Shown here: piece by piece, positions 1 through 64,000 of the stretch | Position numbering within the stretch: position 1 is the stretch's first letter | Layout of the letters: each line of letters begins with the position of its first letter | DNA from: Sphingomonas nostoxanthinifaciens | GTDB taxonomy: Bacteria; Pseudomonadota; Alphaproteobacteria; Sphingomonadales; Sphingomonadaceae | Length of the DNA stretch: 64,000 bases | NCBI RefSeq assembly: GCF_019930585.1 | Contig: NZ_CP082839.1 | Span: 930,001 to 994,000, forward strand | Reading direction: 5' to 3' | Translations under genes and position numbers: made by a program | Notes under the pieces: model-generated | The model's database searches: none | Told to the model about the DNA's origin: nothing | The model's input: the letters and a program-made list of their open reading frames with translations, nothing else

Positions 1-585
1 GCCTACGTGGCGCTGCTGATCCGCACCGCCGAGCGCGCGCACGAGAAAGGCTATAAGCGGCCGGTGATTTTCGCCGCCTTCACCGGCGAAGAGAAGGGGC
101 TGCTCGGCGCGCGCTGGTTCGTCGGCCACCCGACCTTGCCCAAGGCCTATATCGCCGCCGACATCAACCTGGACCAGCTCCGCCCGATCTTCCCGCTCGA
201 TCTGCTGACGGTGCATGGGCTCGACGACACCACGCTCGGCGCCGATGCGCGCGCGGTGGCGGGCGGCATGGGCGTCGCGGTCCAGCGCGATCCCGAGCCC
301 GAGCGCAATCTGTTGCGCCGCGCCGACAATTGGCCGTTCATGCAGGCGGGCATTCCCGCGACCGGTTTCGTCTTCGGCTATCGGCCGGGATCGGAGAGCG
401 AGCGCATCTACCGCCAATGGTATCGCACCGGCTATCACCGCCCGCAGGACGATCTCGCCCAGCCGATGGACTGGAAGGCGGCAGCGGACTTCAACCGCTT
501 CTTCTATGCGCTGGTCGAGCGGGTGGCGGATCAGGATGCCGCGCCGGCGTGGGTGGCGGGGAGCGGGCTCAAGCCGACGCCATAA
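1..585 (+). CDS. M28-family zinc peptidase, C-terminal part (5' end outside window)
   Basis: The frame is open from base 1, so the gene begins before the window and 194 residues are visible. A GEEKGLLGA segment about 30 residues in matches the catalytic glutamate motif of M28 (aminopeptidase-type) domains, and YHRPQDD about 45 residues from the end matches the region of the last metal-binding histidine. M28 enzymes are usually exported zinc aminopeptidases; the signal peptide, if any, lies outside the window. The gene converges on the DUF3429 gene, with a hairpin between the two stop codons. The family call is fairly firm; the substrate is unknown. Confidence 0.8.
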   Translation, partial: AYVALLIRTAERAHEKGYKRPVIFAAFTGEEKGLLGARWFVGHPTLPKAYIAADINLDQLRPIFPLDLLTVHGLDDTTLGADARAVAGGMGVAVQRDPEPERNLLRRADNWPFMQAGIPATGFVFGYRPGSESERIYRQWYRTGYHRPQDDLAQPMDWKAAADFNRFFYALVERVADQDAAPAWVAGSGLKPTP

Positions 586-598
586 GCGCCCGGCGCAT

Positions 599-625
599 GG
601 GGCGCGTAGGTTTGTGCTACGCCCC
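599..625. terminator. hairpin between convergent genes
   Basis: The arms at 599-609 and 617-625 (ending CTACGCCCC) pair with a two-base bulge around a short T-rich loop. The hairpin lies between two convergent genes and includes the stop codon of the minus-strand gene. No long T-run follows on either side, so a terminator role is inferred. Confidence 0.4.
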
Positions 626-1117
626 CAGCTTCAGCCGGGCGAGCATCACCAGCAGGCCGACGATCGCCACGATCATCTGCGGCAGGCGCAGCCGCGCGAA
701 ATGGGCGGGTGCCCAGCCGCGCTTCGCCGCTTGTGGATCGTAGAGCGCGATCGTCGCATAGCCCATGACGAGCAGCACCAGCGCGATCGCGGTCGGCGCG
801 ATCATCGATCCGAAGGCGAGAACGTACAGCCACATCATCTCGGCGAGCTGGCCGCGCTGCGGGCCGCCCGCGGTGAAGAAGGACAGGCCGCGCGTGACGC
901 CGGCGAGGAAGGCGAGGATCGCGCTTGCCCAGATCACGCCCGCTGCCAGCGACGCCCCGGCGTAAAGCGGCGGCAGCAGCCAGCAGCCCGCGCCCGCAGC
1001 GACGATCAGCAATACCGGCCCATAAGCGAACAGCAGCTCGATGCGGGGGATGCGCGCCGTCTCGACCGCTTCGGGCTCGAGGATGATGGGGCTGGGGGCT
1101 TCTTCGAGGTCGCTCAT
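617..1117 (-). CDS. DUF3429-like integral membrane protein
   Basis: 166 residues. After a soluble acidic N-terminus there are about five hydrophobic segments, including one starting at IELLFAYGPVLL and a last one ending at MLARLKLGA. Size and topology resemble DUF3429 inner-membrane proteins, whose function is unknown. I start at the MSDLEEAP methionine; an in-frame ATG 36 bases upstream would add a low-complexity stretch and is less likely. The gene is divergent from fumarase, with about 120 bases between them. The family call is from memory and moderately sure. Confidence 0.65.
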   Translation of the reverse strand: MSDLEEAPSPIILEPEAVETARIPRIELLFAYGPVLLIVAAGAGCWLLPPLYAGASLAAGVIWASAILAFLAGVTRGLSFFTAGGPQRGQLAEMMWLYVLAFGSMIAPTAIALVLLVMGYATIALYDPQAAKRGWAPAHFARLRLPQMIVAIVGLLVMLARLKLGA

Positions 1118-1239
1118 GCGCGCCCAAGTGGCGCAGGCGGCAGCGGGTTGCAACGGATGCGGCCCGCGATCCGCATGGCCGATTGCCGTCGCGCCTCCGA
1201 AGCGCTTATGGCGGCGGCAGCGAAGGGCCGAGGGCAGAC

Positions 1240-2757
1240 ATGATTACCATCCGCGAAGCCGACCTGATCGAGAGCGTCGCCGACGCGCTCCAGTTCATCT
1301 CTTACTATCACCCGATGGACTATATCCGCGCGCTGGGCGCGGCCTACGAGGCCGAGCAGTCGCCCGCGGCCAAGGACGCGATCGCGCAAATCCTCACCAA
1401 CAGCCGCATGTGCGCGGAGGGGCATCGCCCGATCTGCCAGGATACCGGCATCGTCACGATCTTCGTGAAGTGGGGCCAGAATTGCCGGCTGGAGAGCGAC
1501 CGTTCGCTGCAGGAGGTCGTCGACGAGGGCGTGCGCCGCGCCTATTTGCTGCCCGAGAACAAGTTGCGCGCCTCGATCCTGCGCGATCCGGCGTTCAGCC
1601 GCGTCAACACCAAGGACAATACGCCCTCGGTCCTCAATGTCGAGATGGTGCCGGGCGACCATGTCGAGGTGATGCTCGCGGCCAAGGGCGGCGGATCCGA
1701 GAACAAGTCCAAGTTCAAGATGATGAACCCCAGCGACAGCATCGTCGACTGGGTGCTGGAGATGCTGCCGCAGATGGGCGCGGGCTGGTGCCCGCCGGGC
1801 ATGCTCGGCATCGGCATCGGCGGCACCGCCGAGAAGGCGATGACGCTCGCCAAGGAATCGTTGATGGGCGACATCGACATGGCGCAGCTCAAGGCGCGCG
1901 GGCCGCAGACCAAGATCGAGGAATTGCGGATCGAATTGTTCGACAAGGTCAACGCGCTCGGCATCGGCGCGCAGGGGCTGGGCGGCCTCGCCACCGTGCT
2001 CGACGTCAAGATCATGGACTGGCCGACCCACGCCGCGTCGAAGCCGATCGCGATGATCCCCAATTGCGCCGCGACGCGCCACGCGCATTTTCACCTCGAC
2101 GGATCGGGCCCGGCCTATCTGGAGCCGCCGAAGCTGGAGGAATGGCCCGACGTGCAATGGGCGCCGTCGAAGGAGTCGATCCGCGTCGACCTCGACAGCC
2201 TGACGCCCGAGGTGGTGGCGAGCTGGCAGCCGGGCGACCGGCTGCTGCTCAACGGCAAGATGCTCACCGGCCGCGACGCCGCGCACAAGCGCATCGCCGA
2301 CATGCTGGCGAAGGGCGAGGAGCTGCCCGTCGAGTTTAAAGGCCGGGTGATTTATTATGTCGGCCCGGTCGATCCGGTCGACGACGAGGTGGTCGGCCCC
2401 GCCGGCCCGACGACGGCGACGCGCATGGACAAGTTCACCAAGATGATGCTCGACCAGGGCCTGCTGGCGATGGTCGGCAAGGCCGAGCGCGGGCCGGTCG
2501 CGATCGAGGCGATCCGCGAGGCGAAGTCGGCTTACCTGATGGCGGTGGGCGGTGCGGCCTATCTGGTGGCGCGCGCGATCAAGGGCGCGAAGGTCGTCGG
2601 CTTCGAAGATCTCGGCATGGAGGCGATCTACGAGTTCGACGTGCGCGACATGCCGGTGACGGTCGCGGTCGATGCGACCGGCACCAGCGTCCATTATACC
2701 GGCCCGTTGGTGTGGCGCGAGAAGATCGCACGCGAACGGCTGCTGGAGAGCGCCTGA
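1240..2757 (+). CDS. fumarate hydratase, class I (iron-sulfur)
   Basis: 505 residues, the usual length for single-chain class I fumarases, which reversibly hydrate fumarate to L-malate in the TCA cycle. Three cysteine contexts fit the [4Fe-4S] ligands of this family: CQDTG (C66), WCPPG about residue 187, and NCAATRH about residue 275. The C-terminal part carries a GPAGPTTATRMDKF segment typical of the beta domain. The start is the ATG before ITIREADL; an earlier in-frame ATG gives an atypical extension. It is oxygen-sensitive by family. The E. coli symbols fumA and fumB are not assigned because the orthology cannot be resolved here. Confidence 0.95.
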   Translation: MITIREADLIESVADALQFISYYHPMDYIRALGAAYEAEQSPAAKDAIAQILTNSRMCAEGHRPICQDTGIVTIFVKWGQNCRLESDRSLQEVVDEGVRRAYLLPENKLRASILRDPAFSRVNTKDNTPSVLNVEMVPGDHVEVMLAAKGGGSENKSKFKMMNPSDSIVDWVLEMLPQMGAGWCPPGMLGIGIGGTAEKAMTLAKESLMGDIDMAQLKARGPQTKIEELRIELFDKVNALGIGAQGLGGLATVLDVKIMDWPTHAASKPIAMIPNCAATRHAHFHLDGSGPAYLEPPKLEEWPDVQWAPSKESIRVDLDSLTPEVVASWQPGDRLLLNGKMLTGRDAAHKRIADMLAKGEELPVEFKGRVIYYVGPVDPVDDEVVGPAGPTTATRMDKFTKMMLDQGLLAMVGKAERGPVAIEAIREAKSAYLMAVGGAAYLVARAIKGAKVVGFEDLGMEAIYEFDVRDMPVTVAVDATGTSVHYTGPLVWREKIARERLLESA

Positions 2758-2912
2758 CGGTCTCGTTAACCACCGGCTAACCATGCTGGCGGTCGCGGCC
2801 GGCTTGCGCTATTGCTCGGGGCTGTGCTGGCGCGAGTCGCGGGATGGCCCCGTTCGCTGCTGGCAGGCGTTGGGGATGGCATGACGGCTCGGCAATCCAT
2901 GGACGGTGCCCG

Positions 2913-3140
2913 ATGATCGCGCTGGTCGTGATCGCGGCGTCGCTCGCCTCCGCCACCGTGGGCCAGTCGCCCGATGCGCCGGCGTCGGCGCATGTCGTGC
3001 CGGCGGCGCTGCCCGCCGCACCGGCGCGCGCCAACGCGATGCCCGACATGAGCAAGTGGGATCCCGAGCATCCGTCGGCGGCATGGCTGCAGCGGATGGT
3101 GCGCCCGTGCGCGCGGAGCGGCAACCGCGTCGTCTGCTGA
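2913..3140 (+). CDS. small secreted protein, unrecognised
   Basis: 75 residues. The first 18 or so (MIALVVIAASLASATVGQ) look like a cleavable signal peptide, followed by an Ala/Pro-rich linker and a short C-terminal part, WLQRMVRPCARSGNRVVC, with two cysteines that could pair in the periplasm. No family is recognised. Codon usage matches the neighbours and the third position is mostly G or C, which supports a real gene. It stands alone between fumarase and DUF1244 and is followed by palindromic repeats. Confidence 0.5.
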   Translation: MIALVVIAASLASATVGQSPDAPASAHVVPAALPAAPARANAMPDMSKWDPEHPSAAWLQRMVRPCARSGNRVVC

Positions 3141-3160
3141 GGCGGGCGACTCACGCTCCT

Positions 3161-3254
3161 CGTCATTCCCGCGCAGGCGGGAATCTATTTCCGGAACGAT
3201 GACGATCCTGCCGAGCGGTGGCGTCAATGGATCCCCGCCTGCGCGGGGATGACG
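3161..3254. repeat. REP-like palindromic doublet
   Basis: Two units in opposite orientation: 3161-3185 (CGTCATTCCCGCGCAGGCGG plus five bases) and 3230-3254, whose reverse complement differs from the first at two bases. Each unit is itself a hairpin. Related copies occur at 10587 and, cut off, at the window end (63984). This is typical of mobile intergenic palindromes in alphaproteobacteria. Confidence 0.75.
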
Positions 3255-3307
3255 GTATGGGGCGCACCCGATTGCCCCGTCCTTCGGCTCGGCGTAGGGC
3301 CCGCGCC

Positions 3308-3601
3308 ATGAGCATCGAAATCGACGATCGCACCGCCGCCGCCGCCTTCCGCCGGCTGGTCGCGCACCTCCAGCACCGCACCGACGCGCAGAATGTCGAC
3401 CTGATGGGGCTCGCCGGTTTCTGCCGCAACTGCCTCGGCGACTGGGTCGCGGAGGCGTCGGACGGCGCGCTGACGAAGGAGCAGGGGCGCGAGGCGGTCT
3501 ACGGCATGCCCTATGCCGAATGGAAGGCGACGCACCAGCAGCCCGCGACGGCCGAGCAACTCGCGCGGATGGACGCGAGCGTCGCCCGCAACGCGCGTTG
3601 A
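3308..3601 (+). CDS. DUF1244 family protein
   Basis: 97 residues. It matches DUF1244 in size and in its central segment DLMGLAGFCRNCLGDW, with two cysteines spaced CxxC, followed by YGMPYAEWK. The family is small, soluble, mostly helical and widespread in proteobacteria, without an established function. The start is the ATG at MSIEIDDR; no strong ribosome binding site precedes it. It lies between two repeat elements and shows no operon partner. Confidence 0.85.
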   Translation: MSIEIDDRTAAAAFRRLVAHLQHRTDAQNVDLMGLAGFCRNCLGDWVAEASDGALTKEQGREAVYGMPYAEWKATHQQPATAEQLARMDASVARNAR

Positions 3602-3627
3602 AGCCGAACGCATCTTAGGAGCGCTTT

Positions 3628-3741
3628 CCGTTCGTGGTGAGGAGAGACTGAGCGAAGGCGAAGGCTCGTCTCGAACCACTTGGCGCATGCCCTTCGAGAC
3701 GGCACTTCGGCTTCGCTCAGTGCCTCCTCAGGGCGAACGGG
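3628..3741. repeat. long dispersed palindromic repeat, copy 1
   Basis: An imperfect palindrome of about 114 bases beginning CCGTTCGTGGTGAG and ending CAGGGCGAACGGG. An inverted, diverged copy lies at 40087-40194. It contains the recurring blocks CTGAGCGAAG, TCGTCTCGAAC and CTTCGAGACG. No coding capacity is apparent. Confidence 0.75.
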
Positions 3742-3780
3742 AGACCGAGAGTTCAGCGAACCGCTGCCCGACGGCGCCCC

Positions 3781-3984
3781 TCAGACGATATCGCGGCCCG
3801 TCACGAAATCGGGGAGCACCGTGCTCGGCCCGTGCGCGCCCAGCCGGCCCGAGACGAGCTGGCGCACCGCCTCCTCGCGTGAGGGTAGCGGCGGATCGGC
3901 GCGGGCGATCCAGGCGTCGATCGCCTCGATCTGCTCGGGCGTGAAGCGTACCGTCAGCACGGTTTCGGTGAGCGGCGTGTCCAT
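3781..3984 (-). CDS. small ribbon-helix-helix-like protein
   Basis: 67 residues. The N-terminus TVLTVRFTPEQIEAIDAWI followed by SREEAVRQLV has the strand-helix-helix pattern of ribbon-helix-helix DNA-binding proteins. I chose the ATG of MDTPLTET, because the upstream in-frame extension is Gly/Arg-rich. It is divergent from mutS, with about 90 bases between. No toxin gene is adjacent, so it is more likely a small regulator than half of a toxin-antitoxin pair. The fold is inferred from pattern only. Confidence 0.65.
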   Translation of the reverse strand: MDTPLTETVLTVRFTPEQIEAIDAWIARADPPLPSREEAVRQLVSGRLGAHGPSTVLPDFVTGRDIV

Positions 3985-4071
3985 GCCCGCCAAAATGACC
4001 CTCCGCCCGCCGCCGATCAAGCGCGAATCCCGCTTCCGTTCGGGGCCGCGCGCCCTGTAAGCGCGGTCGCC

Positions 4072-6663
4072 ATGGCCGATCAGCCCACCCCGATGATGGC
4101 GCAGTTCCTGACGCTCAAGGCGCAGGCGCCCGATTGCCTGCTATTCTATCGCATGGGCGACTTCTTCGAACTGTTTTTCGAGGATGCGAAGGCCGCCGCC
4201 GCCACGCTCGACATCGCGCTCACCACGCGCGGCGAGCATCTGGGGCAGCCGGTGCCGATGTGCGGCGTGCCCGTCCACAGCCACGAAAGCTATCTCGCCC
4301 GGCTCATCAAGGGCGGCCACCGCGTCGCGCTCGCCGAGCAGATCGAGACGCCCGAGCAGGCGCGCGCGCGCGGCGGATCGAAGACGTTGGTCGCGCGCGG
4401 CATCGTCCGCATCGTCACGCCCGGCACGCTGACCGAGGAGGTGCTGCTCGACGCGCGCGCCGCCAACTGGCTGGTCGCGGTGGCCGAGGTCGGCGGCGCG
4501 ATCGGCCTCGCCGCCGCGGACATCTCGACCGGGCGGTTCGAGATTGCGGCGGTGCCTCCGGTGGCGCTGGAGGCCGAGCTTGCGCGGCTCGACGCGGCCG
4601 AGGTGGTGGCGCCCGAGGGCTTTGCCGGCACGCATCGCCCGCTGACCACTGCGACCGGCTTCGACAGCGCGGCGGCCGAGCGGCGGCTGAAGACGCTGTT
4701 TCAGGTGGCGACGCTCGACGGCTGGGGCGAGTTCGGCCGCGCCGAGCTGGCGGCGGCGGGCGGGCTGCTCGCTTACCTCGATCGCGCGGGGCAGGGCAGC
4801 CTGCCCTTCCTCAGCCCGCCGGTGCGGCGCCAGGCATCCGATCACATGATGATCGACGCCGCGACGCGCGAAAGCCTCGAGATCGTGTGCAGCACCGGCG
4901 GCAGCCGCAAGGGCAGCCTGCTCGACGCGGTCGACCGTACCGTCACCGGCGCGGGCGCGCGGATGCTGGCGGGTGATCTTGCCGCGCCGCTGACCGATCG
5001 CGCGACGATCGACGCGCGGCTCGATCTGGTCGGCTTCATCCACGACGATGGCGATCTTCGCGCGCGGCTGCGCGCCACCTTGCGCGCGCTGCCCGATATC
5101 GGGCGCGCGCTGGGGCGGCTCGCGGCGGGGCGCGGCAGCCCACGCGATCTCGCCCAGCTGCGCGACGGGCTCGATCAGGCGTTCGCGTTGCATGGCGCGC
5201 TCGAGGCGACGGCGCATCGTCCGGCCCTGCTCGATCGCCTACAGCCGGCGCTCACCGGCCATGGCGCGCTGATCGACCGGCTGCAGCGCGCGCTGGTGCC
5301 CGCGCCGCCGATCGACGCGGCGCAGGGCGGCTATATCGCCGAGGGTTATGATCCCGCGCTCGATGCCTTGCGCATGCGCGGCGGCGAGGGGCGGCGCGCC
5401 ATCGCCGCGCTGGAGGCGCAATATCGCGCCGGCACCGGCGTCGCGCAGCTCAAGATCCGCCACAACAACGTGCTCGGCTTCCATATCGAGGTGCCGGCGA
5501 AGAATGCCGATCCGTTGATGCGCGCCGATTCGGGCTTCACCCATCGCCAGACGCTGGCGGGCGTGGTGCGCTTCAACGCGCCCGAGCTGCACGAGCAGGC
5601 GACCCATGTCGGCCAGGCGGGCGCGCACGCGCTGGCGGCCGAGGCGGCGCATCTGGAGGAGCTGACCGCGCTGGCGCTGGCGGATGCGCGCGCGATCGCC
5701 GCCACCGCCGACGCGCTCGCCCGGCTCGACGTCGCGGCGGGGCTTGCCGAGCGCGCGGCCGAGGGCGGCTGGTGCCGGCCGGTCTTGGTCGACCATCCCT
5801 GCCTCGAGGTGGCCGAGGGGCGGCATCCGGTGGTGGAGAGCGCGGTCGCGGCATCGGGCGGCCGCTTCGTCGCCAACGATTGCCGGCTGGGCGTGGACGA
5901 CCGGCTGTGGCTCGTCACCGGGCCGAACATGGGCGGCAAGTCGACCTTCCTGCGCCAGAATGCCGCGATCCTGATCCTCGCCCAGGCGGGCGCGTTCGTG
6001 CCGGCGGCGTCGGCCACGCTCGGGCTGTGCGACCGGCTGTTCAGCCGGGTCGGCGCGTCGGACAATCTGGCGCGCGGGCGCTCGACCTTCATGGTCGAGA
6101 TGGTCGAGACCGCCGCGATCCTCGCGCAGGCGACCGAGCGCAGCTTCGTCATCCTCGACGAGGTCGGGCGCGGCACCTCGACCTATGACGGGCTCGCCAT
6201 CGCCTGGGCGGTGGTGGAGGCGGTGCACGACGTCAATCGCTGCCGCTGCCTGTTCGCGACGCATTATCACGAGCTGACGCGGCTGGCCGAGCGGCTCGAC
6301 GCGCTGTCGCTGCGCCACGTGCGGGCGCGCGAGTGGAAGGGCGAGCTGGTGCTGCTGCACGAGGTGGCGGCAGGGCCGGCCGATCGCTCTTACGGGCTCG
6401 CGGTGGCGCGGCTCGCCGGCCTGTCGCCCGCGGTGATCGGCCGCGCCAGGGAGGTGCTCAAGCGGCTGGAGGCGGGGCGTGCCGCGACCGGCGGGCTGGC
6501 GGCGGGGCTCGACGACCTGCCGCTGTTCGCAGCGGCGGCGCAGGCGGACGAGGCGAAGGCCGATCCGCTGCGCGACGCGCTGGCGGCGGCCGATGCCGAC
6601 GCGCTCACCCCGCGCGAGGCGCTCGAGCTGGTCTATCGGCTGAAGGCGCTCATCGCCGATTGA
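4072..6663 (+). CDS. mutS: DNA mismatch repair protein MutS
   Basis: 863 residues, typical for MutS, the ATPase that recognises mismatches and small loops after replication. The N-terminal mismatch-binding domain has YRMGDFFELFFEDA, including the Phe-x-Glu wedge motif. The C-terminal ATPase has Walker A GPNMGGKST at about residues 617-625, ILDEVGRGTSTYDG (Walker B and signature) about 70 residues later, and the FATHYHELT histidine motif. It stands alone on its strand; mutL is not in the window. The start ATG at MADQPTPM agrees with family N-termini. Confidence 0.98.
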   Translation: MADQPTPMMAQFLTLKAQAPDCLLFYRMGDFFELFFEDAKAAAATLDIALTTRGEHLGQPVPMCGVPVHSHESYLARLIKGGHRVALAEQIETPEQARARGGSKTLVARGIVRIVTPGTLTEEVLLDARAANWLVAVAEVGGAIGLAAADISTGRFEIAAVPPVALEAELARLDAAEVVAPEGFAGTHRPLTTATGFDSAAAERRLKTLFQVATLDGWGEFGRAELAAAGGLLAYLDRAGQGSLPFLSPPVRRQASDHMMIDAATRESLEIVCSTGGSRKGSLLDAVDRTVTGAGARMLAGDLAAPLTDRATIDARLDLVGFIHDDGDLRARLRATLRALPDIGRALGRLAAGRGSPRDLAQLRDGLDQAFALHGALEATAHRPALLDRLQPALTGHGALIDRLQRALVPAPPIDAAQGGYIAEGYDPALDALRMRGGEGRRAIAALEAQYRAGTGVAQLKIRHNNVLGFHIEVPAKNADPLMRADSGFTHRQTLAGVVRFNAPELHEQATHVGQAGAHALAAEAAHLEELTALALADARAIAATADALARLDVAAGLAERAAEGGWCRPVLVDHPCLEVAEGRHPVVESAVAASGGRFVANDCRLGVDDRLWLVTGPNMGGKSTFLRQNAAILILAQAGAFVPAASATLGLCDRLFSRVGASDNLARGRSTFMVEMVETAAILAQATERSFVILDEVGRGTSTYDGLAIAWAVVEAVHDVNRCRCLFATHYHELTRLAERLDALSLRHVRAREWKGELVLLHEVAAGPADRSYGLAVARLAGLSPAVIGRAREVLKRLEAGRAATGGLAAGLDDLPLFAAAAQADEAKADPLRDALAAADADALTPREALELVYRLKALIAD

Positions 6664-6671
6664 GCTCGCGC

Positions 6672-6696
6672 GGAGCCACTTGGCCGCGACGGCGTT
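6672..6696 (+). promoter_or_regulatory. candidate EcfG-type (general stress) promoter
   Basis: GGAGC at 6672-6676 and CGTT at 6693-6696 are separated by 16 bases. This is one mismatch from the GGAAC-N16-CGTT promoter used by the alphaproteobacterial general stress sigma factor. It ends 33 bases before the DUF3309 start. Inference from pattern only. Confidence 0.3.
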
Positions 6697-6729
6697 CCTG
6701 CTCCGAAATGATATGGAGAGACGCTTGTG

Positions 6730-6879
6730 ATGACCATCCTGCTCGTCATCCTCATCCTGCTGCTGGTCGGCGCGCTGCCGACATGGCCATATAGCCGCGG
6801 CTGGGGCGCCTATCCGAGCGGCGGGCTCGGCCTGATCCTCATCATCGTGCTGATCCTGGTGCTGACCGGCAATCTGTAG
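6730..6879 (+). CDS. DUF3309 small membrane peptide
   Basis: 49 residues: a hydrophobic segment (TILLVILILLLVGALPTW), a short YSRGWGAYPSGG loop and a second hydrophobic segment ending VLTGNL. This two-helix hairpin with the central WPYSRGWGYxPSG-type loop is the hallmark of DUF3309, common in alphaproteobacteria. GGAGAG lies about ten bases before the ATG; a GTG one codon upstream is an alternative start. Function unknown. A candidate stress promoter lies upstream. Confidence 0.85.
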   Translation: MTILLVILILLLVGALPTWPYSRGWGAYPSGGLGLILIIVLILVLTGNL

Positions 6880-6889
6880 ACAGAGCGTG

Positions 6890-6961
6890 CTCCTGCGAAA
6901 GCAGGAGTCCAGAGGAGGCAGGCGAGTGTGTGCGGCTCTGGGCTCCTGCGTGCGCAGGAGC
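6890..6961. repeat. REP-like doublet of hairpins
   Basis: Hairpin 1 has arms 6890-6896 and 6901-6907 with a GAAA loop. Hairpin 2 has 8-bp arms at 6942-6949 and 6954-6961. CCAGAG at 6909-6914 also pairs with CTCTGG at 6936-6941, so the whole is an imperfect inverted repeat. It may also end transcription of the DUF3309 gene. Confidence 0.6.
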
Positions 6962-7018
6962 GCAATATCACTGCCCGGATCGGGATCGGTTCAGGTTCGG
7001 CGGGATAATCGTGGTCTG

Positions 7019-9106
7019 ATGCGCCTTCGCCTGCTCCTCGCCGCCCTCGTGACGTTCGTCGCTTGCCCTGCGCTGGCGGAGAATGCGCCGTTCGATCTTG
7101 CCGGCCCCAGCCTGCGCGTCAGCGTCACGCATGCCGGGCGCACGCTGCCGATCGCGCAGGTGCCGCAGCTCGCGAGCGGCGACCGGATCGACGTGCGCGC
7201 CGATCTGCCGCCCGACCAGTCGGCGCATTATCTGCTCGTCACCGCCTTCCTGCGCGGGGCGACCAATCCGCCGCCCGACAAATGGTTCGCGCAGGTCGAG
7301 ACGTGGACGAAGAAGGGCAAGCGCGGGCTAAGCCTGACCGTGCCGGAGGGCGCGCAGCAGGTGATGCTGTTCCTCGCGCCCGAGACCGGCGGCGATTTCC
7401 CGACATTGCGCAACGCCGTGCAGGGCAAGCCCGGCGCGTTCGTGCGCGCGGCGCAGGATCTGGCGCAGGCGTCGCTCGATCAGCGCCGGCTCGATGCCTA
7501 TCTCGTCGCGGTGCGCCAGCCGGCGCCGGGCGACCCCGGCCGGCTCGAGCGGATCACGCCGCTGCTCGCGCGCAGCCTGCAGATCAAGGTCAATGCCGAC
7601 TGCCTGTCGAAGACGCCCGAGCTGCAGGCGCCGTGCCTGCTCCAGAACCAGGACGCGCTGGTGCTGAACGACGGCCACAGCAATGCGATCACCGATGCAT
7701 TGTCGGGCCCCGGCGTCGATCTCGCGCTGCAGTTCAGCGCCACGCCGCAGGGCGGGCTCGGCTATTACAGCCCCTATATCGCCGCGATCCGCGACATTAT
7801 CGGCCTGTTCGGCTCGATCCACACCGCGAAATATCAATATATCCCCGCGCTCGCGACGCCCGAGGGCGACCGGATGGGGCTGATCCTCAACGCGGCGCCC
7901 TCGTTCCATAATCCCAAGTCGGTGCTGGTCGCGGCACTGCCGATCGTCGCGCCGGTGCGCATCCCGCCGCTCGACATGGCCGAGCCCGATCTGGCGCTGT
8001 GCGCGCAGGCGGATACGCTGGTGCTGCCGGCGGTCGGCGCGCCGCTGATCTACGCCACCGATTATGCTCACGATCTGGCGCTGCGCGTCGACCTGCCGGG
8101 CGGGCGCACGGTCGACCTGCCGATCCAGCCCGATGTCGAGCGCGGCGGGCTGGTGGTGCATGTGGCCGGCGCGCTGCCGAAGGATCTCGACGCGCCGGCC
8201 AAGGCGACGATCCACGGCCAATGGGGCTTCCAGCCGTTCGACGGGCCGGTCGTGCGGCTGGAGCCGGCACGCATCGGCGGGTGGCGGCTCGCCGGGCCGC
8301 CGCGCGATGGCGTGGTCGAGCTGACCGGCGGCGCCGCCGCCTGCGTCACGCACGTCACCGCAGGCGGTCGCGATGTGACGTGGAAGCGGATCGCGCCCGA
8401 CCGGATCGGCCTGCCGCTCGATCCCCGCGCCGGCGCAACGATCGCCGTGGCGAGCGCGGGGGCGGGCGACCCGCAGCGGATCGAGGTCGCGGCGCCGCCC
8501 GCGCCGGCGCGGTTCACGGCGACGGTGATCGCGCGCCATGTCGAGCGGCCGGCGCAGGTCGCGCCGATCGCGGTGGTGCTGGGCAGCGACATGCAGGTGC
8601 CGGGCGACGCCACATTGCGCATCTCGCTGCGTGCGGGTGATGGGATGCGCTTCACCGGGCGCGAGACGGTCGAGGTCGCCGCCGGATCGGGCGGGGATAC
8701 CGCACGGCTGACGGTCGCGAACGGGCTGACGATCGCCGATCCGCAGGTGGCGCTGGCGACGATCCAGCCGGCGAGCGCGCTCGGCGCGTCCGCCTTCGGC
8801 CCGCTGCGCGCGCGGATCGTGCGCGACGGGATCGCCGGCGACTGGCTGCCGATCGGCACGCTCGTCCGGCTACCAGCGATCCGCCAATTGCACTGCCCCG
8901 ACGATCCGGCGGCGCAGGCGTGCGAGCTGTCGGGCGACAATCTGTTCCTGATCGCGGCGGTCGCGCCGACTGCGGCGTTCGATCATCCGGTGGCGATTCC
9001 CGAAGGCTATCCCGGCACGTCGATCCAGGTGCCGCGCCCGGCCGGCGGCGCGCTTTACGTGCGCTGGCACGACGATCCCGCGATCGCGGGGCATATCGGG
9101 GGTTAG
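7019..9106 (+). CDS. large secreted protein of unknown function
   Basis: 695 residues with a clear signal peptide (MRLRLLLAALVTFVACPALA, cleavage before ENAPF). No membrane segment follows. The mature protein looks beta-rich and has scattered cysteines (for example in NADCLSKTPELQAPCLLQ and ALCAQADTL) that suggest disulfides in the periplasm or on the surface. A conserved-looking stretch GYYSPYIAAIRDIIGLFG lies near residue 245. I recognise no domain family. The start at MRLRLLL is preferred over an upstream in-frame ATG that would run through the repeat at 6890-6961. It converges on rarA across a perfect palindrome. Confidence 0.7.
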   Translation: MRLRLLLAALVTFVACPALAENAPFDLAGPSLRVSVTHAGRTLPIAQVPQLASGDRIDVRADLPPDQSAHYLLVTAFLRGATNPPPDKWFAQVETWTKKGKRGLSLTVPEGAQQVMLFLAPETGGDFPTLRNAVQGKPGAFVRAAQDLAQASLDQRRLDAYLVAVRQPAPGDPGRLERITPLLARSLQIKVNADCLSKTPELQAPCLLQNQDALVLNDGHSNAITDALSGPGVDLALQFSATPQGGLGYYSPYIAAIRDIIGLFGSIHTAKYQYIPALATPEGDRMGLILNAAPSFHNPKSVLVAALPIVAPVRIPPLDMAEPDLALCAQADTLVLPAVGAPLIYATDYAHDLALRVDLPGGRTVDLPIQPDVERGGLVVHVAGALPKDLDAPAKATIHGQWGFQPFDGPVVRLEPARIGGWRLAGPPRDGVVELTGGAAACVTHVTAGGRDVTWKRIAPDRIGLPLDPRAGATIAVASAGAGDPQRIEVAAPPAPARFTATVIARHVERPAQVAPIAVVLGSDMQVPGDATLRISLRAGDGMRFTGRETVEVAAGSGGDTARLTVANGLTIADPQVALATIQPASALGASAFGPLRARIVRDGIAGDWLPIGTLVRLPAIRQLHCPDDPAAQACELSGDNLFLIAAVAPTAAFDHPVAIPEGYPGTSIQVPRPAGGALYVRWHDDPAIAGHIGG

Positions 9107-9115
9107 GGCCTATTC

Positions 9116-9185
9116 GTCATCCCGGCGCAGGCCGGGATCCAGTGCCGAAGGTGCGGGCCTGGATCCCGGCCTGCGCCGGGATGAC
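9116..9185. repeat. perfect 27-bp inverted repeat between convergent genes
   Basis: The arms 9116-9142 and 9159-9185 are exact reverse complements over 27 bases, with a 16-base loop. Each arm begins or ends with GTCATCCCGGCGCAGG or its complement. Placed between two convergent stop codons, it could act as a two-way terminator as well as being a REP-type doublet. Confidence 0.75.
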
Positions 9186-9223
9186 AGGCGAGAGATCGGC
9201 CGTCGACCGCGCCCGTCCGGCGT

Positions 9224-10540
9224 CTACGCCTGCCGCTCCTCGCGCAGGCGCTGCCAGTAAGCGAGCCGCTCGGCGATCTTCGCCTCGAAGCCGCGCGGCG
9301 TGGGGCTGTAGAAGGTCTGCGGCGCCATCTCGTCGGGCCAATAGTCGCTGCCCGAAAAGGCGTCGTCGGCATCGTGATCGTAGGCGTAGCCGTCGCCATA
9401 GCCGACCTGCTTCATCAGCTTGGTCGGCGCGTTGAGGATCGACTTGGGCGGCATCAGCGATCCCGTCTCCTTGGCGCTGCGAGCGGCGGCCTTCCACGCT
9501 TTGTAGCCAGCGTTCGATTTGGGCGCGGTCGCGAGGTAGACGATGGCGTTCGCGATCGCGAGTTCGCCCTCGGGCGAGCCGAGGAAATCGTAGCTGTCCT
9601 TGGCGGCGAGGCATTGCACCAGCGCCTGCGGATCGGCGAGGCCGATATCCTCGCTCGCCATCCGCACCATCCGACGCAGCAGGAACAAGGGCTGCTCGCC
9701 CGCCACCAGCATGCGCGCGAGATAGTAAAGCGACGCCTGCGGATCGGAGCCGCGCACCGCCTTGTGGAGTGCCGAGATGAGGTTGTAATGGCCCTCGCGA
9801 TCCTTGTCGTAGACCGCGACGCGCCGCTGGAGCAGTTGCGCGAGCCCGGCCGGATCGAGCGGCGCCGGCAGGTCGATCGCGAACAATGTCTCGGCCTGGT
9901 TGAGCAGGAAGCGACCGTCGCCGTCGGCGCTCGCCACAAGGGCCGCGCGAGCATCGCCGTCGAGCGGCAGCGGACGCTCCATCACCGCCTCGGCGCGGGC
10001 GAGCAATGCTTCCAGCGCGCGCGCGTCGAGCCGCTCGAGGATCAGCACCTGAGCGCGGCTGAGCAGAGCGGCGTTCAGCTCGAACGACGGATTTTCGGTG
10101 GTGGCGCCGACCAAAACGACCGTGCCGTCCTCGACATAGGGCAGGAAGCCGTCCTGCTGCGCGCGATTGAAGCGGTGGATCTCGTCCACGAACAGCAAAG
10201 TTCGGCGGTTCATGCGGCGATGCTCGCGCGCCTCGGCGAACACCTTCTTCAGGTCTGCGACGCCCGAGAACACCGCCGAGATCGCGACGAAGCGCAGCGC
10301 CACCGCATCGGCGAGCAGGCGCGCGATGCTGGTCTTGCCCGTGCCCGGCGGCCCCCACAGCACCATCGACGACAGTCGCCCGGCCGCGACCATCCGCCCG
10401 ATCGCGCCGTCGGGCCCGGTCAGGTGCGCCTGCCCGATCACCTCGTCCAGCGTGCGCGGCCGCAGTCGATCGGCGAGCGGGCCGTCGGCGGCGGGCGCGG
10501 CTTCGGGCGCAGGCATGTCGTCGGCGAAGAGGTCGGCCAT
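9224..10540 (-). CDS. rarA: replication-associated recombination protein A (AAA+ ATPase)
   Basis: 438 residues. RarA (MgsA) is an AAA+ ATPase related to clamp loaders that acts at stalled replication forks. Walker A is GPPGTGKTS around residue 65 and Walker B is LLFVDEIHRFN around residue 118. The C-terminal part holds family landmarks DPQASLYYLARMLVAGE, MVRMASEDIGLADP and KSNAGYKAW. It is a stand-alone gene flanked on both sides by palindromic repeats. Confidence 0.96.
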   Translation of the reverse strand: MADLFADDMPAPEAAPAADGPLADRLRPRTLDEVIGQAHLTGPDGAIGRMVAAGRLSSMVLWGPPGTGKTSIARLLADAVALRFVAISAVFSGVADLKKVFAEAREHRRMNRRTLLFVDEIHRFNRAQQDGFLPYVEDGTVVLVGATTENPSFELNAALLSRAQVLILERLDARALEALLARAEAVMERPLPLDGDARAALVASADGDGRFLLNQAETLFAIDLPAPLDPAGLAQLLQRRVAVYDKDREGHYNLISALHKAVRGSDPQASLYYLARMLVAGEQPLFLLRRMVRMASEDIGLADPQALVQCLAAKDSYDFLGSPEGELAIANAIVYLATAPKSNAGYKAWKAAARSAKETGSLMPPKSILNAPTKLMKQVGYGDGYAYDHDADDAFSGSDYWPDEMAPQTFYSPTPRGFEAKIAERLAYWQRLREERQA

Positions 10541-10586
10541 CGAGGCGGATATAGGGGCATGGCCGCCCGACCGCCATTCTGCCCAC

Positions 10587-10611
10587 CGTCATTCCCGCGC
10601 AGGCGAGAATC
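10587..10611. repeat. single REP-like unit
   Basis: CGTCATTCCCGCGCAGGCGA followed by GAATC differs by one base from the unit at 3161. It lies just upstream of rarA. Confidence 0.6.
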
Positions 10612-10647
10612 CCTTCACGCGGCGTGCGTGCGATCCACCCGCATCTG

Positions 10648-10756
10648 CGTCACCCCGGACTTGTTCCGGGGTCCACGGCACGGCGTGGCGAACCGTTCCC
10701 GGTCAAAACCGCCGCGCCCGACGCCCGGTGGACCCCGGAACAAGTCCGGGGTGACG
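10648..10756. repeat. perfect 29-bp inverted repeat
   Basis: The arms 10648-10676 and 10728-10756 are exact reverse complements over 29 bases, with a 51-base spacer. The core is ACCCCGGACTTGTTCCGGGG, itself a hairpin. It lies between the stop of cysK and the upstream region of rarA, both on the minus strand. Confidence 0.75.
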
Positions 10757-10779
10757 GCCGGTGTGATGGCGTGCCGCGC

Positions 10780-11694
10780 TTACTCCGGCAGGAAGTTGGG
10801 CACCGACAGATAGCGCTCGCCGGTATCGTAGTTGAAGCCGAGGATGCGCGCGCCGGGCGCGTCCTTCAGCTTCTGCGCGATCGCGGCGAGCGTCGCGCCG
10901 GACGAGATGCCGACCAGCAGCCCCTCTTCGCTGGCCGAGCGGCGGGCATAATCCTTCGCATCCTCGGGATCGACCTGCACCACGCCGTCGAGCATGCCGG
11001 TGTGGAGGTTCTGCGGGACGAAGCCGGCGCCGATGCCCTGGATCGGGTGCGGCGCGGGCTGGCCGCCGGAGATGACCGGCGACAGGGTCGGCTCGACCGC
11101 GAACACCTTGAGGCCGGGCCATTGCGCCTTCAGCGTCTCGCCGACGCCGGTGATGTGGCCGCCGGTGCCGACGCCGCTGACGATCATATCGAGCGGCGCG
11201 TCGGCGAAATCGGCCAATATCTCCTGCGCCGTGGTGGTGGCGTGGACGGCGATGTTGGCCGGGTTCTCGAACTGCTGCGGCATCCACGCGCCGGGGGTCG
11301 CGTCGACGATCTCCAGCGCGCGTTCGATCGCGCCCTTCATGCCCTTTTCGCGCGGGGTGAGGTCGAAGCGCGCGCCATAGGCCAGCATCAGCCGCCGCCG
11401 CTCGAGGCTCATGCTCTCGGGCATGACGAGCACAAGCTTGTAGCCCTTCACCGCCGCGACCATCGCGAGGCCGACGCCGGTATTGCCCGAGGTCGGCTCG
11501 ACGATCGTGCCGCCGGGCTGCAGGTCGCCCGATGCCTCGGCCGCCTCGATCATCGCCAGCGCGATGCGATCCTTGATCGAGCCGCCGGGGTTCGACCGCT
11601 CGGACTTGATCCACACCTCGGCATCACCGAACAGCCGCTGGACGCGGATGTGGGGGGTGTTGCCGATCGTCTCCAGAACGTTGCTTACCTTCAT
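10780..11694 (-). CDS. cysK: cysteine synthase A (O-acetylserine sulfhydrylase)
   Basis: 304 residues. This PLP enzyme makes L-cysteine from O-acetylserine and sulfide. The PLP lysine is K41 in [10 protein letters not shown]; the phosphate-binding loop is PTSGNTGVG at about residues 67-75, and the [10 protein letters not shown] loop lies near residue 178. The length fits CysK rather than CysM or cystathionine beta-synthase. Its start overlaps the end of the upstream MFS gene by four bases (ATGA), so the two are probably co-transcribed and coupled in translation. Confidence 0.95.
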
Positions 11695-12968
11695 GCGACC
11701 ATCTCCTCGGTGGGAACGTCTTCACGGCTTTTGGGCGGATCGAATGTACGCGCACGCGGCAGTTCGGGGAACAGCACCGACCACAGCAACGTGATGCCGA
11801 TCGCGCCGATGCCGCCCAATACCACCGCCGGCATCGCGCCGATCAGCGCCGCCAGCAATCCCGATTCGGCCTCGCCCAGCTCGTTCGAGCCCGAAATGAA
11901 CAGGGTCGAGACCGCGCCGACGCGGCCGCGCATCTCGTTCGGCGTATAAAGCTGAATCAGGGACTGGCGGACATAGACCGACAGCATGTCGGCCGCGCCC
12001 AGCACCGCCAGCGCGAACAGCGACAGCGGCATCCAGCGCGACAGGCCGAACACCACCGTCGCGGTGCCGAACGTCGCGACCGCGACCAGCATCTTCACGC
12101 CGACATTGGATTGCAGCGGGCGGACCGAGAACCAGATCGCGGCGAGCGTCGCGCCGATCGCGGGCGCGCCGCGCAGGTGGCCGAGCCCGGCCGCGCCGAC
12201 CTGCAGGATGTCGCGCGCATAGATGGGCAGCATCGCGGTCGCGCCGCCGAGCAGCACCGCGAACAGATCGAGGCTGATCGCGCCGAGCACGAGCCGGTTG
12301 CGCCGCACATAATGCAGCCCCTCCACCATCTGCCGCCACGGATTGGCGGTGCGGTCGAGCGTCGTCCGCGTCAGCGGCCGGATCATTCCGATCGACAGGC
12401 CCGCGCCAAGGAACAGCACGCCCGACACGGCATAAGGCAGCCACGGTGCGGCGGCGTAGAGATAGCCGCCGAGCGCGGGGCCGCCGATGCCGCCGATCTG
12501 CCACGCGACCGAGCTGGCCGCGATCGCGCGCGGCAGCACGGCGGGCGGCACGAGATTGGGCGCCAATGCGCCGATCGCCGGGCCGGCGAAGGCGCGCGCC
12601 ACGCCGAGCGTGGCGGCGACGAGGTAGATCACCCACAGGCTGCTCGACCCGGTCCAGGCATGAAGACCGAGCACCAGCGCGCACATGGCCTCGGTCGTCA
12701 GCGTGATCTGCGCGATGCGGCGGCGATCGACGCGATCCGCCGTCCAGCCGGTGACGAGGGTGAGGATCGCGAGCGGCAGGAACTGGCAGACGCCGACCAT
12801 GCCGAGCTGGAATGCGGCCTCCTTCGGCGCCATCGTGCGGCGGGCGAGGTCGTAGACCTGCCAGCCGATCACTACCACCATGCCGTTCTGCGCGACGGTC
12901 GACGCGAAGCGCGCGCCCCACAGGAAACGGAAGTCGCGGATGCTGAACGGCGAGACGGGCGCTGTCAT
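11691..12968 (-). CDS. MFS transporter (MFS_3 / EntS-like)
   Basis: 425 residues with about 12 hydrophobic segments. The N-terminus [29 protein letters not shown] and the loop [10 protein letters not shown] are typical of the EntS-like MFS_3 group, which often exports small molecules. It is the first gene of a two-gene unit with cysK (four-base overlap). The substrate cannot be read from the sequence; a link to cysteine or sulfur metabolism is only suggested by the pairing. Confidence 0.85.
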
Positions 12969-13068
12969 GCGGCTCGCTTAGGCGCAGCGAGCGGCGCGCG
13001 GCAACCGCAGTCTGGCTTTGGTGCGCCCAAGCCGGCGCCGCACCCGATCCGCGCGGCGCCGGCCTTCG

Positions 13069-13893
13069 TCAGGCGCGGACGAAGGTGAGCAGGTCGTCGG
13101 TCAGGCGATCCTTCTCGGTGACGTTCAGGCCGTGCGGCGCGCCGTCATATTCGACGAGCGTCGCCTGCGCGATGCCGCGCGCGGCGGCGCGGCCGGCCGT
13201 ATCGATCGGCACCACCTTGTCCGACGTGCCGTGGACGATCAATGTGGGCACGCGGAACGCCGGCAGGTCGCCGCGGAAATCGGTCTTGCCGAACGAATCG
13301 ATGCAGGCGAGCGTGCCGGGTAGCCCGCCCTGCAGGCCGAGCGTGACGAAATAGTCGACCATCTGCTGGCTGACCGGGCTGCTGATATAGCCCACGCCGT
13401 AGAACATCTCCGCAAAGCTGTGGAGGAACTTTGGGCGGTCCTGCCGGATCGGCGCCTTCATCTGATCCTCGAACACGCTGCCGTCGACGCCGTCCTTGTT
13501 GGTGTCGTCCTTCAGCAGATACGGCACGACCGACGAGATCAGGCCGGCGGCGACCAGCCCCTTGCCGTCGTAGCGCGACATGTAGCGCGCGACCTCGCCG
13601 CCGCCCATCGAGAAGCCGACCAGCGTCGCGTCGGTCGCGCCGGTCGCGTCGATCACCTGCGCCAGATCGTCGGCGAGCGTGTCGTAATCATAGCCGGTAA
13701 AGGGCTGGCTCGAGCGGCCGAAGCCGCGCCGGTCATAGGCGATCACGCGATAGCCGGCATTGGCCAGCGCCAGCGCCTGATCGTCCCAGCTGTCGGCGTT
13801 CAGCGGCCAGCCGTGGAGCAGGATGACGGGGCGGCCATCGCCCCAATCCTTGACGTACAGATCAACATGATCGCGGGTCTTGATGTAAGGCAT
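13069..13893 (-). CDS. alpha/beta hydrolase, non-haem chloroperoxidase-like
   Basis: 274 residues. The oxyanion segment VILLHGWPLNADSWDDQ, the nucleophile elbow GFSMGGGEVARY (Ser about residue 97), the acid region IVHGTSDKVVPID and the late histidine in GAPHGLNVTEKD give a complete Ser-Asp-His triad. The arrangement matches cofactor-free chloroperoxidases/perhydrolases of the alpha/beta fold; the natural substrate is unknown. GGAGAG lies just upstream of the ATG. The downstream DHA2 MFS gene is on the same strand but reads independently upstream of it. Confidence 0.88.
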   Translation of the reverse strand: MPYIKTRDHVDLYVKDWGDGRPVILLHGWPLNADSWDDQALALANAGYRVIAYDRRGFGRSSQPFTGYDYDTLADDLAQVIDATGATDATLVGFSMGGGEVARYMSRYDGKGLVAAGLISSVVPYLLKDDTNKDGVDGSVFEDQMKAPIRQDRPKFLHSFAEMFYGVGYISSPVSQQMVDYFVTLGLQGGLPGTLACIDSFGKTDFRGDLPAFRVPTLIVHGTSDKVVPIDTAGRAAARGIAQATLVEYDGAPHGLNVTEKDRLTDDLLTFVRA

Positions 13894-13967
13894 GCCGTCT
13901 CTCCGATTGAGGCAGTCTCCCGAACGCGCGGGCCGGGATATGGCCGCCCGCCTCGTCGGATTCTGCG

Positions 13968-15392
13968 TCAGGCGGAGACGGCGGCGCCACGATCGCCCGG
14001 CTGGGTCATGCCGGTTTCCTCCGGGCCCGGATTGCGGATCGACGGCCGCAGCCGCGACACGCTGAACAACAATGCTGCGATCGTCAGGGCGGCCGCCGCC
14101 AGCGGCGGCACGCGCGTCGTGCCGAAGCCGAAGGCGAGCAACGTCGCGACGCCGGTCGCCCCCATCGTCTGCCCGATGAGCCGCGTGGTCGAGACGAGGC
14201 CGCCGGCCGACGCCGCGCGCGCGGCGGGCGCCGATCCCACGATCAGCCGCGCATTGGGCGAGAGGTACAGGCCGAAGCCGGCGCCGCACAACGCCATCCG
14301 CCACGCCACGTCGATGTAAGCGGGATGCGCGGGCAGGAAGGCGAGCAGCACCAGCGCGACGGTCGCGATCGCCATCCCGATGCCGCCGAGCAGCCCGGCC
14401 GGATAGCGATCCGACAGCGTGCCGGCGAGCGGCGCCACGACCATCGTCGTCAGCGGCCACGGCGCGATCATCGCCCCCACCTCACCGGGGCTGAAGCCGA
14501 AGCCATGCTGCAGCCGGAACGGCAGCGACAAAGTCAGCAGCTGCGACGCGACGAAGGCGGTGAAAGCGCCTGCCACCGACAGCGCCATCACCGGCCGGGC
14601 AAGCAGGTCGACCGGCAGGATCGGCGCGGATGCACGCCGCTCGTGAAACACCAGCGTCGCGCCGAAGCCGAGCCCGATCACCACCACGGCCGCGCTCACC
14701 ACCGGCGAATCGCCGTGGACCAGCGCCTCCAGCCCGGCGATGAAGAAGCCGAAGCTCGCCATGTTGAGCATCGCCCCGGCCAGATCGTAGCTGCCGGGCC
14801 GCGGCGGCACGTCGGGGAGCGCCCAGCGGCCGAGCAGCAGCGACAGCAAGGCGGGCGGGGCGGCGGCGGCGAAGACCCACGGCCACGGCGCTACGGAAAG
14901 GATCAGCCCGCCTGCGGTCGGCGCGAGCGCGCCCGACACCGACGCGACGACATTGTTGAGGCCCAGCCCGCGGCCCAGCCGGTTGGCGGGGTAGATGCGG
15001 CGGATCATCGCCGCCATCACCGACAGCGCCGCCGCCGCCCCGGTCGCCTGCAGCGCGCGCACGATCAGCAGGAAGCCCAGGCTGTGCGCGAAGAAGCACA
15101 GCACGGTCGCGATCGTGAAGACGAGCTGGCCACCCTGGTACATCCGCTTGAGCCCGATGCGGTCGCCGAGCGCCGACAGCGGCAGCAACGTCATCACCAG
15201 CACGAGCTGGTAGACCGTCACCACCATCACCGCCGACGAATTGTCGACACGCAGGTCGCGCGCGATCGTCGGCAGCGCCACCGCGGCGATCGCGCCGTCG
15301 ATCACCGTGAGCATCGTGCCGAGGCTGATCGCCGCGATCGCGAGGTAGAGCTGGCGCCCGCTGAGGCCGGCGGGCGGGACGGGCTGGTTCAT
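13968..15392 (-). CDS. MFS transporter, DHA2-like drug exporter
   Basis: 474 residues with about 14 hydrophobic segments. TVIDGAIAAVALPTIARDL in the first segment is close to the DHA2 signature (LDxTIVNVALP), and ALGDRIGLKRMY is the loop 2-3 motif. DHA2 proteins are proton-driven exporters of drugs or cations. The start at MNQPVPPAG is chosen; the open frame extends further upstream without a good start. Divergent from asd with about 95 bases between. Without an adjacent membrane-fusion protein gene it probably works alone. Confidence 0.87.
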   Translation of the reverse strand: MNQPVPPAGLSGRQLYLAIAAISLGTMLTVIDGAIAAVALPTIARDLRVDNSSAVMVVTVYQLVLVMTLLPLSALGDRIGLKRMYQGGQLVFTIATVLCFFAHSLGFLLIVRALQATGAAAALSVMAAMIRRIYPANRLGRGLGLNNVVASVSGALAPTAGGLILSVAPWPWVFAAAAPPALLSLLLGRWALPDVPPRPGSYDLAGAMLNMASFGFFIAGLEALVHGDSPVVSAAVVVIGLGFGATLVFHERRASAPILPVDLLARPVMALSVAGAFTAFVASQLLTLSLPFRLQHGFGFSPGEVGAMIAPWPLTTMVVAPLAGTLSDRYPAGLLGGIGMAIATVALVLLAFLPAHPAYIDVAWRMALCGAGFGLYLSPNARLIVGSAPAARAASAGGLVSTTRLIGQTMGATGVATLLAFGFGTTRVPPLAAAALTIAALLFSVSRLRPSIRNPGPEETGMTQPGDRGAAVSA

Positions 15393-15485
15393 GGGAGCAA
15401 ACAAATCCTCGCGGGTGCTGCGGGGGACACCGCTGGACAAGGCCCCCGTTATGCCTAAACCCCCGCGCGTCAAAGGAGTGGAAGA

Positions 15486-16514
15486 ATGGGTTATCGGGTG
15501 GTGGTCGCGGGTGCGACCGGCAATGTCGGGCGCGAGATGCTCAATATTCTTGCCGAGCGCGAGTTCCCGGCGGACGAGATTGCGGCGCTGGCGTCGTCGC
15601 GTTCGACCGGCGACGTGATCGATTTCGGCGAGACCGGCAAGACGCTGACCGTCAAGAATATCGAGCATTTCGATTGGTCTGGCTGGGATATCGCGCTGTT
15701 CGCGATCGGATCGGAAGCCACTAAGAAATATGCGCCGATCGCCGCCGCCGCCGGCTGCACGGTGATCGACAATTCGTCGTTCTACCGCATGGATCCGGAC
15801 GTGCCGCTGATCGTGCCCGAGGTGAACCCCGAGGCGATCGACGGCTATCGCCGCAAGAACATCATCGCCAACCCGAACTGCTCGACCGCGCAGATGGTGG
15901 TCGCGCTGAAGCCGCTGCACGATGCGGCGACGATCAAGCGCGTCGTGGTCGCGACCTATCAGTCGGTGTCGGGCGCGGGCAAGGCGGGCATGGACGAGCT
16001 GTTCGAGCAGAGCCGCAATATCTTCGTCGGCGATCCGGCCGAGCCCAAGAAGTTCACCAAGCAGATCGCGTTCAACGTGATCCCGCACATCGACAGCTTC
16101 CTCGACGACGGCTCGACCAAGGAAGAGTGGAAGATGGTGGTCGAGACCAAGAAGATCCTGGGTTCCAAGATCAAGGTGTCCGCCACCTGCGTGCGCGTGC
16201 CGGTGTTCGTCGGCCACTCGGAAGCGATCAACATCGAGTTCGAGAACGAGATCTCGGCCGACGAGGCGCAGAAGATCCTGCGCGAGGCGCCCGGCGTGAT
16301 GCTGGTCGATAAGCGCGAGGATGGCGGCTACGTCACGCCGATCGAATGCGTCGGTGAATATGCCACCTTCATCAGCCGCGTGCGCGAGGATCCGACGATC
16401 GACAACGGCCTCAGCCTGTGGTGCGTCAGCGACAACCTGCGCAAGGGCGCAGCCCTGAACGCGGTGCAGATCGCGGAACTGCTCGGCCGGCGGCACCTGA
16501 AGAAAGCGGGCTGA
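15486..16514 (+). CDS. asd: aspartate-semialdehyde dehydrogenase
   Basis: 342 residues. It reduces aspartyl phosphate to aspartate semialdehyde, the branch point to lysine/diaminopimelate, threonine and methionine. The NADP-binding motif GATGNVG lies at residues 9-15, the catalytic cysteine is C132 in NPNCSTAQ, and HIDSFLDDGSTKEEWK follows. AAAGGAG lies eight bases before the ATG, a strong ribosome binding site. Monocistronic by spacing. Confidence 0.97.
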   Translation: MGYRVVVAGATGNVGREMLNILAEREFPADEIAALASSRSTGDVIDFGETGKTLTVKNIEHFDWSGWDIALFAIGSEATKKYAPIAAAAGCTVIDNSSFYRMDPDVPLIVPEVNPEAIDGYRRKNIIANPNCSTAQMVVALKPLHDAATIKRVVVATYQSVSGAGKAGMDELFEQSRNIFVGDPAEPKKFTKQIAFNVIPHIDSFLDDGSTKEEWKMVVETKKILGSKIKVSATCVRVPVFVGHSEAINIEFENEISADEAQKILREAPGVMLVDKREDGGYVTPIECVGEYATFISRVREDPTIDNGLSLWCVSDNLRKGAALNAVQIAELLGRRHLKKAG

Positions 16515-16679
16515 GCGGCGATCCCCAGGCGATGGCGGGGCGTGCCGCCGGCCTCAGCCCGCCGGGCGGCCTGAGCTACAGCCGTCGATCGCGACGCGCC
16601 ACGTCCCGTCGGGGCCGCGGGGGGAAGACGTTGACGCCCGTGGCGCGATGCCCGGTCGGCGCCGCGCCGGCGCAACGAC

Positions 16680-16706
16680 GGGAGGGGCGTCGATGTCGCC
16701 CCTCCC
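16680..16706. terminator. 10-bp perfect hairpin after PEPxxWA-CTERM gene
   Basis: The arms 16680-16689 (GGGAGGGGCG) and 16697-16706 pair perfectly around a 7-base loop, just downstream of the minus-strand gene ending at 16714. No T-run follows, so termination is inferred from position. Confidence 0.45.
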
Positions 16707-16713
16707 GCGCAGC

Positions 16714-17583
16714 CTAGGCAAGGCGCCGCGGCGCGGCACGCCGCCGCATCGCCGCGCCGGCAAGGCCGAAACCGCCGACCATCATCGCCCACGATGCGGG
16801 TTCCGGCACGCCCGACGGCGGGACCGGCACGTTGCCGACCGAGCCGGCCTGGATGAACACGGCCGAATCCAAGAGCTTGTCCGAAACGTCGGTGATGCTG
16901 AATGCCAGCGAATATGTCGCACCGACGGTGAGATGGTTCGCCTTGGCGGTCAGCACCGTGGTCAGGCCGTCGAGCTGGATCGGCAGGTTCAGGCTGGGCG
17001 CCGTCGTGTAGGGCGGCACGCTCGCATCCGATCCGGTGGCTTCGTAGCTGTTGTTGCGATAATAAGTGCTGTTCTTGTTCAGGTTGACATTGTTGATCGA
17101 AACCGTGTCGCCGTTCGGAAGCTGGGCAAGGTTTACCGCGCTGTAGCCCGGACCGGTCAGCGTCAGCGTGAACTGGTCGTTGAATTTGCTGCCGACGTAC
17201 GAATTATATTCTTCCGATCCGAAGACATAATTGAAGAACAGGTCGGTGCCGTCGGACTTGAAGGTCATCGTCAGTGTTCGCGACGTTGCCGTATCGGTGT
17301 TGCCGCACGATCCGGATGTGTTGGAACTGCCGATGCAAGCCAAAGTCGAGCCGGTCGACAGCACCACGCCCGAATTGATCCCCAGCGCCGCCATGCCGCC
17401 GGAAAACGTGCCGGCCGCCGCATCGCCGCTCAAGGTCGCGCCAAGCACATGCAGCCCGGTGCCGGACAATGCATTGGCCAGCGCAACGGGGTTGGTCGAA
17501 ACCGATGTCGCCACCGCACTTGCGGTTCCGGCGTTCAGGCATGCGAAAAGTGCCGCGCCAGCGGCAAAAAATCTGATCTTCAT
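16714..17583 (-). CDS. PEPxxWA-CTERM secreted protein with choice-of-anchor L domain
   Basis: 289 residues. Signal peptide MKIRFFAAGAALFACLNAGT; a mature domain with the choice-of-anchor L landmarks LFFNYVFGSEEYNSYVG and NDQFTLTLTG; then the sorting tail GVPEPASWAMMVGGFGLAG and a basic end RRRAAPRR. Such tails are thought to be processed by an exosortase-type enzyme in the inner membrane, often together with exopolysaccharide. I start at MKIRFF rather than four codons upstream. An AT-rich palindromic stretch lies 54-69 bases upstream. Confidence 0.93.
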   Translation of the reverse strand: MKIRFFAAGAALFACLNAGTASAVATSVSTNPVALANALSGTGLHVLGATLSGDAAAGTFSGGMAALGINSGVVLSTGSTLACIGSSNTSGSCGNTDTATSRTLTMTFKSDGTDLFFNYVFGSEEYNSYVGSKFNDQFTLTLTGPGYSAVNLAQLPNGDTVSINNVNLNKNSTYYRNNSYEATGSDASVPPYTTAPSLNLPIQLDGLTTVLTAKANHLTVGATYSLAFSITDVSDKLLDSAVFIQAGSVGNVPVPPSGVPEPASWAMMVGGFGLAGAAMRRRAAPRRLA

Positions 17584-17636
17584 ACGATCCCCCAATCGTC
17601 AACGGCAATCATCTTGCCGTGCGGGAGAATTACATG

Positions 17637-17652
17637 AACGAAACGATTCGTT
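17637..17652. promoter_or_regulatory. palindrome upstream of choice-of-anchor L gene
   Basis: The 11-bp palindrome AACGATTCGTT (17642-17652) is preceded by another AACGA (17637-17641), in a markedly AT-rich stretch that continues as TTAAGTTTAATTTATTTT. A promoter with an operator is plausible; nothing identifies the regulator. Confidence 0.3.
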
Positions 17653-17727
17653 AAGTTTAATTTATTTTCTGGGCCGCCGGCTGATCGCAGGCAATGCATG
17701 GGCTGTGAGCCGCGCCTGACCGCCCCG

Positions 17728-18363
17728 TCAATGGCCGGTATAGCGCCCCGGCCGGTGGAACGCGATCAGCACGCCGCTGATCGCCGCCGCGCTAACCGCC
17801 GACAGCAGCACGCGGCCGGGCGATACCGCCAGCAGCGAGACGAGCATGATGCACGCGTCGATCGTCAGCTGGGTGCGCCCGGCATTCCAGCCGCGCTTCT
17901 TGTATAGCCACAGCGTCAGCACGCCGGTGCCGCCGACGCCGGCATTGTGCCGCGCGAGGCTGAGCACGCCCATGCCGATCACGGTGCCGCCGAACAGGGC
18001 CGCGAACAAGGGCTGGATCATCGCGAGGCGCAGCACCGCCGGCGCGCCCAGCGACAGCAACGTGACCCCGGTCGAGACGATCATCGTCTTGACCATGAAT
18101 GCGGTGCCCATCGCGCTGCGCGCGAACAGGAAAAAGGGCAGGTTGATGAGCGTGAACAGCACGCCCGGCGGCAGCGGCACGACATAGGAGACGAGCAAGG
18201 CGACGCCAGCGATGCCGCCCGTCACCAGCCCCGCCGCGCGCAGGCAGACCAGCCCGAGCACGATCAGCGCCGAGCCGATCAGCAAGGCATAGATGTCCTC
18301 CACCAGCGAGTGGCGGATGCCGACCGGGGCGTCGGGGTCTGGAGACGATGCGGAGGTCGACAC
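17728..18363 (-). CDS. YitT-like (DUF161) membrane protein
   Basis: 211 residues with five or six hydrophobic segments. The segment AAGLVTGGIAGVALLVSYV and the later ARHNAGVGGTGVLTLWLYKKRGW fit the YitT/DUF161 family of inner-membrane proteins with no firmly known function. I start at a GTG (18361-18363) because GGAAGAGGA lies about ten bases before it; an upstream ATG would overlap the divergent hydrolase gene and lacks such a site. Confidence 0.75.
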   Translation of the reverse strand: MSTSASSPDPDAPVGIRHSLVEDIYALLIGSALIVLGLVCLRAAGLVTGGIAGVALLVSYVVPLPPGVLFTLINLPFFLFARSAMGTAFMVKTMIVSTGVTLLSLGAPAVLRLAMIQPLFAALFGGTVIGMGVLSLARHNAGVGGTGVLTLWLYKKRGWNAGRTQLTIDACIMLVSLLAVSPGRVLLSAVSAAAISGVLIAFHRPGRYTGH

Positions 18364-18457
18364 GGGTACGCAATCCTCTTCCTGAGCCCGCCAGCCTTGC
18401 CAGACGGCGACGCCTGCGCTTATCGCGCGCCTTTCCGTCATGCACAGGGGAGCCACG

Positions 18458-19228
18458 GTGGCAAGCGCGCTCGACGACCTGCCCGTCCATATCTTCCCCG
18501 GCGCCGATGGCCTGCCGCTCGCCTGGCGCGAGATGGGGGAAGGGCGGCCGCTCGTCCTGATCCACGGCCTGTTCTCGAACGCGTGGACCAACTGGATCCG
18601 CTACGGCCATGCCGCGCGGCTGGCGGAGGCGGGCTTCCGGGTCATCATGCCCGATCTGCGCGGGCATGGCAGCAGCGCCGCGCCGCACGATGCCGCCGCT
18701 TATCCGCCCGACATCCTCGCCGCCGACGGCGAGGCGTTGATCGCGCATCTGGGCCTGACCGATTATGATCTCGGCGGCTATTCGCTCGGCGGGCGGACGA
18801 CGGTGCGGATGGTCGTGCGCCAGCATGTGCGCCCGGCGCGTGCGATCGTCGCGGGCATGGGGCTGGATGGGCTGCACGCCACATCGCGGCGCGGCGACTT
18901 CTTCCGGACGGTGCTGCAGGGCATCGGCATCCATCCGCGCGGATCGGCGATGTGGCAGGCCGAGGCCTTCCTGAAAACCACCGGCGGCGATCCGCTGGCG
19001 TTGCTGCCGTTGCTCGACAGTTTCGTCGACACGACGCCGGAGGAGGTGGCGGCGATCGCGCAGCCGACGCTCGTTCTGTGCGGCGTCGACGATCGCGACA
19101 ATGGATCGGCGGCCGAGCTTGCGGCGTCGCTGCCCCACGGCACGCTGCGCGAGGTGCCCGGCAACCACATGACTGCGGTGCTGCGACCCGAGCTCGCCGC
19201 CGAAATCGTGGCATTTCTGGCACGCTAG
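18458..19228 (+). CDS. alpha/beta hydrolase
   Basis: 256 residues. VLIHGLFSNAWTNW (oxyanion loop), PDLRGHGSS, the nucleophile elbow GGYSLGGRTT and GVDDRDNGS with the final GNHMTAVL (acid and histidine) form a complete catalytic triad. The GTG at 18458 is preferred because AGGGGAG lies about six bases upstream; the in-frame ATG at 18440 has no ribosome binding site. Divergent from the YitT-like gene. Substrate unknown. Confidence 0.82.
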   Translation: MASALDDLPVHIFPGADGLPLAWREMGEGRPLVLIHGLFSNAWTNWIRYGHAARLAEAGFRVIMPDLRGHGSSAAPHDAAAYPPDILAADGEALIAHLGLTDYDLGGYSLGGRTTVRMVVRQHVRPARAIVAGMGLDGLHATSRRGDFFRTVLQGIGIHPRGSAMWQAEAFLKTTGGDPLALLPLLDSFVDTTPEEVAAIAQPTLVLCGVDDRDNGSAAELAASLPHGTLREVPGNHMTAVLRPELAAEIVAFLAR

Positions 19229-19314
19229 CCGCTGAGATGATCCGGAAGGCTTGACCGGATCGGCATGACTCGCTTTGTTCCGCGCCGAACTCAAGGGGGG
19301 GGTTCGAACGGTCC

Positions 19315-20469
19315 ATGATTGGTATCCCGCTTCTCGTGGTCGCGGGGCCGTGCCTGTTGATGGCACTGGCCGCCGCGGCGATGGTCGTGGTTCACCAGAC
19401 CTTGAACCCGGCCCGCTACGCGGAAGCATGGGCGGCGGCGTGCGCTCTGGCCGCGGCGGGATGGGCGATGATCGCGATCCGCGGCTTTGCGGGCCTGCCG
19501 CCGCTCCATGTCGGCTTCAACGCCTCGATGCTGCAACTGGCGTCGATCGTGCTGTTCGCCGACGGTTTCCGCATCCGCGCGGGCCGGCCGCACGCGTCGC
19601 TGCCGATCGCGGTGATGACGGGGGGCGGCGTCCTGCTGGCGATCGCATTCGTGGCGTCGCCGATGCCGCTGCGCGCGGCGATCATGCCGCTCGCCTCGCT
19701 GATCCTGTGCGCATGGGCGGCGCGGCTGGTCGTCCTGCCGCGCCAGGCGGCCACGGGTCCGGAGATCGGCGCGATCGGCATGCTCGTGGCGCTCGCCGCG
19801 ATCAATGCGGTGGCCGCCGCGCTGGCGGTGGCGGAACAGGCCGGCCTGCTCGGTTCGCACCATCTCTATGTCGCGCTTTATGCGGTGAGCGCCACGCCGA
19901 GCTGCGCGGCGATGGCCCTGTTCGGATTGCTGCTGGTCGCGGCGGACGTCTCGACCGAACTCAAGCTGGTCCTCCACACCGATCCGCTGACCGGCGTGCT
20001 CAATCGCGAAGGCTTTCGCGAGGCGGCGCAGGCGGCGCTGCGTCGCGCGAGGCCGCGCGCCCGCCCGCTCTCGATCGCGATCGCGGACATTGATCGCTTC
20101 AAGCAGATCAACGATCGCCACGGTCATGCCGCGGGCGACGCGACGCTCGCCAGCTTCGCCGATCACCTCGCGCGGACCGTCGGCGGCGGGGGGACGGTCG
20201 GGCGAATCGGCGGCGAAGAGTTCGCCTTGCTCTTTCCCGGTCGCGACGGCGCGAGCGTGCTGCGCGCGGTCGATCCGGTCAGCAACGCCTGCGCCGACGT
20301 GCGCGTCGACGGCAGCCCACGGGTAAGCGTCACCGCCAGCTTCGGCGTGGCGGAACGCCATCCGGACGAGTCGCTCGACGCGCTGATCGAGCGGGCCGAC
20401 CGTGCGCTCTACCGATCGAAACGCGAGGGCCGCAACCGTGCGACGCTCGCGCAGGCGGCTTCGGCCTGA
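19315..20469 (+). CDS. membrane diguanylate cyclase (GGDEF), first of three
   Basis: 384 residues. The N-terminal 190 or so form six to seven hydrophobic segments with no recognised sensor family. The C-terminal GGDEF domain has DIDRFKQINDRHGHAAGD and the active-site loop GGEEF at residues 299-303, so cyclic-di-GMP synthesis is expected. The RxxD inhibition site, five residues before the loop, is absent: the sequence there is Gly-rich. The stop is six bases before the next cyclase's start, so the two should be co-transcribed. Confidence 0.93.
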   Translation: MIGIPLLVVAGPCLLMALAAAAMVVVHQTLNPARYAEAWAAACALAAAGWAMIAIRGFAGLPPLHVGFNASMLQLASIVLFADGFRIRAGRPHASLPIAVMTGGGVLLAIAFVASPMPLRAAIMPLASLILCAWAARLVVLPRQAATGPEIGAIGMLVALAAINAVAAALAVAEQAGLLGSHHLYVALYAVSATPSCAAMALFGLLLVAADVSTELKLVLHTDPLTGVLNREGFREAAQAALRRARPRARPLSIAIADIDRFKQINDRHGHAAGDATLASFADHLARTVGGGGTVGRIGGEEFALLFPGRDGASVLRAVDPVSNACADVRVDGSPRVSVTASFGVAERHPDESLDALIERADRALYRSKREGRNRATLAQAASA

Positions 20470-20475
20470 GCGAAG

Positions 20476-21627
20476 GTGCCGGACGCGTCGTTCATCCTGC
20501 CGGCGACCTTGTTCGGTATCAGCGCGCTGATGGCGACCGTGCTGCTGCTATCCTGGCTGGAATTCGGCCGGCCGCGCCATGCGCTGAGCTGGACGATCGC
20601 CTTCGCTTTGTTCGCCTGCGCGTGGGCGGTGCGGACGGCGCGCAGCCTAAGCGTGGCGCCGGAATGGACATTGGTGGTGGTGCTGTGCCTCAGCATCTGG
20701 GGGCTGACGCTCGACGTGCTCGGCTTTCGCCAGCGGGCCGGCATGCCGGAGCGGCGCGGCATCCTGTTCGCCGCTGCCCTGGTCACGTCGGCGCTGATGA
20801 TCGTCGCGGCCCGGCCGACGACGGCCGTTTCCGCATGGCTGCTGCCGTTCGCCATCTGCGTGGCGGGGCTGTGCCTGCTCGCCGCGGCGAGCGTGAGCGG
20901 CCGGCGGCGTAGCGAGCGCGCGGCGACCGCCATCGCGCATTACGGCATGATCGTGCTCGCCTCCGCTGCGATCGCGGTGGCGGCGGGCGCGGCCGCCGAC
21001 CGCGCCGGGCTCGCCGCGCTCGACATCGGCCGGCTCGATACATTGCTGATGCTGCTGCTGCCGGGCGCGGTCACGGCGAGCGGCCTGTTCGTGATCCTGC
21101 TGCTCGCGGCGGATCTGGCCGATCGGACTCGGCGCCTGGCGGCGACCGACATGCTGACCGGCCTGCTCAACCGGCGCGGGCTGGAGGCGGCCGTGCCGCG
21201 CGTGCTGGACAGCGCGCGCCGCGGCGAGCGGCCGATGACGCTCGCGTTGTTCGACATCGACCATTTCAAGCAGATCAACGATCGGTTCGGCCACGGCGGC
21301 GGCGACATGGTGCTGCGCGCGGTCGCCGATTTCATGCGCCAGACGCTGGCGCCGCGCGATCTGGCGGCGCGAATCGGCGGCGAGGAATTCGCCGTTCTGA
21401 TGACCGATGCCGGCCGTTTCGATGCCGCGCATGCGGCGGAGCGGTTGCGCGCCGGGATGGAACGCTGCGCGGAGATGCTGACGCGTGACTTTTGTGTTAC
21501 CGCTAGCTTCGGATTAACCGACGTCCGCGCGGATGACGCGGAGTTGGCTGGTCTTCTAGCGAGAGCGGATATGGCCCTTTATCGATCCAAGGATGCAGGG
21601 CGGAATTGCGTGACGTGGGCCACCTAG
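20476..21627 (+). CDS. membrane diguanylate cyclase (GGDEF), second of three
   Basis: 383 residues, GTG start just after the previous stop. The N-terminal half is again six to seven hydrophobic segments. It is followed by DMLTGLLNRRGLE, DIDHFKQINDRFGHGGGD and the active loop GGEEF at about residues 301-305. The position where RxxD would sit reads APRD, so the inhibition site is probably lost. Same layout as its neighbours, consistent with tandem duplication followed by divergence of the membrane part. Confidence 0.93.
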   Translation: MPDASFILPATLFGISALMATVLLLSWLEFGRPRHALSWTIAFALFACAWAVRTARSLSVAPEWTLVVVLCLSIWGLTLDVLGFRQRAGMPERRGILFAAALVTSALMIVAARPTTAVSAWLLPFAICVAGLCLLAAASVSGRRRSERAATAIAHYGMIVLASAAIAVAAGAAADRAGLAALDIGRLDTLLMLLLPGAVTASGLFVILLLAADLADRTRRLAATDMLTGLLNRRGLEAAVPRVLDSARRGERPMTLALFDIDHFKQINDRFGHGGGDMVLRAVADFMRQTLAPRDLAARIGGEEFAVLMTDAGRFDAAHAAERLRAGMERCAEMLTRDFCVTASFGLTDVRADDAELAGLLARADMALYRSKDAGRNCVTWAT

Positions 21628-21691
21628 GCCCGCCGGCTGCCCCAGATCGCCTTTCGAGGCACCCGATTTCAGTCGGGTTCCCATATTAACC

Positions 21692-22855
21692 ATGATGGTC
21701 GCGGTCGTCCTGGCGATGCCCTTGGCGGTGGCTGCCCTGTTCGCGGCCGCGCTCGCGTCGATCTGGCGCGGCCGGCGTGCCGCCGCGCATGCCGCAAGCT
21801 GGGCCGGCGCGTTTGTCATGCTTGCGCTCGGCTGGCTTGCGGTGCTGGCGCGCGCGTCGGCACTCGACCGGCTCTCCGTCGTCGGGCTGGCGCCCAATCT
21901 GTGCTGGCTCGCGGCGGCGCTCGGACTGGTCCATGGCCTGCGCCAGCGCGCCGGGCGGCACGATCGTGCCGGGCGGCTTGGCGCGATCTGGGTGGCGATC
22001 GCGCTGGCCTTCGCGCTGCTGGCCGACGTCGCGCCGGCGCTGGATGGCGCGGTCGTCGCGACCATCGCGCTGCTGACCGGGCTCGGCCTGATCTGCGCGG
22101 CGGTGGCGGTCGGCCCACGTCGGCTGCTGCGGCAACAGCGCTTCGACTGGCTGGCGGCGATCTTGCTGGGCTGCTTCGCCCTCGCCAATCTGATCTATGC
22201 CGGACTGCTGCTGGCGGGGGTCGACATCGACGCCCGCGTGGCGGCGGCGGGGGCGCTGGTGGCGGCGCTCGGCTATGTCGTGCTCGGCCTCGGCGCCGTG
22301 CTGATGCTCAACCGCGATCTGTGCGTCGCGCTCGAGCGGCTGGCGCGCACCGATCCGCTCACCGGCGTGTGGAACCGCCGCGGCTTCGACGAGGCGGCGC
22401 CGCACCTGCTCGCGCGGCTGCGCGCGCGCGGCGGTGGCAGGGCGGCGGTGGCGATCGCCGACATCGATTCGTTCAAGGCGATCAACGATCGCTTCGGCCA
22501 CACCGTGGGCGATGCGGTGCTGCGCAGCTTCGCCGCGACGCTGGGCCAGGCGGTGCGTTCCGGCGACCTGCTCGCGCGGCTGGGCGGCGAGGAATTCGCC
22601 TTGCTCGCGATCGACACCGATGCCGACGAGCTGGTCGCCCGCGTGGAGGAGGTGCGCGCGCAGGTGCGCCTGCCGCACGAGGATCGCGCCGGGCTGCCCC
22701 CGGTCACCGCCAGCTTCGGCGTCGCCGCGCTCGACCCTGAAACGCTGGCGCTGCGCGACGGGCTGGAGCGCGCCGACCGCGCGCTGTATCGCGCCAAGCG
22801 GACGGGACGCGACCGCACCGTGCTCGACGGCAGCCCGGACGCGCCGGCCGAGTGA
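21692..22855 (+). CDS. membrane diguanylate cyclase (GGDEF), third of three
   Basis: 387 residues, 64 bases after the second cyclase. N-terminal membrane part of about 200 residues, then TDPLTGVWNRRGFDE, DIDSFKAINDRFGHTVGD and GGEEF at about residues 298-302. Unlike the other two, it keeps an RxxD site (RSGD, residues 289-292) at the correct distance, so it should be subject to feedback inhibition by cyclic-di-GMP. Two ATGs stand side by side at the start; either may be used. Confidence 0.93.
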   Translation: MMVAVVLAMPLAVAALFAAALASIWRGRRAAAHAASWAGAFVMLALGWLAVLARASALDRLSVVGLAPNLCWLAAALGLVHGLRQRAGRHDRAGRLGAIWVAIALAFALLADVAPALDGAVVATIALLTGLGLICAAVAVGPRRLLRQQRFDWLAAILLGCFALANLIYAGLLLAGVDIDARVAAAGALVAALGYVVLGLGAVLMLNRDLCVALERLARTDPLTGVWNRRGFDEAAPHLLARLRARGGGRAAVAIADIDSFKAINDRFGHTVGDAVLRSFAATLGQAVRSGDLLARLGGEEFALLAIDTDADELVARVEEVRAQVRLPHEDRAGLPPVTASFGVAALDPETLALRDGLERADRALYRAKRTGRDRTVLDGSPDAPAE

Positions 22856-22937
22856 GCCGTGAGCGGCGGGGCTGGCCCGCCGCGCGCCAGCGTGTATCGT
22901 CGCCCTCCTTCGTCCGGCAGGGGAGCCGCTCGCCTTC

Positions 22938-24170
22938 ATGTCTCATCTGTTCAGCCTGATCGGCGTCCTCGTTATCCTGGCGCTCGCGGTCGGGCTGTCG
23001 TCCAACCGCCGCTGGATCCGGCTGCGCGTCGTCGGCGCGGCGTTCGCGCTGCAGGCGGGTATCGCCGTGCTGGTGCTGTACGTGCCCGCCGGGCGCGCCA
23101 CGATCGCGTGGCTGGCGCGGGGCGTCGGCAATCTGCTGGCTTATGCGGGCGAGGGCACGGCCTTCCTGTTCGGGCCGTTCGCGGCGTCGGATCTCGGCCG
23201 CAACTTCGCGCTGCAGGCGCTGCCAGTCATCATCTTCTTCGCCAGCCTCGTCTCGATTCTCTATCATCTTGGCGTGATGCAGCGGGTGGTGCGCTGGCTG
23301 GGCGGCGCGCTGGAGGCGGTGATCGGCATCAGCAAGGTCGAGGCGCTGTGCGCCGCCGCCAACATCTTCGTCGGCCAGTCGGAAGCGCCATTGGTCATCC
23401 GCCCCTATCTGGCCGGGCTGCGCCCGACCCAATTGTTCCAGGTGATGACCAGCGGCATGGCCGGCGTCGCCGGCACCATCCTCGCCGCTTATGCCTCGAT
23501 GGGAGTGCGGATCGACTATCTGCTGGCGGCGAGCTTCATGTCGGCGCCGGGCGCGATCCTGATGGCGAAGATCATCATGCCCGATGATCCCGAGCAGCTC
23601 GCGCTGCCGATCACCGAGATGGTCGACACCAGCCATGCCGAGGGCGACGAGCGACCCGCCAACGTCATCATGGCGGCGGCGCAGGGCGCGCAGCTCGGCG
23701 TGCGGCTGGCGGTGATGGTCGGCGCGATGGTGTTCGCGTTCGTCGGGCTGGTCGCGCTCGGCAACGGCATCCTCACCGGCGTGGGCGAGTGGGTCGGCAT
23801 CGCCGGCCTCACCTTCCAGCGATTGCTGGGCTTCATCTTCGCGCCGGTGATGGCGTTGCTCGGCGTGCCGTGGAGCCAGGCAGGGCTGGCGGGCGGCCTG
23901 TTCGGCGAGAAGATCGTGCTGAACGAGTTCGTCGCCTACATCCACATGGAGAAGCTCGGCGCTGCGCTGGACGCGCATGCGCAGGCGGTCGCGACCTTCG
24001 CCTTATGCGGCTTCGCCAATTTCAGCTCGATCGCGATCCAGATGGCGGTGACGGGCGGGCTCGCCCCCAACCAGCGGCCGCTGATCGCGAAGCTGGGGAT
24101 CAAGGCGCTGCTGGCGGGCAGCCTCGCCAACCTGATGTCGGCGGCTTTGGCGGGGATGCTGGTCGGCTAA
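22938..24170 (+). CDS. concentrative nucleoside transporter (NupC family)
   Basis: 410 residues. CNT transporters import nucleosides using a proton or sodium gradient. Landmarks: VIIFFASLVSILYHLGVMQ, ANIFVGQSEAPLVIRPYL (the GQSEAP nucleoside-binding loop), TSGMAGVAGTILAAYASMGV and EKIVLNEFVAY, then CGFANFSSIAIQ. All conserved blocks are present, with about ten hydrophobic segments. Monocistronic; it converges on alr. Confidence 0.95.
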   Translation: MSHLFSLIGVLVILALAVGLSSNRRWIRLRVVGAAFALQAGIAVLVLYVPAGRATIAWLARGVGNLLAYAGEGTAFLFGPFAASDLGRNFALQALPVIIFFASLVSILYHLGVMQRVVRWLGGALEAVIGISKVEALCAAANIFVGQSEAPLVIRPYLAGLRPTQLFQVMTSGMAGVAGTILAAYASMGVRIDYLLAASFMSAPGAILMAKIIMPDDPEQLALPITEMVDTSHAEGDERPANVIMAAAQGAQLGVRLAVMVGAMVFAFVGLVALGNGILTGVGEWVGIAGLTFQRLLGFIFAPVMALLGVPWSQAGLAGGLFGEKIVLNEFVAYIHMEKLGAALDAHAQAVATFALCGFANFSSIAIQMAVTGGLAPNQRPLIAKLGIKALLAGSLANLMSAALAGMLVG

Positions 24171-24196
24171 GGGGGGCGGTCGATTGCCGGCCGCGG

Positions 24197-25255
24197 CTAA
24201 ACCCAGCGCCGCTCGAACCGGTCGCCCAAACCGGTGAGCAGCTCATATTGCGACAGGCCGCTCGCCGCAGCGAGCGCGGGCAGGCCGAAATCCAGCGCCA
24301 GCCAGTCGCCTGCGCCGACATCGCCATCGGTCACGTCGATCGCGATCAGGTCCATCGAGACGCGGCCGATCGCGGGCAGCCCGCCGGCGAAGCGGAGGCT
24401 CGGCCCGAGCCCGCGCACTATGCCGTCGGCATAGCCGAGATTGACGATCGCGACGCGCGACGGCCGGGGCGCGTCCCACGTCGCGCCATAGCCGACGCTG
24501 GCGCCAGCGCTCACGTCGCGGACCTGCAGCACCTCTGCGGCGGGGGTCACGACGCGCCGGATCAGGCCGGCGGCATCGGAAGTCGGCACGCCGCCGTAGA
24601 GGCCGAGGCCCGGGCGGGTGAGATCGAAGGCATAATCGGGGCCGAGCATGATGCCGGCCGAATTGGCGAGGCTGTAACGCTGCGCCGGCACCGCCGCCGC
24701 CACGGCGCGGAAAGCGTCGCGCTGTTGCGGGTTGAGCGGATGATCCGGCTCGTCGGCGCAGGCGAGGTGGCTCATCAGGGTGGTGATCGCGAGGCCGTCG
24801 AGCAGGCCCGACGCCGCCTGCGCCGCGCTCAGCCCCAGCCGGTTCATGCCGGTATCGACCATCACGTCGCACGCGCCGCCGCCGCCGTCGCGCCAGCGCT
24901 TCACCTGTGCGGGCGTGCTGAGTACGGGCCGCACCGCGCCCGCCAGCGCCTGGGCCATGTCCTCGTCGCGGACGCCATGCAGCACCGCGACGCTGCCGGG
25001 TGCGAGCGCAAGCAGGGCCGCCGCCTCGGCCCAGTTCGACACGAAGAAATCGCGGCAGCCCGCTTCCCACAATCGCGCGACCACGCCCGCCGCGCCGAGC
25101 CCGTAGCCGTCAGCCTTCACCGCCGCGCCGCATGCGGCGCTCCCCCCGCGCGCCGCCAGGGTGCGCCAGTTCGCGGCGAGGGCATCGCCATCCAGATCGA
25201 GACGGAGCGGGGAGGACACGATCGCCCCGTTAGCGCGACCCGCCGCGCGCGTCAT
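24197..25255 (-). CDS. alr: alanine racemase
   Basis: 352 residues. This PLP enzyme makes D-alanine for peptidoglycan. The PLP lysine is K47 in AVKADGYGLGA and the catalytic tyrosine sits in SVGYGATW near residue 254. MVDTGMNRLGL and GRVSMDLIAID are further family blocks. The ATG at MTRAAGRAN is chosen; the open frame continues upstream through non-coding-like sequence. It is divergent from miaB across about 300 bases. Confidence 0.95.
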   Translation of the reverse strand: MTRAAGRANGAIVSSPLRLDLDGDALAANWRTLAARGGSAACGAAVKADGYGLGAAGVVARLWEAGCRDFFVSNWAEAAALLALAPGSVAVLHGVRDEDMAQALAGAVRPVLSTPAQVKRWRDGGGGACDVMVDTGMNRLGLSAAQAASGLLDGLAITTLMSHLACADEPDHPLNPQQRDAFRAVAAAVPAQRYSLANSAGIMLGPDYAFDLTRPGLGLYGGVPTSDAAGLIRRVVTPAAEVLQVRDVSAGASVGYGATWDAPRPSRVAIVNLGYADGIVRGLGPSLRFAGGLPAIGRVSMDLIAIDVTDGDVGAGDWLALDFGLPALAAASGLSQYELLTGLGDRFERRWV

Positions 25256-25553
25256 CCCGCCCCGCCGCGTGCCGACTGTGGCCGCGGTGCATCGGCTGTC
25301 ATAATTTGCATTGGACCGGATCGGACACTTGCCGCGGCTCAAGACCACGAATAATACGCGGCCACGGTCCGGAGCGGCGCCGGAACCGATCAGAGCGGGG
25401 CGCAAGACCTTCGCCGACGAGAGGATGCCGTAGATTTGGGTGGACGGAAAGCGGTCTGGCACAACGATGTCGGGCCGCTTTCCTGTTGAACCGCTCCCGA
25501 TCCGCGCCGCCGCTGCACTATGGCCTGCCAAGGCCGGCTTCGTTATGGGGCGG
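25256..25553. other. intergenic region between alr and miaB
   Basis: About 298 bases with no convincing gene. It should hold the promoters of both divergent genes; CATAAT at about 25299 and ATAATAC at about 25350 are weak -10 candidates. Near its miaB end is a 9-bp inverted repeat, listed separately. Short open frames here lack the codon bias of the neighbours. Confidence 0.5.
25446..25483. promoter_or_regulatory. 9-bp inverted repeat upstream of miaB
   Basis: GGAAAGCGG (25446-25454) and CCGCTTTCC (25475-25483) are perfect complements with a 20-base spacer, about 70 bases before miaB. It could be a leader stem-loop or a protein-binding site. Confidence 0.35.
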
Positions 25554-26882
25554 ATGATGACCCGACCGCTGCCCAAGAGCTTCCACGTCAAGTCGTTCGG
25601 CTGCCAGATGAACGTCTATGACGGCGCGCGCATGGCCGAGCTGATGGAAGCGCAGGGCATGCGCGAGGCGAGCGCCGACACCGCCGAACTGGTGTTGCTC
25701 AACACCTGCCACATTCGCGAGAAAGCGGCGGAGAAGGTCTATTCCGACATCGGTCGCATCGCGCGGCGCGACGGCGGTAAGCCGATGATCGCGGTCGCCG
25801 GCTGCGTCGCGCAGGCGGAGGGCGCCGAGGTGGCGCGGCGCGCGCGCGCGGTCGATCTCGTCGTCGGTCCGCAGGCCTATCACAATCTGCCGGCCCTGAT
25901 CGCCGATGCCGCGGCGGGGCGGATCGCGGTCGACACCGACATGCCCGCCGCGTCCAAGTTCGACGCATTGCCCGGCCGTCGCGCGCGCGGGCCGAGCGCG
26001 TTCCTGACGGTGCAGGAAGGGTGCGACAAATTCTGCACCTATTGCGTCGTGCCCTATACGCGCGGCGCCGAGGTTTCGCGGCCGTGGGGCGCGATCGTCG
26101 ACGAGGCCAAGGCGCTGATCGACGGCGGCGCGCGCGAGGTCACGTTGCTCGGCCAGAACGTAAATGCGTGGACCGGCACGGATGCGCAGGGGCGCGTGCA
26201 GGGCCTCGACGGGCTGATCCGCGTGCTGGCCGAAATGCCGGGGCTCGCCCGCATCCGCTACACCACCAGCCACCCCAACGACATGGCCGACGGCCTGATC
26301 GCGGCGCATGGCGATGTCGAGAAATTGATGCCCTTCCTCCACCTGCCGGTGCAGGCGGGCAGCGACCGCATCCTGAAGGCGATGAACCGCCAGCACGACG
26401 TCGCGTCCTATCTGCGCCTGATCGAGCGCGTGCGCGCGGTGCGGCCCGATATCGCCATTTCGGGCGACTATATCGTCGGCTTCCCCGGCGAGACCGACGC
26501 CGAGTTCGAGGAGACGCTGGCGGTGGTGCGCGCGATCGGCCACGCTCAGGCCTTCAGCTTCAAATACAGCCCGCGCGCGGGCACGCCCGCCGCGACGATG
26601 GAGGATCAGGTGCCGGCCGAGGTGATGGACGAACGTCTCCAGCGGCTGCAGGCGCTGCTCGGAGAGCAACAGCTCGCCTTCAACGCCAACACGGTCGGCC
26701 GCACCTGCGACGTGCTGATCGAGCGCGACGGCAAGCTGCCCGGCCAGCGGCTCGGCAAGTCGCCGTGGCTGCAATCGGTGCTGATCGACGGCGGCGCGAT
26801 CGGCGATCTGGCGACGGTGACGATCGCGTCGGCCGGGCCGCAGAGCCTGATCGGCGTCGCGCCGGCGCGGGTGGCGGCGTGA
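25554..26882 (+). CDS. miaB: tRNA-2-methylthio-N6-dimethylallyladenosine synthase MiaB
   Basis: 442 residues with this start. MiaB is a radical-SAM methylthiotransferase acting on adenosine 37 of tRNAs that read codons starting with U. The N-terminal cluster uses C17 in FGCQMNVYD, the cysteine in NTCHIREKA and that in [10 protein letters not shown]. The radical-SAM motif CDKFCTYC is at residues 157-164, and a TRAM-like domain ends the protein. ATGs at 25545, 25554 and 25557 are all possible. The stop overlaps the next start by one base (TGATG). Confidence 0.95.
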
Positions 26883-27393
26883 TGCGGCGGCTGACCGGGC
26901 AGAGCCTGTGGGTCGTGCTGCTGGCGATCGTCGCGGTAATCGCGGCGGTGCTGGTGTTCTTCTACGAGCAGCGCCACGCAATGCCGACCTGCGCGCCGCC
27001 CAACGTGCCGATCCGCGCGATGGACGAGCGGCTGACCGGGATCGGCTGCGCCACGATCGGGCCGTATCGCGCCTATCATGGCGTGTGGGTCGATGCGGCG
27101 GAGGCGTCGTGGTTCTATCCCGGCGCGACCGATGTGCCGCCGGGGCAGCTCGGCAAGACCGACGGCTGGATCTTCATCGATCCCGCCGATCGCGCGAAGA
27201 TCTATGCGGCGCTGCCGCCGATCGGCGAGCATGAGCGCGTGCGCGACCAGCTTGTCGCGGTCGCCTTCACCGGCACTGAATATCATGTCGACGAGCCCAA
27301 CAAATATGGGTTGCACCGCTTCTTCGATCTCGGCGAGATCAAGGACGTCCGTCTCGTCCGGCGCGACTTCGTCAGCGGCCGCGTCAAGGCGCC

Positions 27394-27397
<4 letters not shown>
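26882..27397 (+). CDS. unrecognised membrane-anchored protein in miaB-nadE operon
   Basis: 171 residues. One N-terminal hydrophobic helix (SLWVVLLAIVAVIAAVLVFF) suggests an anchor, with the remainder probably periplasmic. The outer part has short motifs YRAYHGVWVDAAEASWFYPG and GWIFIDPADR but no family I recognise. Its start overlaps the miaB stop by one base and its end overlaps the nadE start by four bases, so it sits firmly inside a coupled operon. Codon bias is normal, which supports a real gene. Confidence 0.8.
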
Positions 27398-29436
<2,039 letters not shown>

Positions 29437-29510
29437 GAACTTTTGCGTGGTCGCGCGTTCTCTCCGTCGATGGCGTCCCCTGCCGGCGCGCATGACGATG
29501 GAGATATCAC

Positions 29511-30167
29511 ATGGCTACCACGGCTGAGACCAAGCCCCGTTTGACCAATGCCAAGCGCGCGGCCAATGCCCGCAGCGAGGCGCGCAAGCCCGATGGCCGC
29601 TTCAGCGCCGGCGGCAGCGGAAGCTTTGAGGGCACCGGCGCGATCCTCGCCGCCGGCGCTGCCGGCCTCGCGGTGGGCCTTGCCGCCAATATCGCGCGCA
29701 AGTTCGCGGTGCAGGCGCCGACCTTGCTGTCGGGCGACTGGGATCAGGCGCTGACCAACGAGCACCAGCTGACGCTCAAAGTGTTCGACGCGATCGAGGC
29801 GACTGGCGAGAGCAGCACGACCAAGCGCGCGACCCTGTTGATGAATCTCAAGCACATGCTGTCCAAGCATGCGCTGGAAGAGGAGAATGTGATCTATCCG
29901 GCGCTGCGCGACGCCGGGATGATCGCGGAGGCGGACGGCCTCAACAAGGATCACGGCTACGTGAAGCAGTATCTCTATGATCTGACCGAGATGCCGAAGG
30001 ATTCACCGAGCTGGATTGCCAAGGTGCGCGCGTTCCGCACCGACATCGAGAAGCATATGCGCGAGGAAGAGGAGACTCTCTTCCCGGCGCTGAAGGCCAA
30101 GCTCGACGCGGACAAGAACAAGGAGCTGACCGGCCAGATGAACAAGGAAGGCCTGAAGCTCGCCTGA
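29511..30167 (+). CDS. hemerythrin HHE domain protein
   Basis: 218 residues. The first 70 or so are basic and Ala/Gly-rich (AKRAANARSEARKPDGRFS). The rest is helical with the metal-binding pattern of hemerythrin HHE domains: NEHQLTLKVFDAIE, LKHMLSKHALEEENVIYPAL, NKDHGYVKQYLYDL and IEKHMREEEETLFPAL. These di-iron domains bind oxygen or nitric oxide or sense stress. GATGGAGAT precedes the ATG. Confidence 0.92.
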   Translation: MATTAETKPRLTNAKRAANARSEARKPDGRFSAGGSGSFEGTGAILAAGAAGLAVGLAANIARKFAVQAPTLLSGDWDQALTNEHQLTLKVFDAIEATGESSTTKRATLLMNLKHMLSKHALEEENVIYPALRDAGMIAEADGLNKDHGYVKQYLYDLTEMPKDSPSWIAKVRAFRTDIEKHMREEEETLFPALKAKLDADKNKELTGQMNKEGLKLA

Positions 30168-30212
30168 GGCGGACCGGTATCGGGGGAGGCGCTGCGCGCG
30201 TCCTCCGATGCG

Positions 30213-31013
30213 TCAGATGCCTCTGGCGAAGCGGCGATTCGCGTGGGCGAGGTTTCCGCCCCTGATCGCCGACCCGATCGCCGCGAACCCGATCAGGAGC
30301 ATCGACCAGATCGGTGCCTCGGGAACCGCGCTCCCCGCTTCCGTGATCGTCAGTGAATCGGGCTGCAGGCCCAGCGCATAGAGGTCGGGACTGCCGGGCA
30401 CGGGATCGCCGTCGGGATCGAGGATCAGTGTCGCGATCGCGTAGGATTGCGCGAACACATAGGCATAGGCCGGATCGAGCGACGGATCCTCGATGATCGC
30501 GGTGTAGCTTCCCGTATCGCGAAAGTCGGTCGACGCGAACATGGCGCTGTCGACGACGATCGACTGGGAGAGCTGCAGATCGACCTGGCCCAACGCCGTA
30601 TCTGCGAGCGTCTCGACGCCCGCCGAATAGTTCGAGAACGGGCTGGCGGGCAGATAATATTTCGAGACGTCGCCCAGATATAATCCGGGGAACGCCTGGG
30701 AGATGCCGTTCAGCTCCAGCGATCCATCGGCCGGCGACGCGAAACTGCCCAAGGGTGCGAGCTGATAGCCGCCGACAAGCCCGGTCGAATCGGCCGTGTC
30801 GGTGTTCAGCGATCCGAGGCTGTCGTCGATGGTATAGGTCGCGGTGTAGGCGAGGCCGACGACGCTCGTGCCCGCCGCCAGCCCGAACGACGCCTGATCG
30901 ATCGCGCCCGATACGACGTGGCCATGGAAGGTCGCGGTCAGCATCGTGGCACGCGCCGGTGCCGCAAGCATCATCAAGCCAGGTAAAAGTGCCGTCAGAA
31001 CGAGCTTACGCAT
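30213..31013 (-). CDS. PEP-CTERM-like secreted protein with variant sorting tail
   Basis: 266 residues. Signal peptide MRKLVLTALLPGLMMLAAPA; a beta-rich mature region without a known domain; then a C-terminal tail AVPEAPIWSMLLIGFAAIG followed by Arg/Lys-containing residues. The tail has the general form of PEP-CTERM sorting signals but reads PEAPIWS instead of PEPASWA. AGGGGGG lies upstream of the ATG as ribosome binding site. It converges on the hemerythrin gene with 45 bases between the stop codons. Confidence 0.8.
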   Translation of the reverse strand: MRKLVLTALLPGLMMLAAPARATMLTATFHGHVVSGAIDQASFGLAAGTSVVGLAYTATYTIDDSLGSLNTDTADSTGLVGGYQLAPLGSFASPADGSLELNGISQAFPGLYLGDVSKYYLPASPFSNYSAGVETLADTALGQVDLQLSQSIVVDSAMFASTDFRDTGSYTAIIEDPSLDPAYAYVFAQSYAIATLILDPDGDPVPGSPDLYALGLQPDSLTITEAGSAVPEAPIWSMLLIGFAAIGSAIRGGNLAHANRRFARGI

Positions 31014-31130
31014 GTTCGGCCCCCCTCGCGCTTACGGATCAAGCGGCCCGCTGCGGCATGACGATACCTGCCGGCGGGTGGCCTCACAAGCACGACTACA
31101 TCCGGCTTGTCGGTCGAATCTTCGCGTCCG

Positions 31131-32348
31131 CTAGATCGTGGCGCCTTGCAGCAATTTGGGTAGGTCGCCGGTCTCGCCGCGCGCCTCGGCCATGAAGCGC
31201 GCCTTGAGCGGCGCGATGCGCGCCACCGCGCCGAGGCCGAAGCGCCGGATCGCGCGTGCCGGCGCGCCGGGCAGGCCGAACAGCCGCGTCAGGCTGTCGG
31301 TCGCGGCGGCGACGAGGAAGCTGTCGAGCGCGCGCCAGCGTTCGTAGCGGGCGAGCAACTGCGCGTCGCCGAGATCCATTCCAAGGCGTGCGCCCTCGAC
31401 CAGCACCTCCGCCAATGTGGCCACGTCGCGGAAGCCGAGGTTGAGGCCCTGGCCGGCGATCGGGTGGATGCCGTGCGCGGCGTCGCCCGCCAGCGCCAGC
31501 CGCTCGGCGGTGATGCGCGCGGTATGGTGGAAGCCGAGCGGATAGCCCGAGCGCGGGCTCGCCGATCGCAGCGCGCCGAGCATCCCGCCCATGCGCTTTT
31601 CCGCCTCGGCCATGAAGGCGCGATCGGGCAGGCCGATCGTGGCGGCGCCATGCTCCGCCGCCACCGTCCACACGATCGCCGAGCGCGGGCCGTCGGCATC
31701 GTTGGGCATCGGCAGCAAAGCGAACGGGCCCGCCGGGTAGAAGATTTCGTGCGCGACGCCGTCATGCGGCCGCTCGTGCCCCAGGGTGGCGATCACCGCG
31801 GTGTGATCGTAGCTCCAGCGCGCGACGTTGATGCCGGCTGCGGCGCGGGTGGGCGACTGGCGCCCCTCGGCGCCGATCAGTAATGCGGCGGTCAGCGTGC
31901 GGCCGTCCTCCAGCCGCACCGCCACGCCCGCGGCATCGCGCTCGGTCGTGGCAGCGCGCGCCGGCATCAGCAGGGCGATGCCGGGCGCTTCGGCCGCGGC
32001 CTCGTGCAGCGCGGCGCGCAGCCGGCGATTCTCGTACATCACGCCCAGCGGGCCGCCGGCCTGGGGCGGATCGAACAGCAGAGCCTCGGGCGAAAGGCCG
32101 TCGCGCACCTCGATCGCGCGGATCGGCATGCCTTGCCCCGCCAGCCGCGCGCCGATGCCGATCGCGTCGAGCATGGCGTGGCTGGCGCTGGCAACCGCCG
32201 AGGCGCGGCCGTCGAACGCCTTCGCCAGCACGGCCGCCGGCTCGGCCGGGTCGACGACGATGCTGGTGAGGCCGTGCGCGTCGAGCGCTAGCGCGAGCGT
32301 GAGCCCGACCAGCCCGCCGCCGAGAATGATGACGTCCGCGCGTTCCAT
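31131..32348 (-). CDS. UbiH/UbiF-family FAD monooxygenase
   Basis: 405 residues. The N-terminal Rossmann motif is VIILGGGLVGLTLALAL. The second FAD motif is LALAGDAAHGIHPIAGQGLN near residue 290, the hallmark of UbiH/UbiF/Coq6 hydroxylases, with GAEGRQSPTR between them. It probably hydroxylates a ring position in ubiquinone synthesis, but which one cannot be told from sequence. The start ATG is eight bases after the upstream flippase-like gene's stop, making a polA / flippase-like / this-gene unit. Confidence 0.9.
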   Translation of the reverse strand: MERADVIILGGGLVGLTLALALDAHGLTSIVVDPAEPAAVLAKAFDGRASAVASASHAMLDAIGIGARLAGQGMPIRAIEVRDGLSPEALLFDPPQAGGPLGVMYENRRLRAALHEAAAEAPGIALLMPARAATTERDAAGVAVRLEDGRTLTAALLIGAEGRQSPTRAAAGINVARWSYDHTAVIATLGHERPHDGVAHEIFYPAGPFALLPMPNDADGPRSAIVWTVAAEHGAATIGLPDRAFMAEAEKRMGGMLGALRSASPRSGYPLGFHHTARITAERLALAGDAAHGIHPIAGQGLNLGFRDVATLAEVLVEGARLGMDLGDAQLLARYERWRALDSFLVAAATDSLTRLFGLPGAPARAIRRFGLGAVARIAPLKARFMAEARGETGDLPKLLQGATI

Positions 32349-32356
32349 GCTGCCCC

Positions 32357-33907
32357 TTACGCCCGAGCGGGCTCGAAACGGAAGAGCGCGCGATCGTCGG
32401 TGTTGAACCCCCTGTACCAGACGACCGCGCCATAGATGCCGAGGATCAGCGGCACGCCGATCGCGAGCTCGACCCATTCAAGCTGGTGCGGCAGGCGCGT
32501 GACCGCCCAGCCGGCCAGCCCGGCGACCATCGCCGCCAGCACCAGCGACCAGCGCCAGCCCGATACGCTCGCGCCCAGCAATCGCTTGAGCAGCCACGCC
32601 TTGGCGACCGAGGCGAGCGCGAGCGCGATCATTAGCGCGACCGCCGGGCCGGCGGCGGCGATCGCATCGTCGTGGAAATCGGGGCGCGGATTGACCCAGC
32701 CCCATGCCACGATCTGCGGCAACAGCCCGCGCATCGCGTAGACGAACAGCACCGACAGCATGGCCTGGATCGCGATCATCGCGACCGAGATGGCGAGATT
32801 GCGCTTGGGCGCGACGTAGATCAGCGCCGCCTCGCTCACCACCGCGGTCGCGGCGATCGCCTCCGCCGCCAGCAGCACCGCGAGCGCGCCGGTGCCGCCG
32901 ACGAAGGTCGGGCCGACCAGCCCCATCACCGCCTTGCCGGGAATCGACAGAGCGAGCGCGATGCCGACCTGCGCGGCGATGATCCAGAAGCCGACCTGCC
33001 GCACCTGCTTGGCGACCGCGGTGAGGTTCCCCTCTTCAAGGTTCTGGGTGATGACGGGGCCGAGGATCGGATCGAAGCTGGTCTTCAGCTTCTGCGGCAG
33101 GCTCGCCACCTGCTGCGCGACGTAATAGATGCCGACGATCGCCGGCGAGAAGAACAGGCCGAGCATCGCGATGTCGAGGCGGCGCGAGCCCCATTCGATC
33201 GCGTCGGCGCCGGCCAGCGGCAGGTTGCGCGTGGCGATGTGATAGAGGCGCAGCGGCTCGGGCCGCCAGCCGCGCGGGGCGCCATAGCTGCGCAGCAACG
33301 GCCACAGCGACGCCCCCAAGGCGGCTATGGCCGAAAGCGCGTAGGCGAGGATCAGGCCGTCGCGCTTGGAATACCAGGACAGGCCGAAGGCGGCGATCGA
33401 GATGGTCCACGGCTCGATCAGCGAGCGCGCCTTGACCGTCGCGCCGATATCACCGCGATAGGCCAGCGCCGCCAGCGCGATGTCCGACCCCGCCCAGCCG
33501 AAGATGGTGAGCGGCAGCAGATAGTCGCGCTGGTTGATCGTGCTGTTGGGGAACATCAGCTCGGGCAGCGCCATCAGCAGGATGACGGCGGCGAGCGAGG
33601 TCAGCCATCCGACCAGCAGCCCGTCCCACACGACATGGACGTGCGGGCGGTGCGTCTTGGATAGCTGCTGTGCAAGACCGCGCTTGAGTCCGATCGTTGC
33701 GAGCTGCGCCGCAAACTCGACGATGATCGTGGCATAAGCGAAGCGGCCGAGCGCGTCCGCCCCGTACCAGCGGCCGGCGATGAACAGGAAGGGCAACCGC
33801 GCCGCCAGCCTCAGCAGGAAGCCGAACACGTTGGTCCGGCCGCCCTTGGCGAGCGTCTCGATGTCGCCGGGGCCGGTCGCCTCGACCGGACAGGCGGCCT
33901 TGCTCAA
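32357..33907 (-). CDS. polysaccharide-type flippase (MOP superfamily)
   Basis: 516 residues with about 12 to 14 hydrophobic segments and an N-terminal KGGRTNVFGFLLRLAARLPF stretch typical of Wzx-like or lipopolysaccharide flippases. AGRWYGADALGRFAYA is the usual first-helix motif. It would move lipid-linked sugars across the inner membrane. Its start overlaps the polA stop by four bases (ATGA), so it is translated from the polA message. No glycosyltransferase is adjacent; the cargo is unknown. Confidence 0.85.
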   Translation of the reverse strand: MSKAACPVEATGPGDIETLAKGGRTNVFGFLLRLAARLPFLFIAGRWYGADALGRFAYATIIVEFAAQLATIGLKRGLAQQLSKTHRPHVHVVWDGLLVGWLTSLAAVILLMALPELMFPNSTINQRDYLLPLTIFGWAGSDIALAALAYRGDIGATVKARSLIEPWTISIAAFGLSWYSKRDGLILAYALSAIAALGASLWPLLRSYGAPRGWRPEPLRLYHIATRNLPLAGADAIEWGSRRLDIAMLGLFFSPAIVGIYYVAQQVASLPQKLKTSFDPILGPVITQNLEEGNLTAVAKQVRQVGFWIIAAQVGIALALSIPGKAVMGLVGPTFVGGTGALAVLLAAEAIAATAVVSEAALIYVAPKRNLAISVAMIAIQAMLSVLFVYAMRGLLPQIVAWGWVNPRPDFHDDAIAAAGPAVALMIALALASVAKAWLLKRLLGASVSGWRWSLVLAAMVAGLAGWAVTRLPHQLEWVELAIGVPLILGIYGAVVWYRGFNTDDRALFRFEPARA

Positions 33908-36672
33908 TGCGCCGCGCCCCAGCTCACGCCGGTGCCGATCTCGACGCCCAGTGGCACCGAGAGCGATACATGCGGCTCGGCGGCGCGCTCCATCACCGCG
34001 CGGATCACCGTGCTGGCGGCGTCGGCGTCGGCTTCCGGCGCCTCGAACACCAATTCGTCATGCACCTGCAGCAGCATTTTCACCCGCGCTAAACCCGCTT
34101 CGGCCAAAGCCGGGCCCATGCGTGCCATCGCCCGCTTGATGAGGTCCGCGCTGGTGCCTTGGATCGGCGCGTTGATCGCCTGGCGTTCGGCCGCCTGCCG
34201 CTCGCCGACGGTCTTGCCCTTGATGCCGGGCAGGTGGGTCTTGCGACCGAACAGGGTGGTGACGAAGCCCTGCTCGCGCACCTGCGAGATGGTGGCGGCG
34301 ATGTAGTTGCGCACGCCCGGGAAGCGATCGAAATAGCGGTCGATGATCGCCTGCGCCTCGACCCGATCGACGCCCAGCCGGCCGGCCAGCCCCCATGACG
34401 AGATGCCGTAGAGGATGGCGAAGTTGATCGTCTTGGCGCGCCCGCGCGTCTCGCGATCGACCGTGCCGAACAATTCCTGCGCGGTCAGGTTGTGGATGTC
34501 GTCGCCGTTGGCGAACGCCGCGCGCAATTGCGGCACGTCGGCCATGTGCGCGGCGAGACGCAGCTCGATCTGCGAATAATCGGCCGACAGGATCACGTGG
34601 CCCGGCGGTGCCACGAAAGCGTGGCGGATGCGCCGGCCGAGCTCGGTGCGGATCGGGATGTTCTGCAGGTTCGGGTCGGTCGAGGACAGCCGCCCGGTCT
34701 GCGCCACCGCCATGCTGAAGCTGGTGTGGACGCGGCCGCTCGCCGGGTTGATCTGCGCCTGCAGCGCGTCGGTATAGGTCGACTTGAGCTTGGAGAGCTG
34801 GCGCCATTCGAGCACGAGGCGCGACACTTCCGCGCCGGGGCCTTCACCCTCGGCGGCGATGCGCTCCAGCTCGGTGACGTCGGTCGAGTAGACGCCCGAT
34901 TTGCCCTTGCGCCCGCCGGCGAGGCCCAGCCGGTCGAACAGCACCTCGCCCAGTTGTTTGGGGCTGCCGATGGTGAAGGGGCCGCCGGCGGCGGTGTGGA
35001 TCACGCCCTCCAGCCGCACGATCTCCTCGCCGAATTCGGCCGACAGCCGGGCGAGTTCGTCGCGTGCGACCAGCACGCCGGCGCGCTCCATCTCGGCGAT
35101 GACGGGAACGAGCGGGCGGTCGACCAGCTCGTACACGCGCGTCGCGCGCTCGCGCACCAGCCGCGGCTTGAGCCGCCGCCACAGGCGCAGCGTGACGTCG
35201 GCATCCTCGGCGGCATATTCGGTCGCGCGGTCGAGCGGCACCTTGTCGAAGCTGATCGCCGCCTTGCCGGTGCCGCACACCGCCTTGAACTCGATGCAGG
35301 CATGATCGAGGTGGCGCCTAGCGAGATCGTCCATGCCGTGGCCGCCGAGGCCCGCATCGAGATCGTAGGACAGCAGCATCGTGTCGTCATAAGGCGCGAC
35401 GTCGACGCCGTTGCGGCGGAACATGATGAGGTCGTACTTCAGATTCTGGCCGATCTTCAGGACGGCCGGATCCTCCAGCAGCGGCTTGAGCTTCGCCAGT
35501 GCCACCGCGCGGTCGATCTGCGTCGGGCGTTCGGATAGTAGGTCGCCCGCGGCGCCGTGGCCGAGCGGGATGTAGCAGGCCTTGCCGGGCGCGGTGGCGA
35601 GGCTGATGCCGACCAGTTCGGCGCGGACGCAATCGAGATCGTCGGTCTCGGTATCGACCGCGACCGTGCCGGCGGCATAGGCCGCCGCGATCCAGCGATC
35701 GAGATGCGCCGCATCGACGACCGTCTCATAATCCTTGTGGACGAAGGGCGGCTCGTCCTCGACGCGCGCGGGCAGCGCCGCGCTTGCCTCGGCGCCGCCG
35801 AGCTTGGTCAGCAGCGAGCGGAAGCCCTGATCCATCAGGAACGCCTCCAGCGGCGCGCGCGGCAGACCCTTGAGCGCCAGATCCTCGAGCGGTTCGGGCA
35901 GCGGGCGGTCGCAGACGAGGCGCACCAGCTCGCGGCTGAGGCGCGCGGCATCGGCGTGGTCGATCAATGACTGGCGCAGCTTGGGCTTCTTGATCTCGGG
36001 CGCGGCGGCCAGCACCGCCTCCAGCGTGCCGTAGGCGTTGATCAGCTCGCTCGCCGTCTTGGGGCCGATGCCGGGCACGCCAGGCACGTTGTCGACGCTG
36101 TCGCCCATCAGCGCCAGCACGTCGCCGAGCTGTTCGGGGGTGACGCCGAACTTCTCGCGCACGTGATCGGGGCCGAGGCGGCGGTTGTTCATCGTGTCGA
36201 GCAGATCGAGCCCCGGCTCGATCAATTGCATCAGATCCTTGTCGGACGAGACGATCGTCACCTTCCAGCCCTGCGCCAGCGCCGCCTTGGCATAGCAGGC
36301 GATGATGTCGTCGGCCTCCAGCCCGATCTCCTCGATGCACGGCACCGAGAAAGCGCGCGTGGCATCACGGATCATCGGAAATTGCGGGACGAGGTCTTCG
36401 GGCGGCGGCGGGCGGTGCGCCTTGTACTGATCGTACATGTCGTTGCGGAATGTCTTGGACGAGGCGTCGAAGATCACCGCCATGTGGGTCGGCCCGCCCT
36501 CCGCGCCCTGGCCGGCGGCGTTCAGCTCCTCGACCAGCTTCCACAACATGGTGGTGAAGCCATAGACCGCGCCCGCCGGCTGCCCATGCTTGTTCGTGAG
36601 CGGGGGAAGCCGATGATAAGCCCGGAAGATATAGCCCGAGCCGTCGACGAGATAGAGGTGATTGGAAGACAT
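33904..36672 (-). CDS. polA: DNA polymerase I
   Basis: 922 residues, full three-domain PolA. N-terminal 5'-3' exonuclease with ILSGDSVDN-like block (MGDSVDNVPGVPGIGPKTA). Middle 3'-5' exonuclease with VDTETDDLD, whose Asp-x-Glu pair suggests active proofreading. C-terminal polymerase motif A SADYSQIELRLAAH, motif B KTINFAILYGIS and motif C VHDELVFE. It replaces RNA primers and repairs gaps. First gene of an overlapping three-gene unit. Confidence 0.98.
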   Translation of the reverse strand: MSSNHLYLVDGSGYIFRAYHRLPPLTNKHGQPAGAVYGFTTMLWKLVEELNAAGQGAEGGPTHMAVIFDASSKTFRNDMYDQYKAHRPPPPEDLVPQFPMIRDATRAFSVPCIEEIGLEADDIIACYAKAALAQGWKVTIVSSDKDLMQLIEPGLDLLDTMNNRRLGPDHVREKFGVTPEQLGDVLALMGDSVDNVPGVPGIGPKTASELINAYGTLEAVLAAAPEIKKPKLRQSLIDHADAARLSRELVRLVCDRPLPEPLEDLALKGLPRAPLEAFLMDQGFRSLLTKLGGAEASAALPARVEDEPPFVHKDYETVVDAAHLDRWIAAAYAAGTVAVDTETDDLDCVRAELVGISLATAPGKACYIPLGHGAAGDLLSERPTQIDRAVALAKLKPLLEDPAVLKIGQNLKYDLIMFRRNGVDVAPYDDTMLLSYDLDAGLGGHGMDDLARRHLDHACIEFKAVCGTGKAAISFDKVPLDRATEYAAEDADVTLRLWRRLKPRLVRERATRVYELVDRPLVPVIAEMERAGVLVARDELARLSAEFGEEIVRLEGVIHTAAGGPFTIGSPKQLGEVLFDRLGLAGGRKGKSGVYSTDVTELERIAAEGEGPGAEVSRLVLEWRQLSKLKSTYTDALQAQINPASGRVHTSFSMAVAQTGRLSSTDPNLQNIPIRTELGRRIRHAFVAPPGHVILSADYSQIELRLAAHMADVPQLRAAFANGDDIHNLTAQELFGTVDRETRGRAKTINFAILYGISSWGLAGRLGVDRVEAQAIIDRYFDRFPGVRNYIAATISQVREQGFVTTLFGRKTHLPGIKGKTVGERQAAERQAINAPIQGTSADLIKRAMARMGPALAEAGLARVKMLLQVHDELVFEAPEADADAASTVIRAVMERAAEPHVSLSVPLGVEIGTGVSWGAAH

Positions 36673-36770
36673 CGCGTCTCATGTAGCAGCGCCGCGGGCG
36701 GCGCACAGCCTCCCTTTCGTCGGGCCGCCGCATGCGGCAAAGAGCGGCGAACAATTCAGGAGGATGACGA

Positions 36771-37568
36771 ATGCGCAACATGCTGATCGCGGCGGTGACC
36801 GCGCTTGCCGGGATTTCGGCCGGGCAGGCGGCGGTGCCCGCACCGATCGCGGCGGCGGTCGCGAATCCGGCGCGGCCCGCGGCGGAGCGCGCGCGCGACC
36901 TCTATCGCCATCCGGCCGAGACGCTTGCCTTCTTCGGCGTGGCGCCGGGGCAGACGGTCGGCGAATATCTGCCGAGCGGCGGCTGGTACACGCATATCCT
37001 GATGCCCCTGCTCGCCGGGCACGGCCATTATGTCGCGGTGGTCGGCACCTCGGCCAAGTCGCAGGATGCGGCGCGTACATTGATCGCGTCGCAGCCGGGC
37101 GCGGCGCAGGCCAGCGTCACCGCATTCGATCCCAAGGCGGCGACGCTCGCGCCGGCCGGATCGCTCGATCGGCTGCTCACCTTCCGCAACATCCACAACC
37201 TGATGATGGCGGAGGATGGCGGCAGCGACGCGACCGCCGCGGCCTTCTTCCAGGCCGCGTTCAAGGCGCTGAAGCCGGGCGGCGTGCTCGGCGTGGTCGA
37301 TCACCGGCTGCCGGCGGACCGGCCCGAGGCGCAGGAGCGGACGAGCGGCTACGTCAAGGTGGCGACGGTGATCCGGCTGGCAAGCGCCGCCGGCTTCAAG
37401 CTGGCCGGCCAGAGCGAGATCAACGCCAACCCCAAGGACAGCGCCGACTGGCCCAAGGGCGTGTGGACGTTGCCGCCGACCTATACGCTGAGCGACACCG
37501 ACCGCGCCAAATATCAGGCGATCGGCGAAAGCGACCGCATGACGCTGAAGTTCGTCAAGCCGCGCTGA
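36771..37568 (+). CDS. predicted periplasmic class I SAM-dependent methyltransferase
   Basis: 265 residues. A signal peptide MRNMLIAAVTALAGISAGQA is followed by a Rossmann-type methyltransferase region. VGEYLPSGGWYTHILMPLL stands where the SAM-binding glycine loop is expected, and KPGGVLGVVDHR is the post-strand-4 motif. Exported methyltransferase-like proteins of this type (COG4798-like) are common in alphaproteobacteria; their methyl donor in the periplasm and their role are unclear. Its 3' end overlaps the convergent PEPxxWA-CTERM gene by 14 bases. GGAGGATGACG precedes the ATG. Confidence 0.85.
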   Translation: MRNMLIAAVTALAGISAGQAAVPAPIAAAVANPARPAAERARDLYRHPAETLAFFGVAPGQTVGEYLPSGGWYTHILMPLLAGHGHYVAVVGTSAKSQDAARTLIASQPGAAQASVTAFDPKAATLAPAGSLDRLLTFRNIHNLMMAEDGGSDATAAAFFQAAFKALKPGGVLGVVDHRLPADRPEAQERTSGYVKVATVIRLASAAGFKLAGQSEINANPKDSADWPKGVWTLPPTYTLSDTDRAKYQAIGESDRMTLKFVKPR

Positions 37569-38373
37569 GCGCCTTACGGCGCGACCGGATCGCCGCACCG
37601 GTCGCGCCGAAGCCGAAGACCATCATCGCCCAGGTGGCGGGCTCGGGCGCCGGGCTTGGCGGCGGCGGCGAGGTGATCGAGAGCGAGACGTTGCCGACCG
37701 CGCCGATGGTCGCGCTGCTGAAGATCGAATTGTTGGCCGTCGCGCTGGCCGCCGAAAACGTATCCACTTCGAAGGCGTAGATGCCCGGTCCCAGCGCGTA
37801 GGATCCGGTTTCGCTGGCGCCCAGATAACCCGACCGATAGATCGTGTCATAGGCCCCGAGCGCGGTGTATTTGACCAGGCTGACGGAGATGTTGTTCGTG
37901 AAATCGGGGCTCGCTGGCGTGGCGAAACCGGTGAACGACAGTGTCGATGCGGTATCCAGCGAGAAATCATAATAAGCCGCCGCGTTCGTCTCGGCGTTGA
38001 GATAGAATTCATGGGCGGGGGCCTGCACCTTCGCGGTGCTGCTGACGAAGAAGCTGGCCTTGCTGACGCTGTCCAACTGGATCGCACCGAGCGAGTAAGC
38101 GCTCGCCTGCGCCAGACCATGCTCGTCGTAGGAACCGGATTTCGAGTTGTACCCGCCGTCGCCGATGACGGTGGACACGACGTTGGGTCCGTTCGAGATC
38201 AGATAGGGTTCGCCGGCACCGGCGCCCGAGGTCGAATAGGCTCCGGCCTTGATGAAGGTGACGGTCGCTGTGGCAGGCGAGAGCTCCACGCAGAAACCCA
38301 GCAGCGGTAGGACCGTCCAGGCGAGTTTCAACCGACGATGACGGTTCCGACGGGTTCCACCCTGATCCACCAC
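37555..38373 (-). CDS. PEPxxWA-CTERM secreted protein
   Basis: 272 residues from a GTG start; a second GTG follows directly. After a basic N-terminus (RRNRHRRLK), a hydrophobic export segment AWTVLPLLGFCVELSPATA, then a beta-rich region ending in a Pro-rich linker and the sorting tail APEPATWAMMVFGFGATG with a basic end RSRRK. AAGGGGG lies just before the start. It overlaps the end of the convergent methyltransferase gene by 14 bases. Confidence 0.88.
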   Translation of the reverse strand: MVDQGGTRRNRHRRLKLAWTVLPLLGFCVELSPATATVTFIKAGAYSTSGAGAGEPYLISNGPNVVSTVIGDGGYNSKSGSYDEHGLAQASAYSLGAIQLDSVSKASFFVSSTAKVQAPAHEFYLNAETNAAAYYDFSLDTASTLSFTGFATPASPDFTNNISVSLVKYTALGAYDTIYRSGYLGASETGSYALGPGIYAFEVDTFSAASATANNSIFSSATIGAVGNVSLSITSPPPPSPAPEPATWAMMVFGFGATGAAIRSRRKALSAA

Positions 38374-38461
38374 GAGCCCCCTTGCGCATGCTTTGGAGGA
38401 TAGACCGGGGCAGGCGCGCCGTTATTCCCGTCATGGTAAATTTTTTAATGCGCCCGGCCCG

Positions 38462-40069
38462 TCAGGGCACCAGGATCGTATCCTTCGCCTGTGCCAGCAT
38501 CTCGGGATAATCGAGCGTGTAATGCAGGCCGCGGCTTTCGTGCCGCGAGAGCGCCGAGCGCACGATCAGCCCGGCCGTCACGATCAGGTTGCGCAGCTCG
38601 ATCAGGTCGGCGGTGATGCGGTAATTGCCGTAATAATCCTCCACCTCGCGCTGGAGCAGGGTGACGCGGTGGAGTGCGCGTTCCAGCCGCTTGGTGGTGC
38701 GGACGATGCCGACATAATCCCACATGAAGCGGCGGATCTCGCGCCAATTGTGCTGGACGACGATGTCCTCGTCCGAATCGGTGACGCGGCTCTCGTCCCA
38801 TTCGCGCACCACGCCCGGATCGGGCAGGTCGTCCCAGCTGCGCAGGATGTGCTTGGCCGCCGCCTCGCCGAACACGAAGCATTCGAGCAGGCTGTTCGAG
38901 GCGAGGCGGTTGGCGCCGTGCAGGCCCGACTGGGTCACCTCGCCGGCGGCGTAGAGGCCAGGCAGATCGGTGCGGCCGTCGAGATCGATCACCACGCCGC
39001 CGCACGTATAATGCATCGCCGGCACCACCGGGATCGGCTCCTTGCGGATGTCGATGCCGAGCGTCAGCAGCTTGGCGAGGATCGTCGGGAAATGATGCTC
39101 GATGAAGGCCGGCTCGCGATGGCTGATGTCGAGATGAACGTAGTCGAGGCCGAGCCGCTTGATCTCATGATCGATCGCGCGCGCCACGACGTCGCGCGGG
39201 GCGAGTTCGGCGCGCGGATCGAAATCGGGCATGAAGCGGTGGCCGCCATTGGGCGCCTCGGGCGGCAGCTTGAGGATGCCGCCCTCGCCGCGCATCGCCT
39301 CGGTGATGAGGAAGTTCTTGACCTCCAGATTGTAGAGGCAGGTCGGGTGGAACTGGTTGAATTCCATGTTCGACACGCGCGCGCCCGCGCGCCATGCCAT
39401 CGCGATGCCGTCGCCCGATGCGCCGCGCGGCGCGGTCGAGAATTGGTAGACGCGGCCCGCGCCGCCGGTCGCGAGGATCGTCGCGCGCGCGGTGAACAAC
39501 GCCACCTTCCCCGACGGGCGGTGCAGCGCATATACGCCGCGCACGCGCCCATCGCCCGAATAATGGTCGCAGTGGCGGCCGGTGACGAGATCGATCGCCG
39601 CCATGTCGGCGACGAGATTGATGTTCGGATGCGCCTCGGCCGCGGCGAGCAAGGCCTGCTGCACCGCCCAGCCGGTCGCGTCGTCGACATGGACGATGCG
39701 GCGGTGGCTGTGCCCGCCCTCGCGCGTCAGGTGCCAGCGGTCGTGGCCTTCCCCCTCGGTCGGGTTGAACGGCACGCCGAGCGACGCCAGCCGCTCGATC
39801 GCGGCGGGGGCATGCTCGACCACCAATTCGACGGTGCGACGGTCGTTGAGGCCGGCGCCCGCGACCATCGTATCCTCGATATGGCTCTCGAACGTGTCGC
39901 CCGGCTCCAGCACCGCGGCGATGCCGCCCTGCGCCCACGCGGTCGATCCTTCGGCGAGCCCGCCCTTGGCGAGCACCACCACCCGCTTGGTATCGGCGAG
40001 GTTGAGCGCGGCGGTGAGCCCGGCCGCGCCAGAGCCGATGATGATGACGTCGTAGCGGTGGTCTGCCAT
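38462..40069 (-). CDS. nadB: L-aspartate oxidase
   Basis: 535 residues. It oxidises L-aspartate to iminoaspartate with FAD, the first step of de novo NAD synthesis. FAD motif IIGSGAAGLTAALNLA at residues 10-25; EGSTAWAQGGIAA, THYTCGGV-like segment MHYTCGGVVIDLDG and GLYAAGEVTQSGLHGANRLA are classic NadB blocks that separate it from succinate dehydrogenase flavoproteins. nadA and nadC are not adjacent. Confidence 0.96.
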   Translation of the reverse strand: MADHRYDVIIIGSGAAGLTAALNLADTKRVVVLAKGGLAEGSTAWAQGGIAAVLEPGDTFESHIEDTMVAGAGLNDRRTVELVVEHAPAAIERLASLGVPFNPTEGEGHDRWHLTREGGHSHRRIVHVDDATGWAVQQALLAAAEAHPNINLVADMAAIDLVTGRHCDHYSGDGRVRGVYALHRPSGKVALFTARATILATGGAGRVYQFSTAPRGASGDGIAMAWRAGARVSNMEFNQFHPTCLYNLEVKNFLITEAMRGEGGILKLPPEAPNGGHRFMPDFDPRAELAPRDVVARAIDHEIKRLGLDYVHLDISHREPAFIEHHFPTILAKLLTLGIDIRKEPIPVVPAMHYTCGGVVIDLDGRTDLPGLYAAGEVTQSGLHGANRLASNSLLECFVFGEAAAKHILRSWDDLPDPGVVREWDESRVTDSDEDIVVQHNWREIRRFMWDYVGIVRTTKRLERALHRVTLLQREVEDYYGNYRITADLIELRNLIVTAGLIVRSALSRHESRGLHYTLDYPEMLAQAKDTILVP

Positions 40070-40086
40070 GGTATCTTTTCTAGCGT

Positions 40087-40194
40087 CCCGTTCGCCCTGA
40101 GGAGCCGCTGAGCGAAGTCGAAGCGGCGTCTCGAAGGGGATGTGGTTCGAGACGAGGCTTCGGCTACGCTCAGCCTCTGCTCACCACGAACGGG
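40087..40194. repeat. long dispersed palindromic repeat, copy 2 (inverted)
   Basis: An imperfect palindrome of 108 bases from CCCGTTCGCCCTGAGGAG to CTCACCACGAACGGG. Its reverse complement aligns with the element at 3628-3741. It lies between nadB and the ABC ATPase gene, both on the minus strand. Confidence 0.75.
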
Positions 40195-40209
40195 GGTTGG
40201 AGGAACGGG

Positions 40210-41136
40210 TCACGCCGCCGCCGGCGTGCGCGTCAGGTTGAGGAACACGTCCTCCAGATCGGGATCGTGGGTGGAGACGTCGACGATGCCGAGCCCGGCC
40301 GATTGCAGCGCCGCCAGCACCTCGCCCGCATTCACCTTGGTCTTGGAATAAGTGATGACGAGCGTGCGTTCGCCCTTCAGCTCGATCTTCTCGAAGCAGG
40401 GGGCGGCCGGCGGGGCGGTCAGGTCGCGGTCGACCGTGACCGACACGGCCTTCTCCTGCGCCATCGCGAGCAGCTCGCAGGTCGGCTGGTTGGTGACGAC
40501 GCGGCCATGGTTGATGATGGCGATCCGGTCGCACAATTCCTCGGCCTCCTCCAGATAATGGGTGGTGAGGACGACGGTGGTGCCGGCGGCGTTCAGTTCG
40601 CGCACATAGGCCCATAGCTGCTGGCGCAGCTCGACGTCGACGCCGGCAGTGGGCTCGTCGAGCACCAGCACCGGCGGGTTGTGGACCAAAGCCTTGGCGA
40701 CGAGCAGGCGCCTTTTCATGCCGCCCGAGAGCGAGCGCGCCCACGCATTCGCCTTGTCCTCGAGGTGCACCGCGCGCAGCAGCTCCATCGAGCGGCGCTG
40801 CTTCTTCGGCACGCCGTAGAGGCCGGCATAGATTTCCAGCATCTCGAACGGCGTGAAGAAGGGATCGAACACGATCTCCTGCGGGACGATGCCGATCGCG
40901 CGCTTGGCGTTGCGCGGATGCTCGTCAATGTCGAAGCCCCAGATCGAAACCTGACCGGCGCTCTTGTTGACCAGCCCGGCGAGGATGTTGATCGTGGTCG
41001 ACTTGCCCGCGCCATTGGGGCCGAGCAGCCCCAATATCTGCCCGCGTGGCACGTCGAGGCTGACGTCGGTCAGCGCCTGCTTGCCGCCGGCATAGGTTTT
41101 TGACAGGCCCCGGATGCTGATCGCCGCGTCGCTCAT
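40210..41136 (-). CDS. ABC transporter ATP-binding protein without adjacent permease
   Basis: 308 residues. Walker [10 protein letters not shown], signature LSGGMKRRL and Walker [13 protein letters not shown] are intact, and the C-terminal extension is typical of ABC-2-type exporters. Its start overlaps the end of queG by four bases (ATGA). No permease gene follows on this strand: the next gene is nadB beyond a repeat element. It may pair with a permease elsewhere, or share the one at 43241. Substrate unknown. Confidence 0.92.
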
Positions 41137-42287
41137 GAAGCGGGCGCATAGACCCCGGCGGCGGGCAAAGCCAAGCCATCCTGCCACTCTTCGCGCACGT
41201 CGTCGTCGCTTTCGCGGTCGAGATGCGTTGCGCGCTCGGCGACGAAGCGCGCCGGGTCGAGCCGGGCGAGCGCCCATACCGCTGCGCCGCGCACCACCGG
41301 GGCGGGATCGTCGAGCAAAACGGCGACGCGTCCGACGAGCGCGGGCAGCGCGCTGTTGCCCGCGCAGATCAGCGCGTTGCGCACCATCCGGTCGCGGCCG
41401 ATGCGCTTGATCGGCGAGCCGGCGAAGATCTGGCGAAAGCTGGCATCGTCGAGCGCGAGCAGGTCGGCCAGCTCGGGCGCGGCGAGCTCGGCGCGCGCGG
41501 CGAAGGCGCGGTGTGCTGCGGCGGTGTCGGCGAACTTGTTCCACGGGCAGACTGCGAGGCAATCGTCGCAGCCATAGACGCGGTTGCCGATCGCCTGCCG
41601 AAATTCGCGCGGGATCGGGCCCTTCAGTTCGATCGTCAGGTAGGAGATGCACTTGCGCGCATCGAGCCGATAGGGCGCCACGAACGCGTCGGTCGGGCAG
41701 GCGGCGAGGCAGGCGCTGCACGAGCCGCAGCGCATCGCGCCGGGCGCATCGGGCGCGAGATCGAGCGTCGTCATCACCGCGCCGAGCAAAAGCCAGCTGC
41801 CCTCGTCGCGGCTGACGAGATTGCTGTGCTTGCCCTGCCAGCCGATCCCGGCAGCCTCGGCTAGTGGCTTCTCCATCACCGGCGCGGTATCGACGAACAC
41901 CTTGAGATCGGCGCCCGGCGCCTCCGCAACCATCCAGCGGGCGAGCGCCTTCAGCGCCTTCTTGACGATATCGTGATAATCCTGGCCCTGCGCGTAGGTG
42001 GAGATACGGCCGATCTGCGGCGCGGCCTCCAGCGCGAGCGGATCGGCGGCGGGCGCATAGCTCATGCCGAGCATCACCACCGAGCGCACTTCGGGCCACA
42101 GGCTCTGCGGGCTCTCGCGCTGGTGCGCGCGCTCCTCCATCCACAGCATGTCGCCATGCGCGCCTGCCGCCAGCCACGCGCGCAATCGTTCGGCTGTCTT
42201 CGGGGCGGCGTCGGCGCGCGCGATGCCGCACGCGGCGAAACCGAGCGCGCGCGCTTCCTCCTTCAGCCTTTGCTCGAACGATGGCAC
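41133..42287 (-). CDS. queG: epoxyqueuosine reductase
   Basis: 384 residues from a GTG start. QueG reduces epoxyqueuosine to queuosine in tRNA using a cobalamin and two [4Fe-4S] clusters. The ferredoxin-like motifs [15 protein letters not shown] and [11 protein letters not shown] are complete. The N-terminal half has [12 protein letters not shown] and GWQGKHSNL, both conserved in the family. A C-terminal HEAT-like part with [16 protein letters not shown] follows. Coupled to the downstream ABC ATPase by a four-base overlap. Confidence 0.95.
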
Positions 42288-42329
42288 GAAACCGCCCTTA
42301 CGCCGGTTGTGCCGCCAAGAGGAGACGAG

Positions 42330-43240
<911 letters not shown>

Positions 43241-43244
<4 letters not shown>

Positions 43245-44368
43245 CCCGGCTGTTGCGATCGGCTTGGGTGATCGCGCGGCGCGATTACACCGCGACCGTG
43301 CTGTCGCGCACCTTCCTGTTCTTCCTGCTCGGTCCGCTGCTGCCATTGCTGATCGGCGGGCTGTTCGGCGCGATCGTCACCAGTGGCGACGATACGCCGG
43401 CCTCATCGCCGATCCTGGTGGCGGGGCCGCCGGCGGCGGTCCACGCCATCATCGATGCGCGCGGGCGGCTGGCGACGCGGCTCGGCGCGGACTGGATGCC
43501 GCCGTTGCGCGTCGATACGGGCGCGGCCGATCCGGCGGCGACGATGCTGCTCGGCGGCCTCGACCACCCGGTGCTGACCGGCACCGCCGACGATGTCGCG
43601 CGGCTGCGCGGGCCCGTGACGTTGCTGCTGGAGGAGGCGCGTGGGCCGACGCGCTCGTCGCCGCACCTCGCTTTCCGCGCGATCGCGCCGCCGGCCAAGG
43701 CGAGCGACGATGGCGGGCGCGAATTCGCCCGCGGCGCGCAGGCCGGGCTGTTCCTGCTGACGATGATCCTCGCCGGCATGCTGATCTCGAACATGGTCGA
43801 GGAAAAATCGAGCAAGGTGATCGAGGTTCTGGCCGCCGCCGTGCCGATCGACGCGATCTTCGCGGGCAAGCTGGTCGGCATGCTGGCGGTATCGCTGACC
43901 GGCATCGCCGCGTGGGGGACGATGGCGGTCGCGGCGCTGGCATTCGTGCCGCATGCCGGCCTGCCCGCCCCGGCGGTGGGGTGGGCGGCGTTTGTCCTGC
44001 TCGCCATCGTCTATTTCTCGACGGTCTATCTGCTGATCGGCGCGCTCTATCTCGGCATCGGCGCGCAGGCGGGCAGCGTGCGCGAGGTGCAGACGATCTC
44101 GCTGCCGCTGACGATGCTGCAGCTCCTGTTCTTCGGGCTGGCCTCGACCACGCCGGCGAAGCCCGAAGGCATACTCGCGATCGTCGCCGCGATCGTGCCG
44201 TGGAGCTCGCCCTTCGCAATGCTGGCGCGCGCGGTGGTACAGCCGGCTTTGTGGCCGCATGCGTTGGCGCTGGCGTGGCAGCTCGTCTGCCTCGCGCTGA
44301 TCGTGCGCGTCGGTGCACGGCTGTTTCGTCGCAACGTATTGCGATCGGGGCCGAAAGTCCGGTTGTAA
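43241..44368 (+). CDS. ABC-2 type permease (NatB-like)
   Basis: 375 residues: one hydrophobic segment near the N-terminus (TFLFFLLGPLLPLLIGGLFG), a long outside domain of about 130 residues, then five or six segments beginning AGLFLLTMILAGMLISNMVEEKSSKVIE. That motif, with EEKSSKVIEVL, is a hallmark of NatB/YhaP-type export permeases. Partner of the ATPase encoded immediately upstream. The substrate (sodium, antibiotic or lipid) is not determined by sequence. Confidence 0.9.
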
Positions 44369-44415
44369 GCCCGATCGCCGGCTCCCACTTTCGCTATCGA
44401 CGGAGGATGCGTGAC

Positions 44416-44907
44416 ATGAGCTTTTCGAGACGGGATCTGATCGGCGCGGCGGGTGTGGCGGCCGTGGGCGGGGCGATGCTGTGGAGCGGCGGCGGCAGCA
44501 GTGCGCCGATCCGCTATCCGCTGATGCTGACCGATGCGCAGTGGCGCAAGAAACTGACGCCCGAGGCCTATGCCGTGCTGCGTCAGGCGGCGACCGAGCG
44601 GCCCTTCTCCAGCCCGCTGCTCAACGAACACAACAAAGGCACCTTCACCTGTGCCGGCTGCGATCTCCCGAACTTTTCCTCCACCACCAAATTCGACAGC
44701 GGCACGGGTTGGCCGAGTTTCTGGGCCGCGCTTAACGGGGCGGTAAGTACTTCCGATGATAATAGCTTAGGCATGAACAGGACGGAGGTACGCTGTAGGC
44801 GTTGCGGGGGACATTTGGGCCACGTCTTTGACGATGGTCCGAAGCCTACGGGTCTGCGGTATTGCATGAATGGTACAGCATTACACTTCATTCGAGCCAG
44901 CGGCTGA
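44416..44907 (+). CDS. msrB: Tat-exported methionine-R-sulfoxide reductase B
   Basis: 163 residues. MSFSRRDLIGAAGVAAVGGA is a twin-arginine signal, so repair of oxidised methionine takes place in the periplasm. Two zinc CxxC pairs (CAGC and CRRC) and the catalytic cysteine in GLRYCMNGTALHF are intact. I prefer the second ATG, because GGAGG lies eight bases before it and abuts the first ATG at 44407. The 3' part from about 44740 is unusually AT-rich and uses rare codons (TTA, GTA, AGG) although the protein is normal. Confidence 0.93.
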   Translation: MSFSRRDLIGAAGVAAVGGAMLWSGGGSSAPIRYPLMLTDAQWRKKLTPEAYAVLRQAATERPFSSPLLNEHNKGTFTCAGCDLPNFSSTTKFDSGTGWPSFWAALNGAVSTSDDNSLGMNRTEVRCRRCGGHLGHVFDDGPKPTGLRYCMNGTALHFIRASG

Positions 44908-45871
44908 GCTTCGTTATGGCGTCGACGACCACCTGAGGGGCGTCGACGAGACGTCGGCAAAACGCACTGCGCGCCGACGGATGATGCTGTGGGGCTGGGC
45001 CTGCCTGGTCGTCCTGTATTTTTCGTGGGAGATGGTGGCCTATCGCGGCCTGTTCGCGCTGGCCGCCGAATGGCAGTTCCACCATCTCGGGCAGGATCTG
45101 CCCACCTTCACCTTTGGCGTGCTGGCGACGATCTTTTCCGCGCCCGCGCTCTATCTGTTCCGCCAGCGGACGCGTCGTCGCCATTATCGTGCCGAGGACC
45201 AACTGACCGTCCAGGCCGGCGGCGAAGCGGTGCTCGAACTGTACGATGCCCAGCGCGCCACCGCCGCCTCGCGCGACTATAAGCACTTCCTGTACGGCAT
45301 CACCACCGCGCTCGGCATCGCGACGCTCGCGACCCTGTTGTGGACGCTGACGCTGCCGACACGCGAGGGGCCGGTGCGCGACATCGTCGCCGGTCGCGCC
45401 CTTCCCGCCGATGGCCCGGCGCGGCTGGCCGGCACGATCGGCTATGGCCGTATCGCGTCGTACAGCCGTGGCCTGCTGTTCCTGCGCCGCAGCGAGCTCT
45501 ATGCGCCCGTCTCGCCGCCCGAGGGTCGCGAGGGGCTGGTGCGCGTGTTCATCGAATTCACCCGCGCCGAACGCGCCGATATCCAGAGCGGCGGTACGCT
45601 CGCCAACCGCACCGGCATCCTCGTCCGTCGCGATCTGCCGGGCGCGCTGATCCGCCTTTACGCCTATCTCGGCTATCGCGTGGCGCCGCATTACGAGGTG
45701 CTCTACGCATCGGCCTTCACGCTGCGCTGGCCTTATTATCTCGCGGCCATCCAGTTCGGTCTCGGCACGCTGGGTTTCCTGCTGGTCGCTTTGCTCCAGA
45801 AGCGCCACATCCGCCGGCTCGACCGCATCGTCGAGGACTTCATCCGGCCGGCGCGCGTGAATAAGCGGTAA
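44870..45871 (+). CDS. conserved-looking membrane protein, unrecognised
   Basis: 333 residues if the ATG at 44870 is used, which overlaps msrB by 38 bases; the ATG at 44981 (RRRMMLWGW) would give 296. Hydrophobic segments: LWGWACLVVLYFSWEMVAY, LPTFTFGVLATIFSAPALYL, ITTALGIATLATLLWTLTL and a final pair near LAAIQFGLGTLGFLLVALL. Between them lies a soluble domain of about 120 residues. No family recognised. Codon bias after 44980 is normal. It may be co-transcribed with msrB. Confidence 0.65.
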   Translation: MVQHYTSFEPAAELRYGVDDHLRGVDETSAKRTARRRMMLWGWACLVVLYFSWEMVAYRGLFALAAEWQFHHLGQDLPTFTFGVLATIFSAPALYLFRQRTRRRHYRAEDQLTVQAGGEAVLELYDAQRATAASRDYKHFLYGITTALGIATLATLLWTLTLPTREGPVRDIVAGRALPADGPARLAGTIGYGRIASYSRGLLFLRRSELYAPVSPPEGREGLVRVFIEFTRAERADIQSGGTLANRTGILVRRDLPGALIRLYAYLGYRVAPHYEVLYASAFTLRWPYYLAAIQFGLGTLGFLLVALLQKRHIRRLDRIVEDFIRPARVNKR

Positions 45872-45930
45872 ATTCGCGCTTATCCGTAACGAACAACTTA
45901 ATGTTGGACAGGCATGGTCTCTATAGGGCC

Positions 45931-46413
45931 ATGCCCAGTCTCGCCCGCTACCTCCCGCTCGCTGCTACCCTGCTGGTAGCGCCGTTGACCTTCGCCTGGG
46001 GCGCCAACATGGTGCCCATAGCGTCGCTGGCGGCGGATGCGCCGCACCACGCCACCGTCGAGGTGGCGCGGGCATCGGATGGGCTGTTCTACGCAGACGT
46101 CCCCGTTAACGGCCGCAAGATCCACTTCCTGATCGATACCGGCGCCAACGTCATGATGCTGACCGAGGCCGACGCCAAGCGCGTGGGCATCGCCCTGCGC
46201 GACGTGCGCTATGGCGGCCACGTCGCCACCGCCTCCGGCCGCGCGGCGATGGCGTGGACGCGCGTCGAACGGGTCGAGCTGGCAGGGCGGACGATGTCCG
46301 ACGTGCGCGCCGGCGTGGTGGCGCATGGGCTGGAAGTGTCGCTGCTCGGTCAGAACATGCTGTCGAAGCTCGGATCGGTGACGATCGAGGGCGACACGCT
46401 GCGGATGGATTGA
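45931..46413 (+). CDS. retropepsin-like aspartic protease (TIGR02281-like)
   Basis: 160 residues. After a signal-like segment (YLPLAATLLVAPLTFAWGA) comes a single aspartic protease domain with FLIDTGANVMMLTEADAKRVG. The DTGA motif plus hydrophobic flanks and the late SLLGQNMLSKLGSV block match clan AA proteases of the TIGR02281 type, which act as dimers in the periplasm. The start is uncertain: an in-frame ATG at 45901 adds ten residues. Confidence 0.85.
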   Translation: MPSLARYLPLAATLLVAPLTFAWGANMVPIASLAADAPHHATVEVARASDGLFYADVPVNGRKIHFLIDTGANVMMLTEADAKRVGIALRDVRYGGHVATASGRAAMAWTRVERVELAGRTMSDVRAGVVAHGLEVSLLGQNMLSKLGSVTIEGDTLRMD

Positions 46414-46456
46414 GCAGGCGAACCGGCTGCCGTTGTGGCGGCAGCCGGATTGTCGA

Positions 46457-47002
46457 TCAGGCGAATTGACGCCCGCGGCGCGCGCGCCCCAGCACGCGCT
46501 GAAGCGCACCCACCAGGCCGAAGCCGCCGATCATCAGCGTCCAGCTGGCCGGCTCGGGCACGCCCTGCACCTGCGTGACACCCGCCGGAACGACCGGCGT
46601 CGGCGTATTGAGCGCGGCGAAGCTGACAGGGGACGAGAGATCGGGGGCGCTGACCGCGACCGCGCCGATCGAGGCCGGCTCGAATCCGCTCGCGGGCTCG
46701 AAGCTCGGCATCACCGGCGGTGTGAAGCCCGGCACGTCGACGATGCGACGATAGCTGGGCGCGGTGGTGATGCGGTGCAGAGTGGTCGGCGGCGTGTAGA
46801 GCGAATCGACCTGCATCGGCTCGGGCGCGGCGACCGCGGCGAAGGCGCGCGCGGTTGCGGCAATGGCGTCGTCCACGCCCCAGATCGGCATGAACACCCC
46901 GCGCTCGTTCGAAACGGCCACGCCTGCGGCAAGCGCGGCAACGGTCAGGCCGAAGCTGGTGCGCCAGTGGCGGCGCCGCTCGGCAAGCAGCGGAGATACC
47001 AT
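46457..47002 (-). CDS. PEPxxWA-CTERM-like small secreted protein
   Basis: 181 residues. N-terminal basic region RRRHWRTSFG, hydrophobic export segment LTVAALAAGVAVS, a low-complexity Pro/Ala-rich middle (PPVMPSFEPASGFEPASIGA), then the tail GVPEPASWTLMIGGFGLVG and a basic end GRARRGR. The W is followed by T rather than A. It has no other recognised domain and may serve as a short surface-linked peptide. Divergent from manC; the shared upstream region holds a 10-bp inverted repeat. Confidence 0.85.
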   Translation of the reverse strand: MVSPLLAERRRHWRTSFGLTVAALAAGVAVSNERGVFMPIWGVDDAIAATARAFAAVAAPEPMQVDSLYTPPTTLHRITTAPSYRRIVDVPGFTPPVMPSFEPASGFEPASIGAVAVSAPDLSSPVSFAALNTPTPVVPAGVTQVQGVPEPASWTLMIGGFGLVGALQRVLGRARRGRQFA

Positions 47003-47047
47003 CGATAAACCCCTATACGCATACACGAAGCCGATCGGTTCCGGCCT

Positions 47048-47111
47048 CGAGGCAGCGATTATCACACCTCTCTAACAGCAGGAAGGATGATAGATCGTTA
47101 ACGCTGCCTCG
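47048..47111. promoter_or_regulatory. 10-bp inverted repeat between divergent genes
   Basis: CGAGGCAGCG (47048-47057) and CGCTGCCTCG (47102-47111) are perfect complements, 44 bases apart, in the 210-base region between the PEPxxWA-CTERM gene and manC. Could be a paired operator or a leader stem. Confidence 0.35.
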
Positions 47112-47212
47112 GGGGCTCCATTCTTGCGCTGCTGCAACGAACTCGGCATCACGCCGTTTGAGCGATACGCCGCCGCGTTCTGCGGATGGGCGATCCCGTT
47201 CGAGGACCAGGA

Positions 47213-48313
47213 ATGAGCCCCATCGTCACGCCCGTGATCCTCTCCGGCGGATCGGGCACGCGGCTTTGGCCGCTGTCGCGCACCGGCCGTCCGAAACAAT
47301 TGTTGAGCCTGACGTCGGCCGATACCATGCTGCAATTGACCGCCAAGCGTACCGGCGGTGCCGGCTTCGCCCAACCGCTGGTGGTGGCGAACGCCGCCCA
47401 TGCCGACATGATCGAACGCCAGCTGCAGCAGGCCGGCATTTCCGACATGCGGCTGATCCTGGAGCCGGTCGGTCGCAACACCGCCCCGGCCATCGCCGCC
47501 GCCGCGCTCGCGCTGGACCGCGATGCGCTGATGCTGGTGATGCCGAGCGATCATGTGATCGACGACGTCGAGGCGTTCCGCCAGGCGGTCGCGATCGCGG
47601 TGCCGCTGGTCGCCGACGGCTGGCTCGCCACTTTGGGCATTACCCCCGACCAGCCCGAGACGGGTTATGGCTATATCAAGCGCGGCGCCGAACTGGCGCC
47701 GGGCGTGGCGCGGATCGATCGGTTCGTCGAGAAGCCCGATCGCGACACCGCCAGCGCCTATCTGGCCGAGGGCGGCTATAGCTGGAACGGCGGGATCTTC
47801 CTGTTCGGCGCGGGCGCCTATCTCGACGCGCTGGAGCGTTATGCGCCGGAGATCCTGAGTGCGGTCCGCACGTCCATGGAAAATGCCCGGCACGAAGGGT
47901 CGCGCATCTTCCCGGATCCGCACGCCTTTGCCGCCTCGCCATCGCAGGCGGTCGATTATGCGGTGATGGAGAAGACCGACAAGGCCGCGGTCGTGCCGGT
48001 GGAGATGGGCTGGTCCGACGTCGGCAGCTGGGATGCGCTCCATGCCATCTCGGTCCGCGACGAGGGCGACAATGCCCATCACGGCGAGGTGGTCGCGATC
48101 GACACCAAGGGCTGCCTGATCCGCAGCGAGGGGCCGCTGGTCGCGGCGGTCGGCGTCAAGGATCTGATCGTGATCGCGACGCCGGATGCGGTGCTGATCC
48201 TGCCGCGCGGATCGAGCCAGGATGTCAAGCGCGCGATCCAGGCGCTGGAGAAGGACGGGCACGTCACGCTTCACCGTGCGATGGAGAGCGCCACCGCGCC
48301 GATCGGCGGCTGA
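47213..48313 (+). CDS. manC: mannose-1-phosphate guanylyltransferase
   Basis: 366 residues. It makes GDP-mannose, the precursor for mannose-, fucose- and rhamnose-type sugars of exopolysaccharide or LPS. The N-terminal nucleotide motif LSGGSGTRLWPLSR, then LLEPVGRNTAPA-like ILEPVGRNTAPAIA, FVEKPD and YSWNGGIFLF are complete. It lacks the C-terminal phosphomannose isomerase domain of bifunctional AlgA-type enzymes. AGGACCAGGA lies before the ATG. No other sugar gene is adjacent. Confidence 0.94.
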   Translation: MSPIVTPVILSGGSGTRLWPLSRTGRPKQLLSLTSADTMLQLTAKRTGGAGFAQPLVVANAAHADMIERQLQQAGISDMRLILEPVGRNTAPAIAAAALALDRDALMLVMPSDHVIDDVEAFRQAVAIAVPLVADGWLATLGITPDQPETGYGYIKRGAELAPGVARIDRFVEKPDRDTASAYLAEGGYSWNGGIFLFGAGAYLDALERYAPEILSAVRTSMENARHEGSRIFPDPHAFAASPSQAVDYAVMEKTDKAAVVPVEMGWSDVGSWDALHAISVRDEGDNAHHGEVVAIDTKGCLIRSEGPLVAAVGVKDLIVIATPDAVLILPRGSSQDVKRAIQALEKDGHVTLHRAMESATAPIGG

Positions 48314-48374
48314 ACGCGTGCCGGCGGCCCGCTTGGGTGGCCCAAAACGGACCTAGTTGCGCCTTCTCTTGAGT

Positions 48375-48401
48375 TTCCTCCCCCTTAAAGTGGGGGAGGG
48401 A
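48375..48401 (+). promoter_or_regulatory. hairpin overlapping the ribosome binding site of the receiver gene
   Basis: CCTCCCCC (48377-48384) and GGGGGAGG (48392-48399) form a perfect 8-bp stem with a TTAAAGT loop, extendable by a G-T and a T-A pair. The 3' arm carries the GGAGG-like site that sits about seven bases before the ATG at 48409. It may instead serve as terminator of manC or be a dispersed repeat. Confidence 0.45.
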
Positions 48402-48408
48402 GCATCAG

Positions 48409-48798
48409 ATGGGCATACAGGCACGGATCGACAGGCCGGCACGCACGGCCCTGTCGTTAGCGACGCGCGTGTTGATCGTCGAAGATCACGCGTTGCTGGC
48501 GACGGTGGCGGCGGACATGATCGAGGATCTCGGCGGCACGATCGCGGCGGTTGCCGTGACCGTCGAGGAGGCGCTTGCCGCCTGCGCCGTCGGCGGCATC
48601 ACGATCGCGCTGCTCGATCTCGATCTGGGTGGGCATCATAGCGGGCCGGTGGCGCGGGCGCTGGTTGTGGCCGGCATACCCTTCATCGTCACCACCGGCG
48701 CCATGCAGGTGCCCGACGGGCTGGGGGAGGCCGCGGTGCTGACCAAGCCCTATGCGTTGGGTGATCTGCGCCGCGCCTTGACCGCACTCGCCGACTGA
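48409..48798 (+). CDS. stand-alone response regulator receiver domain
   Basis: 129 residues, a receiver domain only. VLIVEDHALLA holds the acidic pair, LLDLDLGG contains the likely phosphorylated aspartate near residue 71, TTGAM has the Thr, and LTKPY the conserved lysine. The N-terminal 20 residues are extra. With no output domain it would act by protein-protein contact, as CheY- or SpdR-type adaptors do. Its last 49 bases overlap the convergent DUF4893 gene. A hairpin masks its ribosome binding site. Confidence 0.9.
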   Translation: MGIQARIDRPARTALSLATRVLIVEDHALLATVAADMIEDLGGTIAAVAVTVEEALAACAVGGITIALLDLDLGGHHSGPVARALVVAGIPFIVTTGAMQVPDGLGEAAVLTKPYALGDLRRALTALAD

Positions 48799-49397
48799 TC
48801 CGGCGCCTCGGGCACCAGATCGAGGACTTCCAGCATCGACTGCCAGCGCGGCTGGGGCATTGCGAGCCGCCAGCGTTGCGGCCCGATCCGGTCCAGCAGG
48901 CCCAGGATGTTGCGGTCCGGATCGCGCCGATAGGGCATGATGTTTTCCTCGTCGCCCACCGTCATCGCGCCCAGGAACAGCTGGCGCGCCGTGTCGAGCC
49001 GATAGAGGCGGCCGTTCGGCCGCTGTGGGCCGCCGGTGACGGTCAGCATGTCGCCGGCGATCCGGCAGTGCAGTCCGTCCTGAACGATGAAATTGGGGAT
49101 TGCGCGCGCCTGTGCGCCGACCTTGACGAGGCGGCAGCGATAGGCGCCGGCCGGCGGGGGTGATCCCTCCTGCGCGGCGTCGGGCTGCAACAGCGGGCCC
49201 TCGCCGTCGATCCGCACACCTTCGCCCGCCGCGCGCGCCTTGTTGACCGCGGAAATCCACGTCACCCGCCAGTCGCGCAGCCGCGTCCGATCGCGGTCGG
49301 TGATGACCGCCCCCCATTTCAGGGGCGGCTTTGCCGCCGCCGGCTGCGCCAGCGCGATTGCGAACGGGATCAGCAGGATGGCGCGCGATCTGAACAC
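48750..49397 (-). CDS. DUF4893-like secreted protein
   Basis: 215 residues. Signal peptide SRAILLIPFAIALAQPAAA, then a domain with ITDRDRTRLRDWRVTW and PYRRDPDRNILGLLDRIGP, which fits DUF4893, a family seen mainly in sphingomonads and of unknown role. Two cysteines (YRCRL and LHCRI) may pair after export. Its 3' end overlaps the receiver gene by 49 bases. Family call from memory. Confidence 0.75.
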   Translation of the reverse strand: MFRSRAILLIPFAIALAQPAAAKPPLKWGAVITDRDRTRLRDWRVTWISAVNKARAAGEGVRIDGEGPLLQPDAAQEGSPPPAGAYRCRLVKVGAQARAIPNFIVQDGLHCRIAGDMLTVTGGPQRPNGRLYRLDTARQLFLGAMTVGDEENIMPYRRDPDRNILGLLDRIGPQRWRLAMPQPRWQSMLEVLDLVPEAPDQSASAVKARRRSPNA

Positions 49398-49443
49398 CGC
49401 CGCGCCTTAGCGCGGAGGCCGGACCGGCCGCAATGGCACAGCC

Positions 49444-50055
49444 TCAGTGCGGACCGAACGGCAACAGCATCGGCACGCGCCGGGCGTAGTCGGCATAGGC
49501 GCGGCGCCCCAGCTCGTCGGCGAGGAAACGTTCCTCCACGCGCGCCTTGAGGTGATAGCCGACGATCATCAGCACGCAGCCCGCCAGCGCGATCGGCGTT
49601 CCCTTGGCCAGCATGAGCGCGATCGCGCCGAGCAGGATGCCGGTGTAGATCGGATGGCGCACGATGGCGTAGGGGCCGCCATCGACGATGCGGTGCCCCG
49701 TCTTGCGGGTGACGTCGACCGACCACAGCCGTCCCAGCGCCACGCGCGCGCTCCACGCAAACGCCATCCCGCCCAGCGCGACCGCCACCATCACCCACCC
49801 GGCCGTGGCGGAAAGGTGCCATAGCGGCGGCAGGAAGGGTTGCCACGTCGGCCCGCGCGGGCTCGTCCTGAAGACGCCGTCGCCGAACAGCAGCAGCCAG
49901 CCGATCAGATTGACGATGCGATAGGCGGATTGCGGCCGTCCGCCCGCAGCCCGCTCGGTCCCCGCGGTCCAGCGCCACGCAGCGAGCCAGCTCACGGCCC
50001 AGGCGAGCCAGATGGCGGTCAAGGCGAGAATGGCATTCGGGGCAGACGCGGACAT
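49444..50055 (-). CDS. isoprenylcysteine methyltransferase-like membrane protein
   Basis: 203 residues with four to five hydrophobic segments. The C-terminal signature RKTGHRIVDGGPYAIVRHPIYTG, with RHP and a following EERFL segment, matches the PEMT/ICMT family of membrane methyltransferases. In bacteria these often methylate lipids or unknown small molecules. I chose the ATG at MSASAPNAI; upstream in-frame sequence is non-coding in character. Confidence 0.85.
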   Translation of the reverse strand: MSASAPNAILALTAIWLAWAVSWLAAWRWTAGTERAAGGRPQSAYRIVNLIGWLLLFGDGVFRTSPRGPTWQPFLPPLWHLSATAGWVMVAVALGGMAFAWSARVALGRLWSVDVTRKTGHRIVDGGPYAIVRHPIYTGILLGAIALMLAKGTPIALAGCVLMIVGYHLKARVEERFLADELGRRAYADYARRVPMLLPFGPH

Positions 50056-50171
50056 GGGCAACCCCGTGCTCTGGTGAATTACTGGGATAATACACTTGCG
50101 GCCGCCGGGGCGCAATGCAACGCTTTGGGCGCGGCATGCATTCAGGTCGCGGTTGCGGGAGAGGATCGGCC

Positions 50172-51068
50172 ATGCGCCTCGACGATTATCGGGAAAGCGA
50201 GAATGTCGAGCAGCAGCAGGCCGGCGGCGGCTCGGGCGGCGGCTTCGGCGGCGGCGGGCTGGGATTGCTGTTCGGGCTGGTAGGCAGCCGCTTCGGGCTG
50301 GGCGGGATCGTCGTCCTCGTCATCGGCATGATGCTGTTCGGCATGAACCCGCTGTCGCTGCTCGGCGGTGGTCAGCCGGCGCAGCAGCAGGTGCGCACGA
50401 CCGGCCAGACGCCGGCGCAGGTCTGCGCGGCCGATCCCGCGCACCGTTTCTCCTGCCGCGTGCTCGCCAGCACCGAGGATACGTGGGGTGCGATCTTCCA
50501 GGCGAGCGGCCAGCGTTACACGCCGACCACGCTCAGTTTCTATTCGCAGAACGGCGTGTCGGGCTGCGGCGCGGCGCAGTCAGCGATGGGGCCGTTCTAC
50601 TGCCCGACCGACAAGAAGGTTTATCTCGACACCAGCTTCTTCCACGAGCTGACCAACCGCTTCCACGCCGGCGGCGATTTCGCGCAGGCCTATGTGATCG
50701 CGCACGAGGTGGGCCACCACGTGCAGGATCTGACCGGCATCGCCGACAAGGTGCGGCAGGGCCAGCAGAGCGGCGACGAGGCGCACGCCAATGCGCTGCA
50801 GGTGCGGATGGAACTGCAGGCGGATTGCTATGCCGGCGTCTGGGCCCAGCATAATCGCGATCGGCTCGATCCCGGCGACGTCGAAGAAGGGCTGCGCGCC
50901 GCCAACGCGATCGGCGACGACACGCTGCAGAAGTCGGCCGGGCGCGTGCCGGTGCCCGACAGCTTCACCCACGGCACCTCGGCCGAACGCGTCGCGTGGC
51001 TGCGGCGCGGGATCGACAGCGGCGACGTCGCTCAGTGTGACACGTTCAGCGGATCGATCGACCGCTAG
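50172..51068 (+). CDS. YpfJ-like neutral zinc metallopeptidase
   Basis: 298 residues. A Gln/Gly-rich N-terminus (QQQAGGGSGGGFGGGGLG), one membrane segment, then a periplasmic domain with the zinc motif HEVGHH at about residue 178 and a late ELQADCYAGVWA, the third zinc ligand block. This arrangement is that of the YpfJ/KPN_02809 neutral zinc metallopeptidases. Its substrate is unknown. It converges on murA with 14 bases between the stop codons. Confidence 0.93.
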   Translation: MRLDDYRESENVEQQQAGGGSGGGFGGGGLGLLFGLVGSRFGLGGIVVLVIGMMLFGMNPLSLLGGGQPAQQQVRTTGQTPAQVCAADPAHRFSCRVLASTEDTWGAIFQASGQRYTPTTLSFYSQNGVSGCGAAQSAMGPFYCPTDKKVYLDTSFFHELTNRFHAGGDFAQAYVIAHEVGHHVQDLTGIADKVRQGQQSGDEAHANALQVRMELQADCYAGVWAQHNRDRLDPGDVEEGLRAANAIGDDTLQKSAGRVPVPDSFTHGTSAERVAWLRRGIDSGDVAQCDTFSGSIDR

Positions 51069-51082
51069 ACGCGGTCGCGACG

Positions 51083-52369
51083 TCAGTCGCCGCCGGTGCG
51101 CTCAATATCGGCGCCGACTGCCGAGAGTTTGTCTTCCAGCCGCTCATAGCCGCGGTCGAGATGGTAGATGCGCAGCACCTGCGTCTCGCCCTCGGCCGCG
51201 AGCCCGGCCAGGACGAGGCTCATCGAGGCGCGCAGGTCGGTCGCCATCACCGGCGCGCCGGTCAGCCGCGCCACGCCCGTCACGGTCGCGGTGCGCCCGT
51301 GCACCTGAATGTCGGCGCCCATCCGCGCGAGTTCGGGGACGTGCATATAGCGATTCTCGAAGATCGTCTCGGTCAGCACGCTCGTGCCCTCCGCCAGCGC
51401 CAGCATCGCCATGAACTGCGCCTGCATGTCGGTGGGGAAAGCGGGGAAGGGGGCGGTCGACAGCGTCAGCGGCCGGAGCGGGCCGTCGGCGCGGACCCGA
51501 ATGCCGTCGGCTTCAACCGTGACGGTCAGGCCGGCTTCGGTGAGGCCGTCGAGGATCGCCGTCATCGCACCGGCATCCGCGCCCTCCAGCAGCAGGTCGC
51601 CGCCGGTGATCGCGGCCGCGCAGGCATAGCTGCCGGCCTCGATCCGGTCGGGCATGATCCGATGCTCGGCAGCGTGCAGCCGGTCGCGGCCCTGAATCAC
51701 CAGCCGGTCGCCGCCGACGCCATCGATCTCGGCGCCCATCGCGATCAGGCAGTGGCACAGATCGGTGATTTCGGGCTCCCGCGCGGCATTCTCGATCACC
51801 GTTTCGCCGCGCGCGAGCGCGGCCGCCATCAGCACATTCTCGGTCGCGCCGACCGAGACGATCGGAAAGGTCACCCGGCCGCCGCGCAGGCCGCCGGCCG
51901 GCGCGTGCGCGCGGACATAGCCGGCGGTCAGCTCGATCTCCGCGCCCAGCGCTTCCATCGCGCGCAGGTGCAGGTCGATCGGGCGGTTGCCGATCGCGCA
52001 GCCGCCCGGCAGCGACACCGTCGCCTCGCCTTCACGCGCCAGCAGCGGCCCCAGCACCAGGATCGAGGCGCGCATGCGGCGGACGATGTCATAGGGTGCG
52101 GTGGTCGAGGCGATGCGCTCGGCGGTCAGCGTCATGCGGCGGCCGAAATCGGTGCCGTTGCGCGCGCCGGCGATCGTCGTCGCCACGCCAAGCTCGTTCA
52201 TCAGGTGGCCGAAACCATCGACATCGGCGAGGCGCGGCAGGTTCGTCAGCGTCAGCGGTTCGTCGGTCAGCAACGCACACGGAAGCAAGGTGAGGGCGGC
52301 ATTCTTGGCGCCCGAAATGGGCACACGGCCCTCCAGGCGGCGACCGCCACGAATGATGATCCTGTCCAT
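51083..52369 (-). CDS. murA: UDP-N-acetylglucosamine 1-carboxyvinyltransferase
   Basis: 428 residues. First committed step of peptidoglycan synthesis, adding enolpyruvate to UDP-GlcNAc. The catalytic cysteine is C124 in [11 protein letters not shown], so the enzyme should be fosfomycin-sensitive. [17 protein letters not shown] and the SGAKNAAL block are typical. Divergent from the Crp/Fnr regulator. Confidence 0.97.
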
Positions 52370-52439
52370 CAGCCGGCTTTATCGACTGCGCACACGCATG
52401 CAAGCCGGCTCCCTGTTTCGCCATCGGCTCGGTGCGGAG

Positions 52440-52453
52440 TTGACCGATGTTAA
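52440..52453 (+). promoter_or_regulatory. Fnr/FixK-like box upstream of Crp/Fnr gene
   Basis: TTGAC-CGAT-GTTAA differs at one position from the FixK/Fnr consensus TTGAC-N4-GTCAA. It lies 56 bases before the start of the Crp/Fnr-family gene, a plausible autoregulation site. Two copies of the palindrome AGCCGGCT (52371-52378 and 52403-52410) stand in the same region, nearer murA. Confidence 0.3.
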
Positions 52454-52508
52454 AGCGGCCATGCCGATGGCCCGTCTAGTAAGCGGGCCAGGGGGGACGG
52501 CCTGTTTC

Positions 52509-53243
52509 ATGGGCGAAACTATTCTGATTGAACATTTTAATCGCCACGTCGCGCTGACGGAGGCGGAGCGTGAAGCCATTGCCCAGGTGGTGACGAGCGA
52601 GCGTCATTGTCGCCGGGGATCCGTGCTGCGCGCCGAACATGGTGCGCCGGGAGACATATTGCTCGTGCGGAGCGGCTGGCTGTTCAGCTCGGCACTGCTC
52701 GAGGATGGCCGGCGACAGATCATTCGTCTGCTGTTCAAGGGCGATCTGCTGGGTCTCGACGGGCTTGCCTTCACCGAGGCGTCGGACGCGACCACGGCGC
52801 TGACCGATGCGCATGTCCTGGTGATCGACCGATATGCGCTGGGTGCGCTGTTCGCACGCCACGCCCGACTGGCTGCCGTCTTGTTCGCCACGCAGCAGAT
52901 CGATCGCGTCGCGCTCACCGATCGGCTGATCTCGCTCGGGCGCAGTTCGGCGCGCGGGCGGGTGGCGGCGTTGCTGCTGTGGATCGCGGAGCGTCTCGGC
53001 GCAGCCGGTGAGGATATCGCCGACGGCTTCGCGCTGCCGATGACGCAGGAGGAGATTGGCGACACGACCGGCCTTACGGCGGTCCACGTCAATCGCACGA
53101 TGCGCGTGCTGGTCGAGCAGGGGCTGATCCAGCGGGGGGCCGGCACGATGCGCATTCTAGAACCGGAAAAGCTCGCCCGCGTCGCCAATCACATGGCGCG
53201 CGTGGAGAAGCTCGATCTCAGCTGGCTGCCGGCCGCGCAATAG
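52509..53243 (+). CDS. Crp/Fnr family transcription regulator
   Basis: 244 residues. N-terminal cyclic-nucleotide-type beta-barrel (GDILLVRSGWLFSSALLEDG), dimer helix, and a winged helix-turn-helix MTQEEIGDTTGLTAVHVNRT. There is no N-terminal cysteine cluster, so it is not an oxygen-sensing Fnr; it resembles FixK or other Crp/Fnr subgroups whose ligand is unknown. The start at MGETILIEHF is chosen; upstream in-frame sequence is the murA promoter region. Confidence 0.93.
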   Translation: MGETILIEHFNRHVALTEAEREAIAQVVTSERHCRRGSVLRAEHGAPGDILLVRSGWLFSSALLEDGRRQIIRLLFKGDLLGLDGLAFTEASDATTALTDAHVLVIDRYALGALFARHARLAAVLFATQQIDRVALTDRLISLGRSSARGRVAALLLWIAERLGAAGEDIADGFALPMTQEEIGDTTGLTAVHVNRTMRVLVEQGLIQRGAGTMRILEPEKLARVANHMARVEKLDLSWLPAAQ

Positions 53244-53292
53244 AGTGCGGCAGAGTGCGGCGGCTGGCGGACCCATCAGGCCAGGCCTGCGC

Positions 53293-53649
53293 TCAGGCCT
53301 TTTCCATCGTGCACTGGAGCGGATGCTGATTTTCGCGGGCGAAGTCGGTCACCTGCGACACCTTGGTCTCGGCGACCTCGTAGGTGAAGATGCCGCACAC
53401 GCCGACGCCCTTCTGGTGGACGTGGAGCATGACGCGCGTCGCATCCTCGATCCCCATCCGGAAAAAACGCTGCAGGCAAAGGACGACAAACTCCATCGGA
53501 GTATAATCGTCGTTCAGCATCAGCACCTTGTAGAGCGATGGCTGCTTGGTGCGGGTGCGCGTGCGGGTGGCGACGCCCACGCCGGTGCCCTCGTCGCCCG
53601 TATCCTTGCGGACGGCCATCATCGGGCGATTTACGTTCAGGTCTGTCAT
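53293..53649 (-). CDS. clpS: ATP-dependent Clp protease adaptor ClpS
   Basis: 118 residues. ClpS delivers N-end-rule substrates to ClpAP. Core blocks: [19 protein letters not shown] (the substrate-binding Asn-Asp pair), [19 protein letters not shown] and [13 protein letters not shown]. The start at MTDLNVNRP is chosen. clpA, often the next gene, is not here: downstream lies the Crp/Fnr gene on the other strand. Confidence 0.96.
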
Positions 53650-53744
53650 GGCTGGATGTGAACGATATGGCATCGCCCGGCGCTGCGGCAAGGGGCTATC
53701 GAGGTTAAGCGCCAAGCTGGTGCAAGACGGGGGCACAAACGCAA

Positions 53745-53772
53745 ACGGCCGCCCCCCGAAGGGAGCGGCCGT
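53745..53772 (-). terminator. terminator-like hairpin after phasin gene
   Basis: ACGGCCGC (53745-53752) and GCGGCCGT (53765-53772) form an 8-bp stem, with three further G-C pairs inside. On the minus strand a T-rich run (TTTGCGTTTGTG) follows. It should end the phasin message. Confidence 0.65.
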
Positions 53773-53803
53773 CGACGGTCCGGTCAGAGCGCCAGAAGGG
53801 CGA

Positions 53804-54541
53804 TCAGAGCGTGGTCGACTTGATCTTCTCGGCGGCCACCGCATAGCGGGTCGAGATCGGCTGGGCGATGTCGCTCATCACCTTGAGCAGCGATTCGCTC
53901 AGCTTCGAGGCTTCGGCAACCGCGCTGTCGAATGACGCCTTGGCGTACTCGCTCTGCAGCTGGAACAGCTCAGTCGGCGACTTGACGCTGGCGAAGCTCT
54001 TGAACGCGGCGCTCGCGGTCTCGAAGCTCTTCTTGCCATATTCGGCGGCTTCCTGGCCGAGCGACTCGCCTGCCTTGGCGGCGACGCGCGCCGAGGTCAT
54101 CAGCGCCTCGACGTTGCCGCGGGTGAATTCGACCATCTCTTCGCTGATCTTCGTCGACTTCTCGAACGCGGTCTTCATGCGTGCCGAGGCATCGCCGAAC
54201 ATTGCCTGCGCCTTTTCGGCGGCGGCGGCGGGAGACGAGGGGGGAGCGATCGTAGCCATGGGCTCACTTTCCTTGATGGGCACGGTCGTCGCCGCCGGGC
54301 CTGGATTGCTATCGTCTTCGATGGCCGGCGACGTCACGGCCTCAACCTGGTGGGGAACATACGCGGGGGGAACTGGAACTGCGGGCGCCGGATCGGCCGC
54401 TGCCTTGCGCACCGGCTTCGCCTTGACGATCGGCGCGGCGGCGGGAACGTCAATGGCTCCGTCAACCGGCGACTGAACGGATTCGGGATTTTTGCGGGGG
54501 CGGCCAGGACGGCGCTTCGGAAGTTCGCCGATGTCGGTCAT
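53804..54541 (-). CDS. phasin-family protein with AT-hook-like N-terminus
   Basis: 245 residues. The C-terminal 130 or so form the amphipathic helices of a phasin ([20 protein letters not shown], then [20 protein letters not shown]), which coats polyhydroxyalkanoate granules. The N-terminus KRRPGRPRK (residues 9-17) is an AT-hook-like DNA-binding core, followed by a Pro/Ala/Val-rich linker. A phasin that also touches the nucleoid could help share out granules at division, as PhaF and PhaM do elsewhere. No PHA synthase gene is adjacent. A hairpin terminator follows. Confidence 0.88.
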
Positions 54542-54627
54542 CGTCCTTATCCGCTCCTACTTTGTTGCGGCGCACAATAACGCATCCGCCGAGTCGGCGC
54601 AACACTTTTTGTGCAGTGCAACAAAAG

Positions 54628-55302
54628 TCAGAAATCGACCTTGTCGTAATGATCGGGCGGGGCGATCACCTCCATCCGCTCCGACAGAAGCGGGCGGAAG
54701 CTCGGCCGGCTTTTCATTCCCGCATACCAGTGGCGCGTGCGCTCGTGCCCGCGCCAGTCGATGCCGCCCAGATAATCGGCGACCGAAATGTGGGCGGCCG
54801 CCGCAAGATCGGCGAGACTGAACAACGGGCCGCCGATCCAGCGGCGATGATCGAGCAGCCAGTCGACATAATCGAGATGGCTGTTGGCGAGCCGCATCGC
54901 CTCGCGCAGCATCTTGGCATCGGGCGAGATGCGATGGACGAGGCGCTTCTCCATCCGCTCGTACATCAATGGCCGGCCGACCTCGTCGTGAAACTTCAGA
55001 TCGAACCACGCCACCAGCCGGCGCACCTCGGCACGGTTGGCGGCGGTGCCCGGCAGCATGATCGCCCGATCGACCGTCTCTTCCAGATAATCGCAGATCG
55101 CGGTGGAATCGATCAGCACCAGATTCTGCGCGCGATCGACCAGCACCGGCGTCTGGCCGGTCGGATTCATGTCGACAAACTCGTCGCGCTGTTCCCACGG
55201 CGATTCGCGCACCAGCTCGGCGCCTTCGCCTTTCTCGCCCATCAGCAGGCGGACCTTGCGGGAATAAGGACAGAGCGGGAATTGATAGAGCTGCCAGGAC
55301 AT
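54628..55302 (-). CDS. glutathione S-transferase family protein
   Basis: 224 residues. Thioredoxin-fold N-terminal domain (LYQFPLCPYSRKVRLLMGEK, VDMNPTGQTPVLVD, IDSTAICDYLEE) and a helical C-terminal domain. The CPYS motif resembles the cysteine-type active site of beta- and omega-like GSTs. Soluble; substrate unknown. Upstream of it, divergent, is the fasciclin gene. Confidence 0.9.
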   Translation of the reverse strand: MSWQLYQFPLCPYSRKVRLLMGEKGEGAELVRESPWEQRDEFVDMNPTGQTPVLVDRAQNLVLIDSTAICDYLEETVDRAIMLPGTAANRAEVRRLVAWFDLKFHDEVGRPLMYERMEKRLVHRISPDAKMLREAMRLANSHLDYVDWLLDHRRWIGGPLFSLADLAAAAHISVADYLGGIDWRGHERTRHWYAGMKSRPSFRPLLSERMEVIAPPDHYDKVDF

Positions 55303-55427
55303 TGACGGATGCTTATCGCGCGCGGCGCGTCATGTCAGTCGGCGCGTCACCAAAATTTCGCGCGGCGGCATCCGCAGCCCATGCGGCGTCGTACCTGGGT
55401 CGTCCGTCCGGGACGACAGGAGAGACC

Positions 55428-55979
55428 ATGATGATGAAAAGCCCGCTTCGCGCGACGATGCTCGCGATCGCCTGCGCCACGCTCGCCCCCGTCGCGGTCG
55501 CCAACCCCATGGTCGGCGGCGCGGCGATGTATCCGACCAAGACGATCGTCGACAATGCGGTCAATTCGAAGGATCACACCACGCTCGTGGCGGCGGTCAA
55601 GGCGGCGGGGCTGGTGGACACCTTGTCGGGGCCGGGCCCGTTCACCGTCTTCGCGCCGACCAACGAGGCGTTCGCCAAGCTGCCGGCGGGTACGGTCGAC
55701 ACGCTGGTGAAGCCCGAGAACAAGGACATGCTCACCAAGATCCTGACCTATCACGTGGTTTCGGGCCGGATGACGGGCAAGGACATCGCCGCGGCGATCA
55801 AGGCGGGTAGTGGCAAGGCGACCCTCACCACGGTCGAGGGTGAGCCGCTCACCGCCAGCATGATGGGCGGCAAGCTGATGCTCACCGACGCAAAGGGCGG
55901 CATGTCGACGGTCACGATCAAGGACGTGATGCAGTCGAACGGCGTGATCCACGTCGTCGACACCGTGCTGATGCCGTAA
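55428..55979 (+). CDS. fasciclin domain secreted protein
   Basis: 183 residues. Signal peptide (LRATMLAIACATLAPVAVA) then a single FAS1 domain with TLVAAVKAAGLVDTLSGPGP, FTVFAPTNEAFAKLP, YHVVSGRM and a final NGVIHVVDTVLMP. FAS1 domains mediate adhesion or binding at the cell surface. Three ATG codons stand in a row at the start; AGGAGAG lies just upstream. A GNRA-loop terminator follows. Confidence 0.95.
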   Translation: MMMKSPLRATMLAIACATLAPVAVANPMVGGAAMYPTKTIVDNAVNSKDHTTLVAAVKAAGLVDTLSGPGPFTVFAPTNEAFAKLPAGTVDTLVKPENKDMLTKILTYHVVSGRMTGKDIAAAIKAGSGKATLTTVEGEPLTASMMGGKLMLTDAKGGMSTVTIKDVMQSNGVIHVVDTVLMP

Positions 55980-56005
55980 CCCCCCCAACGGTATCGCACG
56001 ATGGG

Positions 56006-56033
56006 CGGGCCGGGGGAGCGATCCTCCGGCCCG
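56006..56033 (+). terminator. terminator hairpin after fasciclin gene
   Basis: A 12-bp stem, 56006-56017 with 56022-56033 (one G-T pair), closed by a GCGA tetraloop and followed by TTTGCCG. It lies 27 bases after the fasciclin stop codon and just before the end of gltB, so it may serve both genes. Confidence 0.65.
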
Positions 56034-56074
56034 TTTGCCGTTCGGTTGTCAGACGATGCCGGCCGACCGCAGGA

Positions 56075-59000
56075 TCATTCGGCGGCGACCGCCTCGGGTT
56101 CCGCATCGTCCAGCGGCTGCGACAGCCGCCCCAGCATCTCCTTCGGCACCACCTGCCAGAATTGCCCGCGCCAGCGATCCCAATCGTCGAGGATATTGTG
56201 CGACCAGCGGCTGTCGGTTTTCACCGCATGCGCGGCGATCAGCGTCTTCAGCCGCGCTTCCCACCACGCCGAGCCGAGCCGGCGCCACAGGATGCTCTCC
56301 GGATTGGCGTGGCTGGCGAAGCTCTCGTCCTCGTCGAGCACGAACGCCATGCCGCCGGTCATCCCCGCGCCGAAATTGTCGCCGACCTTGCCGAGGATCA
56401 CGGCGATGCCGCCGGTCATATATTCGCAGCCATTGGCGCCGCAGCCTTCGACCACCACCGTCGCGCCCGAATTACGCACGGCGAAGCGCTCGCCCGCCTG
56501 GCCCGCGGCCAGCAGCGTGCCCGAGGTCGCGCCGTAGAGGACGGTATTGCCGATGATCGTGTTGGCGCGGCTTTCGAGCGGGCTCGACACCATCGGGCGG
56601 ACCACGATCGTGCCGCCCGACAGGCCCTTGCCGACATAATCATTGGCCTCGCCGAACACCTCCAGCGTCACGCCCTTCACCGCGAACGCGCCGAGCGACT
56701 GGCCGGCCGAGCCGCGCAGGCGGACATGGACGTGTCCGTCGGCGAGCGTGTTCATGCCATATTTGGCGGTGATCTCGGCCGAGAGGCGCGTGCCGACCGC
56801 GCGATGCGTGTTCCGCACCGTATAGGTGAGCTGCATCTTCTCGCGCCGCGCGAACACCGGCGCCGCATCCTTGATCATCTGCGCGTCGAGGCTGTCGGGC
56901 ACCTCGTTGCGGAAGGTGTTGAGCTGGAAGCGGCGATGATGATCCGGCGCATCGACCTTGGCGAGGATCGGGTTGAGATCGAGATCGTCGAGATGCTCGG
57001 CGCCGCGGCTGACCTGGCGGAGCAGTTCGGTCCGACCGATCACCTCGTCGAGGCTGCGCACGCCGAGGCGCGCCAATATCTCGCGCACCTCCTCGGCGAT
57101 GAAGGTCATCAGGTTGATGACCTTCTCGGGCGTGCCGACGAACTTGGCGCGCAGCGCGTCGTCCTGCGTGCAGACGCCGACCGGGCAGGTGTTGGAATGG
57201 CACTGGCGTACCATGATGCAGCCCATCGCGACGAGGCTGAGCGTGCCGATGCCATATTCCTCGGCGCCGAGGATCGCGGCGATGACGATGTCGCGCCCGG
57301 TTTTGAGGCCGCCGTCGGTGCGCAGCTTGACGCGATGGCGCAGGCCGTTGAGCGTTAGCACCTGATTGACCTCGGACAGGCCCATCTCCCACGGCGTGCC
57401 GGCATATTTGATGCTGGTCTGCGGCGATGCGCCGGTGCCGCCGACATGGCCGGCGACGAGGATCGCGTCGGCATGCGCCTTGGCGACGCCCGCCGCGACC
57501 GTGCCGATGCCGGCCGACGAGACGAGCTTCACGCACACCCGCGCGCGCGGATTGATCTGCTTCAGATCGTAGATGAGCTGCGCCAGATCCTCGATCGAAT
57601 AGATGTCATGGTGGGGCGGGGGAGAGATCAACGTCACGCCCGGCGTCGAGTGGCGCAGGCGCGCGATCATCTCGGTCACCTTGAAGCCGGGCAGCTGGCC
57701 GCCCTCGCCGGGCTTGGCGCCCTGCGCCACCTTGATCTCCAATTCCTCGGCCGAGCCCAGATATTCGGCGGTGACGCCGAAGCGGCCCGACGCGATCTGC
57801 TTGATGACCGAATTGGCGTTGTCGCCATTCTCGTAGGGCGTGAAGCGGCGCGAATCCTCGCCGCCCTCGCCCGATACCGCCTTGGCGCCGATGCGGTTCA
57901 TTGCGATCGCCAGCGTCTCGTGCGCTTCGGGCGAGAGCGCGCCGAGGCTCATGCCGGGGGTGACGAAGCGCTTGCGAATCTCGGTGATCGCCTCGACCGT
58001 GTCGATCGGCACGGCGTCCTTCGCCCAGTTGAACTCCATCAGATCGCGCAGATAGATGGGCGGCAGCTCGCGCACACCGCGCGAGAATTGGAGATATTGC
58101 GAGTAGCTGTCGGTCGACACCGCGGTCTGCAGCAGATGCATCAGCTGCGCCGAATAAGCATGGCTCTCGCCGCCCGCGCGCTGGCGGTAGAATCCGCCGA
58201 TCGGCAGCACCGCCGCGCCGCCGCCATAGGCCTTGTCCTGCCGCAGCTTCGCCGAAAGCTGGAGCGAGGCGTAACCTTCGCCCGAAATCTTCGCCGGCAT
58301 GCCGGGGAAGAAGTCGTTCACCAGCGCGCGGCTGAGGCCGACCGCCTCGAAATTATAGCCGCCGCGATAGGATGAGATGACGGCGATGCCCATCTTGCTC
58401 ATGATCTTGAGCAGGCCGTCGTCGATCGCCTTGCGCCAGCGCTTGAAGCATTCGTCGAGGCCGACATCGCCGAACAGGCCGCGCGCATGGCGATCGGCGA
58501 TCGCCGCCTCGGCCAGATAGGCGTTTACGGTGGTCGCGCCGACGCCGATCAGCACCGCATAATAATGCGTGTCGAGGCATTCGGCCGAGCGCACGTTGAC
58601 CGAGGCGTAGGAGCGCAGCCCCTTGCGGACGAGGTGGGTGTGCACCGCCGCCGCCGCCAGCACCATCGCGATCGAGATGCGGTCCTCGCCGGCATGCTCG
58701 TCGGTCAGGAACAGCTCGCTCTTGCCCTCGCGCACCGCCTGCTCGGCCTCGCGCCGCACGCGCGCGATCGCCTGGCGCAGCGTGTCGGGGGCGTCGTCGG
58801 CCGGGTAGGTGCAGTCGATCACCGCATGCGCCGAGCCGAAATAGCTGCGCAGCGCGGTCCAGTCGCGGCTGGTGAGCACAGGACTGTCGAGCACCAGCAC
58901 GCCGGATTGCTGCGCCTCGGTGTCGAGGATGTTGGCGAGGTTTCCGAACCGCGTCTTCAGGCTCATCACGCGCGTCTCGCGCAGCGAGTCGATCGGCGGG

Positions 59001-60607
59001 TTGGTGACCTGGCTGAAATTCTGGCGGAAGAAGTGGCTGATGAGCCGCGGCTTGTCCGAGATGACCGCAAGTGGCGTGTCGTCGCCCATCGAGCCGATCG
59101 CTTCCTTGGCGGTCTCGACCTGCGGCGCGAGGATCAGCTCCATGTCCTCCATCGACTGGCCGGCGGCGATCTGGCGGCGGATCAGCTCGGCGCGCGGCCA
59201 TTCGGGCCGACAATGCCCCTCGGGTGCGGTGAGGTCGGCCATCGCGCGGAAGCCCTGGACCCACTCGCCATAGGGTGCCTCGCCGGCGATGCGCGCCTTG
59301 ATCTCGGCATCGTCGTAGAAGCGGCCTTCCTCCAGATCGATCGCGATCATCTGGCCGGGGCCCATGCGACCCTTCGCCACTGCGGAGCTTTCGGGCACGA
59401 CGACCATGCCGGCCTCGGAGCCGACGATCAGCAGATTGTCGGCGGTGCGCAACGTGCGCAACGGGCGGAGCGCGTTGCGGTCGACACCCGCCACGACCCA
59501 GCGGCCGTCGGTCATCGCCAGCGCCGCCGGGCCGTCCCACGGCTCCATCACGCTCGCAAAATAGTTGTACATGTCGAGCACCGGCTGCGGATGGTCGCTG
59601 CCGATCACCGCCTCCGGCACCAGCATCAGCTTCGCGGTCGGCGCATCGCGGCCCGAGCGGCAGATCGTCTCGAACGCGGCATCCAGCGCGGCGGTGTCCG
59701 ACGCGCCGGCCGGGATGACCGGCTTGATGTCCTCCGAATGCTGGCCGAACGCGAGGCTGGCCATCTTGATCTCGTGGCTCTTCATCCAGTTCTTGTTGCC
59801 GCGGATCGTGTTGATCTCGCCATTATGCGCGAGGCAGCGGAACGGCTGCGCCAGCCACCATTGCGGGAAGGTGTTGGTCGAATAACGCTGGTGGAAGATC
59901 GCGACGCGGCTGATGAAGCGCTCGTCGCGCAGGTCGGGAAAGAAGACCGACAGCTCGGCGGCGAGGAACAGCCCCTTGTAGATGATCGAGCGGCACGACA
60001 GCGAACACAGGTAGCAACCCTGGATCTGCGCCTCGATCAGCTTCTTCTCGATGCGGCGGCGGACGAGATAGAGCTTCTTCTCGAACTCGTCGGCGGTCTC
60101 CTCGTCCGGCAGCGGGCCGGCGATCATGATCTGCTCGATCTCGGGCCGGGTCAGCATCGCCTTGTCGCCGATCACCGACACGTCGACCGGCACCTGGCGC
60201 CAGCCGTAGATGGTGTAGCCGAAATCGATGATCTCGCTCTCGACGATCGTTCGACACGTCTCCTGTGCACCGAGATCGGTACGCGGCAGGAAGATCATGC
60301 CGACCGCGAGGCGGTTGGCGCGCGGCGTATGGCCGGCGGCCTCGATGCAATCGTCGAAGAAGCGGGCGGGCAGGTCGACATGGATGCCCGCGCCGTCGCC
60401 GGTCTTGCCGTCGGCATCGACCGCGCCGCGGTGCCATACCGCCTTCAGCGCCTCGATCGCCGCGCTGACGACGCGACGCGACGGCTTGCCGTCGGTCGCG
60501 GCGACGAGGCCGACGCCGCAGGCGTCGCCCTCGAATTCGGGCCGGTACATGCCCTCGCGGGCGATGCGCTCGCGCTCGGCCTCGCTCGCCAGGAACTCTG
60601 TCGACAT
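56075..60607 (-). CDS. gltB: glutamate synthase, large subunit
   Basis: 1510 residues, the standard length. It transfers the amide of glutamine to 2-oxoglutarate with electrons from GltD. A short propeptide precedes the catalytic cysteine of the glutaminase domain in EGDACGVGLVAA. HQRYSTNTFPQW lies near residue 239. The central and FMN domains follow, with the [3Fe-4S] cysteines in CIMVRQCHSNTCPVGVCTQ near residue 1139. Its ATG overlaps the gltD stop by one base (TGATG), so gltD and gltB form one unit, gltD first. Confidence 0.98.
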   Translation of the reverse strand: MSTEFLASEAERERIAREGMYRPEFEGDACGVGLVAATDGKPSRRVVSAAIEALKAVWHRGAVDADGKTGDGAGIHVDLPARFFDDCIEAAGHTPRANRLAVGMIFLPRTDLGAQETCRTIVESEIIDFGYTIYGWRQVPVDVSVIGDKAMLTRPEIEQIMIAGPLPDEETADEFEKKLYLVRRRIEKKLIEAQIQGCYLCSLSCRSIIYKGLFLAAELSVFFPDLRDERFISRVAIFHQRYSTNTFPQWWLAQPFRCLAHNGEINTIRGNKNWMKSHEIKMASLAFGQHSEDIKPVIPAGASDTAALDAAFETICRSGRDAPTAKLMLVPEAVIGSDHPQPVLDMYNYFASVMEPWDGPAALAMTDGRWVVAGVDRNALRPLRTLRTADNLLIVGSEAGMVVVPESSAVAKGRMGPGQMIAIDLEEGRFYDDAEIKARIAGEAPYGEWVQGFRAMADLTAPEGHCRPEWPRAELIRRQIAAGQSMEDMELILAPQVETAKEAIGSMGDDTPLAVISDKPRLISHFFRQNFSQVTNPPIDSLRETRVMSLKTRFGNLANILDTEAQQSGVLVLDSPVLTSRDWTALRSYFGSAHAVIDCTYPADDAPDTLRQAIARVRREAEQAVREGKSELFLTDEHAGEDRISIAMVLAAAAVHTHLVRKGLRSYASVNVRSAECLDTHYYAVLIGVGATTVNAYLAEAAIADRHARGLFGDVGLDECFKRWRKAIDDGLLKIMSKMGIAVISSYRGGYNFEAVGLSRALVNDFFPGMPAKISGEGYASLQLSAKLRQDKAYGGGAAVLPIGGFYRQRAGGESHAYSAQLMHLLQTAVSTDSYSQYLQFSRGVRELPPIYLRDLMEFNWAKDAVPIDTVEAITEIRKRFVTPGMSLGALSPEAHETLAIAMNRIGAKAVSGEGGEDSRRFTPYENGDNANSVIKQIASGRFGVTAEYLGSAEELEIKVAQGAKPGEGGQLPGFKVTEMIARLRHSTPGVTLISPPPHHDIYSIEDLAQLIYDLKQINPRARVCVKLVSSAGIGTVAAGVAKAHADAILVAGHVGGTGASPQTSIKYAGTPWEMGLSEVNQVLTLNGLRHRVKLRTDGGLKTGRDIVIAAILGAEEYGIGTLSLVAMGCIMVRQCHSNTCPVGVCTQDDALRAKFVGTPEKVINLMTFIAEEVREILARLGVRSLDEVIGRTELLRQVSRGAEHLDDLDLNPILAKVDAPDHHRRFQLNTFRNEVPDSLDAQMIKDAAPVFARREKMQLTYTVRNTHRAVGTRLSAEITAKYGMNTLADGHVHVRLRGSAGQSLGAFAVKGVTLEVFGEANDYVGKGLSGGTIVVRPMVSSPLESRANTIIGNTVLYGATSGTLLAAGQAGERFAVRNSGATVVVEGCGANGCEYMTGGIAVILGKVGDNFGAGMTGGMAFVLDEDESFASHANPESILWRRLGSAWWEARLKTLIAAHAVKTDSRWSHNILDDWDRWRGQFWQVVPKEMLGRLSQPLDDAEPEAVAAE

Positions 60608-62049
60608 CACGCCGCCTCCCTCTGTGCGGTCTTCGCCTTCGCCTTCAGCCAGCCGTGGATCCGCTCGCTGACGTCGCGGCCGTCGCGGACCGCCCACACC
60701 ACCAGGCTCGCCCCGCGCACGATGTCGCCGGCGGCGAAGACGCCGTCCATGCTCGTCATCATCGACTTGTGGTCGATGCGCACCGTGCCCCAGCGGGTGA
60801 CGGTGAGTGCGGGGGCGCCGAACAGCCGCGGCAATTCCTCGGGATCGAAGCCGAGCGCCTTGACCACCAGATCGGCGTCGAGCCGGTAGCCGCCGGCGGG
60901 ATCGACCTCGGGCGCGCGCCGGCCCGAGGCGTCGGCCTCGCCCAGCCGCATCTTCGTCACCTGCACGCCCGCGACCGCGCCGGCGCTGTCGTGAAACGCC
61001 TCGGGGGCGGCGAGCCAGACGAACTCGACGCCTTCCTCCTCGGCATTCTTCACCTCGCGCTGCGAGCCCGGCATGTTGGCCCGGTCGCGCCGGTAGAGGC
61101 AGCGTACCGAGGCGGCGCCTTGCCGCACGGCGGTGCGCACGCAATCCATCGCGGTGTCGCCGCCGCCGACGACCACGACATGCTTGCCGGTCGCGTTCAA
61201 CGTGCCGTCGTCATAGGCCGGCACCGCATCGCCGAAGCCCTTGCGATTGGAAGCGGTGAGATAGTCGAGCGCCTCGACCACGCCGGCGGCGCCGACGCCC
61301 GGCGCCTTGATCGCGCGCGGCTTGTAGACGCCGGTGCAGATCACGACCGCGTCGTGGCGCGTCCGCAATTCCGCCAGCGTGGCGTCGCGGCCGACCTCGA
61401 AGCCGTGATGGAATACCACGCCGCCCGCCGCGAGCCGATCGACGCGGCGCTGGACGACATGCTTCTCCAGCTTGAAACCGGGGATGCCGTAGACCAGCAG
61501 GCCGCCCATGCGATCGTGGCGATCATAGACGTGGACGTCGTAGCCGTGGCTGCGCATCAGATCCGCCACGGTCAGCCCGGCCGGGCCGGCCCCGATCACG
61601 CCGATCGACTGGCCGCGCGCCGGCCCCGGCGTCAGCGGTTCGACCCAGCCTTCTTCCCACGCCGTATCGGTGATGAACTTCTCGACCGATCCGATCGTGA
61701 CCGCGCCATGGCCCGAAAATTCGATGACGCAATTGCCCTCGCACAGCCGATCCTGCGGGCAGATGCGGCCGCAGATTTCGGGCATGGTCGAAGTCGCGTT
61801 GGACAGCTCATAGGCCTCGCGCAGCCGCCCCTCGGCGGTCAGTCGCAGCCAATCGGGGATATGGTTGTGCAGCGGGCAGTGCGTCGAGCAATAGGGCACG
61901 CCGCATTGCGAGCAGCGCGACGATTGCTCCTCCGCCTTCGCCACGGCGAAGCTGCGCGCAATCTCGCCGAAATCGCTCGCGCGTTCGCCGGATGCGCGTT
62001 TCTCGGGATAATCCTGCCCGACCGTCGTGAATTGAAGCATGCCGACCAT
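60607..62049 (-). CDS. gltD: glutamate synthase, small subunit
   Basis: 480 residues. It takes electrons from NADPH to GltB. Two [4Fe-4S] motifs: C46, C49, C54, C58 and C93, C97, C103, C107. FAD loop GVIGAGPAGLT and NADP loop VVVGGGDTAMD follow. I start at the ATG 62047-62049 because GGAGG lies five bases before it; an ATG three codons on is also in frame. That start codon and site are inside a 12-bp hairpin. First gene of the gltD-gltB unit. Confidence 0.96.
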   Translation of the reverse strand: MVGMLQFTTVGQDYPEKRASGERASDFGEIARSFAVAKAEEQSSRCSQCGVPYCSTHCPLHNHIPDWLRLTAEGRLREAYELSNATSTMPEICGRICPQDRLCEGNCVIEFSGHGAVTIGSVEKFITDTAWEEGWVEPLTPGPARGQSIGVIGAGPAGLTVADLMRSHGYDVHVYDRHDRMGGLLVYGIPGFKLEKHVVQRRVDRLAAGGVVFHHGFEVGRDATLAELRTRHDAVVICTGVYKPRAIKAPGVGAAGVVEALDYLTASNRKGFGDAVPAYDDGTLNATGKHVVVVGGGDTAMDCVRTAVRQGAASVRCLYRRDRANMPGSQREVKNAEEEGVEFVWLAAPEAFHDSAGAVAGVQVTKMRLGEADASGRRAPEVDPAGGYRLDADLVVKALGFDPEELPRLFGAPALTVTRWGTVRIDHKSMMTSMDGVFAAGDIVRGASLVVWAVRDGRDVSERIHGWLKAKAKTAQREAA

Positions 62050-62075
62050 GTGCGCCTCCGCTTGAGGCGCACATG
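62047..62075 (-). promoter_or_regulatory. hairpin sequestering gltD start codon and ribosome binding site
   Basis: A perfect 12-bp stem: 62047-62058 with 62064-62075 and a five-base loop. In the message, the 3' arm is GAGGCGCACATG, so GGAGG and the ATG of gltD are both paired. The 5' arm must be displaced for translation to begin there. Role inferred from structure. Confidence 0.55.
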
Positions 62076-62132
62076 ACTCATCCGGCGGCCTGAGTCACGG
62101 CCAAATCCGGAGATAGGTCAGCACAGCTGACC
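62074..62132 (-). promoter_or_regulatory. two further inverted repeats in gltD leader
   Basis: TGACTCA (62074-62080) pairs with TGAGTCA (62091-62097) across ten bases. GGTCAGC (62116-62122) pairs with GCTGACC (62126-62132) across three bases. Both lie upstream of gltD; the first overlaps the start-codon hairpin by two bases, so the two stems compete slightly. They could be operators or leader stems. Confidence 0.4.
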
Positions 62133-62203
62133 CAAAAACCAACGATCGAGCCTGAATATCGCCATTTGGCATCGATCTGGGCCGATTTAGGTCCGATCGG
62201 GAA

Positions 62204-63010
62204 CTACATCCGCGAGAGCCACACCAGCGCCAGCGTGCCGGCGACGATGCGATACCATGCGAACGGCCCGAAGCCGTGCTTGGTGACGATGCCGACGAAT
62301 GCCTTCACCACCACCAGGGCGACGAAGAAGGCGACGACGAAACCGATCGCGATCGTGCCCAGCCCGACTGCGCCCGGTGCCATCAGATCGTGGCGATGTT
62401 TGAACAGTTCGAGCGTCGTCGCGCCGAGCATCGTGGGAATGGCGAGGAAGAAGCTGAATTCGGCCGCCGTCCGCCGCTCCACGCCTAGCGACAGCGCACC
62501 CATGATGGTCGCGCCCGAGCGGCTGACGCCGGGGATCATCGCCAGGCACTGGATGAAGCCGATGCCGAGCGTTTTGCCCAGCGGGATGTCGGCGACGCCG
62601 CGGATGGTCCGCTCCTTCGCCAGCCGCTCGACGACCAGGATCGCAACGCCGCCGACGATCAGCGCCACCGCCACCACCGTGGCATTGCCGAGCAGCGCCT
62701 CGATCTTCTTGTGCAGCGCCAGTCCGATCACCACCGCCGGGACGAAGGCCACCAGCACGTTGCGGGTGAAGCGGATCGAGGTCGCGTCGCCGCGCGTCAG
62801 CCCCATGATCACCGTCCAGAAGGTGCGCCAGTACAGCACGACCACCGCCAGGATCGCACCGAGCTGGATGACGATGTTGAACACCTCCCACTGCGCGGCA
62901 TCATAGCCGAGCAACTTGGTGGCGAGGATCAGATGCCCGGTCGACGAGACGGGCAGATATTCGGTCAGACCTTCGACGATCCCGAGCAGGACCGGCTGGA
63001 GAATGCTCAT
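62204..63010 (-). CDS. uppP: undecaprenyl-diphosphatase
   Basis: 268 residues with about eight hydrophobic segments. It recycles the lipid carrier for peptidoglycan and exports. VEGLTEYLPVSSTGHLIL at residues 12-29 and GVSRSGATI near residue 150 are the two catalytic blocks of UppP (BacA). Starts 35 bases after the NDUFA9-like gene's stop, probably one unit. Confidence 0.96.
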   Translation of the reverse strand: MSILQPVLLGIVEGLTEYLPVSSTGHLILATKLLGYDAAQWEVFNIVIQLGAILAVVVLYWRTFWTVIMGLTRGDATSIRFTRNVLVAFVPAVVIGLALHKKIEALLGNATVVAVALIVGGVAILVVERLAKERTIRGVADIPLGKTLGIGFIQCLAMIPGVSRSGATIMGALSLGVERRTAAEFSFFLAIPTMLGATTLELFKHRHDLMAPGAVGLGTIAIGFVVAFFVALVVVKAFVGIVTKHGFGPFAWYRIVAGTLALVWLSRM

Positions 63011-63045
63011 GCGGGACCCTTACGGCTAGGTGGGGGGTAGAATGA

Positions 63046-63978
63046 TCAGGCGGCGCCGAGGCTGAACCGGCCGTGGCGACGAAAGCGGACCAGCCAGCGC
63101 GGCGCCACCGCGGCGAGCGGCGCCGGCGCGATCCCGAAGTCGGCGAAGCCGGGCGCGCCGGTCGTGACGACATTGTCCCGCTGCAGCATCAGCCACTGAT
63201 CCCACGTCATCGGCGCGCCGGGCAGCCAACCGCCCATGCGCGCCGCGAGCCCGGCGAGCGCATCGGGCACCGCCGGCAGCGAGAGCTTGCGGCCGATCGC
63301 CTGCGCGATCCATGCATTGAGCTCGCCCATCGACAGGATCTGCGGGCCGCCGAGCTCGTAGGTCTTGCCGGCGTGGGCCTGCGGATCGAGCGCCGCCTGG
63401 GCGATGGCGCGGGCGACGTCGCTCACCCATGCCGGCTGGAACTTCGCGCCCGCGCGCACCACCGGCACCACCGGCGCCAACGAGATCATCTGGGCGAAGC
63501 GATTGACGAACTGATCCTCCGGCCCGAACAGGATCGACGGGCGGACGATCGTGGCGTCGGGGAAGGCGTCGCGCACCGCGCGCTCGCCTTCGCCCTTGGT
63601 GCGGGCATAAGCGCTGTCGGCGGCCGGATCGGCGCCGATCGCGGAGATCTGGACGAAGGCGCGGACGCCGGCGGCGCGCGCGGCGGCGGCGGCGGTGCGC
63701 GCGCCGTCGACATGGAGCGCCTGGAACGGCCCCTTCAGCACGCCCACCAGATTGACGACCGCCGTCGCGCCGGAAACGGCGCGCGCGATGCTGTCGGGCT
63801 TGGTGAGGCTGGCCGGGACGAACTGCACCTGGCCGAGCGGGCCGAGCGGCTTCAGATACCAGGCGTCGGCGGGATAGCGCTCGGCGATGCGCACGCGCGC
63901 GCCTGCCGCCAGCAATTCCTGCGCGACATAGCGGCCCAGAAAGCCGCCGCCGCCGATCAAGGTGACCAGTTCGTCCAT
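63046..63978 (-). CDS. NDUFA9-like NAD(P)-binding protein (extended SDR)
   Basis: 310 residues. The N-terminal Rossmann motif is GGGGFLGRYVAQELL, followed by AVVNLVGVL and a YARTKGEGERAVRDAFP segment carrying the Tyr-x-x-x-Lys pair of the SDR fold. It belongs to the atypical SDRs related to the complex I subunit NDUFA9. In bacteria the role is unclear; quinone or lipid metabolism is suggested. Upstream of uppP and probably co-transcribed. Confidence 0.85.
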   Translation of the reverse strand: MDELVTLIGGGGFLGRYVAQELLAAGARVRIAERYPADAWYLKPLGPLGQVQFVPASLTKPDSIARAVSGATAVVNLVGVLKGPFQALHVDGARTAAAAARAAGVRAFVQISAIGADPAADSAYARTKGEGERAVRDAFPDATIVRPSILFGPEDQFVNRFAQMISLAPVVPVVRAGAKFQPAWVSDVARAIAQAALDPQAHAGKTYELGGPQILSMGELNAWIAQAIGRKLSLPAVPDALAGLAARMGGWLPGAPMTWDQWLMLQRDNVVTTGAPGFADFGIAPAPLAAVAPRWLVRFRRHGRFSLGAA

Positions 63979-64000
63979 CCGTCCGTCATTCCCGCTGTCG

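Follow-up and report, generated by a model that had tools for sequence, protein, structure and literature searches.

Three consecutive membrane diguanylate cyclase genes in Sphingomonas nostoxanthinifaciens, probably an old tandem set built on a seven-helix membrane domain

The window analysed here, a 64,000-nucleotide stretch of Sphingomonas nostoxanthinifaciens DNA (contig NZ_CP082839.1, positions 930,001 to 994,000), carries three cyclase open reading frames in a row on the forward strand: DGC1 (19315..20469; ATG start, 384 amino acids; Pfam GGDEF E 1.1e-34), DGC2 (20476..21627; GTG start, 383 amino acids; E 6.1e-39) and DGC3 (21692..22855; ATG start, 387 amino acids; E 2.2e-40). Six bases separate the first two and 64 the second and third, and these coordinates agree with the initial annotation of a row of three cyclase genes of 383-387 residues. 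Each protein begins with a hydrophobic half and ends in a GGDEF domain, as that annotation had described; the hydrophobic halves show 7-8 hydrophobic peaks at corresponding positions in all three. The membrane domain occupies 19315..19965 in DGC1 and 21692..22327 in DGC3 on the forward strand, supported by matches to an N-domain profile that itself includes both proteins (E 1e-49 and 4e-48), and 20476..21120 in DGC2, also on the forward strand, supported by an AlphaFold model.

An alpha/beta-hydrolase gene (18440..19228, forward strand; Pfam Abhydrolase_1 E 2e-17) lies directly upstream of DGC1, across an 86-base gap. Further left is an aspartate-semialdehyde dehydrogenase gene (15486..16514, forward strand; Pfam Semialdhyde_dhC E 1e-58), a flank common to some relatives, and to the right, where relatives usually have AMP nucleosidase and peroxiredoxin genes, stands a NupC-type nucleoside transporter gene (22938..24170, forward strand; Pfam and NCBIfam matches). 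The close, same-strand spacing suggests that DGC1-3 may be transcribed jointly with the hydrolase; a strict operon is disfavoured, because the 64-base gap precedes DGC3 and because the DGC3 gene of S. vulcanisoli is found 17-18 kb away. A promoter scan found 0 sites against 0.3 expected, a result that says little in this organism, and the one terminator-like site detected, inside DGC1 (2.1 expected), is equally uninformative.

The cyclase halves appear conventional. Pfam finds GGDEF once in each protein (residues about 219-377; E 1e-34 to 2e-40), at 120-139 bits against a cut-off of 23.8, and no other family over its cut-off. The GGEEF loop, which had been noted as intact, is so in all three on motif alignment, as are the DIDxFKxIND...GD motifs; the GG(D/E)EF active loop and the residues that in PleD bind metal and GTP (DxD.FK..ND...GD, K..GR) are complete in all three, so that the proteins look able to make c-di-GMP. 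They differ at the primary inhibitory site, RxxD, which sits five residues before the GGDEF loop: DGC3 has RSGD, and DGC1 (GGGG) and DGC2 (APRD) lack RxxD. To judge from these motifs, product inhibition probably acts on DGC3 and probably not on DGC1 and DGC2. In NCBIfam the cyclase halves score best against SiaD, at 143-153 bits, far under the equivalog cut-off of 290; solved GGDEF-only structures superpose at about 1.5-3 A rmsd, and the N-terminal parts of SiaD and PleD differ from those of DGC1-3.

Aligned by halves, the three proteins show similarity above chance throughout. The GGDEF halves are pairwise 44-52% identical, with alignment z of 19.7-22.0 against shuffled sequence, and the N-terminal halves 29-34% identical, with z of 5.7-7.6. 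Identity by itself is uninformative in the latter, because shuffled hydrophobic sequence alone reaches 27.6-29.6%, and the DGC1-DGC3 value (28.7%) is not above that of its own shuffles (29.6%). Homology of the N-terminal halves rests instead on alignment scores, colinear motifs and profiles, and on these sequence comparisons DGC1-3 are homologues over their full length.

Had the row arisen by recent triplication, within S. nostoxanthinifaciens or among its nearest relatives, the near-equal lengths and short gaps would be readily explained, and DGC1 and DGC3 are indeed reciprocal best GGDEF matches inside the genome. The trees say otherwise. Those of the N-terminal and GGDEF halves recover the same three orthologue groups, each window copy joining sequences of other species at 98-100 bootstrap in both halves (support 98/94 and 99/96 for the DGC1 clade, 98/92 and 100/99 for DGC2, 98/100 and 100/100 for DGC3). 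A tree constrained to unite the three window copies is worse by 207 log-likelihood units (p-AU 7e-77), and paralogue identity among them is low: 42-49% between GGDEF halves, 22-25% between N-terminal halves. The three groups predate the species; the duplication is old and the copies are not fresh. A recent origin is so improbable as to be effectively discarded; it could be saved only if gene conversion had distorted the signal of both halves in several species.

That the row nevertheless descends from one ancestor, rather than gathering unrelated cyclases by chance or transfer, is indicated by the GGDEF tree, in which one branch separates all 26 locus-type domains from 21 others, drawn from the rest of this genome and from genome G004 (support 74/90). 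This grouping is not among the starred branches, and the best own-genome GGDEF match of DGC2 is the MASE1 protein L004, narrowly ahead of DGC1 (104.0 vs 103.5 bits). Against a gathering of independent cyclases, the N-terminal halves are homologous and colinear, and among the 21 places in the genome that encode GGDEF only DGC1-3 fit the N-domain profile well. One other protein, L019, matches weakly over a short stretch (profile positions 13-86; E 2.5e-4, 22 bits in one search, E 0.28 in another); the N-terminal ends of four own-genome GGDEF proteins were judged from six-frame searches. L011, of 398 amino acids with seven hydrophobic stretches, was examined as a possible dispersed copy and ruled out, because its N-terminal half does not fit the profile and its GGDEF domain lies outside the group. 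We give independent assembly very little credence. The tandem duplication first proposed thus survives as common descent at one locus, with moderate support (74/90) and with no sign of GGDEF halves each joining unrelated cyclases; what falls is any recent date for it. The proposed divergence of the membrane halves, more rapid than that of the cyclase halves, is seen in the trees and in seven orthologue pairs, which share 30-53% identity in the N-terminal half and 48-70% in the GGDEF half.

For the deeper order of duplication several arrangements fit: DGC1 and DGC3 are sisters at 90 SH-aLRT, and clades uniting all three orthologue sets (p 0.38) or DGC1 with DGC2 (p 0.148), chosen post hoc after inspection of the tree, are not rejected. 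The GGDEF tree was built without G004_L137, L009, L020 and L021 (the last three having a stop or a short domain), and the N-half tree and alignments without L098, a 234 amino acid fragment. The 57-row tree, made by a quick method from hand-picked rows, does not include the kinase-type proteins, many of the single rows, or six of the locus rows, namely L098 together with five near-duplicates.

Synteny across sphingomonads, which had been suggested as a check, places such cyclases beside the conserved hydrolase in relatives, one or two where the window has three. The hydrolase has six orthologues at 63-68% identity; among the 80 best loci of the genome scan, 18 have a same-strand GGDEF gene after it, and 6 of 7 genomes of the genus have one to three of these cyclases, mostly adjoining it. 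A gene with the same N-terminus as the aspartate-semialdehyde dehydrogenase precedes the hydrolase in L041, L042, L046 and L097; it was uncalled in L044, L045, L070, L074 and L106, by a gene caller that missed the window's own copy too. Tandem pairs overlap by 4 bases in L055 and L056, and in L106 by 4 bases with the ATG at 12883 or by 58 bases on the longest reading frame.

These arrangements bear on whether the row might act as one combinatorial receptor, its neighbouring copies forming mixed GGDEF dimers, rather than as three parallel sensors. Diguanylate cyclases act as dimers; DGC1 and DGC2 are kept adjacent, with a 4-base overlap, in S. vulcanisoli and a lichen metagenome-assembled genome; a separate tandem pair recurs in a different family of the class, where it occupies a different locus; and the first copy of the S. 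colocasiae pair, with GQAEF in place of the GGDEF loop, fails the catalytic pattern, as expected of a regulatory partner. On the other side, three genomes (L048, L049, G001) have DGC3 as the only cyclase next to the hydrolase, 15 of the 18 hydrolase loci with a cyclase carry a single copy, and the window's three copies all keep their catalytic motifs. We consider mixed dimers unlikely, though of the competing explanations this is the one with most to be said for it; that DGC1, DGC2 and DGC3 answer different inputs is the most likely reading. The initial annotation had proposed sensors of related signals, which may feed one c-di-GMP pool. Tandem arrays of cyclases are in themselves already known, in Leptospira: LA2926-LA2933 of L. 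interrogans is a seven-gene row of paralogous diguanylate cyclases, for which the authors of its description propose a single ancestor (PMC5932348). Those proteins are of PAS-GGDEF type and from an unrelated lineage, and the window's are 7TM-GGDEF.

The membrane half was taken up separately. AlphaFold models full-length DGC2 with confidence (pLDDT 92.0, pTM 0.83), and the 50 matches listed in a fold search with this model were all GGDEF structures, with nothing clear for the membrane half; since such matches are uninformative on that half, the N-domain was modelled alone (pLDDT 91.4, pTM 0.88). The model has seven helices (4-29, 34-58, 64-87, 94-111, 118-140, 145-176, 184-223) joined by short loops. 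The predicted topology, N-terminus out and C-terminus in, fits the arginines of DGC2 residues 1-225, 13 of 18 falling on the predicted inner side and 5 on the outer. Mean entropy is lower in the cytoplasmic than in the periplasmic halves of the helices (2.06 vs 2.46 bits; no difference as large in 10,000 shuffles), a pattern consistent with a shared base for transduction and an input side that diverges; weak constraint on lipid-facing residues is another possible source of the membrane half's quicker change.

The initial annotation had found no recognised sensor domain in these halves, and for family libraries this holds: Pfam and NCBIfam gave no credible match for DGC1-3, for 25 N-terminal halves searched with Pfam or for 50 in a further family search. 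Isolated hits to EamA (E 0.007, 1 of 25), an antiporter subunit (E 4e-4, 1 of 50) and a phage holin family (E 9e-4, under its cut-off, in one distant relative), and to ligand-gated channels in a PDB sequence search with the N-domain profile (E 0.13 or worse), were taken as chance. What the libraries miss is that the halves share one seven-helix domain, its own profile joining all three proteins to relatives. Of 397 genomes of the order, 59 contain it, and it is also present on hybrid histidine kinases, as in both of the two examined at full length; since it is found on kinases too, it behaves as an input module.

Known membrane modules offer likenesses of layout. Cyclases with a MASE1 or MASE2 N-terminus, among them DgcE and AdrA/DgcC of E. 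coli, likewise place a multi-helix integral membrane domain before GGDEF. A Pfam search at E up to 1 finds MASE1 (PF05231) neither in DGC1-3 nor in the 25 N-terminal halves, and no other MASE family matches; hhalign of the N-domain against an 11-sequence MASE1 alignment returns a probability of 0.8%; and the MASE1 model has 299 positions against about 215 residues and seven helices here. 7TMR-DISM and HisKA_7TM proteins also join seven membrane helices to cytoplasmic outputs (GGDEF, histidine kinase); DGC1-3 differ in having no extracytoplasmic domain ahead of their helices. HisKA_7TM (PF16927) gives no Pfam match, and 0.4% by hhalign against an alignment of only three sequences; 7TMR-DISM (PF07695), likewise without a Pfam hit up to E 1, is alike in layout, not in kinship, to judge from this search. 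Membership of MASE1 or HisKA_7TM is accordingly not supported.

Structural comparison of the DGC2 N-domain by VIA-align returned mostly microbial rhodopsin and GPCR folds among the best 50 matches listed, at Z 13.7-15.3 over 200-222 residues and 4-12% identity. Such values are not proof of kinship, because helical bundles reach them unrelated: Z under about 13 may mean a common arrangement only, and unrelated helical models typically peak at 14. The best Foldseek E is only 0.02, with designed helical proteins among the matches. Microbial rhodopsins bind retinal through a lysine in helix 7. Residues 1-225 of DGC2 and DGC3 contain no lysine and those of DGC1 a single one, residue 217, which lies in the inner extension of helix 7; with none in the membrane-spanning parts, retinal sensing was rejected.

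The domain might do no more than anchor the cyclase in place. Its short modelled loops, its poorly conserved outer helix halves and the want of a ligand-binding domain recognised in libraries would suit an anchor; seven helices, conserved inner-face residues and reuse on a hybrid histidine kinase exceed what an anchor needs, and the last helix runs unbroken into GGDEF, a continuity that is a usual signal route. Anchoring without sensing seems to us improbable, somewhat more so than mixed dimers. We judge it likely, with some room for doubt, that these three membrane diguanylate cyclases form an old tandem set and signal from seven helices to GGDEF as follows. The last helix of each domain, which has its N-terminus outside and its C-terminus inside, would continue straight into GGDEF. 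The variable outer half may respond to a small or membrane-borne ligand or to some other state of the membrane; residues conserved on the inner face (H35, W39, G83, R87 and D213 in DGC2 numbering) would relay helix movement through helix 7, and this movement would align the two GGDEF domains of a dimer for c-di-GMP synthesis.

The evidence leaves evenly balanced a broader proposal, that the membrane half is a new, portable seven-helix receptor domain of Pseudomonadota, carried mainly by GGDEF enzymes and in one lineage by hybrid histidine kinases, its inner face conserved for transduction and its outer half changing fast, and repeatedly found in tandem sets that diverge in input and product feedback (the row here, the S. 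colocasiae pair and the separate pair in another family of the class). A description of the domain or locus was not recognised among the matches listed in literature searches on MASE/7TM cyclases, sphingomonad or Sphingobium c-di-GMP, tandem cyclases, HisKA_7TM and Leptospira. Many diguanylate cyclases have membrane parts unnamed in libraries. A seven-helix domain that is defined, keeps a conserved base and serves both cyclases and kinases supplies a family open to modelling, mutation and swapping; and a set of one RxxD-keeping and two RxxD-less cyclases, together with single-copy relatives, is a natural experiment bearing on the division of labour among paralogous c-di-GMP inputs.

The three cyclase genes occupy the forward strand at 19315-20469 (DGC1, 384 residues), 20476-21627 (DGC2, 383 residues) and 21692-22855 (DGC3, 387 residues), with 6 bases between DGC1 and DGC2 and 64 between DGC2 and DGC3; positions, lengths, gaps and the intact GGEEF loop agree with the initial annotation. 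The remaining catalytic motifs are also intact in all three. GGDEF (residues ~219-377) is the sole Pfam family, and TIGR00254, the GGDEF domain model, the only NCBIfam model, to pass its cut-off in each protein; SiaD is the top-scoring NCBIfam model yet stays well below its own cut-off. Compared pairwise by half, the proteins share 44-52% identity in the GGDEF domain (z 19.7-22.0 against shuffled sequence) and 29-34% in the membrane half (z 5.7-7.6), where composition alone would give ~28-30%; the DGC1-DGC3 membrane halves, at 28.7%, stand above composition by score only, not by identity. In all three products a cyclase-type domain whose motifs are intact is joined to a membrane domain homologous to those of its neighbours, and these membrane domains, as had been proposed, are the diverging part.

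That the membrane half contains no recognised sensor domain was borne out by profile searches: no credible family emerged from Pfam with 25 such halves searched singly (best E 0.007, in one of the 25) or from NCBIfam with 50 (best E 4e-4, in one). Searched across the order, a profile of the 25 members nevertheless gave hits in 59 of 397 genomes (17 of 83 genera); across the phylum, a profile of the 50 members gave hits in 39 of 398 genomes (26 of 213 genera), other classes included. Both the domain and GGDEF were present at 20 of 30 loci from the order search and at 27 of 30 from the phylum search; in the latter, two (L198, L223) were without GGDEF and a third (L227) gave no match to the membrane-half profile on rescoring. 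The ten loci of the order search without GGDEF in the stretch examined all belong to one genus (g22), where the domain heads proteins of ~985 residues; both full-length examples examined (L168, 2366-5317; L169, 2587-5544) are hybrid histidine kinases that also carry PAS, HisKA, HATPase and receiver domains. Elsewhere in the window's own genome (1273091-1273303, forward strand), a 273-residue GGDEF protein with about four helices weakly matches profile residues 13-86 in its first part (E 2.5e-4 in one search, 0.28 in another), either by chance or as a shortened relative.

AlphaFold models of DGC2, full-length (pLDDT 92.0, pTM 0.83) and of its N-terminal domain alone (pLDDT 91.4, pTM 0.88), show seven helices, the last continuing into the GGDEF domain. 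By hand count, 13 of the 18 arginines of the DGC2 membrane domain are on the predicted inner side, which, with a cytoplasmic GGDEF domain, fits an N-out/C-in orientation. Foldseek returned no match under E 0.001; rhodopsins and GPCRs, at E 0.02 or worse, headed the 50 matches listed, which also included designed helical proteins. VIA-align gave Z of 13.7-15.3 for the 50 matches in its own list, mostly seven-helix receptors, and since helical models without a clear match typically reach a best Z of 14, we read these values as a common seven-helix layout, not kinship. No lysine was found in the membrane-spanning parts. Profile comparison with alignments of MASE1 (11 sequences) and HisKA_7TM (3 sequences) showed no relation to either; a 2022 review counts MASE1 and MHYT with the membrane sensor domains that have no known function (PMC8846402). 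The cytoplasmic helix halves are better conserved than the periplasmic (entropy 2.06 against 2.46 bits), a difference as extreme being reached in 0 of 10,000 position shuffles, which is indicative given that adjacent positions are not independent. The best-conserved residues, H35, W39, G83, R87 and D213, lie near the inner face.

Upstream, DGC1 is preceded on its own strand by an alpha/beta-hydrolase gene (18440-19228), and this by asd (15486-16514, forward strand); between them are two minus-strand genes, for a YitT protein and for a PEP-CTERM protein (16714-17595; C-terminal sorting motif, E 4e-6). Downstream of DGC3 is a NupC-type nucleoside transporter gene (22938-24170, forward strand), where four relatives (L041, L042, L044, L045) show AMP nucleosidase and peroxiredoxin; right neighbours among relatives also include AlgH-like and AdoHcy hydrolase genes. 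The asd flank was found at L041, L042, L046 and L097 and was not called at others, including those of G001 and G002, two genomes of the genus. The single 4.30 Mb contig, of which the window is bases 930001-994000, holds 21 GGDEF places, DGC1-3 being the only ones inside the window. A second close pair (1037637-1038101 and 1039922-1040377, both minus strand) lies ~1.8 kb apart, and in one member an in-frame TAA interrupts the GGDEF domain, possibly marking a broken cyclase gene.

Membrane-half searches of 40 genomes of relatives and 7 of the genus, own genome included in each, revealed a patchwork of orthologues. Those of DGC1 and DGC2 are adjacent in Sphingomonas vulcanisoli (G004, L055) and a lichen MAG (G005, L056), those of DGC3 occur in G001, G002, G004 and G006, and G003 gave no match. 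The hydrolase directly precedes either DGC1-DGC2 or DGC3 in G001, G002, G004, G005 and G006; the S. vulcanisoli DGC3 orthologue is displaced by 17-18 kb, beside an FtsH-type gene. When named genomes were scanned with the hydrolase alignment and the best 80 of 224 relatives taken, a GGDEF gene lay downstream on the same strand at 18 of the 80 loci (3 of the other 62 had <3.5 kb of downstream sequence). It follows immediately at 5 of the 18 and after 1.9-2.5 kb at 13, a gap filled, in the five such loci inspected gene by gene, by one gene of 600-634 residues (an M2 peptidase, E 9e-212, in the one checked). Two consecutive cyclases occur at 3 of the 18: L055 and L056, where they overlap by 4 bases, and S. 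colocasiae (L106), where they do so too if translation starts at the ATG at 12883.

A tree was built from 47 GGDEF domains: 26 of the hydrolase-linked locus type, including the relocated S. vulcanisoli copy, 15 others from the own genome and 6 others from S. vulcanisoli. One branch (support 74/90) separates all 26 from the rest, and the GGDEF halves were not found to group each with unrelated cyclases. Every copy joins its own orthologues (DGC1 98/94, DGC2 98/92, DGC3 98/100), and the identical groups come out of a separate tree built from 25 membrane halves (99/96, 100/99 and 100/100). The two halves have therefore stayed together through descent, and the copies predate the species. The initial proposal of tandem duplication thus holds as to common origin but not as a recent event, which the orthologue groups in other species and the rejection of a clade of the three window copies (p-AU 7e-77) rule out. 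A quick-method tree of 57 hand-picked rows makes DGC1 and DGC3 sisters (SH-aLRT 90) and joins DGC2 to proteins of other sphingomonads (support 80); tests of groupings chosen once this tree was known rejected neither DGC1 plus DGC2 as a clade (p 0.148) nor the three orthologue sets combined (p 0.38). We therefore claim from these trees only an old, local expansion, without an order of events.

The product feedback motif RxxD is kept in all 14 locus proteins that belong to none of the three orthologue sets, and in 0 of 3 of the DGC1 set, 1 of 3 of the DGC2 set and 3 of 5 of the DGC3 set (fragment L098 excluded); with RxxD in 6 of the 17 own-genome GGDEF places that have a recognisable loop, its absence is common. 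The first cyclase of the S. colocasiae pair (L106, 11729-12886) keeps RxxD, has a ruined loop (GQAEF) and fails the catalytic pattern; it may be a decayed partner to a working copy. Input, different for each copy, would act on the variable outer half of the membrane domain, and the inner face and helix 7 would transmit the signal to a GGDEF domain activated as a dimer, with product feedback probably confined to DGC3.

Seven tandem pairs of the same architecture (L228-L234) occur in another family of the class (f16; genera g107 and g151), at a different locus, one (L232) with an extra predicted gene between the cyclases; near the pair in three of four annotated loci (L230, L232, L234) is a gene that we take to be leuC-like. 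Members of the five pairs entered in the 57-row quick tree (L228, L230, L231, L232, L234) split into two clades, both outside the window's group. Rows of paralogous cyclases are an already known kind of arrangement: Leptospira interrogans has seven such genes, but these encode PAS-GGDEF proteins (PMC5932348). The present case adds an old tandem cyclase set at a conserved locus, its orthologue groups old and its membrane domains conserved in the inner and variable in the outer halves, and a seven-helix input domain absent from the libraries searched (Pfam, NCBIfam) and reused on kinases.
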